Source: Gammaproteobacteria bacterium (GTDB taxonomy: Bacteria; Pseudomonadota; Gammaproteobacteria; SZUA-152). From it: 64,000 bases of DNA. Every line of letters begins with the position of its first letter. Position 1 is the stretch's first letter. Positions 1 through 64,000 of the stretch are shown here, piece by piece. Location of the stretch: assembly GCA_029882975.1 (NCBI GenBank), contig JAOUJW010000001.1, positions 310,001 to 374,000 of the forward strand. Reading direction: 5' to 3'. The position numbers and the translations under genes are program-made. A model generated the notes under the pieces. It was not told the DNA's origin. It worked only from the letters and a program-made list of their open reading frames with translations, and did not search any database.

Positions 1-804
1 GGGCCATTCGGGATACAAATGGGTACTCAGGGGTAACGTATGGCCTTCTACGGTTTGCGGGTTCAAAATTCGAAAATCGTCCATCTCAAACCAGCCCGAC
101 TCCACCATACGAACCAGTGTTTCCGATCTTAGGGTGGCGGCGTCCACGCGGCCATCATAAACCGCCAGAGCCACCTGATCCTGAGGAAACCCCACAAATT
201 CCAAACGACTGAAGTCACTGAAAGGATCAATATCGTGCTCCTTCAATACCTGCCAGGCCATTTGAAACCCGCCAAAGGCATTGGGACTGACGGCCATAAA
301 GGACTTTCCGGACAAATCCTCCAAACGTCGTACTGAAGTATTGTCCGCATTGGCAATAATAACCGCTCCAAATCGAGTGGCCGTTTGATTAACCAAACGC
401 GATTGCATGGTGGCAATTCGTGAAATCCCATAATTGGATTCCAGTTCCACATAATTCCCCGGACTGGTGAGAACAAAATCCACCTGTTCCGTGGCAACCG
501 CCTGAGCCATTTCGGTGAGGTTTAAAGCTGAAATTTGAAATGAATGACCAGGTAATTGATGACTCAAATAATCCGCTGTCGCCTGCCAACGTTGCAGAGC
601 TTTGTCTTTGCCCCGGTAAGAAAGGACGCCGATAGTCACAGGAGTGCGGTTCAGAACAACCGCCGTCGCTTCCACTGCCGCCGATTTAACCACAGCCGAT
701 TTAACCACAGCCGTTTCTGCCACGGTTTCAAGCGCCACTGCCGCTGTCGCCACATGCAGCAGTACAAACAATACCCAAAAACCTATTTTCAGTGCTGATT
801 TCAC
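1..804 (-). CDS. PhnD/TtrS-like periplasmic binding protein or sensor (C-terminus outside window)
   Basis: The frame runs leftward from a GTG at 804 (GGTGG Shine-Dalgarno five bases upstream) and stays open to base 1, so 268 codons are visible and the C-terminus is missing. Residues 1 to about 25 form a signal peptide. A short AVVKS duplication follows, encoded by a 15-bp direct repeat at 680-709. From residue 56 (VTIGVLSYRGKDKALQRWQ) the protein matches the PhnD-like substrate-binding fold used by phosphonate-type ABC transporters and as the sensory domain of TtrS-like kinases; the FVLTSPGNY and IIANADNTSVRRLEDLSGK segments are typical. The start of this fold resembles the TtrS class more than a transporter subunit. 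Whether a kinase or GGDEF domain follows cannot be seen. It is divergent from the BTAD regulator at 1104. Confidence 0.75.
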   Translation of the reverse strand, partial: MKSALKIGFWVLFVLLHVATAAVALETVAETAVVKSAVVKSAAVEATAVVLNRTPVTIGVLSYRGKDKALQRWQATADYLSHQLPGHSFQISALNLTEMAQAVATEQVDFVLTSPGNYVELESNYGISRIATMQSRLVNQTATRFGAVIIANADNTSVRRLEDLSGKSFMAVSPNAFGGFQMAWQVLKEHDIDPFSDFSRLEFVGFPQDQVALAVYDGRVDAATLRSETLVRMVESGWFEMDDFRILNPQTVEGHTLPLSTHLYPEWP

Positions 805-1103
805 TTATACCACCAACGATCTTTTCCGGCAGAGGATTCCCCTGCCTTGGGCTGACTTGCCCTATACCCATATGAAATTGCTGAAAATTTAGGCTGCCTT
901 ATGGCATCAACTCTGCCATAAAACCACTATCTTATTGTTTTTATAGAATTACATCATTATTTGCTGCGCCATCGCTCAAACCATGATTTTTTCAAAGAAC
1001 GACGACCATCGGCATATTAATGTACACCAATCACTAAACCACCGGCAACCTATTGGTGTCTCCCCTTATAGATCAACAACCGAACGCAATAGGGGATTAA
1101 CTT

Positions 1104-2015
1104 ATGGACTATTCAGGCCACACTCAAGCGAGCACTGCGGTAACTCATGTGGCTGAGCACGCCGTGGAAATCATCAGCCCCACTGATTTCATGGTTTCCA
1201 GCCGCCCAAAACCCAGAATCCAGGCAAAAACAAAACCCAGCCTGGTGGAACGCCTGGCAACGCCACAACCCATTCGTATTTACACACTGGGCCGATTTTC
1301 CATCAACATGCAAAATCAGGATGTGAATTTTTGCAGCAAAGGTCAGCGCAAAGCCCTGGAGTTACTCAAAACCCTAATTGCCTTTGGCGGACGGGAAGTG
1401 GGCGAAATCCGTATTTGCGAGGCACTATGGCCGGATTCTGATGGCGATGTGGCTCACACCACATTTTCCGTCACTCTGCATCGACTGCGAAAACTGCTGG
1501 GCAACGATACCCTGGTCCTTAGTGATGGTCGTCTCACCCTCAATGCAGAAAAATGCTGGGTCGATGTGTGGTCAGTAGAACGCTTGATCGGTCAAATTCG
1601 ACAAATTCTAAACAGCAGTCCGGTGGACGCAGGCAAGATTGCAGACCTTGTCCACCAAACCATGTCTATGTATCACGGCCCCTATCTTGGCAACGAAGAT
1701 GAGCAGCCCTGGTTTTTGTCCTATCGGCAAAAACTGCACACTAAGTTTTTCCGTACCGTCATGCAGGTATGCCGCTATTTGGAACAAAACGATCAGTGTG
1801 ATGTGGCCGTTAACCTGTATGAATACGGCATCGAAATCGACAATTTATCGGAAACCACATACCTGCACTTGATGAAATGCTACATCAAGCAGGGCAAGTA
1901 CTCCGAAGCCATGCGGGTGTATCAACGTTGCAGCAATATTCTGCAAGCCCATTTTGGCATGGGCGTGTCTCACGAAATGCGATCGCTTCACCGGTCCCTT
2001 AAACAATGTGCCTGA
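1104..2015 (+). CDS. SARP-like transcriptional regulator (winged helix + BTAD)
   Basis: A 303-residue protein. After about 60 poorly conserved residues, RIYTLGRFSINMQNQDV starts an OmpR-type winged-helix domain with the usual SARP features (GQRKALELLKTLIAFGG, then ICEALWPDSDGD and the recognition-helix region TLHRLRKLLG). The second half, from about residue 170, is a bacterial transcriptional activator domain (BTAD): TPR-like helices including CRYLEQNDQCDVAVNLYEYG and KCYIKQGKYSEAMRVYQRC. Such proteins activate neighbouring target promoters, best known from actinomycete antibiotic clusters but also seen in proteobacteria fused to no other domain. ATG has a GGGGA Shine-Dalgarno. It precedes the TPS locus in the same direction but is separated by a terminator, so regulation of tpsA1 or of the divergent sensor is only a guess. 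Confidence 0.8.
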   Translation: MDYSGHTQASTAVTHVAEHAVEIISPTDFMVSSRPKPRIQAKTKPSLVERLATPQPIRIYTLGRFSINMQNQDVNFCSKGQRKALELLKTLIAFGGREVGEIRICEALWPDSDGDVAHTTFSVTLHRLRKLLGNDTLVLSDGRLTLNAEKCWVDVWSVERLIGQIRQILNSSPVDAGKIADLVHQTMSMYHGPYLGNEDEQPWFLSYRQKLHTKFFRTVMQVCRYLEQNDQCDVAVNLYEYGIEIDNLSETTYLHLMKCYIKQGKYSEAMRVYQRCSNILQAHFGMGVSHEMRSLHRSLKQCA

Positions 2016-2097
2016 TGCACCTCTCCCCAACTCACTCGGCGCATAGAAACTCGTTTACTAAAAGTTGAACTCCGAACAAAAAACGAGAGAGGACCAT

Positions 2098-2126
2098 AAA
2101 GGGTTGCCAAGGGGCAACCCTTTTCT
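2098..2126 (+). terminator. Rho-independent terminator after the BTAD regulator
   Basis: GGGTTGCC, loop AAGG, GGCAACCC, followed by TTTTCTTT; the three A before the stem can pair with the first T residues, which makes it usable in both directions. It lies 83 bases after the regulator stop and separates it from tpsA1. Confidence 0.8.
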
Positions 2127-2350
2127 TTAGCCCTTTCCACATTACACACTATAACACTGACTTATGTCGAAGTTCTTTACAGTTCGATTATAGATATAAA
2201 TTCTAAAAAAGCGCCCAATTAGAAGTATTTCGAATACACCCCCTCATTGCCCTTTGTACGGTTGCAGTTTCACCCTAATTAGTAGACATTACGCTGTATT
2301 AGATCATGGATTAAGTCATGGTCACCTTCGTATAGCTGTTGAGGTTTATC
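2127..2350. other. Intergenic region upstream of tpsA1
   Basis: With the preceding 3' region, 335 bases lie between the regulator stop and tpsA1. After the terminator the DNA is A+T-rich and carries no gene I can see. It must contain the tpsA1 promoter, but no -35/-10 pair with correct spacing stands out. The Shine-Dalgarno GAGG sits seven bases before the ATG at 2351. Confidence 0.4.
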
Positions 2351-5300
2351 ATGCTTTATACCAAGCAATATACGCAGGGAAAGCAACAGTTACGTAATGG
2401 ATGCACGCACAAAATAGTAAAATTGTTGTTTATTTCCAACACGGTTCTGCTGGCGCCTTCGGTGGCTGCAGAGGTGATTTTGGATGGGTCAATGGGGAAT
2501 GCCCAAACAATAGAGGGACCCGACTACAATATTTCCGCAGAATTGGGTCAAATCCACGGCAGTAACCTGTTCCACAGTTTTAGCGAATTCACCATTAATA
2601 CCAATGAATCCGCCAACTTCTCCGGACCGGACACCATACAGAATGTGATCAGTCGGGTTACCGGCAATAACGCAACCTGGATCGACGGCAGTATCAACAG
2701 CTCCATGGCCGGTGCTAATTTTTACTTCATCAACCCTAACGGCCTGTTATTCGGGGCCAATGCCAGCCTCAATATCAGCGGTTCCTTTTATGCCTCCAGC
2801 GCAAACTACCTTGCCCTGGCGCAAGACGGCCATTATAACGCCACCCACCCCGAAAACAGTGTGCTCAGCGTGGCCGCACCCACGGCCTTTGGTTTTCTGG
2901 ATGGCAACGTTGGCAGCATCAGCCTGGACGCAACCCAATTGCGGGTTGATAGTGGCAGAGAGATTAACCTGAGCGGCGGTCACATCCGCATTACCGGTTC
3001 GGCGGAACAACAAGCGCAACTGCAAGCCCCCAACGGCGTGATCAGCCTCAACAGCGTGGCGTCTATCGGAGAAGTGCCATTTGCTTCCAGCGATGCCGAC
3101 ACTGATGCCCGCGCCCTGAACGCCTTCGAAAGCGTCGGCCGAATTGATGTGAACAATGCCTGGATCAACACACAAGGTTCCTTAGGCGGCACTATCGTCA
3201 TCCGTGGCGGACGTCTGGAAATGAACAATAGCACCACCTATAGCAGCACTAACGACCCAACGCCGGATACCGACCTTAACCTCCGTCAGGATAAAGGAAC
3301 CTTGGTCAGCACGCGTGACACCGTAGTACTGAGTAATGCCTCCCGCATTGGCAGCAATGCCTACGGTACCAATGCTCCAAACGCCAGGGGCGTGAGAGTC
3401 GACACGCACACGCTGGAACTCAACAGTCAATCGTCTCTTGAATCCACAGTGTACCCCGGTTCCCATGGAAATACCGATGGCGTCACGGTTAACGCAACCG
3501 ACGTGCTGCTGAACCAGAGATCCTACATCCGTAGCAACAGTTACGGACCGGGCCGGGCCGGTGGCGTTACGGTTAATGGCGATAGCGTAACTCTGCGTAG
3601 TGGTTCCTTTCTCAACGCCACCGCCTGGGCTACGGGGGAAACCGGCGGCGTCACTGTTAACAGTGACATACTCAACATGGACGCATCCTATATCTCCACT
3701 ACATCTTTCGGAAGTGCTAACGCCGCAGATATCGCCATCAACAGTACGACATTCAACATTCGCGGAGTAAGAACTGAATTCCAGGGACTGTTTGCCAATA
3801 CCTTGTCCGAGGGCACTGCCGGAGACATTAACATAAACGTCATTGAGAGCATTCACGCAGATCACTACGCCCGCATCGAAGCCGGTTCCGGGTGGGGTGG
3901 CACGGGTCACGGTGGCCACATCACCGTTACCACACCGAACTTGGTTATCAGTGACGGTTCTTATATCTCCTCATCAACATTTTTTGGCGGCGGCGGCAAC
4001 TCGGGCGACGTTTCCATCACCAGCGAGCAAATTAGCATCATTGGTGTGGAGCAATCGTCATCACCATTCCAAAAAGACTTTACCGGCATCCAAACAGCAG
4101 CCGGTCCCGCCGGGGGTAATGGCGGACGTCTGCAGATCACAACGGATCAACTGACAATAAAAAACCGAGGCAATATCAACACAGCCACCTACGGGACAGG
4201 ACGAGGCGGAGACTTACACATTACGGCACAGAACATCGAAGTCCTTAATGGTGGCCAAATCAACAGCGGTGCCTTCGGCAGCGGTAATGGCGGAGATATT
4301 TCCATAGAGACAGAAAACCTGCTGGTCAGTGGCGTGCACCCGGATCGTTTCAATCTGTTCGGCGACACCAACAATCCGAATTTAGCCGTATCGGGCATCA
4401 ACAGTCAGGCCGTCCTGGGTGGAGGCAATGCCGGGGATATACACATCCATGCCAACACAGTGGAACTGGCCGATAGCGGTCGTATCAGCACCGACACCTA
4501 CGGCCCGGGGCAAGGCGGCTTGATACATATAGAAGCGAAAGAGCTGAATATCCATGGCCAGAACCAAACTTTGAAAACGTTCTTGGAAGAGATTGGCTCC
4601 TCGGCAGATGTGAATTCCCGTGCCGGTCTGCATGCCGGGACCAAAAACTTTTACCGCAGTGTTACCGGCAATGCCGGAGAGATTCGTTTGGATGTCAACA
4701 GCATTCGTCTGGATCAAGGCATCATCGCATCGTTCACCAACTCCAACGCCCTTGGCGGAAACATCAACATCACCACAGACTTTCTGAGTCTGCAAAATCA
4801 CTCCCTGGTGACAGCAGAATCTCGGTTTACCGGTGACACCGGTGATATCAATATTAATGCCCGTCAAATTGACAGTCGTAACAGTGACATCAGCACCATG
4901 GCTCAACAGGCTGACGGTGGCAATATTAACATTCACAACAATCAAGTGTTGTACTTGAAAAACAGTTCTTTAAGCGCTGCGGTTGCCGCTGCGAATGGTA
5001 ACGGCGGCAACATCCATATTGATACCCGCACCCTGGCAATGCAAAAAGCCTCTATTGAAACGACGGCGGTTTCAGGCAATGGTGGAAATATAACCATCAG
5101 CGCCCAAAACGTTATTCAAACTATGGATTCAGTGATTGATGCCTCGTCCCAAACCGCCGTGAACGGCGTAATCCAAATCCAGCTGGATGTGGAATTAGGT
5201 AAGAATCTGGAAATCCAAACGGAAAAAACCGACAATACACCGTTTACCGTTGGTACTGAATGCGATAATGTCAGCAATGAGAACTATGCACAAAGTCGTT

Positions 5301-5482
5301 TTTCTGTAAGCGCAGATTCATTCGTTTATGGTATAACATCGGGTATTCCGTATAACCCAACAATCTATTTAAACCGGCATGATGGAAATAAGGCCGAGAT
5401 AAACCCCAAAACCGGCAGTGAATCGGCCGATACAGCCTCACTGAGTTTTCGGGTAAATAACAAACCGGACTGTATGACTTGA
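2351..5482 (+). CDS. TpsA exoprotein 1 (filamentous-haemagglutinin-type, two-partner secretion)
   Basis: About 1043 residues from the ATG at 2351, chosen over an in-frame TTG at 2339 because GAGG precedes it at good distance. An extended basic-hydrophobic signal peptide ends near SVAAEVILDG. The TPS (haemagglutination activity) domain follows, about residues 35-270, with the hallmarks GSNLFHSFSEF, NVISRVTG and NFYFINPNGLLFGANASLN. The rest is a long parallel beta-helix made of imperfect repeats rich in GGxIxI, GNGGDISI and AGDIHI. The C-terminal 70 residues contain a Cys and the SRFSVSADSFVYG segment typical of short, cyanobacterial-like members. The product should be threaded through the outer membrane by TpsB immediately downstream and act at the surface or in the medium, probably as adhesin or matrix protein; no toxin domain is visible. 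Confidence 0.88.
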   Translation: MLYTKQYTQGKQQLRNGCTHKIVKLLFISNTVLLAPSVAAEVILDGSMGNAQTIEGPDYNISAELGQIHGSNLFHSFSEFTINTNESANFSGPDTIQNVISRVTGNNATWIDGSINSSMAGANFYFINPNGLLFGANASLNISGSFYASSANYLALAQDGHYNATHPENSVLSVAAPTAFGFLDGNVGSISLDATQLRVDSGREINLSGGHIRITGSAEQQAQLQAPNGVISLNSVASIGEVPFASSDADTDARALNAFESVGRIDVNNAWINTQGSLGGTIVIRGGRLEMNNSTTYSSTNDPTPDTDLNLRQDKGTLVSTRDTVVLSNASRIGSNAYGTNAPNARGVRVDTHTLELNSQSSLESTVYPGSHGNTDGVTVNATDVLLNQRSYIRSNSYGPGRAGGVTVNGDSVTLRSGSFLNATAWATGETGGVTVNSDILNMDASYISTTSFGSANAADIAINSTTFNIRGVRTEFQGLFANTLSEGTAGDININVIESIHADHYARIEAGSGWGGTGHGGHITVTTPNLVISDGSYISSSTFFGGGGNSGDVSITSEQISIIGVEQSSSPFQKDFTGIQTAAGPAGGNGGRLQITTDQLTIKNRGNINTATYGTGRGGDLHITAQNIEVLNGGQINSGAFGSGNGGDISIETENLLVSGVHPDRFNLFGDTNNPNLAVSGINSQAVLGGGNAGDIHIHANTVELADSGRISTDTYGPGQGGLIHIEAKELNIHGQNQTLKTFLEEIGSSADVNSRAGLHAGTKNFYRSVTGNAGEIRLDVNSIRLDQGIIASFTNSNALGGNINITTDFLSLQNHSLVTAESRFTGDTGDININARQIDSRNSDISTMAQQADGGNINIHNNQVLYLKNSSLSAAVAAANGNGGNIHIDTRTLAMQKASIETTAVSGNGGNITISAQNVIQTMDSVIDASSQTAVNGVIQIQLDVELGKNLEIQTEKTDNTPFTVGTECDNVSNENYAQSRFSVSADSFVYGITSGIPYNPTIYLNRHDGNKAEINPKTGSESADTASLSFRVNNKPDCMT

Positions 5483-5532
5483 CCAAAAAACAATCATTAA
5501 ACAGCAATTCAACCTTAAACCGAACAAAAACA

Positions 5533-7206
5533 ATGAAACCTATTCAGTTGGCATTGATCGGCGCTGCCGTTTTAATCAGTTTCACCCTGCACGCCGCGGA
5601 TCCGGGAGCCGCCACCAGCCGCCCCGCAGATGAAAAACTACCCCGAGTGGATGAAGAAGCCTTTGGACCGCAAGACAAACCTCAGTTTGAATTACCGCCG
5701 GTGCAGCTTCCTCAAGAACAACGCTTATCCACCAAGCTACAAGTACGCCTGAGCAAGATCGAGTTTGTGGGCAATACCGTTTTCAGCCAGGACGTATTGA
5801 GCAAACTGACCAATCCTTATTTAAATAAGGACATTGGCTCACTGGAATTGGAGGAAATCCGCCTGGCTGTCACCAACCACTATGTTAACAACGGCTATAT
5901 CAACTCCGGCGCCACGATCCCTGACCAGGATCTGGAATACGGCGTACTGAAAATGCGCATCACCGAAGGGCGTTTGACCGACATTAAACTAAAACACGAC
6001 GGTAAACTGAATCCGTCCTATATCACCCAACGCATTTCACCCAAACCCGATCAACCCTTAAACATACTTGAGCTACAGGAAAACCTGCACATGCTGCAGC
6101 AAAACCCGCGCATCAAACAAATCAATGCCAACCTGGGTCCGGGGGAACAACGGGGTCAAAGCAATTTGGATATCCGGGTCATCGAAGACAAGCCCTATGA
6201 ATTGACCCTGGAGATTAACAACCACCGCCCCACCTCGATTGGTGAATGGCAAGGGCGACTGGGCGCCAAACATCGAAACCTCAGCGGTAACGGTGATACC
6301 CTGGGCATTGCTTATTCCGGCACCGAAGGCTTACATAGCGGCGAGCTGAATTACGAATACCCCATTGCCCCTGATGACAGCAGCATTAAACTGGACCTGA
6401 GTTATTCCGACTCGGAAGTGGTAGATGACAACTTGCCTATCGAAATACTCAACGACTCCTGGTCCGCCAAACTCAGCTGGAGCTTCCCCCTGTATTATCA
6501 TTTACAGGAAAAATATCTGGTAAACCTGGCCCTGGACCGACGTCACAGCGCCTCTTTTCTGGAAACCGGCACGGTCAATTGCGAACAAAATGGCGGGAAT
6601 TGCGAAGTCACGGCGTTGCGACTAACCCAGACCTGGCTGCGCCGAACCAATGAAGAAATCATGTCCCTTAGACACACTGTAAGCGTGGGTGTAAATGCCT
6701 TTCATTCCACTATCAGCAACAACGGTGGTGCCGACAGTCGCTTTTCCTCCTGGCTGATCCAGGGGCAATGGGCGCAACGCTATCAACCCACCCTGTTACA
6801 GAGTATTTTTCGCATGGACCTGCAGCTTACTCAGGATGTGTTACTGCCCATGGAACAATTTGCTCTGGGTGGCGCCAACACCGTACGCGGTTACCGGGAA
6901 AACTTTATCATCCGTGATAACGGCTTTCTGGCATCCTGGGAAGGCCGTTTACCCACCATAAAACGAGACTCAAAAGGCAACAGCCTCTACACTATGGCTT
7001 TCGTAGATTACGGTTACTCCTGGAATAGCAGTCAAAAACATTTAGCTAAAACCATTTACAGCGCCGGTTTAGGCCTTCGTTTTAACTACCGGGACAACAC
7101 CGCCTTTACTTTGTATTGGGCGGAACCGCTTACCGATGGCGATACTTTAGACGAAGATAATTTGCAAGACGATGGCTTGCATCTATCGCTTCAGCTCAAG
7201 TACTAA
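5533..7206 (+). CDS. TpsB outer-membrane transporter (ShlB/FhaC/HecB family)
   Basis: The ATG at 5533 gives a clean signal peptide (MKPIQLALIGAAVLISFTLHA); a TTG at 5479 overlapping the tpsA1 stop would put 18 odd residues before it, so the ATG is preferred. Length about 557 residues is normal for FhaC-like proteins. After a proline-rich linker, two POTRA domains cover roughly residues 65-210 (LSKIEFVGNTVFSQDVLSK, then MRITEGRLTDIKL). The remainder is a 16-strand Omp85-type barrel carrying the conserved loop-6 motif VRGYRE (about residue 450) and ending in an aromatic-terminated strand, LHLSLQLKY. It secretes TpsA1 and, since no other transporter is near, presumably TpsA2. Gap of 50 bp to tpsA1 implies co-transcription. 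Confidence 0.92.
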   Translation: MKPIQLALIGAAVLISFTLHAADPGAATSRPADEKLPRVDEEAFGPQDKPQFELPPVQLPQEQRLSTKLQVRLSKIEFVGNTVFSQDVLSKLTNPYLNKDIGSLELEEIRLAVTNHYVNNGYINSGATIPDQDLEYGVLKMRITEGRLTDIKLKHDGKLNPSYITQRISPKPDQPLNILELQENLHMLQQNPRIKQINANLGPGEQRGQSNLDIRVIEDKPYELTLEINNHRPTSIGEWQGRLGAKHRNLSGNGDTLGIAYSGTEGLHSGELNYEYPIAPDDSSIKLDLSYSDSEVVDDNLPIEILNDSWSAKLSWSFPLYYHLQEKYLVNLALDRRHSASFLETGTVNCEQNGGNCEVTALRLTQTWLRRTNEEIMSLRHTVSVGVNAFHSTISNNGGADSRFSSWLIQGQWAQRYQPTLLQSIFRMDLQLTQDVLLPMEQFALGGANTVRGYRENFIIRDNGFLASWEGRLPTIKRDSKGNSLYTMAFVDYGYSWNSSQKHLAKTIYSAGLGLRFNYRDNTAFTLYWAEPLTDGDTLDEDNLQDDGLHLSLQLKY

Positions 7207-7252
7207 GCAATATACAACTAAGCAATACACAACTAAGCAATACACAACTAAG
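7203..7252 (+). repeat. Three tandem 15-bp repeats at the end of tpsB
   Basis: The unit CTAAGCAATACACAA occurs three times head to tail (first copy with one change) plus a five-base partial copy. The first unit contains the tpsB stop codon, so the array lies at the start of the tpsB-tpsA2 intergenic region. No coding role is evident. Confidence 0.8.
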
Positions 7253-7350
7253 CCACGCAAAAACTACTAACCTTTCGACTAGGATTTTTAAGGAAAACGT
7301 CTGGTTTTTTAGACCCATTCCATTTTTCGAAACCGTCAAAACATAAACTA

Positions 7351-7401
7351 GTAACCCGACTCTGCCGTTTTTGTAAGGGATATGAAACTCCAGCGGGTTA
7401 C
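7351..7401. repeat. Inverted repeat in the leader of tpsA2
   Basis: GTAACCCG at 7351-7358 is the exact reverse complement of CGGGTTAC at 7394-7401, with 35 bases between. It lies 50-100 bases upstream of the tpsA2 start. It could fold in the mRNA leader or bind a dimeric regulator; the arms are short enough to be chance. Confidence 0.3.
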
Positions 7402-7449
7402 ACTGATAGCGACCTATCACCCTGTACGCTCCTGCGCGAAGGATAGTTT

Positions 7450-10164
7450 ATGCACAAACCCAAATCACAGTGGTTCTCCAAGAGTATCATTATCAGCGGC
7501 GCCCTGGCCGCAGCAAGCGGCGCTCAAGCAGAAGTCGTACGCAATACCGAATCAGGCGCTGCCGCCATCGACTTAAACACCAACAACGAATACAACATTG
7601 AACAGTCCCTTGGCCAAACCCGTGGCAGCAACCTGTTCCACAGCTTTCAACATTTTAATGTCTATGCTGATGAAACCGCCAACTTCCAAGCCGGGGCGGA
7701 TATTAACAATATTATCGCCCGAGTCACTGACTCTCGCTCCGACATATTCGGTACCGTTAACGCCCCCGCCAATTTGTTTCTGCTCAATAGCCACGGTATC
7801 GTTTTTGGAGAAAACGCCACCCTGAACATTAACGGCTCATTTCACGCCAGCACTGCCGATTATTTGCTCATGGAAGACGGCACCCAAGTACAGACCAACG
7901 CCCCCGTGAACAGCCCCCTCACCTCGGCACCACCGGCGGCCTTTGGTTTTACCGGCACCAATGTCGCAGCCATCACAGTGAATGGCGAAACCCTGACCAA
8001 AACCAACCCCAACTCAACAGACAACGGCGGCACCCTGTCATTGGTTGGCGGCGAGATTAATATTGAAGGCTCCCACGTCACAACACAAAACGGCCACATC
8101 CAACTGGCCAGCGTCACTGCCGGGGAAGTATCCACTGATATTAGTAACATCGATATGGAAGATTCCAGCCTGACACTGGGCAGCATCAACATCAACAGCA
8201 ATGCCGCTGTCGACAGCAGTGGCGCCAGTGGCGGGAAAATTGTGATTCGTGGTGGGCAGTTGATAATGGACAGCGCAGCCCTAGTATCCAATACCGATGG
8301 CAGCGCGAATGAATCCGCAACAGACGCCAATATTGACATACACACCAGCGACACCATAGCAATGAATCATGGTGCCAGTATCCAAAACAACGTGACAGCG
8401 GACGCCAATGCCGGCGGAATAGCACTACTAACCGCCACCTTAACAATGGATAACTCTTCCCATATATTATCCAGCGACTCAGACAACAGCTCCGGCGATA
8501 CCGGCAACATTGATATCAATGCCACATCGGCGATTGAAATATCCGGCGGCTCCAAAATCATCACCTCAACACTGCAAGAGGGCAACACCGGAAACATCAC
8601 CATTAACTCGCCTGACATTTCCATCACGGGACCAAGTGTCGCAGACGATGCAATCTACTTGGATTTCGGTGGAATTTATAGTCGCAAAAGTTTCACTGAT
8701 AGCTCTGGCGGGAATATAACCATAGGCAGTAACGAATCGAAAAACCAGTCCCTCAAGTTAAGCGGCTTAGCGGAGATATCAACGCATAACTATTCAGATA
8801 GTGGTGACGTGGCAGCATCTGATGGTGGAAATATTGATATACATACGAATAATCTAAAACTCGAAGCTGGGGCACAAATATATACGTTAGCTATGGATGA
8901 TGGAAATGGAGGAAACATATCAATTAATGCACAAGATATTACACTGGAAGGTGCCTATGTAAACCCGAACACCGCACTATCTACTGCAATATTCACGGAA
9001 ACCAAACCGAGCTTCATATTTACGGCAGGAAAAGCTGGAGACATTCTTATAGACTCAGATAATGTGTCTGTTTTAGACGGCGCCTCCATCCACACAGAAT
9101 CTTACAACAGCATGAACTTAGGCGGAAAAATCTCCATCGCCTTTAACTCCATGAAAATTTCCGGCACAAATTCAGAATTAGCAAACTTCTTTGAAACGTA
9201 TGGATACTCACCCTATTTTATCAACCGCAACTCGAGCTCAAACATATATTCTATCAATTATTTCTTCCTGTTCCCTGAATTTTCAATGCCAGGCGGGTTA
9301 ACGCTAACAGGTGATGAATTAAAACTATCTGATAACGGATTCATTTCAACGGAAAATCGTTACGAAGGAGCTGGTACCGATTTAAACATCAACGTCAAAT
9401 TTATAGACATTATTGATGGAGGAAATCTAACAAGCACTTCACCAACCGCATCCCAAAACGCGGGAAATATTATTATTGAAGCGGAAGATATTTATATAAA
9501 AGGAAACACCACAAACAAAACAGGAATATTCAGCGGATTGAATGACGAAGGGGACGCTGGACGAATCGATATAACAACAGATAGCCTAACTTTAATAGAT
9601 TATGCCACCATTAGCTCAGAAACCATTGGCCCCGGAAATGGGGGAAATATATCTATCACCTCATCGAGGTTTGTCGCCCTAAAAAACAAATCCAGCATAA
9701 CAGCAAAATCTTCCAGCGAAGTAGACTCAACAGGTAATGCAGGAAACATACTTTTGGCCACACGCCTTCTAGCACTATCCAACAGCTATATAACTACAAC
9801 TGCTGTTGCCGGATATGGAGGAAATATAGACATATCTGCTAATACGTTACTACAAACCTCCAATAGCGTGATTAGTGCCGCGTCATCGCAATCGGTAAGC
9901 GGCACAGTAAACATTAACACCAAAATTGATATAGGCAAAAAACTTGATTCACCTGCGTACTTTCAATTTGAAACGCCCACATTTCGCAACCATTGCAACT
10001 ACAACACTAGCAGCAACACTTTCGTTCAACGTTCGCAATTTAATTTTCCAGCATACGAAGCAACCCATAAACCTTTCACTTTAAACTCATCAAAATTCAA
10101 GAACCAGCATTACACTCATCTCTCACCACACACTTTGTTAAGAAAATATACTGATTGCATATAA
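7450..10164 (+). CDS. TpsA exoprotein 2 (filamentous-haemagglutinin-type)
   Basis: 904 residues; ATG with AAGGA seven bases upstream. Signal peptide ends near GAQAEVV. The TPS domain covers about residues 28-240 and closely parallels TpsA1: GSNLFHSFQHFNVYADETANF, NNIIARVTDSRSDIFGTVN, NLFLLNSHGIVFGENATLN and the AFGF segment. A beta-helix of GGNISI/AGNI repeats follows. The C-terminal 90 residues have two Cys (NHCNYN, and the last residues TDCI) and a SQFNF segment like TpsA1. The DNA changes character inside the gene: up to about 8640 it resembles tpsA1, afterwards it is clearly A+T-richer with ATA, AAT and GGA codons, suggesting a chimera. Its likely transporter is the TpsB directly upstream. 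Confidence 0.85.
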   Translation: MHKPKSQWFSKSIIISGALAAASGAQAEVVRNTESGAAAIDLNTNNEYNIEQSLGQTRGSNLFHSFQHFNVYADETANFQAGADINNIIARVTDSRSDIFGTVNAPANLFLLNSHGIVFGENATLNINGSFHASTADYLLMEDGTQVQTNAPVNSPLTSAPPAAFGFTGTNVAAITVNGETLTKTNPNSTDNGGTLSLVGGEINIEGSHVTTQNGHIQLASVTAGEVSTDISNIDMEDSSLTLGSININSNAAVDSSGASGGKIVIRGGQLIMDSAALVSNTDGSANESATDANIDIHTSDTIAMNHGASIQNNVTADANAGGIALLTATLTMDNSSHILSSDSDNSSGDTGNIDINATSAIEISGGSKIITSTLQEGNTGNITINSPDISITGPSVADDAIYLDFGGIYSRKSFTDSSGGNITIGSNESKNQSLKLSGLAEISTHNYSDSGDVAASDGGNIDIHTNNLKLEAGAQIYTLAMDDGNGGNISINAQDITLEGAYVNPNTALSTAIFTETKPSFIFTAGKAGDILIDSDNVSVLDGASIHTESYNSMNLGGKISIAFNSMKISGTNSELANFFETYGYSPYFINRNSSSNIYSINYFFLFPEFSMPGGLTLTGDELKLSDNGFISTENRYEGAGTDLNINVKFIDIIDGGNLTSTSPTASQNAGNIIIEAEDIYIKGNTTNKTGIFSGLNDEGDAGRIDITTDSLTLIDYATISSETIGPGNGGNISITSSRFVALKNKSSITAKSSSEVDSTGNAGNILLATRLLALSNSYITTTAVAGYGGNIDISANTLLQTSNSVISAASSQSVSGTVNINTKIDIGKKLDSPAYFQFETPTFRNHCNYNTSSNTFVQRSQFNFPAYEATHKPFTLNSSKFKNQHYTHLSPHTLLRKYTDCI

Positions 10165-10184
10165 ACCATTAGAAGGAGAAACAG

Positions 10185-10445
10185 ATGAATCGATTACTTA
10201 TAGCCCTATGTATTTTTCTTTTTGCCGGCGGAGTATTAACAAGCTGTCAAAATTCAAAAGAAATATCAACACAAATAAATGTATTGACAACAGAAGTAAA
10301 AACTTTAAATACTCGGGTAAATGCTTATAGCGACACAACCTGCGACATTTTAAACCGTATGTTCAAAGGCGATAAAGATGGCTTTGATGCATACAAAGAA
10401 TCTAAGAAGCCCCATTTGGACTATTGCCAGTGGCAAAATTTGTAA
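10185..10445 (+). CDS. Small lipoprotein with coiled coil, linked to TPS locus
   Basis: 86 residues, ATG with AAGGAG Shine-Dalgarno, only 20 bp after tpsA2, so probably in the same transcript. A lipoprotein signal peptide ends in the lipobox LTSC (Cys21). Residues 25-50 have heptad spacing (STQINVLTTEVKTLNTRV) suggesting a coiled coil. The C-terminal part, CDILNRMFKGDKDGFDAYKESKKPHLDYCQW, is written here only by its key points: two Cys about 28 residues apart and a DGFDAYKE core. The same module ends the frameshifted lipoprotein at 10663-11368. Not a family I recognise; possibly anchors or stabilises the exoprotein at the cell surface. A 11-bp-stem hairpin follows. Confidence 0.7.
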   Translation: MNRLLIALCIFLFAGGVLTSCQNSKEISTQINVLTTEVKTLNTRVNAYSDTTCDILNRMFKGDKDGFDAYKESKKPHLDYCQWQNL

Positions 10446-10461
10446 AACACAGGCACAAACC

Positions 10462-10492
10462 AGCTTGTGGGCACCAATCAAGCCCACAAGCT
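10462..10492. terminator. Perfect 11-bp hairpin after the small lipoprotein gene
   Basis: AGCTTGTGGGC (10462-10472) and GCCCACAAGCT (10482-10492) are exact reverse complements with a nine-base loop. No T-run follows, so it is an mRNA 3'-end stabiliser or a weak, possibly Rho-assisted terminator, not a classic intrinsic one. Confidence 0.5.
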
Positions 10493-10662
10493 ATAATCCA
10501 TTACTATTAGATCACACCACACCAAGAAATTGTTCTAACAACATAAATCTCGGTTATATGTCACAACAACTCTGAGACGCACAGCATTCCAAACCCCCAC
10601 TAATTTTAGTAAACTAACTCCGCCACGATGGCTTTTCGATATCCGCTAAAAAAGGATCACAC

Positions 10663-11368
10663 ATGAAAACTTTACTACCCAGCCTATTTGTTTTGTTTAT
10701 TTTTTATCAGCCTGCGACAACGAATCAAGCAACAACGTTAAACAAGGCCAATTTATAGACAGCGCCGTTCAAGGTTTGCGCTATACCTCGGGGAATTTAA
10801 GTGGCACCACGGATGCCAATGGCACTTACAATTACGTGGATGGCAATACCGTACAGTTTTTTGTTGGCGATATTTTGATCGGAGAATCGTTAGGGCAAGA
10901 TATCATCACTCCATTAGATCTCGCGGGCGAACCGGCTAATCTATCCAACCCGGCAGCTATTAACATCGCCCGTTTTCTGCAAACCCTGGATGACGACGGA
11001 AACCCGGACAATGGGATTATTATTCCGGACGCAATCAGTCAAAATGCTTCAGGCGATATAAACTTTAATCAGAGCTTGAGTGTGTTCGAAAATGATAGCA
11101 ATGTTGAAGCAACATTAACGGAATTAGCATCTCTCACCACAGCAATCTCACCAGACCTAAAACCTGCATTGGATGCGGCGATGCATTTAACCCTTTCTTT
11201 GCTCTATAAAGAAGAAATTAAGCGAATTACCATCCAAGTCTATAGTTCAACTTCGAACATATTGTGTGACCTTGTAAATGCTAGATTTAAATATGACAGA
11301 GACGCCTTTGAAGCATATAAAGAAAAATACTCCCCCACCTAGACAATTGTGAGTGGAAATGGGGATAA
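10663..11368 (+). pseudogene. Frameshifted lipoprotein gene sharing the C-terminal module of the 10185 lipoprotein
   Basis: An AAAGGAT Shine-Dalgarno and ATG at 10663 start MKTLLPSLFVLFIF, but the frame then closes within 15 codons. Adding one T to the T-run at 10700-10705 gives MKTLLPSLFVLFIFLSACDN, a perfect lipoprotein signal with lipobox LSAC, and continues through FIDSAVQGLRYTSGNLSG, a domain found in other gammaproteobacterial lipoproteins, to the stop at 11342. At that end, one extra C in the run 11332-11336 would extend the protein by PHLDNCEWKWG to a stop at 11366-11368, matching PHLDYCQW of the upstream small lipoprotein; SNILCDLVNARF also matches its partner. The unshifted open part (10776-11342) encodes 188 residues. 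Two single-base homopolymer losses in one gene mean either assembly error, real decay, or slippage-based switching. Confidence 0.72.
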
Positions 11369-11421
11369 CATTACAATGATTCCATAATAGATTTCATAAC
11401 TTAAATAAAACCATCACATGC

Positions 11422-11445
11422 TTACGGGCACCTCCGTGCCCGTAA
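11422..11445. terminator. Perfect 10-bp hairpin after the frameshifted lipoprotein gene
   Basis: TTACGGGCAC (11422-11431), loop CTCC, GTGCCCGTAA (11436-11445). It lies 54 bases after the reconstructed stop at 11368. There is no T-run, so the termination role is inferred from position only. Confidence 0.5.
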
Positions 11446-11563
11446 ACCCAACGCAACACCTTATACCACTAATGTTTGAATGTATTTCATACAACTCTTT
11501 CTGAACCAATCTACTTAGCCCCTAAATGTTTTACAAATTCGATACAGCGATATATTCGATAGT

Positions 11564-11572
11564 TGTTATACT
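11564..11572 (+). promoter_or_regulatory. Extended -10 promoter candidate for the 11664 membrane protein
   Basis: TGTTATACT fits an extended -10 element (TG-N-TATACT) about 90 bases upstream of the gene at 11664. No good -35 is visible, which extended -10 promoters tolerate. Inference from pattern only. Confidence 0.35.
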
Positions 11573-11663
11573 AATACAAGATTAGCAACCAAGCGTGATC
11601 GCTTTTTGATCAAATCGCTTTTAAAAGGATCAACACCAGAAGTCGAAACAGAGGAATGAGCTA

Positions 11664-12035
11664 ATGACGTATCGCACATCACAATCTGTTGCTATTTGGG
11701 CTTCCTACGGGCTGCACTTACTCATACTCCCGGCGGTTTTGGGTTTAATCATTAATTATTTCAAGAACCGTCAGTACTCTTACATTGAATACGAAGATGA
11801 CTCGGAAGACACGGTTCCGGTGTTTCTGCTGCAAAGCCATCATCAATGGTTGATGCGAACCTTTAATTTCCTTTTGATTATGTTCATGGTGGCGGTAGGC
11901 ACCATGTACTACGGCGTGGGTTACCTCATCGCCATCGCCGCCGTGGTCTGGTGGTTTTATCGAATTTTGCGAGGCATGGTGTCTTTATTAGTCAGCAAAC
12001 CTATGCCCGGTTACATAGGACAAGACACGTATTAA
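11664..12035 (+). CDS. Small integral membrane protein, DUF4870-like
   Basis: 123 residues with three predicted membrane segments: about 13-31 (GLHLLILPAVLGLIINYF), 66-84 (FNFLLIMFMVAVGTMYYG) and 85-102 (GYLIAIAAVVWWFYRI). The charged loop YEDDSEDTVPVFLLQSHHQWLMRTF and the ending RILRGMVSL resemble small conserved membrane proteins of gammaproteobacteria in which a His-x-x-Trp-Leu-hydrophobic-Arg-Thr-Phe segment precedes the second helix. Role unknown; such proteins are often near envelope genes. The next strong terminator is 425 bases downstream, so its transcript may carry a long untranslated tail. Confidence 0.65.
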   Translation: MTYRTSQSVAIWASYGLHLLILPAVLGLIINYFKNRQYSYIEYEDDSEDTVPVFLLQSHHQWLMRTFNFLLIMFMVAVGTMYYGVGYLIAIAAVVWWFYRILRGMVSLLVSKPMPGYIGQDTY

Positions 12036-12460
12036 ACAGTTTCTCCAGTCGTTGTTCAGTAGTTGTTTGTGTTAGGTGTCAGTGAAAGCAGTGTTGTATG
12101 AAGTAGTAGTTAGGCGTAGTGGTAAGTGTAGTGCAAGGCGTGTTAAGTCACCCTTTGTTCGTTTGGTGGTCGCATTACCGGTACTGTAGATGTTGGTGGC
12201 TGTAGAGCGTTCGGCTGTTTGCAAGACACTCTGTGTTACCAGCATCGTTGAAACCCAGAAGTTGGTATTGTGTTAGGTGTCAGTGAAGCAGTAAAAGTTG
12301 TACCCATTGTGTTGTTGTTATTGTGTTAAGCAGTGCAGTTTTACCCATTGTGTTGTTGTTATTGTTGTTTGTGTTAGTGCAGTAGTGGTTTTATGCAGTA
12401 GGATGTCAGGTTTGTAGTACCGCCAATCCTAAAGCTGGCTAGTTTTTCATAGCTGTGCAG
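12036..12460 (+). ncRNA. G/T-rich, ORF-free transcribed tail or small RNA region
   Basis: About 425 bases with no credible reading frame, strongly enriched in G and T on the plus strand. It contains internal direct repeats: GTGTTAGGTGTCAGTGAA near 12069 and again near 12270, and TACCCATTGTGTTGTTGTTA at 12301 and 12342 (offset 41 bases). It ends exactly at a strong intrinsic terminator. The simplest reading is a very long 3' untranslated region of the membrane-protein gene or a separate noncoding RNA; no known RNA family is recognised. Confidence 0.4.
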
Positions 12461-12496
12461 CCTCTCACACTCCCCCTAGTGTGAGAGGTTTTTTTT
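12461..12496 (+). terminator. Strong intrinsic terminator
   Basis: CCTCTCACACT (12461-12471), loop CCCCCT, AGTGTGAGAGG (12478-12488), then eight T. The best plus-strand intrinsic terminator in the window; it closes the transcript that starts upstream of 11664 or within the G/T-rich stretch. Confidence 0.92.
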
Positions 12497-12616
12497 GTTT
12501 TTATGTATCGTTTCCCATCCACTCTTTGTATTTACCCCTTGATTTCCAATAGTATGTTATTGGGTTCTTTTATAAGGACTGGCTTTAAAAAACTAGGGAT
12601 GTTCTTTTCTATAGTT

Positions 12617-13484
12617 GGTCGCCGGGTCCCGCCCCGGCAGGCGGGTTCATTTTCTTTGTACGGACAAAGAAAACGAACCAAAGCTTCCGCTCCTGCTCAC
12701 GCCCCTTGCCTGCATCCATGCAGGCAAAAGAAAACCGCCCGTAAGCACGGAAAGCCTCTGCGCTTCTCGCTTCAATCTGGGAACTGGCCCGACAGGCCAT
12801 CCATGGCCTGACGAGCCAGTCGCGGCATCCTTGCCGCGACCCGTTGGGTTCACAGCTTGAAACTGCGATGCTCGACCGTGCTCCAACGGGATTCAGGGGT
12901 GCGTTCTGGAAGGCTACGGGAAGTATCTTGGTTTTTGTTGCGTTGAGATCTTTGGTGCAAACCAATGCTGAGCACCGGGATAAAAAGTTAGATTGTGACT
13001 GCCCTACTTGGAATGTGGCTCTCTTTTTTCTTAAGTGTTACCGATGTTTTTGGATTTACGTATAACCCATATTCGTGTTCATTTTTCAAATAGGGCGAGC
13101 ACAAACTTGCCAAAGTGACTGTTGCTTAATCTTGGCATGAACAAAAATACATCCGTATCACTAAATAGAGCTACTTAAACCAAACTCTCCGTACGCACCC
13201 CGAATCCCGTTGGAGCACGGCCGAGCATCGCAGGTTCAGACTGAGAAGCCAAAGGCCTGCGGCAAGGATGCCGCAGCTCACTCGTCAGGACAGGGATGAA
13301 GTCTAAAGACGAACAAATGGTGCAGATATTGAGGATCCAACTATTACTCGCCTGTCGAGTGAGTTCCCAGGCTGAGCCGAGAAGCGCAGGAGCCTTCCGT
13401 GCTTACGGGCGGTTTTCTTTTGGTTCGTTTTCTTTGTCCGTACAAAGAAAATGAACCCGTCTGCCGGGACGGGACCCGGCGACC
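12617..13484. mobile_element. 868-bp element with two long inverted arms, no transposase (MITE-like)
   Basis: Both ends are GGTCGCCGGGTCCCG in inverted orientation (12617 and 13484). The left arm, about 12617-12905, and right arm, about 13192-13484, pair over most of their length: shared blocks include CGGGTTCATTTTCTTTGTA, CGGACAAAGAAAACGAACC, AACCGCCCGTAAGCACGG, CTGGGAACT, GCGGCATCCTTGCC and GCTCCAACGGGATTC. The left arm has one extra block of about 44-57 bases (about 12684-12727) and both arms diverge locally. The 286-bp core (12906-13191) encodes no transposase or other recognisable protein. Short open frames across the arms are artefacts of the palindrome. Related repeats with an ACAAAGAAAACGAACCAAA core are scattered in gammaproteobacterial genomes, from general knowledge. 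No clear target duplication is seen. Confidence 0.7.
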
Positions 13485-13615
13485 ATCTTTAAAAGGGGTA
13501 CAATCAAATTGTTAAACCCCAATACCAATTTAGCAAATCCCAATTAAGAATTCCTTTTACTTGCTACTTTGGGCTGTATCAAAAACTGCCTAAACCTATA
13601 AAAGAGACCAAACTC

Positions 13616-14299
13616 TCAACCAAACCTCCCTGTCTTATCCGATGCAATCCGATCCGCCCAACGCGTTGTCTCGGGTAAACGATATTTACCCACGCAGGCC
13701 ATCACCACATCCAATGCCGCCGGCAAATCCACCTTATACCCCGCGGACACATATATGGGCTTAACCCCAACTCGGGTACGCAGAACCGCGCCGATGACCT
13801 CGTCACCATCCAGCAACTCCGCATAGCCCCCCTTCTCTACCGGCACCGGACCGTGCTCACCGATGAAGCGGGTTTTGGCTACGCCGATACTGGCTATCCC
13901 CGTAAGCACGCCCAAATGACTGGCAATACCCAGACGCCGCGGATGGGCGATGCCCTGGCCGTCGCACAGTAAAACATCCGGTGTCAGCGATAACTGCTCC
14001 AGGGCGGGTAAGATGGCCGGTATTTCCCGAAAGGACAAAAACCCCGGCACATAGGGAAAACAGGTTTCGCAGCGAGCGATGCGATACTCCAGCAATTCCA
14101 AATCGGGATAGCGCAAAACCGCTACCGCAGCGCGGGTAATGCGATAATTGTCTTCAAATCCCACATCCACACCGGCCACGGTCTGAAGCGGGCTGGGTAG
14201 CTGGTTTTGCAAAATCACCTGGGACCGCAGTTGCGACTGCATTTCCCTGGCCTGGGCTGTGGATACTTTCCAGTCTATGTCTTTCCAAGTTTTTTTCAT
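13616..14299 (-). CDS. nfi: Endonuclease V (deoxyinosine 3' endonuclease)
   Basis: 228 residues from the ATG at 14299 (TTAGG upstream); an in-frame ATG at 14311 lacks a ribosome site. Hallmarks of the family are present: AGVDVGFE near residue 42 with the first catalytic Asp, YVPGFLSFREIP around 85, and CDGQGIAHPRRLGIASHLG near 113 with the second catalytic Asp and the loop that reads deaminated bases; GVAKTRFIGE and PIYVSAGYKVDLPAA complete the core. The enzyme cuts one base 3' to deoxyinosine (and some uracil or mismatched sites) to start repair. It is divergent from uvrA, 126 bp apart, forming a small repair pair. Confidence 0.95.
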   Translation of the reverse strand: MKKTWKDIDWKVSTAQAREMQSQLRSQVILQNQLPSPLQTVAGVDVGFEDNYRITRAAVAVLRYPDLELLEYRIARCETCFPYVPGFLSFREIPAILPALEQLSLTPDVLLCDGQGIAHPRRLGIASHLGVLTGIASIGVAKTRFIGEHGPVPVEKGGYAELLDGDEVIGAVLRTRVGVKPIYVSAGYKVDLPAALDVVMACVGKYRLPETTRWADRIASDKTGRFG

Positions 14300-14425
14300 A
14301 AGCCTAACCATACCAATGTCAGCAGTTCGTCAGCAAGCATACGATCCAAGCAGCGCAAACCTGGGAACCGGACCTTAAAACCGGGTATCATGCCTGTCCT
14401 GAGAAAAACAAACCAAGAGCTGGCA

Positions 14426-17400
14426 ATGAGCAGTAACGACATCCGCATCAAAGGCGCGCGACAAAATAATCTGAAAAATATCGACCTGAACCTGCCGCTC
14501 AATGAGCTGACGGTGGTCACCGGGGTCAGTGGTTCCGGCAAGTCTTCTTTGGCCTTCGATACCATTTACGCCGAGGGCCAGCGTCGTTATGTGGAGACCT
14601 TTTCCCCCTACGCCCGTCAGTTCCTGGAGCGCATGGACAAACCCCAGGCCGATCGTATCGACGGCATCCCCCCGGCCATTGCCATTGACCAAACCAATCC
14701 CGTGCGCACATCCCGCTCCACCGTGGGCACCATGACGGAATTGAACGATCATCTCAAACTTTTATTCGCCCGTGTCAGCCATCTGCATTGCGGCGGTTGC
14801 GGTCAAGCAGTCAAGCAAGACAGCGCCCGCAGTATTTATGAGCATTTACGTCAACAGCTGCAACCAGATACGCGCATCGCCGTGGTGTTTAAGGTACCTA
14901 TTCCGGAGCAATTCAGCGTTGAAGAAATCCAACAATTTCTGGCGCAACAAGGCTACACCCGCTTTCTCAACGCAGACTCCGCTGACACAGTGAAATTGTT
15001 AGAAGTGGTGCAAGATCGCCTCAAACTCAACGCCGCCAATAAATCCCGTATTATAGAAGCCCTGGAAGCCGCCTTAAAACAAGGCCGTGGTTTTACCCAA
15101 GTGCATTTGTGGGACCAACCCAAAACAAAGCCTTTATTGTTTTCTTCTGACTTGCATTGTCCCGACTGCAATATTCATTACCAGGAAACCACCCCCAACA
15201 GTTTTTCGTTTAATTCTCCTCTGGGTGCCTGTGACACCTGCCGCGGCTTTGGCCGTACCATTGGTATTGATTACGACCTGGTAGTGCCGGACACCAATCT
15301 ATCTCTGGAACAGGGAGCCATCCGCCCCTGGCAAACCGAAAGCTATTACGAATGCCAGGTCGAGCTGTTACGCTTTGCCAAACAACGCGGCATTCCCATA
15401 GACACCCCTTGGAAAAAGCTCAACCGCAGCCAACAACAATGGGTGTTACAAGGAGAAGGCGATTTTGACGACAATGTCTGGTATGGCGTCTCCCGCTTTT
15501 TTGCCTGGCTGGAAACCAAAGCCTATAAAATGCATATTCGGGTGCTATTATCCAAATACCGCAATTACGCTCTGTGCCCCACCTGCGAAGGTGCCCGGCT
15601 AAAACCGGAATCTCTGCTGTGGCGTCTGGGCTCCAAAACCCTGGCGGACAAAGTGAGCAAGCAACGCAGCCGTCATCCCCAGAGTCAACTTAGCGACACT
15701 CAAGTGCGGCAGTTACCGGGGCTTAACCTCCATGACGTGCTGCTATTACCCGTGGAACAATGCCACACTTTTTTTCAACAACTCAAGTTGGGCAGCGGCG
15801 TGGACGAAGCCACGGATATTCTCTTGGGAGAGATTCGCTCGCGTCTGAATTTTTTGGTTAATGTGGGCCTAGCTTATCTGACCTTGGATCGCCAGTCGCG
15901 CACCTTAAGCGGGGGTGAGGTACAACGGATTAACTTAACCACCGCCTTGGGCACGTCTTTAGTCAACACCCTGTTCGTATTGGACGAACCCAGCATTGGC
16001 CTGCACCCTCGCGACATGCAGCGCATTATTGAAGTCATGCAACAACTGAAACAAGCCGGGAATACCCTGTTGGTGGTGGAGCACGACCCGCAAATTATGT
16101 TCTGCGCCGATCGGCTCATCGACATGGGGCCGGGCCCCGGTGACCAAGGTGGCCGTATCGTGTTTAATGGAGCACCGGATAAAATCCTGCGCAACAAACG
16201 CAGCTTGACCGGACGTTATTTAAACGGCGAACTGAGCGTCAGCCCCGAATCCAACCAGCGGAGTAACTCCGGTAAAACACAGCTAGACATACTGGGGGCA
16301 CAACAACACAATCTTAAAAATCTGGATGTGTCCATACCTTTAGGACAACTGGTGTGCCTCTGTGGTGTCAGCGGTTCGGGCAAATCCACTTTAGTACACG
16401 ACATCCTTTACCTGGGCTTACGTAAACTCAAAAACAAACCCATTGAAGCGCCGGGCCAACACAAAAAAATCAGCGGCCACCAACACATTGGCGAGGTTAT
16501 CATGGTGGACCAATCCCCCATTGGCAAAACCACTCGCAGCAACCCCGCCAGTTACGTGGGCGCCCTAAACGGTATTCGCAAACTGTTTGCCACCGAACCT
16601 TTGTCCCAGGAACGGGGGTATACACCCGGCACCTTTAGTTTTAATTCCGGTAACGGTCGCTGCCCTACCTGCAGCGGTAACGGTTTTGAACATGTAGAGA
16701 TGCAGTTTCTCAGTGACGTGTATTTACGTTGCCCCGACTGTGACGGCAAGCGTTTTCGCGATGAAGTGCTGGAAGTAAAACTCTTTCCGCAAAGCCGTAA
16801 TAAAAGCGCTCAGACTCATGCTCTTTCAATCGCCGATGTACTGGAACTGACGGTGGCACAGGCGCTACAGGTGTTTCAAGACTACGACGAGATCCTCAAT
16901 GCCCTGCGACCCTTAAGCGCCGTGGGCCTGGACTATCTGGCCCTGGGACAAGCGGTACCCACCTTAAGCGGCGGCGAATCGCAACGTTTAAAACTGGCAG
17001 GACACCTGGCCAAACAAAAACAAATCCGCGGCGATGACAAGCCCCATTTGTTTTTGTTTGACGAACCCACCACCGGCCTGCACTTCAGTGATATAAAAAA
17101 ATTGCTGGGGGCGTTTGACGAATTGATCCAGGCCGGCCACTCCCTGCTCATTATTGAACACAACCTGGATGTGATTCGCCATAGCGACTGGCTCATTGAA
17201 CTGGGCCCGGAAGGCGGTGCCGCCGGAGGCAAACAGGTGTTTTGCGGCACGCCGGAGCAAATCCTCAAACACAAAACCAGTCATACCGGCCAGGCGCTGT
17301 ATCAATACCAAAAAGCTTTGGCAAACAGTCAATCTTGGGGCAAAACCAATAAAGCAAAAAACAAGTCGGCTCGAAAAACGGCTCAGGGCAACAGCATCAA

Positions 17401-20026
17401 TATTCATAACGCCAAGGAACACAATCTGCGCAATGTGGACATACATATCCCCAGAGAGAAGTTTACCGTCATCACCGGCGTCAGCGGCAGCGGTAAAAGC
17501 ACGGTTGCCTTTGACATTCTGTTTGCCGAAGGTCAACGTCGCTATCTGGAATCACTCAATGCTTATGCACGCCAGTTTGTACAGCCGTCGGCACGGCCGG
17601 AAGTGGATGCCGTCTATGGCATCCCCCCCACGGTAGCGATTGAACAACGCACCAGCCGTGGCGGCCGCAAAAGTACCGTGGCCACCATGACAGAAATCCA
17701 ACATTTTCTGCGTTTGTTGTTTGTTAAATTAGGCACCCAACACTGTCCCGATTGCCACTGCCCCATTGAACCCCAATCGGAACAAAGTATTTTCAACCAC
17801 ATCATGAAGCGTTTTCGCAATAAAAAGATTCATTTACTGGCACCGCTGGTCAGTGAACGCAAAGGTTACTACACGGACTTAGCCAAATGGGCTGCGGCTA
17901 AAGGCTTTCCATTCTTACGAGTGAACCGGGAATTTATCCCTACCGATCCCTGGCCGCGCTTAGACCGCTATAAGGAACACAATATTGAATGCCCCTCAGA
18001 GCTGATCCACGTCAGCGCCAATAAGGAAGCCGAACTGCAGAGCAACTTAGAGCAATTGCTGGCCATCGGCAAAGGCGTGGTGATGGTCTTGTCCGCTGGG
18101 CGTACGACCTTATTCTCCACACAGCGAGCCTGCCCTCAATGCGGCCTCAGCTTCAATGAACCGGACCCACGCCAGTTTTCCTTTAACTCCAAGCTGGGCT
18201 GGTGTCAGCATTGCCAGGGCAGTGGTTGCGAACCTGTGGAGTCCGAACTGGAAGCGGAGACCGACACGGTCTTGGACCTAAGCTATCATGAAGACTGGGA
18301 CCAGGAGCGCAATAGTGATGACGTTTGCAGCCATTGCCACGGCGCACGACTTAACCCGGAAACACTGGCAGTCACCTATAAAAACCGCTCCATTGCCGAT
18401 TTTAATCGTATGACCATCGCTACGTCCTCGCGTTATTTCGACAACATCAAACTCAATGCCCGCGAAAGCATCATTGCGCGGGATATTATCGTGGAGCTTA
18501 AATCCCGCTTGGCCTTTTTACAGCATGTGGGCTTGTCTTACATGGGCTTGGACCGCTCTGCACCCTCGCTCAGTGGAGGCGAAGCACAACGCATTCGCCT
18601 GGCATCGCAACTGGGATCCAATCTCAGAGGTGTATGTTACATCCTGGACGAACCCACTATCGGTCTGCACCCGCGCGATAACGCCATGTTGTTGAGCACT
18701 TTAAAACAACTGCAAACCCAGGGTAATACAGTGGTGGTGGTGGAACATGACGAAGACACCATTCGCAGCGCCGAACACATTGTGGACCTGGGACCGGGAG
18801 CCGGAGTACAAGGGGGACATGTACTGGTTAACGGTTCCGTGGCACAACTCAAACGTCATAAGCAATCCAAAACCGGCTTGTTTCTGGCCAAACCGCTACA
18901 ACACCCCATTATGCCGCGACGGGAAACCCAGCTGCGCGGCAAACACGCAACAGCGGCAATTGAGGTACAACAAGCGACGTTAAACAATTTGAAAAAACTC
19001 AACGTCAGCCTGCCCTTGAACCGCCTGGTGTGCATCAGCGGCGTCAGCGGCAGCGGCAAAAGCACTTTGATTCGGCGCATTGTTTACGAGAACTTAAAAG
19101 CGCATGTGGGTAAAACGAATGCAAAGAAACGCACTTCGTCTAAAAAAACAGAATTCTTGGGGTGTCACTCCTTATCCGGTTGGGAATCCATCGACCGCAT
19201 ACTAGAAGTAGACCAGACCCCCATCGGCAAAACCCCTCGTTCCTGCCCAGCCACGTACATCGGTTTGTGGGACCACATTCGCCGCCTTTACGCCAATACC
19301 AATGAGGCCCGCATTCGCGCTTATGATGCGGGGCGTTTTTCTTTTAACGTCAAAGAAGGACGTTGTGATGCCTGTGACGGTCAGGGTTATCGCAAAATAG
19401 AAATGAACTTTTTACCTGATGTCAAAGTAGCCTGCGATGTGTGCAAAGGTGCACGTTTTAATTCGGAAACTACAGCGGTGTTATACAAAGGCAAAAGCAT
19501 AGCCGATGTATTGGCCATGGACATCGATGCCGCCTGCGAATTTTTCAGCGCCCACAGCTATATTCACCATGCCCTGCAACTGTTACAAGACGTGGGCCTG
19601 GGCTATTTAACCCTGGGACAACAAAGCCCCACCTTAAGCGGAGGCGAAGCGCAACGCATTAAACTGGTATCGGAGTTGGCCAAAGCCCGGCCCTCGGAAG
19701 ACCTTCGCCGCCGCAAAGCACCGCATACTTTGTATGTATTGGATGAGCCCACCGTGGGCTTGCACATGGCGGATGTGGAAAAACTGATTCGGGTACTGCA
19801 CCGCTTGGTGGATGCAGGCAACAGCGTCTTTGTCATTGAACACAACCTGGACGTGATCGCCGAAGCCGACTGGCTCCTGGATATGGGACCGGAAGGTGGC
19901 GACAAAGGCGGAAAGATCTGCGCCATGGGCACCCCAGAGCAAGTGGCACAACAAGCCAAATCCAAAAAATCCATCACCGCCCCCCTATTGAAGCAATTTC
20001 TGCAGCAGCGAAAACCGGCCCGGTGA
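14426..20026 (+). CDS. uvrA: Tandem double-length UvrA, excinuclease ABC subunit A
   Basis: 1866 residues from the ATG at 14426; earlier in-frame codons reach into the divergent nfi gene and lack UvrA homology. The protein is two complete UvrA units in one chain, so it has four ABC modules: Walker A motifs GVSGSGKS near residues 36, 646, 1018 and 1537, and LSGGE signatures near 493, 846, 1381 and 1735. Zinc-binding CxxC pairs recur (HCGGCGQ, CPDCNIHY, CPTCSGNG/CPDCDGKR in the first half; HCPDCHCP, CPQCGLSF, CDACDGQG/CDVCKGAR in the second). Normal UvrA is about 940 residues and works as a dimer; here both protomers are covalently joined. Single-unit uvrA may exist elsewhere. Role: damage recognition for nucleotide excision repair with UvrB and UvrC, which are not in the window. 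Confidence 0.93.
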   Translation: MSSNDIRIKGARQNNLKNIDLNLPLNELTVVTGVSGSGKSSLAFDTIYAEGQRRYVETFSPYARQFLERMDKPQADRIDGIPPAIAIDQTNPVRTSRSTVGTMTELNDHLKLLFARVSHLHCGGCGQAVKQDSARSIYEHLRQQLQPDTRIAVVFKVPIPEQFSVEEIQQFLAQQGYTRFLNADSADTVKLLEVVQDRLKLNAANKSRIIEALEAALKQGRGFTQVHLWDQPKTKPLLFSSDLHCPDCNIHYQETTPNSFSFNSPLGACDTCRGFGRTIGIDYDLVVPDTNLSLEQGAIRPWQTESYYECQVELLRFAKQRGIPIDTPWKKLNRSQQQWVLQGEGDFDDNVWYGVSRFFAWLETKAYKMHIRVLLSKYRNYALCPTCEGARLKPESLLWRLGSKTLADKVSKQRSRHPQSQLSDTQVRQLPGLNLHDVLLLPVEQCHTFFQQLKLGSGVDEATDILLGEIRSRLNFLVNVGLAYLTLDRQSRTLSGGEVQRINLTTALGTSLVNTLFVLDEPSIGLHPRDMQRIIEVMQQLKQAGNTLLVVEHDPQIMFCADRLIDMGPGPGDQGGRIVFNGAPDKILRNKRSLTGRYLNGELSVSPESNQRSNSGKTQLDILGAQQHNLKNLDVSIPLGQLVCLCGVSGSGKSTLVHDILYLGLRKLKNKPIEAPGQHKKISGHQHIGEVIMVDQSPIGKTTRSNPASYVGALNGIRKLFATEPLSQERGYTPGTFSFNSGNGRCPTCSGNGFEHVEMQFLSDVYLRCPDCDGKRFRDEVLEVKLFPQSRNKSAQTHALSIADVLELTVAQALQVFQDYDEILNALRPLSAVGLDYLALGQAVPTLSGGESQRLKLAGHLAKQKQIRGDDKPHLFLFDEPTTGLHFSDIKKLLGAFDELIQAGHSLLIIEHNLDVIRHSDWLIELGPEGGAAGGKQVFCGTPEQILKHKTSHTGQALYQYQKALANSQSWGKTNKAKNKSARKTAQGNSINIHNAKEHNLRNVDIHIPREKFTVITGVSGSGKSTVAFDILFAEGQRRYLESLNAYARQFVQPSARPEVDAVYGIPPTVAIEQRTSRGGRKSTVATMTEIQHFLRLLFVKLGTQHCPDCHCPIEPQSEQSIFNHIMKRFRNKKIHLLAPLVSERKGYYTDLAKWAAAKGFPFLRVNREFIPTDPWPRLDRYKEHNIECPSELIHVSANKEAELQSNLEQLLAIGKGVVMVLSAGRTTLFSTQRACPQCGLSFNEPDPRQFSFNSKLGWCQHCQGSGCEPVESELEAETDTVLDLSYHEDWDQERNSDDVCSHCHGARLNPETLAVTYKNRSIADFNRMTIATSSRYFDNIKLNARESIIARDIIVELKSRLAFLQHVGLSYMGLDRSAPSLSGGEAQRIRLASQLGSNLRGVCYILDEPTIGLHPRDNAMLLSTLKQLQTQGNTVVVVEHDEDTIRSAEHIVDLGPGAGVQGGHVLVNGSVAQLKRHKQSKTGLFLAKPLQHPIMPRRETQLRGKHATAAIEVQQATLNNLKKLNVSLPLNRLVCISGVSGSGKSTLIRRIVYENLKAHVGKTNAKKRTSSKKTEFLGCHSLSGWESIDRILEVDQTPIGKTPRSCPATYIGLWDHIRRLYANTNEARIRAYDAGRFSFNVKEGRCDACDGQGYRKIEMNFLPDVKVACDVCKGARFNSETTAVLYKGKSIADVLAMDIDAACEFFSAHSYIHHALQLLQDVGLGYLTLGQQSPTLSGGEAQRIKLVSELAKARPSEDLRRRKAPHTLYVLDEPTVGLHMADVEKLIRVLHRLVDAGNSVFVIEHNLDVIAEADWLLDMGPEGGDKGGKICAMGTPEQVAQQAKSKKSITAPLLKQFLQQRKPAR

Positions 20027-20144
20027 ATGCATACATACACTTGGCGTCAGGGATCAAGTACTTAGCATTCCTGCCGTTATAGTGTGAAGTACATCAAATT
20101 TCCGGCCTTCCGGCCCTAAACAAACTCTGTCAGCACCCCTTAAA

Positions 20145-20849
20145 ATGCGTAAGATACTGATTTTAAACAGCAAAGGCGGATGCGGTAAATCCACTATTGC
20201 CACCAATCTGGCAGCCTATCTGGCCCACAGCGGTCATAGCACCTCACTGCTGGATTACGATAAGCAAGGCTCCAGCATGAATTGGCTGAAGCAGCGCCCG
20301 GAACACAAACCTCAAATTCACGGCATAGCTGCCAACAAAAACCGAACCGATGTGACTCTGAGTTTCCAGATGCGTTTACCCGCCAAGGCCGACTGGGTGG
20401 TATTGGACGCTCCGGCCGGAGTGACCGGGTTTACCTTGCGTGATTATGTCCGCCGGGTGGACGGCATTATAATTCCGGTTTTGCCCTCCCCCATTGACAT
20501 TCACGCCACCGCCGGATTTATTAAGGAACTGCTGCTGGTGGGCCGAGCCCGCGCCACGGACACGAAAATTGCCGTTGTCGCCAACCGTGTACGTCAAAAT
20601 GCCGATGTCTATCAACCCTTGCAACTGTTCCTAAATAGCCTAAAACTGCCGTTCCTGGGCACCCTGCACAGCAGCATGGACTATGTCCGCGCCGCCGAAT
20701 GCGGCCTGGGTATCCATGAATTGGACAACCCTCGCTGCCCCGAGAGTTGCGACCAGTGGATTCCCATCGCCCAATGGCTTGAGACTCTCTCCGGAAATAC
20801 CCAAAACCAATCCATTAGCAGTATTTTTCCCAGTTACGCTCATAACTGA
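20145..20849 (+). CDS. ParA-family ATPase without ParB partner
   Basis: 234 residues. Deviant Walker A KGGCGKSTIATNLA at residues 10-23, the LLDYDKQGSSMNWL motif (Walker A' region) and WVVLDAPAGV as Walker B place it with ParA/MinD-like ATPases that position plasmids, chromosomes, chemoreceptor arrays or other cargo. The C-terminal half (VVANRVRQNADVYQPLQLFL) is typical of orphan ParA proteins of gammaproteobacteria. No parB, parS-like repeat or cargo gene is adjacent: uvrA lies upstream, a PhnD-like protein downstream. Cargo is unknown. Confidence 0.85.
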   Translation: MRKILILNSKGGCGKSTIATNLAAYLAHSGHSTSLLDYDKQGSSMNWLKQRPEHKPQIHGIAANKNRTDVTLSFQMRLPAKADWVVLDAPAGVTGFTLRDYVRRVDGIIIPVLPSPIDIHATAGFIKELLLVGRARATDTKIAVVANRVRQNADVYQPLQLFLNSLKLPFLGTLHSSMDYVRAAECGLGIHELDNPRCPESCDQWIPIAQWLETLSGNTQNQSISSIFPSYAHN

Positions 20850-20993
20850 ATCTCGCCTTCCTCGAACTACACGACGCTCTAAGTCAATATTAAGGTTTGC
20901 TTAAGCGCCGCCAATCAGCACCGTATTTGTAAAGAATCTGACACATTTCTCGATAAACTTAGCTAGAGCACTGTTTTAAAGGGTGGAAATAAC

Positions 20994-21851
20994 ATGAATA
21001 ACCGCATCAAAATTCCAATGCTGATTCTATTGATGTTATTAACTCCATCCGTACCGGCAAAATCCAACAACAAGTTAGTATTAACCTTTGGCATATATAC
21101 CTCCGACAAACCCTCAAAAATGGTCAGGCAATTCCGCCCCATTCTTAACGAACTGGAACAAGCCATGGCGACACAACTGGGCCAGGAGGTTACGATCAAA
21201 ACCCATGTCGCTCCCAGCTATGAACAGGGATTACAAAACCTGGTGGATGGCCGAGTCGACTTTTCCCGCGTGGGTCCCGCATCCTATGTTTTAGCAAAAA
21301 AGGCCGACCCGGCCATCGACTTAGTTGCCATGGAATTGAAAAAAGGCCAAAAGGAATTCTATGGTGTTATCGTGGTTGCACAAGACTCACCCATCAAAAC
21401 CATCTCCGACCTTAAAGGTAAACGCTTTGCCTTCGGGGATCAAAATTCCACTATTGGCAGGTACTTGTCCCAGCAATATTTATTGCAACACAAAATTCAC
21501 GCCAAAGACCTGGCTGCCATAGATTACCTGGAACGACATGACGCTGTAGGTGCTGCCGTGGCCTCCGGTTTGTACCATGCCGGTGCATTGAAGCGAAGCA
21601 CATTTGAACACTTGGTTAAAAAGGGCCACAAATTGCGTGAATTGGCCCGTTTTAGTAACGTCACCAAACCCTGGGTGGCAAAACGGGCACTGGACCCAAC
21701 CGTTTTCGCCGCTCTGAAAAAATCCCTGCTGGCTCTGAAAGACTCCGCTGGATTAAAACAGCTGAAAAAATCCGGTTTCGCCGACACCACTGACCAAGAT
21801 TTTGCAGCGATCCACCGCGCTATCGAAGACAACGCATCGTTCTTTCAATAG
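20994..21851 (+). CDS. PhnD-like periplasmic binding protein, sensor partner of a diguanylate cyclase
   Basis: 285 residues: signal peptide (about 1-22, ending VPAKS), then a PhnD-like type 2 binding fold, LVLTFGIYTSDKPSKMVRQF, VDFSRVGPASYVLAKK, VVAQDSPIKTISDLKGKRFAFGD and the DAVGAAVASGLYHAGA loop. The usual ABC permease and ATPase genes are absent. Ten bases downstream lies a membrane GGDEF protein with a periplasmic domain, so the protein more likely presents a bound anion or other ligand to that cyclase than feeds a transporter. GGTGGA Shine-Dalgarno before the ATG. Confidence 0.85.
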   Translation: MNNRIKIPMLILLMLLTPSVPAKSNNKLVLTFGIYTSDKPSKMVRQFRPILNELEQAMATQLGQEVTIKTHVAPSYEQGLQNLVDGRVDFSRVGPASYVLAKKADPAIDLVAMELKKGQKEFYGVIVVAQDSPIKTISDLKGKRFAFGDQNSTIGRYLSQQYLLQHKIHAKDLAAIDYLERHDAVGAAVASGLYHAGALKRSTFEHLVKKGHKLRELARFSNVTKPWVAKRALDPTVFAALKKSLLALKDSAGLKQLKKSGFADTTDQDFAAIHRAIEDNASFFQ

Positions 21852-21860
21852 GCAGGTTCC

Positions 21861-23120
21861 ATGAGATTTTTTAATCGATTTAAACTGTGGCAAATTGCTT
21901 TGACCGGCGGGTTCACCTTTGCCGGCCTCACCATGCTTTTATTGCACTGGGCAGCGGTTAACAATGAACTGGAATATCATAAACGCAGTCTGGAACGCAG
22001 TTTCAGCGAAATCATTGATGTACTGAGTGCAGGCTCCATGGAAGCCATGATCAGTGAGGACATCCCTTTACTGCAAAGTATTGTAGACCGCAGCATTACC
22101 CCGGAACTCGCCAGCGTCATGATTCGCAACGAAGACGGTAACATCCTGGCAAGCCGTAAAAATAAAACACACATAGAATTTCCGTTCAGCATCACCCGAA
22201 ATGTCCGGTTGGAATCAGAGCTTTTTGGCAGCGTGGAAATCGTCTTTGACCTCAGCAATACTAACCAATCGGTGCACCAACATGTACTGCAGTTGGAATG
22301 GCTATTGTTCGGCCTGATTGTTTCCGGCGGCCTGTTGCTTGTCCTGGCCATTCGCCAATTGATGCTGCGCCCCATAGAAAAGCTGCACCAACAAATCAGC
22401 TACTTGGCCGAAGGCAACTACACCAAAGCGTTTCAGCTTCATGGCTCGCGGGAATTAACCCAGCTATCTCAGCATATCAATCAATTGGGCAAAATCCTGG
22501 AAAACAAACATATTATGGAACAGAATTTTCGCCGGGAACTGCAGAAGGAAGTGGATAAACGCACGGACGAACTGCAAAATCTGTACGAACAAGTTAAGCA
22601 TCAATCACAACACGACCCGCTTACAGGTCTGGCTAACAGGACATTGTTTTTTGAGCAGTTGGAAAAAAGCATCCTCAAACAACAACACCGTATGGCCATG
22701 CTGTTTATCGACCTGGACAATTTCAAAGACATCAATGACCGCCTCGGACACGACCTGGGAGATACCTTTCTGAAGGAAGTCTCAGCACGTTTGAGCAATG
22801 CCACCCGACGGGAAGACACTATAGCCCGGTTTGGTGGTGATGAATTTCTGGTATTGCTGAGCAGAATCACTTCCATCTCGGATGCCGTAACAGTTGCGGA
22901 AAAAGTCATCAGCACCTTGAACGCCCCTTTCCCCATTGGCGACAATCTGGTGACAACCAGCGCAAGCATAGGTATCAGTCTCTATCCCGACGATGCAGAC
23001 AATGCCATTGACCTTTTCAAAAAGGCCGACCAAGCCATGTATATGTCTAAACAGGCCGGTAAAGGCGGGTACACTGTGTTTAAGGAAATTCAGTACAATA
23101 GATCTAAAAACGGAGACTAA
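21861..23120 (+). CDS. Membrane diguanylate cyclase (HAMP-GGDEF)
   Basis: 419 residues. TM1 about 12-28, periplasmic domain to about 145, TM2 about 147-166 (WLLFGLIVSGGLLLVLAIRQ), HAMP about 168-220, a coiled-coil linker (KEVDKRTDELQNLYEQVKHQ) and a GGDEF domain from about 250. The active-site motif is intact (Gly325-Gly326-Asp327-Glu328-Phe329) and an inhibitory I-site is present (Arg316-x-x-Asp319). It should make c-di-GMP and be product-inhibited. It is co-transcribed with the PhnD-like protein ten bases upstream (GGCAGG ribosome site inside the gap), giving a two-gene ligand-to-c-di-GMP relay. Confidence 0.92.
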   Translation: MRFFNRFKLWQIALTGGFTFAGLTMLLLHWAAVNNELEYHKRSLERSFSEIIDVLSAGSMEAMISEDIPLLQSIVDRSITPELASVMIRNEDGNILASRKNKTHIEFPFSITRNVRLESELFGSVEIVFDLSNTNQSVHQHVLQLEWLLFGLIVSGGLLLVLAIRQLMLRPIEKLHQQISYLAEGNYTKAFQLHGSRELTQLSQHINQLGKILENKHIMEQNFRRELQKEVDKRTDELQNLYEQVKHQSQHDPLTGLANRTLFFEQLEKSILKQQHRMAMLFIDLDNFKDINDRLGHDLGDTFLKEVSARLSNATRREDTIARFGGDEFLVLLSRITSISDAVTVAEKVISTLNAPFPIGDNLVTTSASIGISLYPDDADNAIDLFKKADQAMYMSKQAGKGGYTVFKEIQYNRSKNGD

Positions 23121-23453
23121 CCCGCAAACGGTGGAAAACTCTTTCCGGTAACACACAGAACCGGCCTGTTCGCAGCATATTACCCGGTGACGCCCGGAAA
23201 ATGTTCATCATCGATGGGCAGTTGCTTATATTCAAAACAGTTCTTTGTTCTCGATTTTTATAGCCGCGCAGCATGGAAGAGCGTCTTTTGCGTATTCCAA
23301 TGAGCAACATCACGACAACTACTTTGCTATGCTTATGCAAGATGTGGTTTGTTGCTCATCGCCTGTACGGGAGTTACAGATAGGCTCGGCAAAACACGCA
23401 AGCTCTGCCCTACGGCTTTGTCAGTGCCCTAACGATCGCTTAATATATCAACC
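23121..23453. other. Intergenic, no feature recognised
   Basis: 333 bases between the cyclase and the phospholipase-D-family gene. Short open frames here have no coding character. No terminator hairpin or convincing promoter is seen. Confidence 0.4.
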
Positions 23454-24938
23454 ATGAAAAACGAAAACCTGTATAGAATATTATTGGCGCTGTTGCTCAG
23501 CGCAAGCTTGCATACCGACGCACTGGCGCAACCACACTCCATAACCACACCCCAGGCAAGGCTGCCAACCACCCCGCACATAGGTCAGAGTGGCAGTTAT
23601 GTTTTGGAAAAAGGCGAACAGTCCCTGCTTGCCCGTGCCTGGCTCACACAGCGCGCGACTCGCAGCATAGATGTACAATATTTTATCTGGAGCACCGATA
23701 ACGTCGGCATACTGGCAGCAGAAGCCTTGTTACAAGCCGCTGATCGTGGTGTTAGTATTCGAGTGCTGGTGGATGACTTTCTCATCGATGCCGAAGAACG
23801 CACCCTTCTCACACTGGCGGCACACCCAAAGATCCATATTCGCGTTTACAATCCAAGACACCAGGTAGGTGTATCCGCATTCAAACGTTGGATCAATTTG
23901 TTCATCGGGTTTCGCCAATCCAACCAACGCATGCACGACAAGGTTTTCATTGTGGACAAACAGACAGCCATCACCGGCGGGCGCAATATGGCCGATGAAT
24001 ACTTTGACTTTGATCATCATTACAATTTTCGCGACCGCGATGTCCTGCTTTCCGGTGAGGTGGTAAACGCCATGAACCAAAGTTTTGAACAGTTTTGGCA
24101 GCACGAGCTCAGCGTGCCGGTGGAAACGTTACTGGCCGACGAGTTGAAGAAACTGGACTCTGTAACCATAAACACCGCCTACACCGAGTTACACTCGTAT
24201 GCGGCAAAACCGGAAAATTTCGCGCCACAGGTGCGCCAAGCACTGACAGACATGGATCAACCCATGCAGCAAATGTTACATCAGCTGCATTGGGGCAAAG
24301 TACAATTCGTTAACGATATTCCGGGGAAAAACCCCAACCGGTTCGACCTGGGCGGCGGCGGCCGTTCCACGTCAGCACTGAAACACTTGTTGCTGCAAGC
24401 AAAACAAAGCATCACTATCCAATCCCCCTATCTGATTATGCCGGAGGGCGGTATGGAGTTGTTCAAAACACTGCTCGATAAAAAGATAATAATCCGCATT
24501 AGCACCAACTCACTGGCGTCCACCGACAACCTTTACGCTTTCAGTGGCTACTTGGCTCAGCGCGAACAGCTGTTGGATCTGGGCTTGAAAATCTTCGAAT
24601 ACAATCCCTTCCCCCATGTCGCCAAGCAACTGTTACGCCCCGAACAACAAGAAAAACCACCGGTTTTCGCTATTCACGCCAAGACCATGGTCATAGACCA
24701 CCAAACCCTGTATATCGGCACATTCAATTTTGACCCGCGTTCATCCAACCTAAATACCGAAGTAGGCGTTATCATTCACCACCCCGGTTTAGCGCAGCAA
24801 GTGGAACAAGCCATAGAAACGGACATGCTACCCGAAAACAGTTGGTCGGCTCATGACAATCCGGACCAACACAGCCCCTGGTGGAAACGAGTCAAGGCGA
24901 GGTTTTTTTCCTGGCTGCCTTTGAATCCTGTACTCTAA
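23454..24938 (+). CDS. Phospholipase D family protein (cardiolipin-synthase-like, ClsC/YmdC type)
   Basis: 494 residues with an N-terminal signal peptide (about 1-25, ending DALAQ). Two HKD phosphatidyltransferase motifs are intact: RMHDKVFIVDKQTAITGGRN near residue 163 and IHAKTMVIDHQTLYIGTFNF near residue 410, each followed by the usual Gly/Asn and Arg-Ser stretch (FDPRSSNLNTE). The order and spacing fit the ClsC/YmdC group, which joins phospholipids into cardiolipin. A plain phospholipase or nuclease activity cannot be excluded. Export to the periplasm follows from the signal peptide. Stand-alone gene. Confidence 0.85.
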   Translation: MKNENLYRILLALLLSASLHTDALAQPHSITTPQARLPTTPHIGQSGSYVLEKGEQSLLARAWLTQRATRSIDVQYFIWSTDNVGILAAEALLQAADRGVSIRVLVDDFLIDAEERTLLTLAAHPKIHIRVYNPRHQVGVSAFKRWINLFIGFRQSNQRMHDKVFIVDKQTAITGGRNMADEYFDFDHHYNFRDRDVLLSGEVVNAMNQSFEQFWQHELSVPVETLLADELKKLDSVTINTAYTELHSYAAKPENFAPQVRQALTDMDQPMQQMLHQLHWGKVQFVNDIPGKNPNRFDLGGGGRSTSALKHLLLQAKQSITIQSPYLIMPEGGMELFKTLLDKKIIIRISTNSLASTDNLYAFSGYLAQREQLLDLGLKIFEYNPFPHVAKQLLRPEQQEKPPVFAIHAKTMVIDHQTLYIGTFNFDPRSSNLNTEVGVIIHHPGLAQQVEQAIETDMLPENSWSAHDNPDQHSPWWKRVKARFFSWLPLNPVL

Positions 24939-25098
24939 TTGTCCACCGATAATTACCGCTACCGATACAATTGTTGGGTTAGTAACGTAAGCTGAGGGGC
25001 GACAGGTAGGCAAATAGCAGATGGTTTGTGTTTGTCGTTAGCTATGGGGATGTGATTCAAGTCTGCCCGGTGGAATACGCAAGCTATTCCACATCGCC

Positions 25099-25695
25099 CT
25101 ACAGGTTAACAATATTCCGAAAGGTCAAATTAATACGTGCCTGCTTTTCTATTGCGGTCTTTGGTACGCAGTGTTGCCAATGGTGCTGTAGCTCCCCGGC
25201 CATTATTAATAGACTACCACTGTTTAGTTCCAGTTTAACTACCCGTTTGGTTTTTCGATGACGTAATTTGAACACCCGCATCTCCCCCAGGCTCAAGGAA
25301 GCGATAAAGGGATTGGGGCCCAACTCCGGTTCCTGATCTGCGTGCCAACCCATGGAGTCTTTGCCATCGCGGTATAAATTGGCCAGCACGCTGTTCAGGG
25401 GTTGCTTGCACACTGACTGAATTTGATCGCGCAACTGCAACAACAAAGTATTCCAGGGCAAGGGTGCATGCACAATACCGGAGTAAGCGTAACTGGCGCC
25501 TGCATCACCGTACCAGGCTACCCGACGTGGCGCGGCCACCGTTTTCCCATAAATGGTATAGGACTCGGACTGCCACTGCAGGCTTTGCTTTAATTGTTCG
25601 AAATAGTCCTGAGAATTTTGCAAAGGTAGAAACTGCGCCACATAAAAGACAAAGCCATCCTCCGCAATTATGTTGTCACCGGGCAAAGTCACCAT
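25099..25695 (-). CDS. alkB: AlkB-like 2-oxoglutarate/Fe(II) DNA dealkylase
   Basis: 198 residues. The NLYRDGKDSMGWHADQEPE segment supplies the iron ligands His118 and Asp120; His175 in HWQHCVPK is the third, and Arg187/Arg193 in ARINLTFR bind 2-oxoglutarate. The PFIASLSLGEMRVFKLRH strand is typical of the ALKBH2/3-like bacterial group. The enzyme oxidatively removes methyl and etheno groups from 1-methyladenine and 3-methylcytosine. Start ATG at 25695 is the first in frame. It lies 22 bp downstream of tgpA on the same strand and may be read through from that operon. Confidence 0.93.
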   Translation of the reverse strand: MVTLPGDNIIAEDGFVFYVAQFLPLQNSQDYFEQLKQSLQWQSESYTIYGKTVAAPRRVAWYGDAGASYAYSGIVHAPLPWNTLLLQLRDQIQSVCKQPLNSVLANLYRDGKDSMGWHADQEPELGPNPFIASLSLGEMRVFKLRHRKTKRVVKLELNSGSLLIMAGELQHHWQHCVPKTAIEKQARINLTFRNIVNL

Positions 25696-25717
25696 GCCAC
25701 GGATTTTAACAAACCAG

Positions 25718-27811
25718 TTAGAGTTTAAACAGCTTTATGGCTTTTCTATACTGTCGCAATAGCGCCTCTTGAGGTCGGGCGCTGTAGCGCAGGAGATTAT
25801 ACATTTGTGTAATTTGGTAAATGGAAGCGCTCAAATCCGGGCGCACTTTGCACAAGCGTTGAGCGTAGTCCGACGCACTTTCGTGAGCCTGACGAGGCAA
25901 ACCCACCGACTCCCACAGTCGACAGAAATGTCCATAGGCCTGCACGCATGGATCGGGCTTATGATTGCGGTATTGCAGGGTACTGATTCGACGCAGGCCC
26001 AGAAACATAAACCATAACAAAACCGACGACAAACCAAACCAGAACAGACGTAATGCGTTTTCCTTATTTACTACGCCAACCAAGCCTGTCTCCAGCAGTT
26101 GCGCCAATTCCCGGGTACGTTGATACCACCATTCAGACAACTGATTCAATATTTGATCCAGTGGCCGGGTCAATGCGTCCTCATCTTGCTTGCGTTGCGG
26201 TGGAATCACGGTGGTGGGATCGACGCGCTGCCAACGACCATCCTGCCAAATTTCGGCCCAGGCGTGGGCGCGGGACTGCCGGACTACCACGTAACTTCCA
26301 TCGCTTCCATCGCTTCCATCGCTTCCATCGCTACTATCCCGGCTCTGGGCTCCCATTGAATCACCACCCATTTTTTCACCACCCATTTTTTCACCACCAT
26401 AGTAGCCGGTCACCACCCGCGCCGGAACACCGGCGGCACGCATGAGGAACACAAACGCCGATGCATAGTGTTCGCAATATCCGCTGCGGCTTTGAAACAA
26501 AAACTCATCCACCGGGTCGCGTGACAGCAAGGGTGCTTGTTTACTGTAAAAAAATGGCTGCGTACGAAAATAATGCAGCACTTGCTGTTTCATCTGTTCG
26601 GCTTTATTGGTTGGCGCCAACCCCTGAGCCAGTTGTTGCGCCAAAGTCCGCGCCTGAGGTGCGCCTCGGGAGGGCAGTTGCAAATAGAGCTTGGGATCGG
26701 GTAGTGCTTGCCTGCCTGGGTCCAAATACCCCATCCGGTAACTCATGGGTTCAATAAGGCGTCGTGGTAACAGCCACTCACCCTCGCGGCTATAAAACGG
26801 TCGCCTCACTCCCTGCAGCTGCAGCCATTGGGAATGGTCCAGACTGTACAGCCAACGCTGCCCATGGGCTTGCAATTCCACCGAATAAGCACCCCTGCCC
26901 GAGGCATCGCCGCCCTGCAAAAGATCTTTTATTGAGGACTGCCCGTGACGCGGCATTAAGGTTTCCCTTGAATCCCGACTCCAGGTTTTACCGTCAAACA
27001 AAGTCAACACCGGCCCGCGCCAGTACAGTTGCTCCACGGGTTTTGGCGGCGCCTTATCAAAACGCACGCGTAAAGCCACTTCGTTGGATTCCAGCAAACG
27101 GCTGATGGTCCCCGGTTGCATACGGTCGCTGATACCGGGTTTTCCCCAATTTGAATCCCAACTCAAAGATGGATCCCACTGCGGTAAGGGATTATTGCGA
27201 GGAAACCACGGTGCCGTCACTGCCGTCAGCAGCGCCGCCTGTAACAATACAATAAAAAAGGCGACGCCGTGCGAACCGACACGACCGCGATCGTTCCGCT
27301 CCAAATGAGGATATACACTCAGACAATGTATCAACAGTACCTTTTGAGAAGAGGATTGATCCCGTCGAAAAAACAAAGACCCGGCATACAAAAGCAATAA
27401 CAGCGCAAAAGTTACCAACCAAATAGTGACATAAGAATCGCTGTGTAAAAATGCCAGGATAGCCACCATAAAGCCAAAGGAAAGCACCAGCAACATATCC
27501 TTGTCTTGATCCAATCCCAGCAACTTGACAGACAGGGCCAGCACCAGCAAACCCACACCCATGTCCCGACTCATAAAGCCTTCACCGGCAAACAGCACCA
27601 GAACAAATCCCGCCACTGTAATCCAGGACAACAGGCGCCGCGTAGGCAATCTACAGTAACCCCATAAAAACCCGGCACGCCATAGAAACAACAGCAGACA
27701 GAATAACAAAACCAAGGGAGATAAATTTAAACCATGAGGCAAACAAGCCGCCATCGACCCCGATAACAACATCCATTGTTTGCTGTCACTATCGCGGCGA
27801 TGCATTTGCAT
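25718..27811 (-). CDS. tgpA: TgpA-type membrane transglutaminase
   Basis: 697 residues. A DUF3488 region of about six membrane helices covers residues 15-200, a periplasmic transglutaminase core follows, then a last helix (about 600-620, FWFGLSSVLLWFMFLGL) and a DUF4129-like cytoplasmic tail. The catalytic triad is present: Cys in SRSGYCEHYASAF, His in RAHAWAEIW and Asp in WQRVDPTT. Between Cys and His the linker is expanded by GGEKM and DGS repeats encoded by 15-bp and 9-bp tandem repeats. TgpA of Pseudomonas is essential; its substrate is unsettled but envelope-related. Third gene of the moxR-DUF58-tgpA operon, a common trio. Confidence 0.92.
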   Translation of the reverse strand: MQMHRRDSDSKQWMLLSGSMAACLPHGLNLSPLVLLFCLLLFLWRAGFLWGYCRLPTRRLLSWITVAGFVLVLFAGEGFMSRDMGVGLLVLALSVKLLGLDQDKDMLLVLSFGFMVAILAFLHSDSYVTIWLVTFALLLLLYAGSLFFRRDQSSSQKVLLIHCLSVYPHLERNDRGRVGSHGVAFFIVLLQAALLTAVTAPWFPRNNPLPQWDPSLSWDSNWGKPGISDRMQPGTISRLLESNEVALRVRFDKAPPKPVEQLYWRGPVLTLFDGKTWSRDSRETLMPRHGQSSIKDLLQGGDASGRGAYSVELQAHGQRWLYSLDHSQWLQLQGVRRPFYSREGEWLLPRRLIEPMSYRMGYLDPGRQALPDPKLYLQLPSRGAPQARTLAQQLAQGLAPTNKAEQMKQQVLHYFRTQPFFYSKQAPLLSRDPVDEFLFQSRSGYCEHYASAFVFLMRAAGVPARVVTGYYGGEKMGGEKMGGDSMGAQSRDSSDGSDGSDGSDGSYVVVRQSRAHAWAEIWQDGRWQRVDPTTVIPPQRKQDEDALTRPLDQILNQLSEWWYQRTRELAQLLETGLVGVVNKENALRLFWFGLSSVLLWFMFLGLRRISTLQYRNHKPDPCVQAYGHFCRLWESVGLPRQAHESASDYAQRLCKVRPDLSASIYQITQMYNLLRYSARPQEALLRQYRKAIKLFKL
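26295..26330 (-). repeat. Four 9-bp tandem repeats inside tgpA
   Basis: CTTCCATCG occurs four times head to tail (plus strand), in frame, encoding four Asp-Gly-Ser units in the linker between the catalytic Cys and His of TgpA. Perfect copies favour replication slippage, so copy number probably varies between strains. Confidence 0.9.
26361..26398 (-). repeat. 15-bp tandem repeat inside tgpA
   Basis: TCACCACCCATTTTT occurs twice plus an eight-base partial copy, in frame, encoding GGEKM-GGEKM-GG just after the catalytic-Cys strand of TgpA and 30 bases from the 9-bp array. Confidence 0.9.
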
Positions 27812-27832
27812 TAACAGGAAACGGGAATAATC

Positions 27833-28924
27833 TCAAGCCATGGCCAGGGTGCGCAAACACCGGGCCCGGTGCCCTTTGCCCGCGGCCACCTCAATCTGCT
27901 TTTCCGGCAACCGCAGTCCAAACGTCAAACCCTGGCGCGAGGCTTTCAATACCGAGTAGGTCATTTGTGACAAACGCCGCTCCGGTTCCAAATTGCTATA
28001 ATCAGCCCAGTCCACCCACAAGGGTTCCGCTGCGTCAGTATCCCCGGCAGCCGCATTGTCTTTAGGCAAGTCTTTAGGCAAGTCTTTATGCATGTTCTTG
28101 GCAGGCACAGGCATGGCTTCCTCGGTCTTTACCATCAAAGATCTGTTCTGTTGAAACAAACTCCAGTGAATCCGCGACACCATATCACCTTGTTGGTAAG
28201 GACGCAGTCCCACCAAAGTGTCGTCAGCATCCCGGGTCACCTCAAACTTGGCTTTTGCACGCGGCGTTGACGGTTTGCTGGGAGCAGGATAAACACACTG
28301 CGTGGGCAGCGCGGTGGTCAACGTGGACTGAAACAAGGCAAAGGGATAATGACAACGAATTTGCACCGGCCCCAGATCCACTTCACCCCGTTTTGTCGGC
28401 GCATACAAAATAGCCCACTGTCCCAAACCGTTCACCAGCGCCACATCATCGCTCTGTTCTTCACCGGCTAAGCGTATTTCCAGGGTTCGATCGCGGCTGA
28501 AACCACCGCAATAATCATGAATACCAATCAGCAAAGGAACGGTTTTTCCTACAAACAAATCGGGCTGGGTTAACAAAAACACTTTTAGTTTGCGCACATG
28601 GCGCCAACTGTACCATAGAGACAGACCCGCTACGTGACAGGCAAACAGCGTGAACACCACAATCAACGGTTTGCCGTAGTTCACCCCAATGAGTAACAAA
28701 GACAGCATCAGAACCAGGAAATACACACCTTCCACGGTCATGCGAATGGATACAGCTGCGGAACCCTCTACAGTGGCCGGTTCAACTGCATTTGTTTCTC
28801 CAGCCGGTTGCAACAGGCTGTTTAAGGGCAAAGCGTCTGGCACAATCATATCCGCTTCCGACACCGTATCCTGTTTTGCATGGCTTTTAAAAGAGGGGTC
28901 AAACTGTGAGGGACTCAATAACAT
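27833..28924 (-). CDS. DUF58 domain membrane protein
   Basis: 363 residues. An unusual N-terminal stretch of about 60 residues precedes two helices (about 65-82 and 88-106: VYFLVLMLSLLLIGVNYG, IVVFTLFACHVAGLSLWY). The DUF58 signature is DADDTLVGLRPYQQGDMVSRIHWSLFQ near residue 235, here cited only as the RPYxxGD and RIHW core. DUF58 proteins resemble von Willebrand type A scaffolds and occur with MoxR ATPases as chaperone-like partners. Between moxR (24-bp gap) and tgpA (21-bp gap) in one operon. Confidence 0.88.
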   Translation of the reverse strand: MLLSPSQFDPSFKSHAKQDTVSEADMIVPDALPLNSLLQPAGETNAVEPATVEGSAAVSIRMTVEGVYFLVLMLSLLLIGVNYGKPLIVVFTLFACHVAGLSLWYSWRHVRKLKVFLLTQPDLFVGKTVPLLIGIHDYCGGFSRDRTLEIRLAGEEQSDDVALVNGLGQWAILYAPTKRGEVDLGPVQIRCHYPFALFQSTLTTALPTQCVYPAPSKPSTPRAKAKFEVTRDADDTLVGLRPYQQGDMVSRIHWSLFQQNRSLMVKTEEAMPVPAKNMHKDLPKDLPKDNAAAGDTDAAEPLWVDWADYSNLEPERRLSQMTYSVLKASRQGLTFGLRLPEKQIEVAAGKGHRARCLRTLAMA

Positions 28925-28948
28925 GACAAGACACTCCGTTAAAGCGGA

Positions 28949-29944
28949 TCAACTTATTGGCATACAGCGCAAGGGCAACATCAATGACTCAGCATCCGTG
29001 ACTTCATCATCTGCGGCCTGTAAGCGATGCCCCACCACCGTGGGTAACACGGTTTGAATATCTTCCGGTTGAACATGGGTACGCCCATGAATATAGGCCC
29101 AGGCTTGAGCGCATTGGCGCAATGCCAATCCGGCTCTGGGAGACAATCCCATTTGATATTGTGAAGACTCGCGACTGAAACGCAGCAATTGTTGCAAATA
29201 ATCCAGCAGAGGGTCGGCAACAAACACCTGTTCCACTTCCTGCTGCAATTGCAACAAGTTCTCCTGAGTCAGAGCCACGGGTATAGCCGCTGTCTGCGCC
29301 CTGCGGCTGCGCGGCGCCCGACCCGCCTGGCCGGACAGCAACAAGCGCTCCGCCGCTTCATCGGGAAACCCCAGCTGCAAGCGCATATGAAACCGGTCCA
29401 ATTGAGACTCGGGTAAAGCAAACGTACCCAGCTGTTCCTGCGGATTTTGGGTGGCAATCACAAAGAAAGGATCGGGTAAATCGTAGCTGTGGCCATCCAC
29501 GCTCACTTGCTGCTCTTCCATAGCCTCCAGCAAAGCGCTTTGACAACGGGGTGAAGCCCGGTTGATTTCATCGGCCAGTACAACGGAGGAAAAGATGGGG
29601 CCTTTGCGAAATTCGAAATGATGCGCTTCGCCCTGGCGTCGCCCTAATATGACGCCACCGAGAATATCTCCCGGCATGAGATCGGCGGTAAACTGAATGC
29701 GGTTGTAACTGAGCCCCAGAGCCTGGGCTAAGGATTGGGCCAAGGTGGTCTTGCCCACACCGGGGCGGTCTTCCAGTAATAAATGCCCCCGCGCCAGTAC
29801 ACAGGCCAGGGCCAGACGCACTTGCCGCTCTTTACCCAGCAAGCGGGCGTTCACCGCCTCGATCACGGCCTCTATCATCATTTGTAGGGGCCGCTGTAAA
29901 GCCGCTTGTCTGCTTGTGACGGGAACTTCAGCCGACAGTTTCAT
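28949..29944 (-). CDS. MoxR-family AAA+ ATPase
   Basis: 332 residues from the ATG at 29944; an upstream in-frame start at 29980 adds 12 unrelated residues. Walker A DRPGVGKTTLAQ, Walker B VVLADEINR, sensor 1 VIATQNP and the arginine region are intact. MoxR ATPases remodel or insert cofactors into partner proteins, usually encoded by the adjoining DUF58/VWA genes. First gene of the operon leading to DUF58 and TgpA. Confidence 0.92.
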   Translation of the reverse strand: MKLSAEVPVTSRQAALQRPLQMMIEAVIEAVNARLLGKERQVRLALACVLARGHLLLEDRPGVGKTTLAQSLAQALGLSYNRIQFTADLMPGDILGGVILGRRQGEAHHFEFRKGPIFSSVVLADEINRASPRCQSALLEAMEEQQVSVDGHSYDLPDPFFVIATQNPQEQLGTFALPESQLDRFHMRLQLGFPDEAAERLLLSGQAGRAPRSRRAQTAAIPVALTQENLLQLQQEVEQVFVADPLLDYLQQLLRFSRESSQYQMGLSPRAGLALRQCAQAWAYIHGRTHVQPEDIQTVLPTVVGHRLQAADDEVTDAESLMLPLRCMPIS

Positions 29945-30070
29945 AAACCACGTTTCACCTGCGCACGACAAAACAAACACCCCTTTCTTTCTAACTGGAG
30001 GGGTGACGAGGGACTACGTGGTTATTGGAGCAAGAAGTGGGCCAGAGAACCCTACATGGTGGTTTGTAAC

Positions 30071-30102
30071 GAAATCTGCGACTCTTCCTCGTCGCAGATT
30101 TC
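30071..30102 (-). terminator. Perfect 12-bp hairpin after the pilin gene
   Basis: GAAATCTGCGAC (30071-30082), eight-base loop, GTCGCAGATTTC (30091-30102). It starts 17 bases after the pilin stop on the minus strand. Only scattered T follow, so termination efficiency is uncertain, but the stem is strong. Confidence 0.65.
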
Positions 30103-30118
30103 CATTACAGATTAGAAC

Positions 30119-30667
30119 TTACCGAAAAGTGGGCCAGTAAGTTGATGGCAAGGTAGTATTTGCAGCATCAATCGCCCAGTTCACTTGAGTACCTGCCGCT
30201 GTGCCAATAATAGACAAGGTGTGCCCAGCTAATTCTACAGGAACATCGGAACTCGCTGATCCCGTAATATACTGGCATGCTGCCGGTGTTATGGCTTCAA
30301 CACCAGTTGGCGTTGCTGCGACGCCCCAAGTTTTCGCAGTCAAACGACCCGTAGTGGCCGATACATTGACGTAAGTTACTGCTTCAACATGGCCGGCACA
30401 AGTCGCTGTTCGCGTTGCATCGTTTTCTAAAGCTGTTGTAGGCACCTGCGCAGTGGCTGTTGAAGGCATACTATTAGGATCCATCGCAACTTGAGACTCG
30501 AGCAAGCCCTGAAAAGGTCGAAGCGCAGATTGATATGCCATCGCTTCCGTTCGCAGCTGATATGTACGATATTGAGGAATGGCGATTGCCGCCAAAATAC
30601 CAATAATGGCCAGCACCACCATCAATTCAACCAGGGTAAAACCCTTGTGAGATTTTTGTAATTTCAT
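30119..30667 (-). CDS. Type IV pilin (PilA-like)
   Basis: 182 residues. A seven-residue leader (MKLQKSHKG) ends at the prepilin peptidase site and the mature N-terminus is [20 protein letters not shown] with Glu at position 5, the mark of major type IV pilins and related pseudopilins. The C-terminal half has two Cys (CAGH and ACQYITG) about 50 residues apart that could close a D-loop. Strong Shine-Dalgarno AGGAGT. It is alone: no pilus assembly genes are nearby, so assembly must use machinery encoded elsewhere. A pseudopilin or DNA-uptake role is possible. Confidence 0.88.
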
Positions 30668-31197
30668 CGTTGACTCCTATTAAAACCAAAAAAGTTAAAA
30701 TTAAACTTAACCAGAATAAGAACAAACGACAGGTGGATTGTCAGCGGTGCATTTCGCTTTGATAGTCCGAAATTGATGCAGCACAAGAACATACTAACAA
30801 CAACTCGAACCGGTCCGGTTTAGTCAGCGAAACACGGAGCTAGAACTCTTAATACTTAGACGTTTATAACCGCTTCACGTCATGGGCCTGTATTTGAAAC
30901 CACCCTTAAATACATGCCGAGAGTTAACCCAATGCTTCCCTACCCATTCCCCTTCTGTCTTTCCTAGTTACTGATTGCCTAAAGCCTAACGCTTAGGTGA
31001 TTGTAATATCACTCTACACGCTAAGTCTTGTGTCCTTTTATATTTATTGCCGATTTTGACTTCCTAAACACGGCTTGAAAATAACATAACTATATAACGA
31101 TAACAACAAACAACACGACGCTGTTATCACGGAGCCATCACACAGTCACGAACGACCATAAAAAAGTTTTGATAGCCTCCACATGCCCCCTACCTTA
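30668..31197. other. 530-bp intergenic region upstream of the pilin
   Basis: A+T-rich, no gene seen on either strand. Major pilins often use sigma-54 promoters, but no GG-N10-GC pair of good quality is visible on the minus strand. A short imperfect palindrome AACCGGTCCGGTT lies near 30807. Long leader or regulatory region for pilin expression is an inference. Confidence 0.35.
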
Positions 31198-31683
31198 CTA
31201 CGTAAGTAGCAGGTGACGCAACATGGAAAATTCATAACTGATCAATATCACATAACCCACAACACAAGCCCAGAGCAATTGGGTTCCGTTGACCAGTTTA
31301 AACAAGCGATGATGTTTGTGCAGTGCCAGCAAACCGATGCTCATACCGGTAAGTACAAACTTCACGCCCAGAAAGGCATACAGGCTGTGGCCCAGTAACA
31401 CATCCAAAACCGGGTTCAGTTCACTGCTGCCGTTTTGCAATAAAATGGTGGTGAAAAACGCATCGGTTATAGATAAAGTCATCGCCACCAGGGCCAAGGC
31501 GAAAACCTTCGTGCCCATGGTGTCTACGTACGTATTATCGAAACTGTCGTCACCGCGCCGTACTTGCCGGCGGCGTTTACGATACATAGCGTAAATACCG
31601 GCTTTTAATACATTTTGACGTCGATCGGTTTTTCGCTGACACGCTGATTGAAAGTTTTCTTCTGCCAATGCAATAGTACTCAT
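31198..31683 (-). CDS. DUF5658-like small membrane protein
   Basis: 161 residues from the ATG at 31683 (an in-frame ATG at 31713 has no better ribosome site). The basic N-terminal 40 residues (RKTDRRQNVLKAG, YRKRRRQVRRG) lead to three helices: about 63-82 (VFALALVAMTLSITDAFFTT), 92-112 and 124-145. The LSITDAFFTTILLQNGSSELNPVL core, with its N-P-V-L turn, is the DUF5658 pattern. Function unknown; members are small inner-membrane proteins. Confidence 0.6.
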   Translation of the reverse strand: MSTIALAEENFQSACQRKTDRRQNVLKAGIYAMYRKRRRQVRRGDDSFDNTYVDTMGTKVFALALVAMTLSITDAFFTTILLQNGSSELNPVLDVLLGHSLYAFLGVKFVLTGMSIGLLALHKHHRLFKLVNGTQLLWACVVGYVILISYEFSMLRHLLLT

Positions 31684-31870
31684 AATGCTGTTACCCCGAT
31701 GCCGCTGAGGCATACTTCTGTGGTCGCCGTTCTGTTGTTATCAGTGGCCAACCATTACTGCTCAATTAATAGCCAAAAATCATACCCCAGGACCTCGGGT
31801 CTGTCATGCAATCTTTGCTTTATTTCATAAACAAATATAAGGAACGATTCTTTATTTCTTTATTATTATA

Positions 31871-32446
31871 TCAATCCAGATTACCGGCCAATCGATCGAA
31901 GATAAAATCGCTTTGAGAGAGGAAATACCTTTTAAAACCGGGATCAATCTGAGAGCTTTGTTCTACCGTGGCCTTCAGGTTTGAGGATTTGATTTCAGCC
32001 ACCGCATAAAAACGTTGCTTGGTCGGGTCGCTCCAATAACCAACGATGGGCGGTGTATTGCCACTGCGTTCCACAATACGGCGCACATCCTCTTGCGCCT
32101 GTTGTTGAGCGTAACGCCGGCGTTGCGCCACTTCGTTAGCAATATAATCGCGGGACACTACTTGCAGAAAAGATAACAATGCCTGCTGCAAGGCTTGGCG
32201 TGCCTGGCGTTCTGCCACAAACGATTGCTGCGCCACCCGACCTTGCAACGGAGCCGACCCGACTCCCTGAAACAAACGGCCCTGGACACTTTGCATGGGG
32301 CCACTGCCAAAACTGACCCAATTAGGGCGACCTTGGTCATTGAGATCATTGGATCGAGTGGGCGGGGAGGTACAGGACAGAAGCGCCTGCGCACAAAAAC
32401 AAAAAAGCAGTAACTCCGGAATTTTCAGAAAAACCGGCCTTGTCAC
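31871..32446 (-). CDS. LPP20-like outer-membrane lipoprotein
   Basis: 191 residues with a lipoprotein signal ending in LLSC (Cys25). The body has RPNWVSFGSG, QGVGSAPL, and a long helical stretch of Ala/Gln/Arg (QARQALQQALLSFLQVVSRDY) and ends with the YAVAEIKSSNLKATVEQ segment, a layout typical of the LPP20 lipoprotein family that contributes to the outer envelope. Role unknown; no operon partner. Confidence 0.6.
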   Translation of the reverse strand: MTRPVFLKIPELLLFCFCAQALLSCTSPPTRSNDLNDQGRPNWVSFGSGPMQSVQGRLFQGVGSAPLQGRVAQQSFVAERQARQALQQALLSFLQVVSRDYIANEVAQRRRYAQQQAQEDVRRIVERSGNTPPIVGYWSDPTKQRFYAVAEIKSSNLKATVEQSSQIDPGFKRYFLSQSDFIFDRLAGNLD

Positions 32447-32563
32447 GAAGCCCCCAGTGTATGTTCAGTCCCTTGATGTCAGCTTAGCAGTTTCTAACCC
32501 GCAAGCAATGAAGAAATACTCGTCCGTTTCTGAGAAAAAGAAATACCGTTCAAAAACAGGAAC

Positions 32564-32590
32564 AAAAAAAACCGGGCCTTGGCCCGGTTT
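32564..32590 (-). terminator. Bidirectional intrinsic terminator
   Basis: AAACCGGGCC, loop TT, GGCCCGGTTT. On the minus strand it is followed by a run of T (the A7 run before 32571 on the plus strand), so it ends the Sel1 gene transcript from 32986; 28 bases separate it from that stop. Confidence 0.85.
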
Positions 32591-32617
32591 AATAATCAAT
32601 CTGATCCAGGCAATCCC

Positions 32618-32986
32618 TTATTCGCCTAGCTTTTTGCGCCAAAAGGCCGCTTTTTTCTTGTCCTTGGGCAAACCGAACCAACCTTCTTCATAACCGGCTG
32701 CCAAATATTCCTGAGCCAGGGGATGTCCCCCTTGCGCTGCTTTTTGGTACCACTCCACCGCTTTTTTCTCATCCATGGGTACACCGGAACCGCTGTGATA
32801 CAACAAAGCCATATTAAACTGGGCCATGGCATCGCCTTTCTTCGCCAAGGGCTCCCAATTCTTTACCGCTTCCGGATAATCACGGGATTCTGCCGCCAAA
32901 AAACCGGCGTTATAATTCGGTTTGGCTACACCCATACCAGCCACACCGGCGAGCATGACACCCACAAGCACACTATGCAATTTCAT
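32618..32986 (-). CDS. Sel1-repeat (TPR-like) periplasmic protein
   Basis: 122 residues from the ATG at 32986, eight bases after GGAG; a GTG at 32992 is too close to that site. A signal peptide (about 1-21, ending GVAKP) precedes two to three Sel1 repeats: YPEAVKNWEPLAKKGDAMAQ, KKAVEWYQKAAQGGHPLAQE and a shorter third with AAFWRKKL. Sel1 repeats form helical scaffolds for protein contacts. Short for the family, so perhaps an accessory subunit. Single gene with its own terminator. Confidence 0.8.
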   Translation of the reverse strand: MKLHSVLVGVMLAGVAGMGVAKPNYNAGFLAAESRDYPEAVKNWEPLAKKGDAMAQFNMALLYHSGSGVPMDEKKAVEWYQKAAQGGHPLAQEYLAAGYEEGWFGLPKDKKKAAFWRKKLGE

Positions 32987-33359
32987 TGACACTCTCCAAA
33001 ATACTGAAAATACAGTGAGTTACAACTATTGCTGCCGCAAAACTCACGCACCAGAATTAACTCAACCACTGCTTTTTATATCGGTAAAGCAGCTGTATCT
33101 TGAAGCTCAAATCTGTGACGCGGTAAGACAAATTAGGGGATACGTTTTTCCTGAAATCGCATAACTATATATAAGAATGTGATTAGATTGGCTATCGCTT
33201 AAATCTGCCCTTTTAACACTGGAAAAAAATGGCAACGCAAAACCAGCGTCTACACGATAATAGAGGCGCTGGGGAAAATCTATCTTCTGCTCGGCGGGTT
33301 ACGCAGGCTAACCCGCCCTACAAATGCGCACGAACTCAACGATGGTGATTGGACAACAG
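32987..33359. other. Intergenic region with one hairpin
   Basis: About 370 bases without a gene. It carries the hairpin GGCGGGTT (33293-33300), nine-base loop, AACCCGCC (33310-33317), 43 bases beyond the aldehyde dehydrogenase stop, probably its terminator though without a T-run. A TATATATAA stretch at about 33169 is the only promoter-like item. Confidence 0.4.
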
Positions 33360-34724
33360 CTAACGCACCCAAACGGTTTTGGCGTTCATAAACTCCCGCA
33401 TGCCGTGATGCGACAGCTCTCGGCCATAACCGGAGGCTTTCACCCCGCCAAAAGGCAGGCGCGGATCGCTTTTAACAAAGCCATTGACGAAAGCCGCACC
33501 CGACTGTAACTGCAAGGCCACTCGTTCCGCCCGCGCCGTGTTCTGACTCCAGACACTGCCCCCCAGACCAAAGCGGGAGGCATTGGCGACGGCAATAGCC
33601 TCGGCTTCGTCTTTCACTCGAATCACGATTGCAACAGGGCCAAACAACTCTTCGTCGTAGGCGCGCATACCCTCACTCACATGATCCAGAATACCGGGCT
33701 GATAAAACACCCCTACCCCCGGCAGCGGAGCACACCCGGTCACGGCTACCGCCCCACCAGCGATGCTGTCGCTTACTTGCTGGTGCAACTCATCACGCAA
33801 ATCGTTGCGGGCCATGGGGGCCAGTGTGGTTGCCGCTGCCATAGGGTCGCCGCTTTGCAACTGCTCCACCGCCGCTTTGAACTGAGCCACAAAAGTGTCA
33901 GCTACCGTTTCCACCACAATAAAACGCTTGGCGGCAATACAACTTTGACCACCATTGAGATAACGGGAAATTACCGCGTTTTTCACAGTAAGCTCCATAT
34001 CCGCATCTTCCAAAACGATGAAAGCATCGGAGCCCCCCAGTTCCAACACCGATTTTTTTAAATGGGCACCGGCCAACGCGGCCACGGCCCGCCCTGCCGT
34101 TTCACTGCCGGTCAGGGTCACCGCCGCCACCCTGGGGTCTTCAACCACTCGCCCTACTTTGTCCGAACCAATCATAAGCGTGCGAAACACCCCGGTGGGA
34201 AAACCGCACTCATGAAACAATGTCTCGATGGCCAAGGCACATCCGGGCACATTGGAGGCATGCTTTAACAAGGCCGTATTACCCGCCACCATAGCCGGCG
34301 CTGCAAAACGAAACACCTGCCAGAAGGGAAAATTCCAGGGCATTATGGCCAGTACCGTACCCAATGGCTGATAGGCTACATAACTCTTACCGGCATCACT
34401 TTGAATCACTTCATCCTGCATGAAGGCGGGTCCGTGTTCAGCGTAATATTCACAACCCCCGGCGCATTTTTCAATTTCCGCCTCGGATTCGGCGTAGAGT
34501 TTACCCATCTCCCGGGTAATCAATTCGGCCAATGCCTGTTTTTTCTGCCGCAACACCTGGGCCATTTTCGTCACTAATTCACATCGCTGCGATAAGGGTG
34601 TTGCCGCCCACGCCGCATTCGTTGCGTAGACCTGAGATACAGTCTGATTCAGTTGGTCGTCGTTCCAGGTCTCGTATTTTTGCAAGGTTTCGTTATTGGC
34701 GGGATTAATGGAAACAAAAGACAT
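33360..34724 (-). CDS. NAD(P)-dependent aldehyde dehydrogenase, succinate-semialdehyde type
   Basis: 454 residues, near the usual length of the Sad/YneI and GabD group. Catalytic Cys in NGGQSCIAAKR, general-base Glu in LELGGSDAF, nucleotide motif TGSETAGRAVAALAG, and MPWNFPFWQVFRFAAPA are all intact. The family oxidises succinate semialdehyde to succinate (GABA or putrescine breakdown) or related aldehydes; GHAALLKHAS is replaced by AGNTALLKHAS as in YneI-like enzymes. ATG has a TAGGAG ribosome site. Alone, so substrate is inferred only from family resemblance. Confidence 0.8.
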   Translation of the reverse strand: MSFVSINPANNETLQKYETWNDDQLNQTVSQVYATNAAWAATPLSQRCELVTKMAQVLRQKKQALAELITREMGKLYAESEAEIEKCAGGCEYYAEHGPAFMQDEVIQSDAGKSYVAYQPLGTVLAIMPWNFPFWQVFRFAAPAMVAGNTALLKHASNVPGCALAIETLFHECGFPTGVFRTLMIGSDKVGRVVEDPRVAAVTLTGSETAGRAVAALAGAHLKKSVLELGGSDAFIVLEDADMELTVKNAVISRYLNGGQSCIAAKRFIVVETVADTFVAQFKAAVEQLQSGDPMAAATTLAPMARNDLRDELHQQVSDSIAGGAVAVTGCAPLPGVGVFYQPGILDHVSEGMRAYDEELFGPVAIVIRVKDEAEAIAVANASRFGLGGSVWSQNTARAERVALQLQSGAAFVNGFVKSDPRLPFGGVKASGYGRELSHHGMREFMNAKTVWVR

Positions 34725-34993
34725 GACTTCTCCTACGTGAGCACATCAAAGTAAACTGGATTAATGACCTAATTATAATCCGACAGGGACGCAGTTGCGG
34801 CCGTTTTTTATCGGGGCGTATCTCAAAATCTATCGAAAAGTGGAGTTTACACGAAGTAAATGCGCATCTAAAAAAGGCGACAACGAAGTATCAACGGAAA
34901 AGATTGATTTTGAGATAGGTTCTACCTTGACGTCCGGCTCCAGCTTGCGCACAATTTCATCTCTCCATAACAATCAAAACCGAGGACAGGATA

Positions 34994-35989
34994 GTGGCTA
35001 ATACAGGCAGTACCGGTGGTTATTCAACCAAAGCTAAAACCATATGCGTTCTGGGAGGCACCGGCTTTGTTGGCCAACATGTAGTCAATCAGCTCACAAA
35101 GAACCGAGTCCATGTCAAAGTCCTCACACGCCGTCGCGAAAACCATCGTGACCTGCTGGTTTTCCCCACCGTAGAATTGATTGAAGCGGACATACACGAT
35201 GCAGCGCAACTGAAACAACATTTTAAAGGCTGCGACGCGGTGATTAATTTAGTGGGCATTTTATACGAAGGTAGCAAAAAACAAACATTCCAGGCCGCTC
35301 ATGTGGAACTGGCGCGTAAAGTCATTGATGCCTGCAAGGCAACACGGGTAAAACGCCTGCTGCACATGAGCGCATTGCATGCCGATGCCGGTCGTGGCAC
35401 CAGCCGTTATTTGCGTTCCAAAGGAGAAGCCGAAAACCTGATACACACCACCAAAAGCCTCAACGTTACCAGTTTTCGTCCTTCGGTTATTTTTGGGCCG
35501 GAAGACAACCTTCTCAATCGCTTTGCTGCCTTGCTGCGAATGACACCCAAACCCTTACCCATACTACTGCCTTGCGCCAAAACACGCTTCGCCCCTATCT
35601 ATGTGGAAGACGTGGCCACGATCATTTGCCAATCCGTAGACAACCGTGCCTGTTTCGGCAAACACTATAATTTGTGTGGTCCTAAGCAGTATACGTTTAA
35701 GGAATTGATGCAATATACCGGAGAATTAATTGGCGAGAAACGCATGATATGGGGTTTAGGGGCAGGGCTTTCCAAACTGCAAGCTATTGTGTTCAGCCTG
35801 TTACCGGGGCATTTGTTTACCGTCGATAATTATTTATCCATGCGCACCGACAGTGTTTGTAAGGAAGAATTTCCAGCGGATTTTAATCTGACACCCAAAT
35901 CCCTGGACAATATTGCACCGCTGTATTTAACCCAAGCCCAAGCCCGAGGTCGATTTTTTCAATACCGACAACATGCCAGACGGGATTAA
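34994..35989 (+). CDS. NDUFA9-like NAD(P)-binding epimerase/dehydratase-fold protein
   Basis: 331 residues from a GTG at 34994 (GAGGACAGG upstream). A Rossmann fold with GGTGFVGQHVVNQL (residues 20-33), VINLVGILYEG, and LHMSALHA-x-Y-x-x-x-K (YLRSKGEAE) marks an atypical short-chain dehydrogenase of the complex I NDUFA9/YbjT group. In these the role is often NADPH binding and quinone or lipid biosynthesis rather than catalysis on sugars. The C-terminus (HLFTVDNYLSMRTDSVCKEE) fits the NDUFA9-like subfamily. No respiratory genes adjacent. Confidence 0.8.
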   Translation: MANTGSTGGYSTKAKTICVLGGTGFVGQHVVNQLTKNRVHVKVLTRRRENHRDLLVFPTVELIEADIHDAAQLKQHFKGCDAVINLVGILYEGSKKQTFQAAHVELARKVIDACKATRVKRLLHMSALHADAGRGTSRYLRSKGEAENLIHTTKSLNVTSFRPSVIFGPEDNLLNRFAALLRMTPKPLPILLPCAKTRFAPIYVEDVATIICQSVDNRACFGKHYNLCGPKQYTFKELMQYTGELIGEKRMIWGLGAGLSKLQAIVFSLLPGHLFTVDNYLSMRTDSVCKEEFPADFNLTPKSLDNIAPLYLTQAQARGRFFQYRQHARRD

Positions 35990-36318
35990 ATCAGCCAGCC
36001 AGCTCTACAATACCACTCAACATAAGGGTAAGATTGGATTAGTGCGTAATCCGCAATGCCTATGTCGCAGCGTGAACTGCCGTGTGAAAAGCGATGGTAG
36101 TAAGAAGTTTCCTAGTCACTTCACCTTTCGCCCGCGTGGGCAAAAAAGCTTGCCCACTCTACAGTTGCACTCTGCACAGCCCCTTCGATGGTGGTTCGAC
36201 AGTAGGGCATGGGCGGCTTACCCAAAAATACAACGATGCTCAGTTGTTTTGGGGCTTGTGACGATGTGAGTAAGATGGTATCTACGATTTTATTCGCCTA
36301 TGGCGGAACGAGCGAGAT
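35990..36318. other. Intergenic region with small hairpins
   Basis: 329 bases between convergent genes without a coding frame of substance. It contains GTGGGCAA/TTGCCCAC (36136-36157, six-base loop) and GGATTA/TAATCC (36036-36052). They may serve as terminators for the genes converging here; none has a clean T-run. Confidence 0.4.
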
Positions 36319-37368
36319 CTACTCAGATAGCAGCGCTTCTATTGCTTTGCTTCGTTCGTCTTTATCCAGGTCGCCGATAGCGGCGGCGGCTTGATAAAAC
36401 GCACTTAGGTCGTTCCGGTTTTGTTCCAGCAATCGGGTAAAAGCCGGAACGTAATCCTGATAGGTGGCAACGGCACCCAAGCGGGCGTTGTTCACGTCTT
36501 TTGCGAACCACTTATCATAACGGTCATCCCCACCCCAGGACTGTTTCAACTGTGCATATTCCTGGTGCATCACTGCAATGATATCGGCTTTACCCTGGCG
36601 CTTTTGTTCATCGCTTAGGCTGGAAGCATACAATTGCCTGAGTTTTTTTGTCGTCGCCGCCACCAGTTGCAAAAACTCTTTGCGTAACTTTTGTCGTTTT
36701 GCAAAGGCCTGGTTCAACTCAGGCGAGTTACGCTGTTGCAACCAACGTTGTACACCAACGATCTCCACCGTTTTGGCAAAGCCTTCGTTAAAGGCCGTAT
36801 CACCCTTAACAAACAATTGTTGATGCGCCAATTCATGAAACACCAGCCCGGCCAGGGCTGCTTCGTTGCGTTTCAAAATCGTGCTTAGCATGGGGTCATC
36901 GAACCAACCCAGGGTGGAATAAGCCGCTACACCGTAAACCGCAACATCCAAACCCTGCTGCCGCATTTCCTGCCCCAAAGCCTGGGCATCGGCTTCGGCA
37001 AAATATCCCCGGTAACGCAGGCATCCCACAATGGGAAAACACCACTCATGCATTTGCAAAGACAACTCCGGCGCGGCTACCACGTTCCACACCACATAGG
37101 GCCGGTCCAAGGCCACATACTCGCGATAGCTGTCATTATCCGGCAAGGCCAAACGTTCACTGGCAAAACGGCGTATTTCCAAAACCTGTTGTAATCGTTG
37201 TTTCAATTGAGCGTTGGTGGCCTCGTCCTCCAGCAAATCGCTGATTGGCTCGGCATTCCACCACAAACTCAGTTGTCCCATGGCCGATTGACTGTAATAG
37301 CCGACGCTGGAACAAGCGCTCAACACGGTTATGGAGAAAATGACACAAAAACCCTGATAAAATTTCAT
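36319..37368 (-). CDS. Lipoprotein, putative zinc aminopeptidase (COG4324-like)
   Basis: 349 residues from the ATG at 37368; a TTG at 37428 would add 20 residues before a good lipoprotein signal that ends LSAC (about residue 18). The HELAHQQ motif (HExxH) near residue 195 with a following NEGFAKTVE Glu is a gluzincin-like zinc site, and YGVAAYSTLGWFDDPML matches the conserved approach to it. This fits the group annotated as predicted aminopeptidases (COG4324). Anchored to a membrane, periplasmic side, so likely trims envelope peptides. Convergent/divergent arrangement leaves it as a single gene, divergent from cca. Confidence 0.8.
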   Translation of the reverse strand: MKFYQGFCVIFSITVLSACSSVGYYSQSAMGQLSLWWNAEPISDLLEDEATNAQLKQRLQQVLEIRRFASERLALPDNDSYREYVALDRPYVVWNVVAAPELSLQMHEWCFPIVGCLRYRGYFAEADAQALGQEMRQQGLDVAVYGVAAYSTLGWFDDPMLSTILKRNEAALAGLVFHELAHQQLFVKGDTAFNEGFAKTVEIVGVQRWLQQRNSPELNQAFAKRQKLRKEFLQLVAATTKKLRQLYASSLSDEQKRQGKADIIAVMHQEYAQLKQSWGGDDRYDKWFAKDVNNARLGAVATYQDYVPAFTRLLEQNRNDLSAFYQAAAAIGDLDKDERSKAIEALLSE

Positions 37369-37492
37369 AAGATGCTCGGATGCAATAATTCCACCAAATG
37401 GTGACCGGTTCACCAAAGGTCCAAGCAATGTATAATAGCATGGGTTTCCCTTGGATTATTGTGCGCTTTTTGCGCCATTGCAGGATACACAC

Positions 37493-38722
37493 TTGGAGAT
37501 ATATCTGGTCGGCGGTGCGGTACGCGATACCTTATTGGGCCTTGTTCCCAAGGAGCATGACTGGGTGGTGGTGGGAGCCACGGCGGAACAACTGCTGCAT
37601 TTGGGGTATAAACAAGTGGGACGAGATTTTCCTGTGTTCCTGCATCCCAAGAGCCACGACGAATACGCCCTGGCCCGTACCGAACGCAAAACCTCACCCG
37701 GTTACACCGGTTTTGAGGTATTTGCCGATCCTAACGTCACACTGGAACAAGACCTGGAGCGACGCGACTTAACCATCAATGCCATCGCTCAAAGTGAGGA
37801 TGGCAAGCTTATCGACCCGTTTCATGGCCGACGCGATTTGGAGCAAAAATTATTGCGCCATGTCTCCCCCGCCTTTGTGGAAGATCCGGTAAGAATATTA
37901 CGAGTAGCCAGGTTTGCGGCCCGTTTTGAAGGTTTTACGGTTGCCCCTCAAACCTTGGAACTGATGCGAGAAATGGTGAACCGGGGCGAAGTAGACGCAC
38001 TGGTGCCGGAACGGGTTTGGAAAGAACTCTCCCGCGCTTTGCTCATGCCACAACCGCAACGCTTTATTGAAGTGTTACGCGACTGCGGCGCGTTAACACG
38101 CTTATTGCCGGAAGTGGATAGACTGTTTGGCGTGCCGCAATCACCACAACACCACCCGGAAGTGGATACGGGAATACACACTTTGTTGGTATTACAACAA
38201 GCCGCGCGTTTGTCGGAAGACAGCCGGGTACGGTTTGCCGCCTTGTTACACGATGTAGGTAAAGGTGAAACACCACCGGAACTGTGGCCCAAACATCGGG
38301 AACATGAAGCCGCCGGCATTCCTCTGGTAAACGCCTTGTGTCAACGTTTTCGTGTACCCAATGATCACAAAGACCTGGCCCTGCAGGTCACCCGGTATCA
38401 TTTATTTTTTCATCGCGCTCTGGAGCTCAGTGCAGAAGACATTCTGAACTTGCTGCAAAACCTGGATGCATGGCGAAAACCGGAACGCTATGAGTTGTTT
38501 CTGCTGGCCTGCGAAGCGGATGCACGAGGCCGACCCGGTTATGAAACCTTGGACTACCCTCAAGGCCGGGTACTGCGCCAGGCTCTGCAAGCCGCACAAG
38601 GGATTAGTGCACAAACCTTAATGCAACAAGGGTTGAAAGGTGCCGCCTTGGGCCAAGCGATAAACCGCTTGCGATTGGAGGCCATAGACACCGCAATTTG
38701 CAACACCAAAAGCGAAACCTGA
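37493..38722 (+). CDS. cca: CCA-adding enzyme, multifunctional (nucleotidyltransferase + HD)
   Basis: 409 residues when started at the TTG at 37493 ([15 protein letters not shown] seven bases upstream), the conserved N-terminus of bacterial Cca; the E. coli protein has 412. Nucleotidyltransferase motifs [20 protein letters not shown] and [10 protein letters not shown] are present, as is [15 protein letters not shown]. The C-terminal HD domain ([18 protein letters not shown], about 250-290) marks the gammaproteobacterial form with phosphatase/phosphodiesterase activity. It adds and repairs the CCA end of tRNA. Ends at a bidirectional terminator. Confidence 0.95.
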
Positions 38723-38732
38723 TAGGCCACAT

Positions 38733-38800
38733 AAAAAAACCGCCGTGCTCTTTGTCTCCCCTGCTTGTATCAACGAGGAACAAAGAAACGGCGGTTTCTC
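38733..38800. terminator. Bidirectional terminator between cca and the actin-like gene
   Basis: Outer stem AAACCGCCGT (38737-38746) with ACGGCGGTTT (38788-38797), inner stem CTTTGT/ACAAAG (38750-38755 and 38780-38785). A7 on the left and T on the right make it usable from both convergent genes. Confidence 0.75.
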
Positions 38801-38820
38801 CAGTCTGATATAGCTGTGAC

Positions 38821-39924
38821 TTATTCTTCAGACAATAGATCTTCCCAGTATTGATCCGGCATATCTTCAGCCAAAGCCAAAGCACCATCGGCACCGGCAA
38901 AAATAGGATCATCCACCACGGTGACGGTACACGGCCCATCTTCACTCACGGCTTCTTCAATGGCACGAGCAAAACCGCGAATCTGACTGCCACCACCGGC
39001 GAGAATCACATTTTCCCGTACAACCGCCTGGTATTCCGGGTCAAACCGGGAAATCAATTCCAGCGTGTTTTCGATGATAGCCGGCAATACGCTTTCACAA
39101 GCTTTTTGCATCTCAGCGGTAATATCGTGGATCATAATACGGCCACTGACCGGGATTTCCACTTCCACCTTACCCTTGGGTTTTCCCACAAAGCTGTATT
39201 GCTCTTTCCACAGCCGCACCATATTCATATTGAAATCCGACTCTGGAAATTTTTCCTTGAGCTGATTGAATAAATGCTGATCAATATAATCACCTGCGGC
39301 TACAATCGTGCGTTGATCCTCATCTCTGGGCATGGAACCGTGCATGATACAAAAGTCTATCGTACCCGCCCCCATGTCGATGACCACTGCATTATTCAAT
39401 ACCTGGCGGCCATAGGCAGCAGAGAAAGGCTCGGATACCACCATCAAGGAATCCACAAAATCCTGAGCTGCACGTTTAATAGCCAGCTTATTGGATCTTA
39501 AAGACTCAGAGGGAACCCCAACAACGGCGTAGACCGTCTGGCTCTCTTTGACTTCCACCAAATCCAATAAATGCGCCACCAACTCGCGCACAGCTTCCTC
39601 GTTGCGATTGGATTCTTTGATCACTCCTTGCTCTAAAGGACGGTATAAGTCCAGAGACAAACGGTTCTCACGAGCTTCTTCGCCATATAAGATGGGCACA
39701 CCGAGCACTTTTTGAGCAATAAAATCTTTGGGCCAACCCACATAACTCTCCACCCACTTACGCTTACCATTGCTGGCAGATATGGCGCTTCTGGATGTGC
39801 CCAGGTCAATACCGACCCTCAATACGTTTGATGTGCGTGTAACTGCACTGCTGCTACGGCTTTTCTTTGCCGGGGCGCTGCTTGTGCTTTTTCGCTTGGG
39901 CGAGGTTTTCTTTTTCTTCGCCAT
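38821..39924 (-). CDS. MamK-family actin-like ATPase with lysine/serine-rich N-terminal tail
   Basis: 367 residues, ATG with the strong ribosome site AGGAGGCGG. Residues 1-33 form a basic tail (MAKKKKTSPKRKSTS...). The actin fold then starts at LRVGIDLGTSRSAISA (phosphate 1, residues 35-50), with VVIDMGAGTIDFCI (phosphate 2, about 180) and VILAGGGSQIRGFARAI (adenosine loop, about 308). GWPKDFIAQKVLGVPILYG, RLSLDLYRPLEQGV and the ending LALAEDMPDQYW match MamK much better than MreB, ParM or FtsA. MamK forms filaments that position magnetosomes, but non-magnetotactic proteobacteria carry relatives of unknown role. Its start lies inside the 3' end of the amidase gene (71-bp overlap), implying translational coupling. 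Confidence 0.75.
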   Translation of the reverse strand: MAKKKKTSPKRKSTSSAPAKKSRSSSAVTRTSNVLRVGIDLGTSRSAISASNGKRKWVESYVGWPKDFIAQKVLGVPILYGEEARENRLSLDLYRPLEQGVIKESNRNEEAVRELVAHLLDLVEVKESQTVYAVVGVPSESLRSNKLAIKRAAQDFVDSLMVVSEPFSAAYGRQVLNNAVVIDMGAGTIDFCIMHGSMPRDEDQRTIVAAGDYIDQHLFNQLKEKFPESDFNMNMVRLWKEQYSFVGKPKGKVEVEIPVSGRIMIHDITAEMQKACESVLPAIIENTLELISRFDPEYQAVVRENVILAGGGSQIRGFARAIEEAVSEDGPCTVTVVDDPIFAGADGALALAEDMPDQYWEDLLSEE

Positions 39925-41173
39925 TCGATCCGCCTCCTGATCCTAATGTAATAGTTTTATTTAAATAGTTTACGATTCCTTTTTCAAGAAACTTCGCAAT
40001 TTTATCACGGTACACCGAAGATTTTAGACGCCATTCTTCCTGTTCGCTGTTAATACTGGCCACTTCGGTCAATATGCTGGGAGCATCGATGCCCAATAGT
40101 ACAACAAAGGGGGCCGGTTTGATGCCATGATCCCTGGCTTTTCGATTGACTTTCTTTGCATACGCAAACAAATTCTCTTGCACTGATTGGGCCAACTCCC
40201 TGGACTCCTGAAATTTCATGGTATCGGAGACCTTTTTAACCATAGCCTTAAAATCACCGAAATTATAATGTGAATCGGCATTCTCTCGCAAAGCCAAAGC
40301 TTCTACAGTTTTATCTTTATTGGGGCCAAAGTAAAAGGTCTCAACAAAATTAACCTGTTCACCGGGAAAATAATTCACGTGTATGGATATAAATAAATCC
40401 GCATTGTTGGCATTAGCAAAGGCTACGCGTTGACTCAAGGAGACAAAAGTATCCGCATCCCGCGTCATCAACACATTATATTCACCCCTTGCTTGTAAAC
40501 GATCCCGCAATTCTAAAGCAATTGCCAAAGCAATGTCTTTTTCAAAAGTACCCAGTTTACCTGTCGCCCCGGGATCTTTGCCACCGTGCCCCGGATCAAT
40601 CACAATGGTACTCACGCCCAAACCAAACAAATGAGCCAAAGGGACGCCTGGAGAACTGAGACTTTCCAGATGATCCATAGCCTGTTCGTGCTCCTCAGTG
40701 TTCAAGCCGGGTACGGGAACATTAGGGTATGGAGATACAGCATCTGTCACGGACGGTCCGTCCTGCATCTGTACAGTTTTTACACTCTCGGAATGCTTTG
40801 TTTCCAACCCGGTCTTTATGTGCGCATCCGCCTCGCTTTGTTCCCAGGCGACATCCAATAGATTTTGATCAAAAGGCAATTCCCACTGGGTAATGATGAC
40901 GCCGGTATACACTGTAGCCACCAACACAGCGGCCATAAGCAACCAAAACGTGGAATTGTTGTTACGGTAACTAAAGGCAGGATAGGGTTTGGGTTTGGGT
41001 CGCAAACCGCTGTTTGCGTCCAGATCGATACTTACATTGTTTTCATACAACTGCTGCAGTATCTGATCCCGTGCGTCGGAGCTTATGTTTTGGGAACGAC
41101 GGTTTTGGGACCGACGGTCTTGAGGATCTATGAGGTTTTGAGGGCGTCGAGGTTTGCGGTTCCAGCCAGACAT
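39854..41173 (-). CDS. Membrane-anchored N-acetylmuramoyl-L-alanine amidase (AmiC type)
   Basis: 439 residues from the ATG at 41173; a TTG two codons earlier is possible. A basic, proline-rich cytoplasmic N-terminus (NRKPRRPQNL...) is followed by one helix, about residues 72-92 (STFWLLMAAVLVATVYTGVI), a linker and an amidase_3 domain from about 190: VIDPGHGGKDPGATG with the first zinc His, a Glu in GTFEKD, SIHVNYF for the later His and a C-terminal catalytic Glu (SILTEVASI). It cleaves the peptide from N-acetylmuramic acid in peptidoglycan. It ends in a lysine-rich 28-residue tail whose last 23 codons share DNA with the actin-like gene. Not preceded by a signal peptide cleavage site, so a single-pass anchor is likely. 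Confidence 0.88.
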   Translation of the reverse strand: MSGWNRKPRRPQNLIDPQDRRSQNRRSQNISSDARDQILQQLYENNVSIDLDANSGLRPKPKPYPAFSYRNNNSTFWLLMAAVLVATVYTGVIITQWELPFDQNLLDVAWEQSEADAHIKTGLETKHSESVKTVQMQDGPSVTDAVSPYPNVPVPGLNTEEHEQAMDHLESLSSPGVPLAHLFGLGVSTIVIDPGHGGKDPGATGKLGTFEKDIALAIALELRDRLQARGEYNVLMTRDADTFVSLSQRVAFANANNADLFISIHVNYFPGEQVNFVETFYFGPNKDKTVEALALRENADSHYNFGDFKAMVKKVSDTMKFQESRELAQSVQENLFAYAKKVNRKARDHGIKPAPFVVLLGIDAPSILTEVASINSEQEEWRLKSSVYRDKIAKFLEKGIVNYLNKTITLGSGGGSNGEEKENLAQAKKHKQRPGKEKP

Positions 41174-41422
41174 CGTCAAAATTCACCTCGAACATATTAA
41201 CCATTGCCTCACACACCAGAACAGCGGTAACAAAACCGTGATCTTACCCAATAGCTTTGTCTTGAAAACGACAAATCGTCAACATTTTGACGCCGTCGCG
41301 CAACCCGGGATGATCCTAAGCAACGGATTCCCGGACAGAAAAAGCCAATGCTTATAAAATAGCAAGTTGCAAGCCAAACAAATCGAAGCAACCTCTGATC
41401 AAGTTTTAACCCTATTTACTGG

Positions 41423-42157
41423 GTGTCTGCGTTTATAAATAGTATGTGCCGTCCAACTTCAGTTAAGACTCAAATCCATCCGTTCCTGTACGGCAGTCCG
41501 GGCGTAAACGCATACCCGGCTGACAGGATTTACGGTATAGTCTGCTCCTTGAACGATCACACTCGCAAGCGCGTGCTAAACGACAAATCCGACGAACAAC
41601 TAATGTCCCTGTACCGCCAAGGAAACACAGAGGCTTTTTCAGAATTGTATAGACGCAACAAAGCGCCTCTGTATCGTTATTTCCTACGCCAAACCCGGCA
41701 TGGCGCTATCGCTGAGGAATTGAGCCAGGACGTCTGGACCAATATTGTGCGATCCCGACAAAGTTACAAATCCACCGCCAAGTTCACCACCTATTTATAT
41801 CAAGTTGCCCATAACCGACTGGTAGACCATATTCGACGCAGTCAATCGCGCCCCGTTGAAAACTTGACCGCGATCTCGCTAACGCAGGCGACTGATCCAA
41901 ACAACAAAGATTGCGAACCCAGTCGCAGCAGTGATCAACCGGAACAACAGGCCCAATCCCTGGAAGCCGGCCAACGACTGCTGACCTTGTTGCAACAATT
42001 GCCCGAAGAGCAACGGGAAGCGTTTATTTTAAAAGAGGAAGCAGGATTGTCTTTGCTCGAAATTGCTTCCGTTACCGGCGTCAATGTAGAAACCGCAAAA
42101 AGTCGCTTGCGCTATGCCGTAGCCAAACTAAAAGAAGGAATGGTTGGTTTTTTATGA
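41423..42157 (+). CDS. ECF-type RNA polymerase sigma factor
   Basis: Up to 244 residues from a GTG at 41423; a GTG at 41573 (LNDKSDEQLMSLYRQG) would give the usual ECF length of about 194 and may be the true start, since the first 50 codons look unlike the family. Region 2 (FSELYRRNKAPLYRYFLRQT, ELSQDVWTNI, TAKFTTYLYQVAHNRLVDHIRR) and region 4 (LPEEQREAFILKEEAGLSLLEIASVTGVNVETAKSRLRYAVAKL) are both complete. It directs RNA polymerase to a small stress regulon. Its stop overlaps the start of the next gene by four bases (ATGA), the normal layout for an ECF sigma and its anti-sigma factor. Confidence 0.9.
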   Translation: MSAFINSMCRPTSVKTQIHPFLYGSPGVNAYPADRIYGIVCSLNDHTRKRVLNDKSDEQLMSLYRQGNTEAFSELYRRNKAPLYRYFLRQTRHGAIAEELSQDVWTNIVRSRQSYKSTAKFTTYLYQVAHNRLVDHIRRSQSRPVENLTAISLTQATDPNNKDCEPSRSSDQPEQQAQSLEAGQRLLTLLQQLPEEQREAFILKEEAGLSLLEIASVTGVNVETAKSRLRYAVAKLKEGMVGFL

Positions 42158-43401
42158 ACGATACGCCAAACAATTCCAACCATGATGACCATAATGACAC
42201 TGAGCGTCGTTTGTCGGAGCTGTACCGCCTCACCAGCCGGGAACAACCGTCGGCGCAGCTGGATGACGCCATCTTGAAACGGGCGCAGGCCGAAGCCAAA
42301 TCCATTAAAAGCAACAGCCCATTTGGCAGTCATTGGAGCATCCCCATGTCCATGGCCGCCGTGTTGGTTTTAAGCGTGAGTATATTATTGACCATAGACC
42401 GCGAATCTCCCCAGCTCATAGACCGTAGCCCCGAACCACTGCCGTTGGAAACTTTCAATGAACCCGTATCGCCATCTGCTGATCCGAGCGTTGCAAAAAC
42501 CGTAACATCTCAGCCGTCTCAACATTTAATGCCGCACACAACACCGGGCCCTGACGACAGTCCGAGCACGGAAGAGAACCAAACATTTCACACAGAGACC
42601 CAGCAAGACAAACAAAGTGGCATTATGCAGGCAGACAATCTGGAGCAAACACCGCATGCCGAGATGGCGAAGTCGAAACAAGCGGCCAAGCAAAAACCGG
42701 CTAAAGATTCGGATGTGACCGCAGCGTCCCCTCCTGCTTTATCACTAAAAATCCCACACGCGGCGGAATCCAAAAAAAGGGCAAGCACCCAAGCAAGTGA
42801 ACGCCGGGAGAAAGCACTGACTCGATCTTATGTACCCGGAGAACCCCATACACCGGAACTCAGTCGCAGCCGTGAAGCGAAACAAGATTCAATGGGATTA
42901 ACACCGCAAACATCGGCACAGCCAACAGCCCCGATACCCAGGGTCACCGCACCGACAAGCATGCTCGAATCCGAGTCTGCGCCCATGGCTGCGGAATCAT
43001 TTGTTGCAGAGAATCCAGCGTCTGCTTTGGAGTTAACATCAACAGAGTCGATGACACCGGCACCGGCACCGGCACCGGCAACACCACAAACACAAACACA
43101 AACACAAGCATTCGCCGCCGCCAATGGCTGCCACCGACTAAGCCAGAGTGCCTGCCTCAACTCCGATCGTTGCGTCTTGGAACAGACAAACCCACGATCC
43201 TATCGATGTCGTGCGGCAGGCAATCATTGCGAACTCAATTTCTTCCAAGACCTGGACGAAGCGGCCAGTTGCGAAACTAAACCGGGTTGCGAATTTGTAA
43301 AAGCCCGTTGTTATTGTGCTCCGGGAAAAACCTGCTCCTGCACAGGCGGAACGCCGGCACTCTGTCGAGCTAAAAAGAGCCAAGTCAAAAAGAAAGAATA
43401 A
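42154..43401 (+). CDS. Putative anti-sigma factor with cysteine-rich C-terminus
   Basis: 415 residues, starting in the ATGA overlap with the sigma gene. Residues 1-60 are a polar, helical cytoplasmic part (ERRLSELYRLTSREQP, DDAILKRAQAEAK) consistent with sigma binding though no ZAS zinc motif is present. One helix follows (about 67-85, MSMAAVLVLSVSILLTI). Then about 240 residues of Ser/Thr/Pro/Ala/Gln disorder, including PAPAPAP and TQTQTQTQ from short tandem repeats at 43050-43110. The last 90 residues hold at least twelve Cys (CHRLSQSACLNSDRC, GCEFVKARCYCAPGKTCSC), a possible disulfide-rich sensor or metal-binding domain. Function inferred from position and topology. Confidence 0.6.
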   Translation: MNDTPNNSNHDDHNDTERRLSELYRLTSREQPSAQLDDAILKRAQAEAKSIKSNSPFGSHWSIPMSMAAVLVLSVSILLTIDRESPQLIDRSPEPLPLETFNEPVSPSADPSVAKTVTSQPSQHLMPHTTPGPDDSPSTEENQTFHTETQQDKQSGIMQADNLEQTPHAEMAKSKQAAKQKPAKDSDVTAASPPALSLKIPHAAESKKRASTQASERREKALTRSYVPGEPHTPELSRSREAKQDSMGLTPQTSAQPTAPIPRVTAPTSMLESESAPMAAESFVAENPASALELTSTESMTPAPAPAPATPQTQTQTQAFAAANGCHRLSQSACLNSDRCVLEQTNPRSYRCRAAGNHCELNFFQDLDEAASCETKPGCEFVKARCYCAPGKTCSCTGGTPALCRAKKSQVKKKE

Positions 43402-43429
43402 CGGAAGGAAGCCTAAACTTTTGTTATCG

Positions 43430-43744
43430 TCAGCTTTTGTCGACGTCACCGGGCTCAGACATCGGCTGTTCTGACTTTGGCCATTCATCAAAAGGAAAGG
43501 GTTTATCTTCCCGGTTATAGGTAAGAAACAAAAACACCTGATAAACAAACCGGCTCAATTCTTCACCAAAAACCAGCAAGCGCTCGTTCTTTTCCGCACT
43601 CAACAACACAAAGCCAAATTGCAGTACCACAACGATGAGCAGGACAACCTCTGCCACCGAATAAATCAAACCAAACAACACCATGAATACGGCTCGTCCC
43701 CAAGTACCGCTTTGGCCGATGTTTTCTTTAATATCCGGATCCAT
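43430..43744 (-). CDS. DUF4389 membrane protein
   Basis: 104 residues with two or three helices (AVFMVLFGLIYSVAEVVLLI, VVLQFGFVLLSA) and the DUF4389-type segment KNERLLVFGEELSRFVYQVFLFLTYNRED, ending in an acidic tail. The family is widespread in gammaproteobacteria; function unknown. Single gene on the minus strand, convergent with the anti-sigma gene. Confidence 0.75.
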   Translation of the reverse strand: MDPDIKENIGQSGTWGRAVFMVLFGLIYSVAEVVLLIVVVLQFGFVLLSAEKNERLLVFGEELSRFVYQVFLFLTYNREDKPFPFDEWPKSEQPMSEPGDVDKS

Positions 43745-43811
43745 TCTACCTTCCTATGCCAAATCCTGAAAAAATCCATTTTACCCCAAACCGGAGCGAT
43801 CCGTTAACGCC

Positions 43812-44171
43812 TTAATAGCCAAATTCTCCCCGCCACTGCCCTTTTTTAAAATCAATAGACAACCATTTTGGAGTATAAGGCTTAATATTATGAATAGGAA
43901 AATCGGTTAAAGGCGGCGCATCACCCTCAAAGTCCTTCCCGCAAACCTCGGTCATTACCGGGTGAAACGACACTGTCAACCGGTCCGTGACGTCTACGCC
44001 ATTATCACACGCGGCCGCTTCCTTAAAACGCACTTGTTTTCGAATCAGACAGCTGAAATACAACTCCATTTCCGCACACAGACGGGATTGCCTGCGTCCC
44101 AGTTCGTGTTGTGCCTTAGCACTGATACTGATGCTAATGGACTTGCCGTTTAGCTCTATAGTTTGTTGCAT
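43812..44171 (-). CDS. Conserved hypothetical protein downstream of acetolactate synthase
   Basis: 119 residues from the ATG at 44171, set by the strong site GGAGGTGACATT; an upstream start at 44216 would lie inside a hairpin. A basic-polar protein with three Cys (RLCAEMELYFSCLI and VCGKDF), no signal peptide and no helix. It contains MELYFSCLIRKQVRF and ends KPYTPKWLSIDFKKG. I do not recognise the family. It is not an IlvN/IlvM-type ACT subunit. It follows ilvB in the same direction by 97 bases but across a strong hairpin. Confidence 0.7.
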   Translation of the reverse strand: MQQTIELNGKSISISISAKAQHELGRRQSRLCAEMELYFSCLIRKQVRFKEAAACDNGVDVTDRLTVSFHPVMTEVCGKDFEGDAPPLTDFPIHNIKPYTPKWLSIDFKKGQWRGEFGY

Positions 44172-44208
44172 AATGTCACCTCCAGGCGTTCGCGCTGAAT
44201 CTCGGTTC

Positions 44209-44243
44209 GCACCCAAGCCGGCTTTTCCAGCCGGCTTGGGTGC
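44209..44243 (-). terminator. 15-bp perfect hairpin between ilvB and the downstream gene
   Basis: GCACCCAAGCCGGCT (44209-44223), loop TTTCC, AGCCGGCTTGGGTGC (44229-44243). It lies 24 bases beyond the acetolactate synthase stop on the minus strand. There is no T-run, so it could end the ilvB transcript only partly or protect its 3' end. Confidence 0.55.
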
Positions 44244-44267
44244 GCAAGCTAAAGCCTCGGGACTGGC

Positions 44268-45956
44268 TTAAGCACCGGCACACGCCGGGACAACGCCCGG
44301 CTCTATACCGTGTTTATTGGCCGCACCCGGTGGAACCATAGGAAATACCATTTCCTCGGCGGCTATGGGTACATTAACAATGCTCGGTCCGGGGCGCTGC
44401 AAAACCTCACTCAGTCCGGCAACCGGATCAGAACATTGCGACAGGTCCACCCCATGAGCCCCCATGGTTTGGGCCAGCGCTGCAAAATCCACGCTATCAT
44501 TAATACGCACCGCAGAAAAGCGGGAACCGTAAAATAAAGCCTGTTGCTGCCTGACCAGACCCAAATGGCCGTTATTTAACACCACCACAGTAATGTTTAA
44601 ATCGTGCTCCACGGCAGTGGCCAGTTCCTGGATGTTCATCATCAAACTACCATCGCCGCTAATACACACCACCCTCCGTTGAGGTTGGGCCAAGGCCGCA
44701 CCTATGGCAGAAGGCAAACCAAAGCCCATGGTGCCCAATCCGCCTGAACTGAGCCATTGTCGCGGCCGACACAGAGGGTACACTTGAGCCGCCCACATTT
44801 GGTGCTGCCCCACATCCGTAACCACCGTCACATCATCGCCCAAAAGCCTGCCCAGCTCTAATAATAGCCCATAGGGTTTGAATACATCCTTTTCTCCGGT
44901 AACAGGCAGCGGGTACTGGCTCTTGAGCTGTTCAATACGACGGCGCCATGCCGGTCGTTGTACCGGCTCACAACGGGACAACAAAGACCGCATGACAGCA
45001 GCGGCATCGGCACACAAAGACAGCACAGGGGTTTTGATTTTACCGATTTCAGCCCGATCAATATCTACATGAATAATTTGCGCATTGGGACAAAACTCAG
45101 AAACTTTTCCGGTGGCCCTATCATCAAAGCGAACACCCACACCAAATAAAACATCGCACTCTTCCAAGGCGTAATTGGTGTAACGCGCCCCGTGCATACC
45201 CAACATCCCCAAATACAAAGGGTGATTTTTCGGAAATATACCCAAACCCATAAAGGTGGATACCGCTGGAATATCCATAGCTTGCGCATACTCAAGGACT
45301 TCACGGTGGCAATCGGCGTGAATCACGCCGCCCCCCACCATTAACAAGGGTTTTTTTGCTGTGGCCAACTTCCACTGTATCTGATCCAAGGTGATCTCAT
45401 CATCCACTGCAAAAGACGCCTGCGCCGGTACGTTGGGTAAGGTATCCACTTCCAGCGTCTGTAGCTGTACATCCTTGGGTACGTCAATGGCGACCGGCCC
45501 CGGCCGGCCCGAGGTAGCCAGTTGAAATGCAGCAGGGAGAACCTCCAATAATTCTTCGGCACTGCGTACCAACCAATTGTGTTTAGTGATCGGCCGCAGT
45601 ATGCCGCTGGTATCCACTTCCTGAAAGGCATCCGTACCAATCAAGCCGGTGGCCACTTGCCCGGTAATGGCAATTAAGGGAATGGAGTCCAGTTTTGCAT
45701 CGGCAATGGCTGTCACCAAATTAGTAGCCCCGGGACCGGAGCTGGCGAAGCACACGCCGGGTTTACCTGTTACCCTGGCAAACCCTTGAGCGATAAACCC
45801 CGCCCCTTGCTCGTGTTTTGCCAAAATATGCCGAATATTGCTTTTTACCAAAGCATCATACAGAGGCAGATTGGCTCCTCCCGGAATTCCCGCAATCTGC
45901 GTTATCCCGTATTTTTCCAGCATTTTTATTATCAATTCCGCGCCGTTACATTGCAT
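44268..45956 (-). CDS. ilvB: Acetolactate synthase, large (catalytic) subunit
   Basis: 562 residues, thiamine-diphosphate enzyme of branched-chain amino acid synthesis that condenses two pyruvates (or pyruvate with 2-oxobutyrate). Catalytic Glu49 lies in [37 protein letters not shown] is the ThDP site (GDG...N) and [12 protein letters not shown] the central FAD-side region. Cofactor and quinone-free architecture fits IlvB/IlvG/IlvI rather than the catabolic AlsS. The gene is preceded by a leader peptide and terminator, so it is attenuated by branched-chain aminoacyl-tRNA supply. No regulatory small subunit (ilvN/H/M) is adjacent, which is unusual. Confidence 0.92.
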
Positions 45957-45992
45957 CTTGGTTTCCTCTTGCCAGCCACTTATCGCCAGTGC

Positions 45993-46029
45993 AAAAAAAA
46001 ACCCCTTCGGCTTGCGCCGAAGGGGTTTT
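45993..46029 (-). promoter_or_regulatory. Attenuator terminator of the acetolactate synthase leader
   Basis: AACCCCTTCGGC (from 46000), loop TTGC, GCCGAAGGGGTT, followed on the minus strand by an uninterrupted T8-9 run (A-run at 45993-46001 on the plus strand). It sits between the leader peptide stop (46055) and the ilvB start (45956), the position of a transcriptional attenuator. Confidence 0.88.
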
Positions 46030-46054
46030 CATGTTTTTTGTTAAACTGAACCCG

Positions 46055-46156
46055 CTACGGCGTTATGCCGAACACAAACAGCACCACCACCACAGATACC
46101 AGGTTTACCTGCTGCAGTTTCTGATTCAATGGGTACTGTAATAATGCGAAGTTCAT
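46055..46156 (-). CDS. Branched-chain leader peptide controlling ilvB attenuation
   Basis: 33 codons: ATG at 46156, stop TAG at 46055-46057. The peptide starts MNFALLQYPLNQKLQQVNL and continues with a Val-rich run (VSVVVVLFVFGITP), giving eight Val and six Leu among 33 residues, the signature of a valine/leucine-responsive leader. Stalling at the four consecutive Val codons when charged tRNA is scarce would let an antiterminator form and block the hairpin at 45993-46029. Too short and too repetitive to be an ordinary gene; the codon bias and the terminator make the attenuator role convincing. Confidence 0.85.
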   Translation of the reverse strand: MNFALLQYPLNQKLQQVNLVSVVVVLFVFGITP

Positions 46157-46211
46157 CTTGTAATCTTTAAATAGACAAATTTACTCAAATATTTTGGTAT
46201 CGATTCAAATC

Positions 46212-46240
46212 AGACTAACAAAGCCCCTATACCAAGTCAA
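46212..46240 (-). promoter_or_regulatory. Sigma-70 promoter for the ilv leader
   Basis: On the minus strand TTGACT (46240-46235), a 17-base spacer and TAGTCT (46217-46212). Start of transcription would be near 46205, about 50 bases upstream of the leader peptide ATG at 46156. Confidence 0.6.
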
Positions 46241-46315
46241 TCAGGAAACCGGCTTTTTTCTTGCTGGCACGCATGCTGCTATAGACAAGCATTCCCGCAT
46301 AGCAGGAGCAATAAA

Positions 46316-46660
46316 ATGAGCGACTGGAGCAATAACAATCTGGCGCATCGGTATTGCTGGTACATCACCCGGCGCCTGGGTATTCATACCCTCGGTTTCC
46401 AAAAAAGCCGTGACTTAAAGTTACAACAATTTAGCTATTTCCTGGCCGCTGCGACCAAAGCGGAGCAAAAGCAGCGTGCCCGTGCTTTTGCCTCTATATT
46501 AATCAACCTCCTCGAAGACTTGGGTGAGGCGGTACGAGAAAAAGGCGTCACTCCAAGCAAAGCCCTTTCCAGTCTCACCTCAGTGTTAAGCAACGGTAAC
46601 AATAGCCTGATGGACCTGAGCCACACCGTGGATGAGCTGTATTACTTTAAGGGAGAGTAA
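46316..46660 (+). CDS. Hypothetical helical protein
   Basis: 114 residues, ATG with GCAGGAGC site. Predicted all-helical and soluble (YITRRLGIHTLGFQKSRDLKLQ, LINLLEDLGEAVREKG, LMDLSHTVDELYYFKG), no signal peptide. Family not recognised. Its stop is four bases before the next gene with the Shine-Dalgarno GGGAGAG inside its end, so the two are translated as a unit. Confidence 0.65.
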   Translation: MSDWSNNNLAHRYCWYITRRLGIHTLGFQKSRDLKLQQFSYFLAAATKAEQKQRARAFASILINLLEDLGEAVREKGVTPSKALSSLTSVLSNGNNSLMDLSHTVDELYYFKGE

Positions 46661-46663
46661 TCC

Positions 46664-47752
46664 ATGCTGACTGACACCCGTGCCCTGAAAACCTCCGCTC
46701 TTTACCCTAAAACCATCATTATTTTATGCATGGCTCTGATAATCCACACCTCCACCGTTGAGGCAGCGCCGGCGCGCAGCAGCTTTTTTGATCAACTGAA
46801 TATAGAGTTAAAAAGCTTCGAAATCGGTAACGGCAGCACCGGTGCCGCACTGGGCTTTAGCTATGCCTATGATGAGCCGGCCTGGGTTGAGCCGCTTCAA
46901 GCTCCCACAATGGAAAATCGCTACCGTCGGATTGAATTGATTGCCGGCTTAAGCGCCAACGGCAATATCGCGTTTAACAGCCGCAACAATCCCCGAAGTT
47001 TTTTGGATACACGGGTTAACTTGGGGATCTGGTTCGATCGCTCCCCCAAACCGTCCACAGACAAACAAGAGCAACAACTGGCCGAGAAATTGAGCAAGCT
47101 GGATAGCGCAGACCCAAAGTACAACTCGCTGAATAAATCCCTGGTCGATTTGCACAGACAATTACCTCCAATATCCGCCTTATCCATGAGTGCACGTATG
47201 TATCTGGGTATGGAATCAGACCAGACTTTTTCGCGCCGACAGCGAACAGTGGGGCTGGATTTCAGCACTGCCTATTTATCCTACCATCAAACCGATGATT
47301 ATTCTCACAGCACACTCGCAGCACAGCTCAACATACTGGACTATCCTTTTGCTTTAATTCGCATGCTTTCCGGCGAGAACTTTGTGCCAAGTGGCGCGGC
47401 ACTACCTTCATTGCAATTGGGGCTTGCCTGGATTGAACCGGAACACAACGACCCAAGAGCCAGTGTGGGTGATACTTCACCCTATTACCGCGGCAGCGCT
47501 TCGCTTGCATTCAAGACTCGCTTAGGGTTCAGCGATAAGAACAACGCCCCCATTTATTTCAGCGCCAATACTCGTTACTATAGGGAACTGGGTGCAAGTG
47601 CCATGGTAAAAAACGCAGAACTGGACCTTTATACATACCACGTTTTTATTATCGAATATGGCAGCACCTATGTCAGTTATGCCAAAGGTAAACTACCATT
47701 GGATAGCACTGATGACACCGTATATGAAATTGGCTGGAAATCCAATTTGTAA
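46664..47752 (+). CDS. Putative outer-membrane beta-barrel protein
   Basis: 362 residues. An N-terminal signal peptide (hydrophobic core IIILCMALIIHTSTVEA, cleavage near VEA-AP). The rest is rich in alternating polar/aromatic strands (GLSFAYAYDEPAW..., TVGLDFSTAYLSYHQT, GSASLAFKTRLGF) typical of an outer-membrane barrel or a secreted beta protein, with a short charged helix near residues 125-155 (DKQEQQLAEKLSKL). No family recognised. Operon partner of the preceding gene, four bases apart. Confidence 0.55.
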   Translation: MLTDTRALKTSALYPKTIIILCMALIIHTSTVEAAPARSSFFDQLNIELKSFEIGNGSTGAALGFSYAYDEPAWVEPLQAPTMENRYRRIELIAGLSANGNIAFNSRNNPRSFLDTRVNLGIWFDRSPKPSTDKQEQQLAEKLSKLDSADPKYNSLNKSLVDLHRQLPPISALSMSARMYLGMESDQTFSRRQRTVGLDFSTAYLSYHQTDDYSHSTLAAQLNILDYPFALIRMLSGENFVPSGAALPSLQLGLAWIEPEHNDPRASVGDTSPYYRGSASLAFKTRLGFSDKNNAPIYFSANTRYYRELGASAMVKNAELDLYTYHVFIIEYGSTYVSYAKGKLPLDSTDDTVYEIGWKSNL

Positions 47753-47836
47753 CTGAATGGCATTTATACCGGGTTTTGCGACCGGTTTTACTAAAGTGGA
47801 TCTAAAGTAATGCCGGTTCCTGCCGATTTACGACAC

Positions 47837-47931
47837 AATATTGATACGAATATTGATACGAATATTGTCACCGCCAATATTGAAACAACGATCATCATCC
47901 GTTTTGTAAAGTAATGGTTTTGTAAAGTAAT
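47837..47931 (+). repeat. Two short tandem repeats upstream of the H1-like gene
   Basis: AATATTGATACG is present twice head to tail plus a seven-base partial copy (47837-47867), and GTTTTGTAAAGTAAT occurs at 47901 and 47917. Both lie in the leader of the H1-like gene at 47949 and could be binding sites or slippage products. Confidence 0.7.
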
Positions 47932-47948
47932 TGTAAGTAGAGACTGCT

Positions 47949-48623
47949 ATGGCTGCAAAAAAGAAGGCTGTAAAAAAGAAGGTTGCAAAAAGGAAAACCG
48001 CAAAAAAGACGGCTGCGAAACGCGTTGTTACCAAGAAAAAGACCACTGTAAAGAAAAAAGCAACAGCAAAAAAACGTGGTGCAGTCAAAAGCGCCGCTCA
48101 AAAGAAAAGCGTCAAGAAAAAAGCCGGTGTTAAGAAATCCGTAAAAAAAGCGGTGCACAGCCCCAAAGGCAAAACCAAAACCGGCGTGAAGAAAAAGGCA
48201 ACGCCCAAAGCGAAAGCCGCACAAAAATCGAGCGCAGCCTCTCGCAAATCCAGTGCCGACAAGAAAACCACGCAACTGAAACACGCTGCCGTAAAGCAAA
48301 TCAGCCGAACTTCGGACCGAGCCCGTCATGCAGCCACCCGAGACACTGAACGCGCTATCACTCCACCACGGAAAATCAGTACTGCACCGGTATCCACGGT
48401 AGGGAAGAAATTCCCCAAACTACCTAAAGCCCTGTTTAAACCCGGTTCTCGTGTACGCACCACCAAGGGCAACTATGTCGGCACTACGGGAAAAGTTACC
48501 CGCCAGGATCCCTGCCTGGGCACTTATTTCATGACTTTTGACCGTTATGAAAGGGACTCCGCTTACCAGGGAATTGAATGGGGCCCTTACTTCGCTTCAG
48601 AACTGGAGCCGGTGAAGAAATAG
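47949..48623 (+). CDS. Histone-H1-like Lys/Ala-rich protein with C-terminal beta domain
   Basis: 224 residues. Residues 1-115 are almost only Lys, Ala, Thr, Arg and Val in short repeats (KKKAVKKK, AKKTAAKR), as in bacterial H1-like proteins such as AlgP and Hc1 that coat and compact DNA. From about residue 160 the composition changes to a compact domain, FKPGSRVRTTKGNYVGTTGK and GTYFMTFDRYERDSAYQGIEWGPYF, with KOW/SH3-like beta character. The combination of a DNA-compacting tail with a folded end suggests a nucleoid- or ribosome-associated adaptor. The repetitive Lys codons make the opposite strand look open, which is an artefact. Confidence 0.75.
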   Translation: MAAKKKAVKKKVAKRKTAKKTAAKRVVTKKKTTVKKKATAKKRGAVKSAAQKKSVKKKAGVKKSVKKAVHSPKGKTKTGVKKKATPKAKAAQKSSAASRKSSADKKTTQLKHAAVKQISRTSDRARHAATRDTERAITPPRKISTAPVSTVGKKFPKLPKALFKPGSRVRTTKGNYVGTTGKVTRQDPCLGTYFMTFDRYERDSAYQGIEWGPYFASELEPVKK

Positions 48624-48797
48624 CAAAAAGATAAACAAGAATTTTCAGGAACAGTTTAGTCAATAACGGTTAATATTCCCTTCCTTAAGCGCCCATTGTT
48701 TACAGCTGCAAGCGTTGCATTTTCCCCTGACTGAGTCACAATTAAAGTATAAGTCTCATTTAACATAGCGACAAAAACACCAGCGGGGAAAACCCAT

Positions 48798-49274
48798 ATG
48801 TTGCGTTCAATTCTGGAGTCCATACCTATTTTTTCGTCTCTCGGCGACACGGATTTGAACGCCTTAAGCAATTACGCCTACACCCAAATTGTTCCCAAGG
48901 GAACCACGGTGGTTCGTCAAGGAGATCCCGGGGACGCTTTGTATGTCATACTCTCCGGCCGCGTGAAAGTTTACACTCTTGACCACGAGGGTACTGCGGT
49001 GACCTTACGGTATATGCAAGCGGGGGACTATTTTGGAGAGTTGTCTGTATTGGACTGCGAGCAACGCTCAGCCTCTGTGGAAACGCTGGAAACTTGTAAC
49101 CTGGCGATTATCCCCAGCGGAGAGTTTGGTAAAATTTTAAACAAAAGCCCCGCCATGGCCATTCAACTCAGTCTGGAGCTGAGCCGCCGATTGCGCCTGT
49201 GCACCCAAACCCTGCACCAACTGCACAGCCGCCACGAGGCCGGGCTTAACCCCGGCAACGACGGAACTCCTTAG
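48798..49274 (+). CDS. Single-domain cyclic nucleotide-binding protein (Crp-like sensor, no DNA-binding domain)
   Basis: 158 residues with one CNB domain covering about 10-125: PIFSSLGDTDLNALSNYA, GTTVVRQGDPGDALYVILSGRVKVY, and the phosphate-binding cassette YFGELSVLDCEQRSASVE with the FGELS core and Arg. A helical tail (SLELSRRLRLCTQTLHQLH) follows but no helix-turn-helix. Without DNA-binding it must relay cAMP or c-di-GMP status to partners. Its stop overlaps the stop of the FHA gene on the other strand by four bases. Confidence 0.85.
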   Translation: MLRSILESIPIFSSLGDTDLNALSNYAYTQIVPKGTTVVRQGDPGDALYVILSGRVKVYTLDHEGTAVTLRYMQAGDYFGELSVLDCEQRSASVETLETCNLAIIPSGEFGKILNKSPAMAIQLSLELSRRLRLCTQTLHQLHSRHEAGLNPGNDGTP

Positions 49275-49645
49275 GAGAATAAAAACCCGTGTATAAACTT
49301 ATTCAATTTTTGGGTTTTTTGTAAATCTTCTTGAGGTGGAACGTATTCTTTCGTGGAAAATTTGAGTCGAATCCGACCGATGCGAATAATATCGCCATCT
49401 TTAAGTTCGTGTCGTGAAACTTCTTTGTTGTTCACGAAGGTATTATTGGTACTTTTCAGATCTTCAATATAGTACACATTGTCCTGGGTTTTCAGCTCGG
49501 ACTTTTCCATCACAATTACCGCATGATGCCCACTAACAGCATCGTCTTCGATAATGATTTCATTATCCTGCGCTCGCCCAATTCTCATCTTTGCCAAATT
49601 GATAGGGCATTGCGCCTCATCACCAAGTTTTTGTAATGTAGCCAT
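49271..49645 (-). CDS. FHA-domain protein
   Basis: 124 residues. A single forkhead-associated domain spans about 18-95: LAKMRIGRAQDNEIIIEDDAVSGHHAVIV with the phospho-threonine-binding Arg, Ser and His, and IEDLKSTNNTFVNNKEV with the conserved Asn pair. FHA domains bind phosphothreonine from Ser/Thr kinases. No kinase gene is in the window. Convergent with the CNB gene, overlapping it by four bases. Confidence 0.9.
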   Translation of the reverse strand: MATLQKLGDEAQCPINLAKMRIGRAQDNEIIIEDDAVSGHHAVIVMEKSELKTQDNVYYIEDLKSTNNTFVNNKEVSRHELKDGDIIRIGRIRLKFSTKEYVPPQEDLQKTQKLNKFIHGFLFS

Positions 49646-49884
49646 TTTATTTCCTTAATCGAAAACAGAGGGAAAACTTATCGCCGGTCATTGTATTCTA
49701 TCGGCACAGGAGGGGCTGGACATGAGAAATGGTTCACATTTGCCGAAAATCACCCGGGGGAAGTTTATCTTTAGATGTGCAGAATCCGGGGAAATTCGTC
49801 CACTCCTGCCCACACCTTAAACGGCTTCCATGAAAGCAATTACACAGAGTAAACCCAGCTGGACGAAAAATTGATTACGGAGCA

Positions 49885-50208
49885 CTAGTGCAGTGTTTTA
49901 TCGTCAATTTTGTTCCTTAAACCGGCTTCCAGATTATCCAGATTATCGTTAATACTTTTCAGTGCCGAAACAATTTCATCTTTAACTTTAGCCTGGCTCT
50001 TCGCGATATCGCGGCGAATCGCCAACATAACGTAAATAACCCCGAAAATGGGAACTGCCCAAATAACCCTGGTGTATAACTGCTTTTGTTCCGAAGTATG
50101 AATTTGAGAATCTTTGACGATGCCTATGGCACTGATGTTCAATACGACCCCAGCCACTAATAAAATCACCACTGCGATCAGCATGGCTACCCACATCACC
50201 ATCAGCAA
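49885..50208 (-). CDS. Small two-helix membrane protein
   Basis: 107 residues. Helix 1 about 5-27 (MWVAMLIAVVILLVAGVVLNI) and helix 2 about 46-62 (VIWAVPIFGVIYVMLAI), then a charged coiled-coil-like tail (DEIVSALKSINDNLDNLEAGLRNKI). Function and family not recognised. Single gene between the FHA gene and tmcA. Confidence 0.55.
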   Translation of the reverse strand: MLMVMWVAMLIAVVILLVAGVVLNISAIGIVKDSQIHTSEQKQLYTRVIWAVPIFGVIYVMLAIRRDIAKSQAKVKDEIVSALKSINDNLDNLEAGLRNKIDDKTLH

Positions 50209-50343
50209 AACTTCCTGTTTAGTTTCAAAAAAACTCCCCTTTCAACAGAGTCTTAATATAGCTAAGGCCACACTATAGCAGCTAATTCCGGTCGCTGCAT
50301 CCGCCTTGCACTGCTCACTCTTACGCCAAAGCCTCACCCCATA

Positions 50344-52566
50344 TCAGGTATAGGGCTGCAACATCCCTGCCACCGCTGCCCGTAACTCCTTAACCGCTTG
50401 CGACTTCCCCTGCAGTTGCAAGGCTTGCACTACGGTTTCCCAATCGTGTCTTTGCAGAACTTTGCTTAGCAACAAGTCTTGCTGCAAAGGACTTAATGGG
50501 CCGGACGGTAAAGCGCTCTGTTGCAATGTGTTCGCTCCAACAGTGAAATGGTTAAGAGTCAGCTTCCAAATCGATGGGGCTGTTAATTCATAACCGCGCA
50601 ACTGAAAAGCAAAGGATTGCAAATCCGCCAATTCCCAAGCGGGTAGACCAACGGATTCTATGGGCAAAATTTTCAAACATTCCAATACCAAATGACGATC
50701 CAACTGTGCAAAAGTCTCAGCCAGCATAAATGGAAACTGCGAGGCCAATTTACTTTCGGCCTGACGGCTGATCTGTTCGCCTGAAGCGGAAATTGCTTGC
50801 ATTAATGTCACCGCCTGGGTACCGCTGCTGGCATTGCGTTTTATGCCTATGTGCACCGGATAGAAATTATTCTTACGCCAAAACGCCAACAAATCCGCTG
50901 TGGCACCAAATGTTGCACCCACCCCATCCACCCCCTCCCGGCGAGCCTGGTCCAACATGTTTTGCAATAACAAGGAAGCCAAACCGCGACGCTGTAAAGA
51001 CGGATGGACCGCAATTCTTACAATGCGCCGGTACCGCAGTTGCGCTGCACCCTCCAAACCAACAAAAGTTTCCAAGGTCTGCGGCAACCAATGACCGCGC
51101 ACCCGGCGCCGGTTTTGGTAAACCTGTTGGCAGGTTGTTGCATCCAAACCGCCTTCCTGCTCGATAAACGCGGTGGCGACGATGTGCCCGGAGAAGCTCA
51201 AGGTATACAAACGTAAATCTTTGCCATCCAATAGATAGCGCAAATCTTTTGCCTGAGTCTGGTAATGAGCGATCACCAACAGACCGAACAACTCCTTGAG
51301 CCGGGGCTCATCCTGCAACAGTTGATCCCGTTGTAATTGTTCAAAGCTACACGCGTGCGGATGCGCTGCAGCAATATTCGCTTCCGGTGCCGGTGTGGCA
51401 TTGAGCAGCAAGAGTTCAAAAATGAAAGATTCCAACGGGTCGTTGTTAGACCAACGTATTGGTGTTTCCAACCGTAAGTGTTGCCATCCCGGAGTCAATT
51501 GATCCAACACCGCATGGAACCGCACCGCAAAGCCCCTGCCCGTACCTTCGTAGCCGTGTATGGTTGAGCAATAAACCACGCGGCTATAGTTGCGTAATAT
51601 GTGCTCTAAAATAGGCACGGGTATCGCCGCTGCTTCGTCTACCAAAACCAATCGTGCAGTGTATTTAGTACGGATCAAAACATCCGGTGCCATAAACTCC
51701 AGCACCGCCTTATCGTAACGTAACACCCCGTTTTCAAACTGCGCTTGCGGCAACAGCTGCCGGGCATGCTTAAACGCCGGTTGCGCTGTGGCCAGGCTGG
51801 GGGCGGTAATCAATATGCGGCCATCACCCCTTGCTAAAAACTGCGCTGCAGCAATCCCCAATGCGGCGGATTTACCCCGGCCCCGGTCTGAGGTGACCAC
51901 CAGAGGCCGACGCCGATGTCCTTCCAGCACATGCAATACGGCCTCTACGGCAGCAAGTTGATCCGGGGTTGCGCAATGGCCCGGTTTCTCCGGGTTTTGC
52001 CAGTCCTGTGCTTTAGGTAAATCCAAAGGAGTGGGTAGTGGTAATTGCAGTGCAGTGGTATTGGGCCCCATCAGCAATACACTTTTAGACCGCTGTAGCA
52101 GCAAACGCAGGCGCCGTACAAACCGTCTCTGCATTTGCCTGCCCGAATAGGGCCAAATGGCCATGCGGTTTGCGAAAGGATCATCAAATGCTTCCAACGC
52201 CTCAAGCTCGGGTAGCAATAACAACAATACACCGCCGCCACGCACAGCTCCGGAAACGGCTCCAAGCGCATCCGGATCTAAACCGCAATGACCGTCAAAC
52301 ACAATGGCATCATACTCCAAACCTAAAACTTGAGTGGCTTTGTCCATCGCCAAGCCCGGAGCCTGCGGCCAATCGCTGAGCCACAGACACGAGTCTGCAG
52401 CAAAACGCTGCAACAACTGCTGTGCCAAAGCCCGGCACCAGGATGCCGGTCCATGCAATACAAGGGGTAAACGATGCTGGTTCCGGCGAGCAGCTTGAAT
52501 ATGGCTCTGAAATATTGGCTCAATCGCGGCGAACTGAGAATCCAAGGACTTAGCGGTTAAAGTCAC
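50344..52566 (-). CDS. tmcA: tRNA(Met) cytidine acetyltransferase
   Basis: 740 residues. Domains in order: an N-terminal DUF1726-like part, a helicase-like RNA-binding ATPase with Walker A TSDRGRGKSAALG near residue 230 and Walker B LVLVDEAAAIP near 315, a GNAT acetyltransferase region with RIAVHPSLQRRGLASLLLQ near 515 (acetyl-CoA loop), and a C-terminal tRNA-binding part. TmcA makes N4-acetylcytidine at the wobble base of elongator tRNA(Met), protecting against misreading of AUA. Length and motif order equal those of E. coli TmcA. Single gene. Confidence 0.95.
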   Translation of the reverse strand: MTLTAKSLDSQFAAIEPIFQSHIQAARRNQHRLPLVLHGPASWCRALAQQLLQRFAADSCLWLSDWPQAPGLAMDKATQVLGLEYDAIVFDGHCGLDPDALGAVSGAVRGGGVLLLLLPELEALEAFDDPFANRMAIWPYSGRQMQRRFVRRLRLLLQRSKSVLLMGPNTTALQLPLPTPLDLPKAQDWQNPEKPGHCATPDQLAAVEAVLHVLEGHRRRPLVVTSDRGRGKSAALGIAAAQFLARGDGRILITAPSLATAQPAFKHARQLLPQAQFENGVLRYDKAVLEFMAPDVLIRTKYTARLVLVDEAAAIPVPILEHILRNYSRVVYCSTIHGYEGTGRGFAVRFHAVLDQLTPGWQHLRLETPIRWSNNDPLESFIFELLLLNATPAPEANIAAAHPHACSFEQLQRDQLLQDEPRLKELFGLLVIAHYQTQAKDLRYLLDGKDLRLYTLSFSGHIVATAFIEQEGGLDATTCQQVYQNRRRVRGHWLPQTLETFVGLEGAAQLRYRRIVRIAVHPSLQRRGLASLLLQNMLDQARREGVDGVGATFGATADLLAFWRKNNFYPVHIGIKRNASSGTQAVTLMQAISASGEQISRQAESKLASQFPFMLAETFAQLDRHLVLECLKILPIESVGLPAWELADLQSFAFQLRGYELTAPSIWKLTLNHFTVGANTLQQSALPSGPLSPLQQDLLLSKVLQRHDWETVVQALQLQGKSQAVKELRAAVAGMLQPYT

Positions 52567-52606
52567 GGTATTGGGGTATGTGCGGGCCTAGGTTTGTGTT
52601 TGCGGG

Positions 52607-52993
52607 TTACACCGCCACGTCATCCAGTTCTTGAGTATCAAAAGCCCAGTCACCTGATGAATATTCCATAATATCGTCAACAACAAATTCCGTGGGACGG
52701 CGAAAACAAATTTCGGCAATTTCCAAACGCATGGCGTTGTAGTCATCACCAAATTGTTGCTCTTTGCAGATACGTTGAAATTCGCTGTGATTACAAAACA
52801 TGGCGTAGGCATAAGCACTGTGTACCACGGTATCCACAAAGTTATCAGCCAAAGCCTGATCCACTTCCATTTGCGAATAGCTTGCCTTTTTACCGAAGCG
52901 CTTTTTTAAGTTATAAGGCAATTTCTTTGCATACAACTTAATCTTGCCTATTTTTTTGATTTCACTGAACTTGCTCAAGCTATGTTCCTCCAT
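52607..52993 (-). CDS. Conserved hypothetical protein (DUF6559-like)
   Basis: 128 residues from the ATG at 52993; the ATG at 53047 lies upstream of a probable transcription start (TATAAT at 53053-53048) and is disfavoured. A basic helical region KIKLYAKKLPYNLKKRFGKK and SQMEVDQALADNF lead to the conserved YAYAMFCNHSEF and DDYNAMRLEIAEICF segments. Resembles a small uncharacterised family; function unknown. It is the last gene on the minus strand before the hydrogenase operon but is not clearly part of it. Confidence 0.55.
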   Translation of the reverse strand: MEEHSLSKFSEIKKIGKIKLYAKKLPYNLKKRFGKKASYSQMEVDQALADNFVDTVVHSAYAYAMFCNHSEFQRICKEQQFGDDYNAMRLEIAEICFRRPTEFVVDDIMEYSSGDWAFDTQELDDVAV

Positions 52994-53047
52994 CGATCCC
53001 GCGGCACATTCTACCTTATCACTATTTCGGCCAAGTGTGTCCAACAT

Positions 53048-53053
53048 ATTATA
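53048..53053 (-). promoter_or_regulatory. -10 box candidate for the 52993 gene
   Basis: Minus-strand TATAAT at 53053-53048. The expected start would fall near 53041, downstream of the ATG at 53047 and upstream of the ATG at 52993. No good -35 at 17 bases, so this is weak evidence. Confidence 0.35.
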
Positions 53054-53099
53054 GCCACTGTATACCTATCAGACACAGCAAAACTTAACTTTTTATTTA

Positions 53100-53654
53100 T
53101 CAATTGGTTATGGCATTATTATTTTCACACGCTTGCAGTTCCCGGCATAACAAGGCGGCGCAGGAAGGTATGGAACGCAACACTGTCGGTCCCGGAGACT
53201 GACCTGCCTGCCACTGACCGAGCTCGATGCCCAATACCTTATTCTTAGGTGGTAAACGTCCCAGGGCGCGTGCCATGGTAACGGCATCAAACAGGGAAAA
53301 ACCGTGACTGGAAAAACCGGTAAACGCCGGACCGGTTAAGCCCAAACCCAATCCAGGTAGCTCCCGCTGCAAGTCCAGACAATGCAGCGTCCCCACTGCG
53401 GCACCGCTTAGGACTGCATCCACAAAAAAGCAGGCCACCGTGTTGGACCGAATTTGCGCTATCCAATCAAACACGGAACGGTCGCTGTAAATAAACTGTA
53501 CCGACGCTTGTGGCTGTGGGTGCAACTGTTGCTGTGAAGATTCGGTAAAAAGCCTTTGCGCATACTCCAATACCATCCAACCCAAGCGATCATCACCATG
53601 AGGCGACCCCATGCCCACCACCACTCTGTGCGCCTTATCCGCTTTGAGTTCCAC
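53100..53654 (-). CDS. [NiFe]-hydrogenase maturation protease
   Basis: 184 residues of the HycI/HyaD/HoxM endopeptidase family: VVGMGSPHGDDRLGWMVLEYA carries the conserved Asp that binds nickel, and FFVDAVLSGAAVG and HGFSLFDAVTMARALG the other ligand Asp and His. It removes the short C-terminal extension of the large subunit once nickel is inserted. 41 bp downstream of hydA in the same operon, so it is the dedicated protease for that hydrogenase. Confidence 0.85.
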   Translation of the reverse strand: MELKADKAHRVVVGMGSPHGDDRLGWMVLEYAQRLFTESSQQQLHPQPQASVQFIYSDRSVFDWIAQIRSNTVACFFVDAVLSGAAVGTLHCLDLQRELPGLGLGLTGPAFTGFSSHGFSLFDAVTMARALGRLPPKNKVLGIELGQWQAGQSPGPTVLRSIPSCAALLCRELQACENNNAITN

Positions 53655-53695
53655 TGGCGCTTATACTCCCATCCCGCCTATTCCCATGCCAGACA

Positions 53696-55033
53696 TCATT
53701 GCCGTTGCACCGACAAATCCAGAAAGTGGGTAGCGCAGGAAATACAGGGATCGTAGTTGCGAATGATCTGCTCAGCGCGGCTCTTGATCTCCCGGTCGTC
53801 GCTTAAACCGAAAATCTCCAAACTCTCACGTAGATCTTTTTCTATTTGGGCCTGGTTTTGGCTGGTGGGTGGTACAATGCGGGCACTGACAATGGTACCG
53901 TCCTCAGCAACTTCGTAGCGATGCCACAACAAACCTCGTGGCGCTTCAGTACAACCGTACCCCACCCCCGGTTTAACTTGGTAATCAACATAGGAAAAAT
54001 CAGGTATCGTATAGGATTGCAGCAAACGCTTGGCCTCCTGTACCGCAAAAACAATTTCCGCTGCCCGCGCCAACAAACTGTGGTAACTGTTTTGACTGGG
54101 CAATGTCATCATGGAACGGATATCCACAGGTAATTGCATAGAGTGATGGAACAGATTCAGCCGAGCCAAAGGGCCTACCAGGTAAGGCTGCCCCTGAAAT
54201 AGACAATGTAAGGCCGTGGAATGAGGTACGGCGTGTTCATGGAAGTACTGTTCAAATTCCTCCACTGGCAACCGTAAACCCTGACCGCTACACAGTTCCG
54301 TACCCATCATGGGATAAGTACCGGGTTCTTCATCGCCACCGAGGGACTCCAACACCGATACATAATCAAAACGGGTCTGGTCATTACCGCCAAATACGCT
54401 GTAGTCAATCGCAGGCAAAGGCAAGGTGCCACACCAGTGCAGCAATGCGACTGCATCCTCTTGCGCTTGTTCCAATTGTTGTAGAATTTCATCAACCGCT
54501 GCCACACTCGGTGCCTTATAGAAGCCACCGATTCTCACTCCCACCGGATTAACGGAACGGGCACCAAATAAACGAATTAAGTTATTTCCGACGGCTTGCA
54601 AGCGTAAACCGCGATTCACTTCCTCCGGATAGTCCACGGCTAACGCCGGACCACTGCTATAACCAAGAAAATCCGGTAACGCCAGTAAATGAATGTGCAG
54701 ACTGTGGCTCTCCAGCCACTCACCACAATAGTATGCCCGCCGCATATCCAGCACCCATTGTCCCACATCCACCTGAAACAGTGACTCCAATGCTTGTACG
54801 GCGCTCATCTGATACGCCACCGGACAAATACCACAGATACGCGTCACCATATCCGGCACATCGCGACAGTGACGCCCTTGTAGCAACTTTTCAAAAAAAC
54901 GCGGTGGTTCAAATATACGCAGCTGCAAATCAGTGATCTTACCGGCGTCAATACTGATATCCAAAGCGCCCTCTCCTTCCACTCTCGCCAGTAAAGGTAC
55001 GCTGATTCGGTTGGTTTTTTTCCTGACCATCAA
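53696..55033 (-). CDS. hydA: Group 3b [NiFe] hydrogenase large (catalytic) subunit
   Basis: 445 residues. The nickel ligands are the L1 motif RICGICP (Cys67, Cys70) and the L2 motif DPCISCATH (Cys430, Cys433); residues 437-445 (FLDLSVQRQ) are the extension cut off after His436 by the protease encoded downstream. GRHCRDVPDMVTRICGIC and the FGGNDQTRF region match bidirectional NADP-reducing (sulfhydrogenase alpha) enzymes. Reaction: H2 to 2H+ with electrons passed to NAD(P), reversible; some members also reduce sulfur. Fourth gene of the operon, 3 bp after hydD. Confidence 0.92.
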   Translation of the reverse strand: MMVRKKTNRISVPLLARVEGEGALDISIDAGKITDLQLRIFEPPRFFEKLLQGRHCRDVPDMVTRICGICPVAYQMSAVQALESLFQVDVGQWVLDMRRAYYCGEWLESHSLHIHLLALPDFLGYSSGPALAVDYPEEVNRGLRLQAVGNNLIRLFGARSVNPVGVRIGGFYKAPSVAAVDEILQQLEQAQEDAVALLHWCGTLPLPAIDYSVFGGNDQTRFDYVSVLESLGGDEEPGTYPMMGTELCSGQGLRLPVEEFEQYFHEHAVPHSTALHCLFQGQPYLVGPLARLNLFHHSMQLPVDIRSMMTLPSQNSYHSLLARAAEIVFAVQEAKRLLQSYTIPDFSYVDYQVKPGVGYGCTEAPRGLLWHRYEVAEDGTIVSARIVPPTSQNQAQIEKDLRESLEIFGLSDDREIKSRAEQIIRNYDPCISCATHFLDLSVQRQ

Positions 55034-55036
55034 GTC

Positions 55037-55822
55037 TTACCCACCGGTGCGCCGCAGTGATTCGGCCACCGTAACAAATTCCGGAGCCTGGGATGTTATC
55101 ACTTGAAACCGTTGCGCAATTTCCGGTGACACTAAACCAAGCCCCTCAAAACGATTCACTAACGCCTGGGAATTGCTGTTTTCCGCGGGCCCGTAACAGG
55201 CATAGCAGGCACGACCAAACTGGGGACACAGGGCACCGCACCCGGTTCGGGTCACCCCCCCCATACAGGGTTCACCCTGAGTCACCATAATACAAACGTT
55301 TTGTTGACGCTTGCATTCCAAACAAAGTTTCTCTGCATAATCCACCGGGGTAACGCCACACATCATGGCGTGCAGCAACTGAGAAATCTGGCGTTGATTA
55401 ATAGGGCAACCCCACAATTGCCAATCCACACTGACATGATCGGAGATGGCCGTGGAGCGTTGCAGCGCGTTGATCACTGTTGCGGACGCATAAATGTCCT
55501 GCATCCATTGCTGAATATCATGACCATGGCGTAAGGCCTGAATGCCGCCGCTGGTGGCACAGGAGCCAATCGTGACCAGGTATCGACATTGCTTGCGGAC
55601 AGCCTGAATACGCGAAACTTCTTCAATGGTAGAGATGCTACCTTCCACCAAGGCCAGATCCACCTGCCGCTCCGGTGCAATGGGTCCGGCTTCAGGGAAA
55701 TGCACAAAATCCACTTGTTCTGCCAGCTGTAGCAGGGCAGGCCCCATATTCAACAAAGCCAGTTGACAGCCATCGCAGGACGTAAATTTGTGTACTGCAA
55801 CCGTCAAGCGGGACCTGGCCAC
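55037..55822 (-). CDS. hydD: Group 3b hydrogenase small subunit (delta)
   Basis: 261 residues. FTSCDGCQLALLNM at the N-terminus starts the proximal iron-sulfur site, with TIGSCATSGGIQAL and WGCPINQRQ completing it; CLECKRQQNVC and GEPCMGGVTRTGCGALCP, ACYACYGP bind further clusters. It links the NiFe centre of HydA to HydG/HydB. Stop and start of neighbours are within a few bases (hydG ends at 55823, hydA starts at 55033). Confidence 0.9.
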   Translation of the reverse strand: MARSRLTVAVHKFTSCDGCQLALLNMGPALLQLAEQVDFVHFPEAGPIAPERQVDLALVEGSISTIEEVSRIQAVRKQCRYLVTIGSCATSGGIQALRHGHDIQQWMQDIYASATVINALQRSTAISDHVSVDWQLWGCPINQRQISQLLHAMMCGVTPVDYAEKLCLECKRQQNVCIMVTQGEPCMGGVTRTGCGALCPQFGRACYACYGPAENSNSQALVNRFEGLGLVSPEIAQRFQVITSQAPEFVTVAESLRRTGG

Positions 55823-56662
55823 TTAAAACCCCCGCCGAGCAAAATAAGGTTTAATATCCACATAGGAAAAAACCGGACCATCCTTACAGATAAACTTGGA
55901 ACCGTATTGACATCGTCCGCAGTGACCCACAGCACACTTCATATTACGCTCCATGCTCAAGTAAATGTTCTGCTCTCCTACTCGTCTCCCCAGAAGCTCA
56001 CGCAAACACACCTGCATCATGATCTCAGGACCACACATCATCACCATAGTATCCTGATGAAACTCTACTTGATCAAACAACTCGGTGACCAAGCCGACAT
56101 GCCAAGGCCAATCGGGAGCACCTTTGTCTGCCGCCAGCAACACTTGAGTGTCTGGCAGTTGCAGCCACTGCGCATAGCGTTCCCGCCATATCAAATCTTT
56201 AGGCAATTTTACACCTTGTAGAATACTTAAACGCCCATACTCGGAGCGACGTTTAGTGATGTAATTAATCACCGACACAACAGGCGCACACCCTAAGCCG
56301 CCGGTAATCACCAACACATCCCTACCCTTAGCCTCTTGCAGAGGCCAACCCTGACCATAAGGACCGCGAATGCCGATGGTATCCCCATGCTGCAAACCCG
56401 CCAAGCCGCGAGTCACGCGACCGACGGCGCGAATAGTGTGATCCAACACATAGGGATCTTTCGGGTCTGAAACGATGGATATGGGCACTTCGCCCGCGCC
56501 GTATAAATACAGCATATTAAACTGGCCAGGCTTGAAATCGTATTGGTCACGACAGGCGGAATCCACAAATGCCAAACGCAAAGTGAAGACCGAATGGGTT
56601 TCCTGGATGCGCTCCAGCACCTCCGCCGTTTTAGGCAAACTCTGCTCAGGACTGCAGCTCAT
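55823..56662 (-). CDS. hydG: Group 3b hydrogenase FAD/NAD(P)-binding subunit (gamma)
   Basis: 279 residues from the ATG at 56662, which overlaps the upstream gene by 17 bases; in-frame codons further up to 56785 lie inside hydB and are not conserved. FAD-binding ferredoxin-reductase motifs: LYGAGEVPISIVSDP (RxYS-like, ISI), and NAD(P) loop VITGGLGCAPVVSVI. A C-terminal [2Fe-2S] site, CAVGHCGRCQYGSKFICKDGPVF, is present (CxxxxCxxC...C). It passes electrons from the iron-sulfur subunits to NAD(P). Confidence 0.92.
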   Translation of the reverse strand: MSCSPEQSLPKTAEVLERIQETHSVFTLRLAFVDSACRDQYDFKPGQFNMLYLYGAGEVPISIVSDPKDPYVLDHTIRAVGRVTRGLAGLQHGDTIGIRGPYGQGWPLQEAKGRDVLVITGGLGCAPVVSVINYITKRRSEYGRLSILQGVKLPKDLIWRERYAQWLQLPDTQVLLAADKGAPDWPWHVGLVTELFDQVEFHQDTMVMMCGPEIMMQVCLRELLGRRVGEQNIYLSMERNMKCAVGHCGRCQYGSKFICKDGPVFSYVDIKPYFARRGF

Positions 56663-57758
56663 TGTGAATGTCACTTGCTGTTTGCGTAATATCGATACCC
56701 ACCGGACACCAACTGATACAACGGCCGCAACCCACACAACCACTGCGCCCATATTGCTGTTTCCAACTAACCAATTTGTGCACAAACCACTGTCGATACT
56801 GCAGACTCGTATTGGACCGCACGTTCAAACCGTGCATATAGCTGTGATCCAGGGTGAAGCAGGAGCTCCATTGACGATAATGCAACACCGTATCAGAAGG
56901 ACTGTGAAAATCCTCTTGCACGTCATAACAGAAGCACGTGGGACAAACCGACGTACAGTTACCACAAGCGAGGCAGCGTTCCGCAACTTCATCCCAACAA
57001 GCGCTATCCAACAGTCGATCGCTAATCTGCTCCCCTAGGCTCGGCATCAACCGGGATTGGCTCGCGCCGGCAAAACGAATACGCTCTAATGCTTGTTGCG
57101 CTTGCTGTGATGTTACTGCTTGCGTCCATTGTGATATACCCCGTAAAACCGCATCCCCTGCCTCACTCCCGGCGCGCACGACAAACCCCTGCTCCAATTC
57201 CGTTAACTGGATATCCACATGGTCCGCCACCTGGGGTCCGTCACCGCTGGACGCACAAAAACAAGTAGGAGAACTGCAACCGCAATTCAATGCCAACAGT
57301 AATAGCCCCTGGCGACGCTGGGCATAAGCGGAATCGTTGTTCCCATTCCGCAGAAAGTGTGCATCCTGTAACTGCAAAGCCGCCACATCGCAGGCCCGGA
57401 CACCTAATACCGCCATTGCCGGCTCCGGTGACTTTTCCGAGTCCGAGTCAAAATGCAACCGCCCGTGTGCATCCTTTTTTACCGTCCATAACACTTCTCG
57501 GGACTGGAACAGCAGCGGTTTTAACCCCTGCGGCCCCAAGGTCCAGTCAAACCATTGATTGTTATCTGTTTTGGTCAATACATAGGAACCCGGGGATTGT
57601 TGTAATTGCCACCCTTGCGGTAGCTGCCGCACGGATTGCAGCGGCTTAAAGACAATAGCGCCATTTTCGACTTGGGGCCCAAACAGCCGGTAACCTTGTT
57701 TGAGCACCTGATCAATCAAGGTTTGAAAATGCGAGCGGGGTAAGAAACCGTTGTCCAT
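56646..57758 (-). CDS. hydB: Group 3b hydrogenase iron-sulfur subunit (beta)
   Basis: 370 residues. The C-terminal part has two [4Fe-4S] ferredoxin motifs, CLACGNCTSVCPTCFCYD and CVGCGRCISWCPVGIDI; in the N-terminal part CDVAALQLQDAHFL and LALNCGCSSPTCFCASSGDG are typical of the beta (HydB) subunit of sulfhydrogenases and of anaerobic sulfite reductase subunit A. It collects electrons for HydG. First structural gene of the operon; 189 bp upstream is a histidine kinase transcribed the same way. Confidence 0.9.
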   Translation of the reverse strand: MDNGFLPRSHFQTLIDQVLKQGYRLFGPQVENGAIVFKPLQSVRQLPQGWQLQQSPGSYVLTKTDNNQWFDWTLGPQGLKPLLFQSREVLWTVKKDAHGRLHFDSDSEKSPEPAMAVLGVRACDVAALQLQDAHFLRNGNNDSAYAQRRQGLLLLALNCGCSSPTCFCASSGDGPQVADHVDIQLTELEQGFVVRAGSEAGDAVLRGISQWTQAVTSQQAQQALERIRFAGASQSRLMPSLGEQISDRLLDSACWDEVAERCLACGNCTSVCPTCFCYDVQEDFHSPSDTVLHYRQWSSCFTLDHSYMHGLNVRSNTSLQYRQWFVHKLVSWKQQYGRSGCVGCGRCISWCPVGIDITQTASDIHNELQS

Positions 57759-57947
57759 CGGTATGTTATTCCTTACGCTGAGCGTTCTTCGATACGTCGA
57801 TCTCTATTGTCCAGCGGTTCGAGACAGGCCGACTGGTATTGAAACACGACCATCTGATCTATAAGTATGGACCAAATTCGGGGAAAGCGTAGCAATTGAC
57901 GCAAGGCGTAAATCTGGCAAAACGGAAGAACAAGAGAAAAATAATAC

Positions 57948-59810
57948 CTAGCCCCTGGCATTCTGCTTTGGCGTTACCAGCGGAGTTGTGGGTATGCTAA
58001 TCGTAAACTCTGAACCAAATCCTGCCACGCTGTTCACCGTGAGGGTCCCTTGCATTAACTCCACAAATTGTTTCGCCAAGGTAAGACCAAGCCCTGTGCC
58101 GCCAAATTGCTTAGTGGTGGAACTGTCGGCCTGGGAAAACCGTTCAAATACCCTATCCAACTTGTCCGAATCAATGCCCACCCCCGTATCGCGAACGGAG
58201 AACACCGCCCATTCACCGTCGGCATCAAGACATTTGTACACAGTGAGTGTTATCGTTCCATCCCGGGTAAACTTGGCGGCATTGCTGAGCAAGTTTATCA
58301 GCGCTTGCTTTAAACGCGTCACATCAGCCTGTATCAGGTTCAGCTCCGGGGCGCAGGAAACAATTAACGTATTATTATTCTGTTTGACCAACAATTGAGT
58401 CACTGATTCGAGACTGCCGACTAACTCGGGCACCAGAAACTCCTCATAGTGCAGCTCGATTTTTCCTTCTTCGATTTTAGCCACATCCAAAATATCGTTG
58501 ATCAATGTCAACAAATGATGCCCGGCCGACTGTATTTTGCCAAAGTCCTCCACCAGCCCCTGTAGTTGATTCGATTCGGCTTCTTCGCGCAACAGTTCAC
58601 TGTAACCGATAATGGCATTGAGTGGCGTACGCAACTCATGACTCATATTCGCCAGAAAAATGTTTTTGGCACTGGTGGCTGCCAGTAACTTGGCGTTCAC
58701 ACTTTCCGTTTCACGGTTTATTAAATCTTTTTCCTGTAGTGTGGCTTGTAAGGTATCCGCCATATGGTTAAAACTACCGGATAAGGTATGCAATTCCTCG
58801 AAATTGGCTTGTTCCACTCGCAAGGCCAAATCTCCCTTAGCTATTTTTTCGGCTGTGTTAGCCACTGCCAGTATGGGTTTGGTTATCTGTCGCGCCAATA
58901 CCATCCCTATTGCCAATGCCAACAACACAATCAATACCGTAAAACTGATGATCCACCATGCCACCTGTGTCAATGGCTGCATCACTTCGTCCCAGTTCAA
59001 TTCTGCAACCAGGGTCATACCAATATCGGAAATTTCGCGGGAATATCCCAATACTTTATCTCCGTGGTAATTACGATAGATTCTTGCTCCCGTTTCTGTT
59101 TGGTGTAGCTCCCGATATGGCTGTGATACGATCTGCGAATTAGAGTCTCGCTGGGCCGCACCGGCGACTATACGATTATTGGAATCCAGCAAATACGTTT
59201 GTGTCGAAGACCCAAAACCGGCCAGATCATATAATATCTGCTGTAAAAACTCCGATCGAAGTGAAAACACCAGCGTCCCAACCCTGGAACCGTGCTGCGA
59301 TAGCGCAGCGCTTATCTTTAACTCCACCTTTTCGGTTTCCGGGGAATAGCTCAACACCAATGATTCCGATAGAGGGCCCGAGTGATGCTGCCCTGGGGGA
59401 AAACTGTACACCGTCTGTTCCATCATCGCGTCCATAACAGTAACGTAAGTGACATTACTGGCGTCATGAAGAATGGGCGCCAAGCCTTTTTGTAAGATTT
59501 CACCAGTCTGTTGCCGTTGAACACGTGACAGCGCAGGGTTCAGCAAAACCAAAGCCGGATCTCGAATAACCGGCATTTGCGAAAAATGCAAAACCAGACG
59601 TTGCTCCTCCTGCATCCGATAGCTAAGTGCACGTTGTTTTACGTTAGCAATGCCTTGCAGTATCTGCTGTGTGGTTACGATTTGCTGGGTGCGTTCATGC
59701 CAGTACACAAACGTGCTTATTGCGCTCACAAAGACCAGCACCAATAACTGATAGGACAGTATCAAACGAAACCGAAGGTTGTTGAAAAAAGAGGTGGAGC
59801 TTACGACCAT
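57948..59810 (-). CDS. Membrane sensor histidine kinase (Cache-like sensor, HAMP, HisKA, HATPase)
   Basis: 620 residues. TM1 about 14-34, a large periplasmic double-Cache-like domain (YVTVMDAMMEQTVYSFPPGQ, LVLSYSPETEKVELKISAAL, TYLLDSNNRIVAGAAQRDS), TM2 about 283-304, HAMP, then HisKA with the phospho-acceptor His391 in MSHELRTPLNAIIGYSELL and HATPase boxes NLLSNAAKFT, VRDTGVGI and GTGLGLTLAK. It ends without a receiver domain, so a separate response regulator must be encoded elsewhere. It lies directly upstream of hydB but separated by 189 bp, so regulation of the hydrogenase is possible though unproven. Confidence 0.92.
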   Translation of the reverse strand: MVVSSTSFFNNLRFRLILSYQLLVLVFVSAISTFVYWHERTQQIVTTQQILQGIANVKQRALSYRMQEEQRLVLHFSQMPVIRDPALVLLNPALSRVQRQQTGEILQKGLAPILHDASNVTYVTVMDAMMEQTVYSFPPGQHHSGPLSESLVLSYSPETEKVELKISAALSQHGSRVGTLVFSLRSEFLQQILYDLAGFGSSTQTYLLDSNNRIVAGAAQRDSNSQIVSQPYRELHQTETGARIYRNYHGDKVLGYSREISDIGMTLVAELNWDEVMQPLTQVAWWIISFTVLIVLLALAIGMVLARQITKPILAVANTAEKIAKGDLALRVEQANFEELHTLSGSFNHMADTLQATLQEKDLINRETESVNAKLLAATSAKNIFLANMSHELRTPLNAIIGYSELLREEAESNQLQGLVEDFGKIQSAGHHLLTLINDILDVAKIEEGKIELHYEEFLVPELVGSLESVTQLLVKQNNNTLIVSCAPELNLIQADVTRLKQALINLLSNAAKFTRDGTITLTVYKCLDADGEWAVFSVRDTGVGIDSDKLDRVFERFSQADSSTTKQFGGTGLGLTLAKQFVELMQGTLTVNSVAGFGSEFTISIPTTPLVTPKQNARG

Positions 59811-59935
59811 ATAAACCCAGGCCCTAACTATTGATTATGGTTTAAATATATTTTCGTTCACCACATCAATATCTTTAACCGATTCCAAACCACTTAACCC
59901 TATAATTTCTATTGTTTTCATGCAGTCTACGCCGT

Positions 59936-60265
59936 TCAATTATGGCCACTGATTTTGGCATGCAGGGGTTTGGTCGATTCAAACCGTTGCATCTGTTCCT
60001 CTGAAGCCGGTTCTTGATATTTGGCTTTCCATTCATCAAACGGCATACCGTATATCACTTCCCTGGCGGCATCGTAATCCATATCGATCCCTATTTCCTT
60101 GGCAGCACTTAAATACCACTTTGCCAAACAATTACGGCAAAACCCGGACAAATTCATCAAGTCAATATTTTGTACATCCGTACGCTGTTGTAAATGGCCT
60201 ACCAAGCCTCTAAATACGGCAGCTTCCAACTTTAACTTCCTGATTTCGTCGTTCGTTTCGTCCAT
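59936..60265 (-). CDS. DUF1244 protein
   Basis: 109 residues, one of the small conserved proteobacterial proteins. The family core VFRGLVGHLQQRTDVQNIDLMNLSGFCRNCLAKWY and the IDMDYDAAREVIYGMPFDEWK segment are present, including the CRNC pair. Function is unknown. The start is 17 bp from the stop of the macro-domain gene and both are on the minus strand, so they are probably co-transcribed. Confidence 0.88.
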   Translation of the reverse strand: MDETNDEIRKLKLEAAVFRGLVGHLQQRTDVQNIDLMNLSGFCRNCLAKWYLSAAKEIGIDMDYDAAREVIYGMPFDEWKAKYQEPASEEQMQRFESTKPLHAKISGHN

Positions 60266-60282
60266 TGTTGTTTCGCCTCTGT

Positions 60283-61017
60283 TTATTTAAACCAATCGGA
60301 GAATTCATCATTATCCAAACCGGTAATATCATCATCGTTCAGTTCCAACTCCCCCACTTCCACGTCCTCAATAGAACCTTCTGCAGTGTTGTGAGAACCG
60401 GGTGCAGCAATCCCAGCAACCGGCAACCCTGCCAAAGAGGCAAATGGACCGGCGTTTTCTGCTTTAACACTGGAAATAAAGGCTTCAAAACAGGCATCAC
60501 GTACATAAATAGAAACGCGTTCAACCAAACTGTCCATACGGGCATCCCAGAATCGGAGAATAGCCCTAATCATTGCCTGAGAACTCAAGCCGGCGGGAAT
60601 TTCTCGCCCACCAGTGCCCAATGCGGGAAAGGCAATAGTGGCCCAATTGTTCGCCTCACACAATAACAGGCTGTTGGTCACTGCCTGTTCTATGTCACGA
60701 CGCTCATCACCACTACCCATGGTAGGGCTGATAGCGTGAATCAATCCCTTGAACGGTAAATACCCCGCGCTGGTAAAAGTGGCCATACCTGACAAAAATT
60801 CACCATACTCCCGTATCAGTTGCTGCAGCTCCACTTGAATCCCGATACCGGCCGCCTCTGATACGACCGCGGCTATTCCGCGATCAGAAGCTAAATCGCC
60901 CTGGTTGGAACATACAATCACATCAGATTGGGCGCTTAACAAATCCCCCACTTGAATTACCAGTTCCCGGTCTGCATAACTAAAGGTACAGCTTTGTGTT
61001 TCCAACGCTATCTCCAT
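60283..61017 (-). CDS. Macro-domain (ADP-ribose-binding) protein with acidic tail
   Basis: 244 residues. Residues about 15-170 are a macro domain: IQVGDLLSAQSDVIVCSNQGDL, GIAAVVSEAAGIGIQVELQ, LIHAISPTMG and TIAFPALGTGGREIPAGLSS, with the usual ADP-ribose loops (the GTGG-like loop LGTGG). Canonical NAGN is replaced by SNQGDL, so binding may differ. The last 35 residues (EDVEVGELELNDDDITGLDN) are strongly acidic and unusual for the family. Upstream of DUF1244. Confidence 0.85.
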   Translation of the reverse strand: MEIALETQSCTFSYADRELVIQVGDLLSAQSDVIVCSNQGDLASDRGIAAVVSEAAGIGIQVELQQLIREYGEFLSGMATFTSAGYLPFKGLIHAISPTMGSGDERRDIEQAVTNSLLLCEANNWATIAFPALGTGGREIPAGLSSQAMIRAILRFWDARMDSLVERVSIYVRDACFEAFISSVKAENAGPFASLAGLPVAGIAAPGSHNTAEGSIEDVEVGELELNDDDITGLDNDEFSDWFK

Positions 61018-61241
61018 TGATTTACCGCTAAACCCTATCGCCAGAATCCAGCAAGCTCCGCTTAACTGTAATCTTTAACCCGAATAAATCAACATTGAAC
61101 CGCTTCAAAGCGGATTCTACTGACTCACCTCTTATAATTATCGAATATAAACTTTTTCCAAACCCTAATAACGTAAAGCAAAAGAATCGCTCTGACGGGT
61201 CGATAGGTATTGAGTCCCAGTAACAACCATTCCACATACGC

Positions 61242-62792
61242 ATGAGTCACAGACCCTATATTGAACCAAGCATTCGCGTAATCGCCGGTATTTTGGTAAT
61301 ACTCGCCGGCGCCATTGCTGTGTTGCGTCCGGAATGGCAATTGCCGGCGCTGGGATTCTTGATTGTTTTGGGTGTGAGTCTATTTCAATCGGGATTTACA
61401 GGGTTTTGCCTGACAGGAAAATTGCTGCAAAGCCTTGGATTTCGAAGCGAAATGGCACAAATACGCGCCATGGCAATTCATGACCCTCTCACCAAACTAC
61501 CCAACCGAAACTTAATGGAGGACCGCGTACGACTGGCCCTGACTCGAGCCTTACGCAGTGATGAGAAAGTCGGTTTAATGATTATCGATCTGGACGCCTT
61601 TAAACATGTGAATGATGTGTACAGCCACAAGGTTGGGGATCAGCTTCTGGTCACGATGGCAAAAACCATCAAAGAAAATATTCGCTCATACGATACCTTA
61701 TGCCGCTGGGGCGGAGATGAATTCGCTTTGTTACTCCCGGACCTGAAGTCCGCAGCTGAAATACATTATATCGGCAATAAAATCCTGCAGGCAGCAGCAG
61801 AAAACAGAGTACCGGAACAGGATGTCAACACCACTTTAAGTATTGGTGCCGCGGTATTTCCTGACGACGCAGTGACTCAAGACACTTTGTTCATGCAAGC
61901 GGATAAAGCGCTGCATTATGCCAAAAGAAACGGACGCAACAACATACAAATTTTTCATGCCCTTCCGGAAGCGCAATCCGGTATTCTAAATATTGACCTA
62001 ACCGCGCGACTCTCGGCAGCCGTACACAACCATAGTTTTAAGGTTTATTTCCAACCCGTTATCGACGCAAAAACCAATCAGGTCTGTCAAATCGAGGCTC
62101 TGGCTCGCTGGTACGATCATACCCACGGCTGGATTGACCCAAGCCTGTTTGTACCCATGGCTGAAAATATCGGCTTGATGGAAGACCTGGGTCTGCAAAT
62201 TATCACCTCTGCGGTGGAATTCTATAAAGACCAGGACTGGAGCCAAAAAGTAAAACTGTCGGTAAACTTATCCGCCAGGGAATTTTTTTCTCGTCCTTTT
62301 AAACAAGGACTCAGGCAAATTATCCGCAGCCATAACCTGTTGGCGGAACAATTGATCATCGAAATCACCGATGCAGACTGTCTGGATACCAACAATGCCA
62401 AAGAGATTATTACTCAATTGCACACAGAGGGTTTCAACGTCGTATTGGATAATTTCGGTACCGGTTTTTCGCCCATGTCACTGTTGCAGGAATTGGATGT
62501 TGAGGCTTTGAAAATTGATCGTGCCTTCATCAGCCAGATAACCAAGCATACTCCGGCCAAACAAGGTGAGGCCATGGTGAAAACCATGATCGAACTGGGC
62601 AGAGCCATGCAATTGAAAGTAACCGCAAAAGGTGTCGAAGACAGTCAAACCGCAGATCGCCTGCTCGAGTTAGGGGTGGATTATTTGCAGGGATACTATT
62701 TCTCTCCCCCTCTTCCCGGCGATGAATGCAAAGAGTTTGTCGAAAACAATTTCAGCCTCAACGCCCTGGACTCCATCAGCGCAGCTGACTAA
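61242..62792 (+). CDS. GGDEF-EAL protein with degenerate EAL active site
   Basis: 516 residues. Two N-terminal helices (about 11-28 and 33-50) anchor it. GGDEF is intact at residues 157-161 (GGDEF) with the I-site Arg148-x-x-Asp151 five residues before it, so it should make c-di-GMP. In the EAL half, Glu285 of IEALARW, the NLS and KID motifs are kept, but the DDFGTG motif reads DNFGTG (Asn404 for Asp) and the AEGVE motif reads AKGVE (Lys463 for the catalytic-base Glu). Those two changes predict an inactive phosphodiesterase that may bind c-di-GMP. No response regulator or PAS input domain. Confidence 0.9.
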   Translation: MSHRPYIEPSIRVIAGILVILAGAIAVLRPEWQLPALGFLIVLGVSLFQSGFTGFCLTGKLLQSLGFRSEMAQIRAMAIHDPLTKLPNRNLMEDRVRLALTRALRSDEKVGLMIIDLDAFKHVNDVYSHKVGDQLLVTMAKTIKENIRSYDTLCRWGGDEFALLLPDLKSAAEIHYIGNKILQAAAENRVPEQDVNTTLSIGAAVFPDDAVTQDTLFMQADKALHYAKRNGRNNIQIFHALPEAQSGILNIDLTARLSAAVHNHSFKVYFQPVIDAKTNQVCQIEALARWYDHTHGWIDPSLFVPMAENIGLMEDLGLQIITSAVEFYKDQDWSQKVKLSVNLSAREFFSRPFKQGLRQIIRSHNLLAEQLIIEITDADCLDTNNAKEIITQLHTEGFNVVLDNFGTGFSPMSLLQELDVEALKIDRAFISQITKHTPAKQGEAMVKTMIELGRAMQLKVTAKGVEDSQTADRLLELGVDYLQGYYFSPPLPGDECKEFVENNFSLNALDSISAAD

Positions 62793-62805
62793 GTGGTAGA
62801 TAGTT

Positions 62806-64000
62806 TCAGTACAATAGTTCCTCAAAGTACTGGCACTCCAGTTCGTCGGCGGCCACATCGACATACATGACAACCACATCCACCTCGGCACCCTTAACAC
62901 AAATATTGAAGCTATCTGCCCCTGTTTGCGAACCGGACGGATAAATCAGGAACACTCTTTTCACGCCATAGCCCACCGCATATGCCAGTAGCGGCGCCAC
63001 GTCCTGCTCCGGTATGTGGGTCCAACGTTTACCGGAGCGCACCCGGTCCCACTGCAGATTAATCAATGACAGCAAACTCCCTTGCTTATTGGAGACAAAT
63101 ACATCCGGTTGCAATGGTACATGCTCCCGACTGCCCATCGAATCCTGTGCTAAAAATTTCTTAGGTCCTTTAAACTTGAACTCCAGAAGGTTTCCCAAAC
63201 GACTGTTGCGCAGACGGGAAGTCATCGTTTCCTTGAACAAGGAATGCATATGGAAGGCAAAACACAGTGATTTCAGAGAACCACTGCGCGCATCCACCCG
63301 ACTATGAGACAATAGTCTGCGGCAATGCGCAAAAAGCGTTTCATAACGGCTTGAGTGTCTATCAAAATTCAGGTTTTGCCACGGAATAGACTCTAAAGGT
63401 TGGTTGGAAACTGCAGAAAAAACACGCAATAGCTCGGTGACTTTGCGCCGTATTCGCCCCGCCACCGCCAAATGCAGAAACAAAGTTAACATCTGTTTTA
63501 ACAGCTGATTATAGGCATTATCCACGCTAAGCTCGTCGAACTCACAAACCGACATACCGGACGAGTGGCCGCTTTGCAATTGCTTATCCAGCAACAAGCG
63601 CCCTTTCAGCAGCTTCAGCTCGCCGTGATGACTCACATATGAGCGAATCATGCCTTTGCGAATCTGGTACTGTAGATCCTCACAAAACTGGAAAATATAC
63701 CGATCAAAAAAACTCAGGCTATGCAACCCGGCTGGCCGGTACACCGGCGATTGGGAGGGGTAGTAACCCGCCGCTCGCAGCATCTTTATCGTAACGTCTC
63801 TGGAAATTTGCTGTGAAATTTTGTCTCCGGCCAACTGCGGTAAAACTTCCACCGCACAACCCTCAAAATAGAAGAACCCGCAGCGATTGAACGATAAGCG
63901 ATTAAAACCCCAGTGAACGGCCTCAGCCGGAAAAAGGTGTTCATGTACCAACAGGGCCTGCGCATGATGCGTGGATAAGGTTTTTTTACCGGCTATGGGT
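62806..64000 (-). CDS. McrC-like restriction subunit with degenerate nuclease motif (N-terminus outside window)
   Basis: The frame is open from the stop at 62806 to the window edge, so the N-terminus and probably McrB lie beyond 64000; a TTG at 63951 could be a start but conserved codons continue upstream. The McrC pattern is clear: YQIRKGMIRSYVSHHGELKLLKGRLLLDKQ, CEFDELSVDNAYNQLLKQM. The PD-(D/E)xK site near residue 295 keeps Pro-Asp in LQPDVFVS but the later D-x-K reads SLINLQWDR, i.e. Asn and Gln in place of Asp and Lys. It may therefore lack nuclease activity. Convergent with the GGDEF-EAL gene, 13 bp apart. Confidence 0.75.
   Translation of the reverse strand, partial: PIAGKKTLSTHHAQALLVHEHLFPAEAVHWGFNRLSFNRCGFFYFEGCAVEVLPQLAGDKISQQISRDVTIKMLRAAGYYPSQSPVYRPAGLHSLSFFDRYIFQFCEDLQYQIRKGMIRSYVSHHGELKLLKGRLLLDKQLQSGHSSGMSVCEFDELSVDNAYNQLLKQMLTLFLHLAVAGRIRRKVTELLRVFSAVSNQPLESIPWQNLNFDRHSSRYETLFAHCRRLLSHSRVDARSGSLKSLCFAFHMHSLFKETMTSRLRNSRLGNLLEFKFKGPKKFLAQDSMGSREHVPLQPDVFVSNKQGSLLSLINLQWDRVRSGKRWTHIPEQDVAPLLAYAVGYGVKRVFLIYPSGSQTGADSFNICVKGAEVDVVVMYVDVAADELECQYFEELLY

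Follow-up and report, generated by a model that had tools for sequence, protein, structure and literature searches.

What is an 868-bp element that has two long inverted arms and encodes no transposase? It lies at 12617-13484 of a 64,000-nucleotide stretch of a gammaproteobacterial genome, which we will call the window. An earlier note on this DNA had described arms of about 290 bp around a 286-bp core, and had suggested that the whole element could fold into a giant hairpin. The arms are indeed 289 and 292 bp long, and the core measures 287 bp. Three inverted blocks make up the arms: 12607-12682 pairs with 13419-13494 (93% complementary), 12725-12797 pairs with 13350-13422 (86%), and 12798-12898 pairs with 13198-13298 (83%). 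These blocks are the only inverted repeats of at least 30 nt in the 64-kb window that have a partner at most 4 kb away. In a self-BLAST of the 3.9-kb locus, the arm pair has E = 7e-31. The element ends in the expected termini, GGTCGCCGGG and CCCGGCGACC (Table 1).

No transposase gene lies inside the element, as had been claimed: the core has no long open reading frame, and stop-to-stop frames that lie wholly inside it are at most 45 codons long. Its GC content is 40%, as compared to 61% and 57% for the arms and 49% for the window. We found no sigma70-like promoter in 12400-13650. The earlier note had also reported one arm that was extended by an insertion. The left arm is indeed extended by 46 nt at about 12680-12725; the inserted block is a dispersed repeat that is found separately elsewhere. 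The right arm has an extra block of its own, of about 51 nt (13300-13350), which had been missed. With an extra block in each arm and no cargo ORF, the window copy is probably ageing.

Table 1. Features of the element, in window coordinates.
Feature	Position	Strand	Evidence
Left arm	12617..12905	- (outward sense RNA)	Inverted blocks; fold z -6.9; TwoAYGGAY match 12738-12888 (-)
Left terminal GC hairpin with GGTCGCCGGG terminus	12617..12642	-	Sequence; RNA fold
Left distal module; S2 (12644-12679) is whole, but the insert has displaced the side with the third strand	12644..12694	-	RNA model R1, 52.3 bits
Inserted 46-bp dispersed repeat, between left-arm third strand and hairpin	12680..12725	-	Copies in own and other genomes
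GCCTGC-ATGGAT-GCAGGC hairpin inside the 46-bp insert	12708-12725	-	Sequence
Left-arm third-strand tract TTTTCTTTT	12726..12734	-	Sequence; triple test
Hairpin AGGCC-ATGGAT-GGCCT, ANGGAY loop	12794..12809	-	Sequence; Rfam alignment; RNA fold
Hairpin TCGCGGC-AAGGAT-GCCGCGA, ANGGAY-like loop	12820..12839	-	Sequence; Rfam alignment; RNA fold
Core, 287 bp, AT-rich, without ORF	12906..13192	.	ORF, promoter and composition checks
Right arm	13193..13484	+ (outward sense RNA)	Inverted blocks; fold z -4.9
Hairpin CTGCGGC-AAGGAT-GCCGCAG, ANGGAY-like loop	13257..13276	+	Sequence; RNA fold
Second ANGGAY-like site (AGGGAT, 13292-13297), stem split by the ~51-nt block	13290..13350	+	Arm comparison
Right distal module: S1 side, third strand UUUCUUUU (13414-13421), S2 and apical loop (13422-13457)	13407..13457	+	RNA model R1, 68.2 bits, E 5.1e-13; row 1 of alignment A1
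Right terminal GC hairpin ending CCCGGCGACC	13458..13484	+	Sequence; RNA fold

Two other features of the surrounding DNA caught our eye. Positions 12040-12500 are rich in TGTT, of low complexity, and internally repeated in direct orientation, and they end in a strong terminator-like hairpin (12459-12490). A 1939-aa ORF (14207-20026) seems, by eye, to include two complete UvrA-like halves in tandem.

Do the arms fold with each other or on their own? As outward RNA, each arm folds better than 200/200 dinucleotide shuffles (Table 1). Across 23 two-armed elements, however, the arms within one element are just 53-89% identical, and they often belong to different classes of the base triples described below. 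We therefore rejected the giant hairpin as the conserved structure; each arm keeps its own fold.

Distal to its hairpins, an arm tends to have a pyrimidine tract and then a U-A-rich hairpin, in which the purine strand is a mirror image of the tract. Covariation at the level of the family supports an H-type pseudoknot of 51 nt, with a helix of base triples, as the structure of this distal module. A class-wide pattern that let a G move independently in the hairpin and in the tract matched 33 of 369 genomes. Among the 92 matches listed, counted by hand, hairpin and tract were of one concordant class in 60 and of the other in 30 (one of these, in G164, is probably a chance match); two were neutral and none were discordant.

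For alignment A1, we kept 60 of 106 hits, namely those with a spacer of 2, a loop of 6, and no more than 4 mismatches, and we used each distinct sequence once. In these 60 modules, the apical loop can pair with bases upstream of the tract to form helix S1: 80.4% of cells are paired, and all four pairs show changes on both sides. S2 is paired in 96.1%. The covariation score was 0.330; shuffles gave 0.134 (0/500), and sliding gave 0.06-0.11. Base triples were in register at 468 of 480 positions; sliding reduced this to 198-302, and the shuffled maximum was 443. Across the family, the third strand runs parallel to the purine strand and matches it, also where the C/G position moves. In the right arm of the window, S1 needs a register shifted by 1 nt, with three Watson-Crick pairs and one G.U (by eye).

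The scan templates left tract and hairpin types unlinked. Because the templates biased the sampling, we used a model that is blind to both S1 and the triples to collect new modules. The result was replicated in 42 unique new modules, with 135/168 S1 positions paired and 327/336 triples in register.

Which strand is structured? The pair next to S2 is C-G in 38 modules, G.U in 36, and A.C or C.A in just 2. Since G.U is far above A.C or C.A, the outward strand is the structured strand. This asymmetry favours RNA, while single-stranded DNA is also compatible with it and shared ancestry inflates the counts.

As a separate observation, the arms of L084, L079, and L070 are 85-89% identical overall, yet the two arms differ in their stem and triple class. 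It is as if two knots were kept distinct by selection.

Besides the pseudoknot, the arms of the window element carry several GGA motifs in hairpin loops. The left arm of the window has three ANGGAU hairpins, including the one in the insert, while the right arm has one intact hairpin and one site with a split stem. Before making arm-level counts, we left out a duplicate locus (L063) and five scan hits that we judged to be false (one in L045 and those in L017, L036, L068, and L081). In 76 non-redundant arms, GGA is present in 46 of 134 hairpin loops, versus 30 of 618 loops in the flanks (Fisher p 5e-19). TCC is not enriched (6/134 versus 49/618, Fisher p 0.20). In a second set of 46 non-redundant arms, GGA was in 25/82 arm loops and 12/496 flank loops. 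At least one GGA-loop hairpin is found in 34 of the 76 arms, and our crude caller detected none in the other 42; 13 of the 76 carry another long hairpin motif. The same arm plan, with different stems, is seen in the relatives L046, L039, and L045 and in four arms from G557.

In an Rfam scan, positions 12738-12888 (-) of the left arm match the full model of TwoAYGGAY (RF01731) with 39.0 bits (E 1.6e-4), which is less than the gathering score of 43. The two loops in this alignment are AAGGAU and AUGGAU, and only the latter fits AYGGAY exactly. Given the score below threshold and the one loop that is not AYGGAY, we did not file the window arms as TwoAYGGAY members; at most, they work like that family. 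A relative, the arm at L093, scores 59.1 bits. The gathering score is also reached in G262 (which has 20 matches), G048, and G386.

Of 31 genomes with the pseudoknot module, 9 have a TwoAYGGAY match (E <= 0.01), as does 1 of 31 genomes without the module. That one genome, G048, has 14 dispersed matches. Among the 10 loci that we inspected there, both orientations were represented and we found no pseudoknot module beside the match (L159, L169, L172, L174, L176, L178, L180, L182, L184, and L186). This implies that the GGA domain can be separated from the pseudoknot.

What might bind the loops? The ANGGA(Y) loops of the arms resemble the consensus site of CsrA, in its SELEX form. The genome with the window encodes CsrA, and so do 42 of 45 genomes with or without arms, which makes the co-occurrence uninformative. 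On contig C1 of the same genome, any enrichment of ANGGAY hairpins is weak (6/513, versus 1-3 in Markov sequences). CsrA binding was proposed earlier for TwoAYGGAY (PMC4333381), and RsmW is described as a validated RsmA binder (PMC4950607). RsmW belongs to the same Rfam clan as TwoAYGGAY (CL00106), and it matches L039 weakly.

We then considered how widespread these elements are. The module model matches 88 of 398 sampled Pseudomonadota genomes (E <= 0.001, with rough E-values), and two-armed relatives lie at unrelated sites in many genomes. Stricter patterns find fewer: the strict class-wide pattern matched 2/369 genomes, and a strict 29-letter pattern found 5 stretches from 3 MAGs across genome contigs. 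Plasmids contained pieces only, a pattern scan of viral contigs gave 0 matches, and the phage collection had no match. In the limited set of papers that we searched, six 15-letter motif strings were absent, and we found no description of the module or of the paired element. The element is a member of a widespread and apparently undescribed family of bacterial repeats.

The earlier note had proposed a search of the genome for further copies. There are indeed related pieces. A fragment of an arm lies at C46:21157-21217, and the motif model picked out one more distal module, at C21:18520-18566. The C21 module is part of a mini-element of 98 bp, which has matching termini (GGTTGCCGGG...CCCGGCAAAC) and is flanked by genes that seem, by eye, to be convergent. 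A second two-armed copy was not found. The mini-element (L219, 1473-1570) is itself nested in an imperfect inverted repeat of about 55 bp per side, so there may have been an older, larger palindrome around it.

The 46-bp block of the left arm is an independent dispersed repeat. Separate copies are present at 4 other places in the same genome, and in relatives the block is sometimes in tandem. It is also found on Pseudoalteromonas and Saccharobesus replicons. We noticed that this repeat, with its one ANGGAY hairpin, is common to the window family and Alteromonadales replicons (L005, L007, L008, L009, L068, and L069).

Most paired arms point outward. In the first 84 loci, we counted 21 outward, 2 inward, and 1 same-direction pairs, some of them doubtful: one outward pair at L045 rests on a false hit (the true L045 pair is also outward), and the L078 pair (218 bp) is doubtful. 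In a model-based sample, 21 of 24 pairs within 5 kb were outward, 2 were in the same direction, and 1 was inward; this count took 93 of the hits listed, and the rest, by eye, added two outward pairs (one being the window) and one same-direction pair. Among six copies from G262, left arms are 83-93% identical to each other and right arms 65-94%, as compared to 55-63% between left and right. The left and right types are co-inherited, so the arm pair appears to be inherited as a unit, with variable cores.

In larger relatives, the arms enclose genes for defence or weapons. L225 encloses a KAP NTPase (PF07693, 2.9e-43; PADLOC PDC-S20, 1.2e-94), and L224 encloses a HEPN-domain protein (1.1e-7). L223 encloses a Tae4 amidase effector (4.2e-25), a PAAR protein (1.3e-9), and a DUF6402 protein (2.1e-34), that is, T6SS Tae4 with PAAR. 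L045, L084, L133, L027, and L107 enclose lipoprotein-like ORFs (judged from their N-termini) and unassigned ORFs. Six small cargo ORFs had no match in Pfam or PADLOC.

With its two arms, the window element belongs to a dispersed family of elements in Gammaproteobacteria, and we propose that the arms act as outward transcripts, i.e., as RNA. From the core outward, each arm would form a multibranch domain that presents ANGGA(Y)-loop hairpins, then the H-type pseudoknot, and then the terminal GC hairpin. In the pseudoknot, a U-rich strand would lie in the groove of the U-A-rich stem as a triple helix. We predict that the loops bind CsrA, as an Rsm-type decoy or as a docking site, and that the triple-helix knot blocks 3' exonucleases and so stabilises the transcript. 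The inverted arm pair would spread as one unit, and it can enclose accessory genes. Our data show the anatomy, the covariation, the strand asymmetry, the dispersal, the outward geometry, and the cargo, whereas transcription, CsrA binding, stabilisation, and the mode of movement are inferred. Several results speak against this reading: no sigma70-like promoter was found, the TwoAYGGAY score of the window is below threshold, many arms have no GGA loop that our caller could detect, single arms have no preferred orientation relative to neighbouring genes, and S1 of the right arm needs the shifted register. Taken whole, with RNA-acting arms, CsrA-binding loops, and a stabilising knot, this reading has, in our judgment, about an even chance of being correct. 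A bolder version is possible, but we are doubtful of it: the elements might be mobile cassettes of a new class that is widespread in Gammaproteobacteria. Their inverted ends would be outward structured RNA genes, their cargo would be anti-phage or interbacterial weapon genes, and they would tune the host's global regulator CsrA. The ends of such cassettes would be CsrA-decoy domains capped by a triple-helix pseudoknot, rather than the usual transposon ends, and would in themselves be regulatory RNAs.

The strongest rival is that these are DNA-only mobile elements: non-autonomous and MITE-like, with ends that fold as single-stranded DNA and a transposase or recombinase that acts in trans, without involvement of RNA or CsrA. 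Such an element would explain why many copies are dispersed at unrelated sites with conserved ends and variable cores, the co-inherited arm types in G262, the capture of cargo, and a 98-bp mini-element with both termini (at G000:C21). MITEs and REP/BIME are likewise short, dispersed, non-coding inverted repeats without a transposase, and multiple dispersed copies with shared termini, which is expected of MITEs, are seen at the level of the family. But the arms are longer (about 200-300 bp), their structure is strand-specific, and relatives carry cargo. Also, a simple check by eye found no direct repeat, and hence no target duplication, at the ends of the copies inspected, and no transposase was recognised in any core listed. 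Both the strong asymmetry of G.U over A.C and the ANGGA loops, which resemble the site of an RNA-binding protein, point to RNA instead. We consider the DNA-only explanation unlikely.

The next rival comes from the gene context. Two-armed elements lie between convergent genes at 11/15 and 8/13 loci, or 19/28 in all, as compared to 47/169 (28%) at the same loci; this used a crude gene caller and required both flanks to be called, and the 19 include at least one error: at L223, the right neighbour looks, by eye, like an aminotransferase gene on the + strand. The window copy and, by eye, the C21 mini-element also sit between convergent genes. The element might therefore be a bidirectional 3'-end or terminator structure, which stops or stabilises the transcripts of both neighbours. 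We think this is quite improbable: the arm hairpins are not followed by a U tract in either neighbour's reading direction, complementarity between the arms of one element is not kept, and single arms show no bias towards convergent sites (11/47). Selection against insertion in promoters would also lead to enrichment at convergent sites.

A related idea, that arms lie in the sense orientation in 3' UTRs, was rejected, as the gene upstream of a single arm is in the same direction in 22 cases and in the opposite direction in 25. Separately, L226 (G557:C1:2076500-2080700) has two arms that face the same way, one of them behind a TonB-receptor-like gene and the other behind a CobO-like gene (by eye). 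Because each arm follows a gene, these arms might be 3'-UTR elements.

The last alternative, a locally evolved palindrome without relatives, fits the lone two-armed copy in this genome but has next to no chance of being correct, as homologous distal modules occur in the 88 genomes and an arm fragment and a mini-element lie on C46 and C21. The earlier note would have favoured such a palindrome if this genome and all its relatives had one copy each, always at one shared site. That is not what we found: the sister species G001 has endonuclease V with no element nearby, and two-armed relatives sit at other sites.

How does an element with RNA-acting arms, which is the reading that we prefer, compare to known systems? 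Like TwoAYGGAY, the left arm of the window and several relatives have two GGA-hexaloop hairpins inside an outer stem. Unlike them, the Rfam model as aligned has no pseudoknot, triple helix, or inverted pairing, and, as described above, the window falls below its threshold with one loop that is AAGGAU. The RNAs that sequester CsrA or RsmA (CsrB, RsmX/Y/Z, RsmW, and RsmU) also present GGA in several hairpin loops each, but the arms of the window family are dispersed, usually paired, and outward, and CsrA binding is predicted here. By contrast, RsmW and RsmU are 3'-UTR products that come from a single locus (PMC4950607, PMC7694677).

Telomerase RNA, the SAM-II riboswitch, and ENE elements include H-type pseudoknots with major-groove triples. 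Our module shares their topology, with S1, a U-rich loop 1, S2, and U.A-U triples. The difference is that the pseudoknots described here are the paired ends of dispersed bacterial elements. A dispersed intergenic motif that can form an intramolecular triplex has been reported before, as TM-ECO (PMC4666352). It measures about 37 nt and is a purine motif that is rich in G/C. In comparison, our module is, by eye, an A/T-rich pyrimidine motif (U.A-U/C.G-C) with the pseudoknot helix S1.

These results give TwoAYGGAY, an orphan RNA, a genomic setting, namely the arms of dispersed, paired, cargo-carrying elements. They also add a triple-helix pseudoknot that is supported by covariation. The elements would also offer a handle with which to search for cargo islands that contain KAP, HEPN, or T6SS effector genes. 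And if the arms are transcribed, then a dispersed family of elements would feed decoys into Csr/Rsm, which is among the best known regulatory systems of bacteria.
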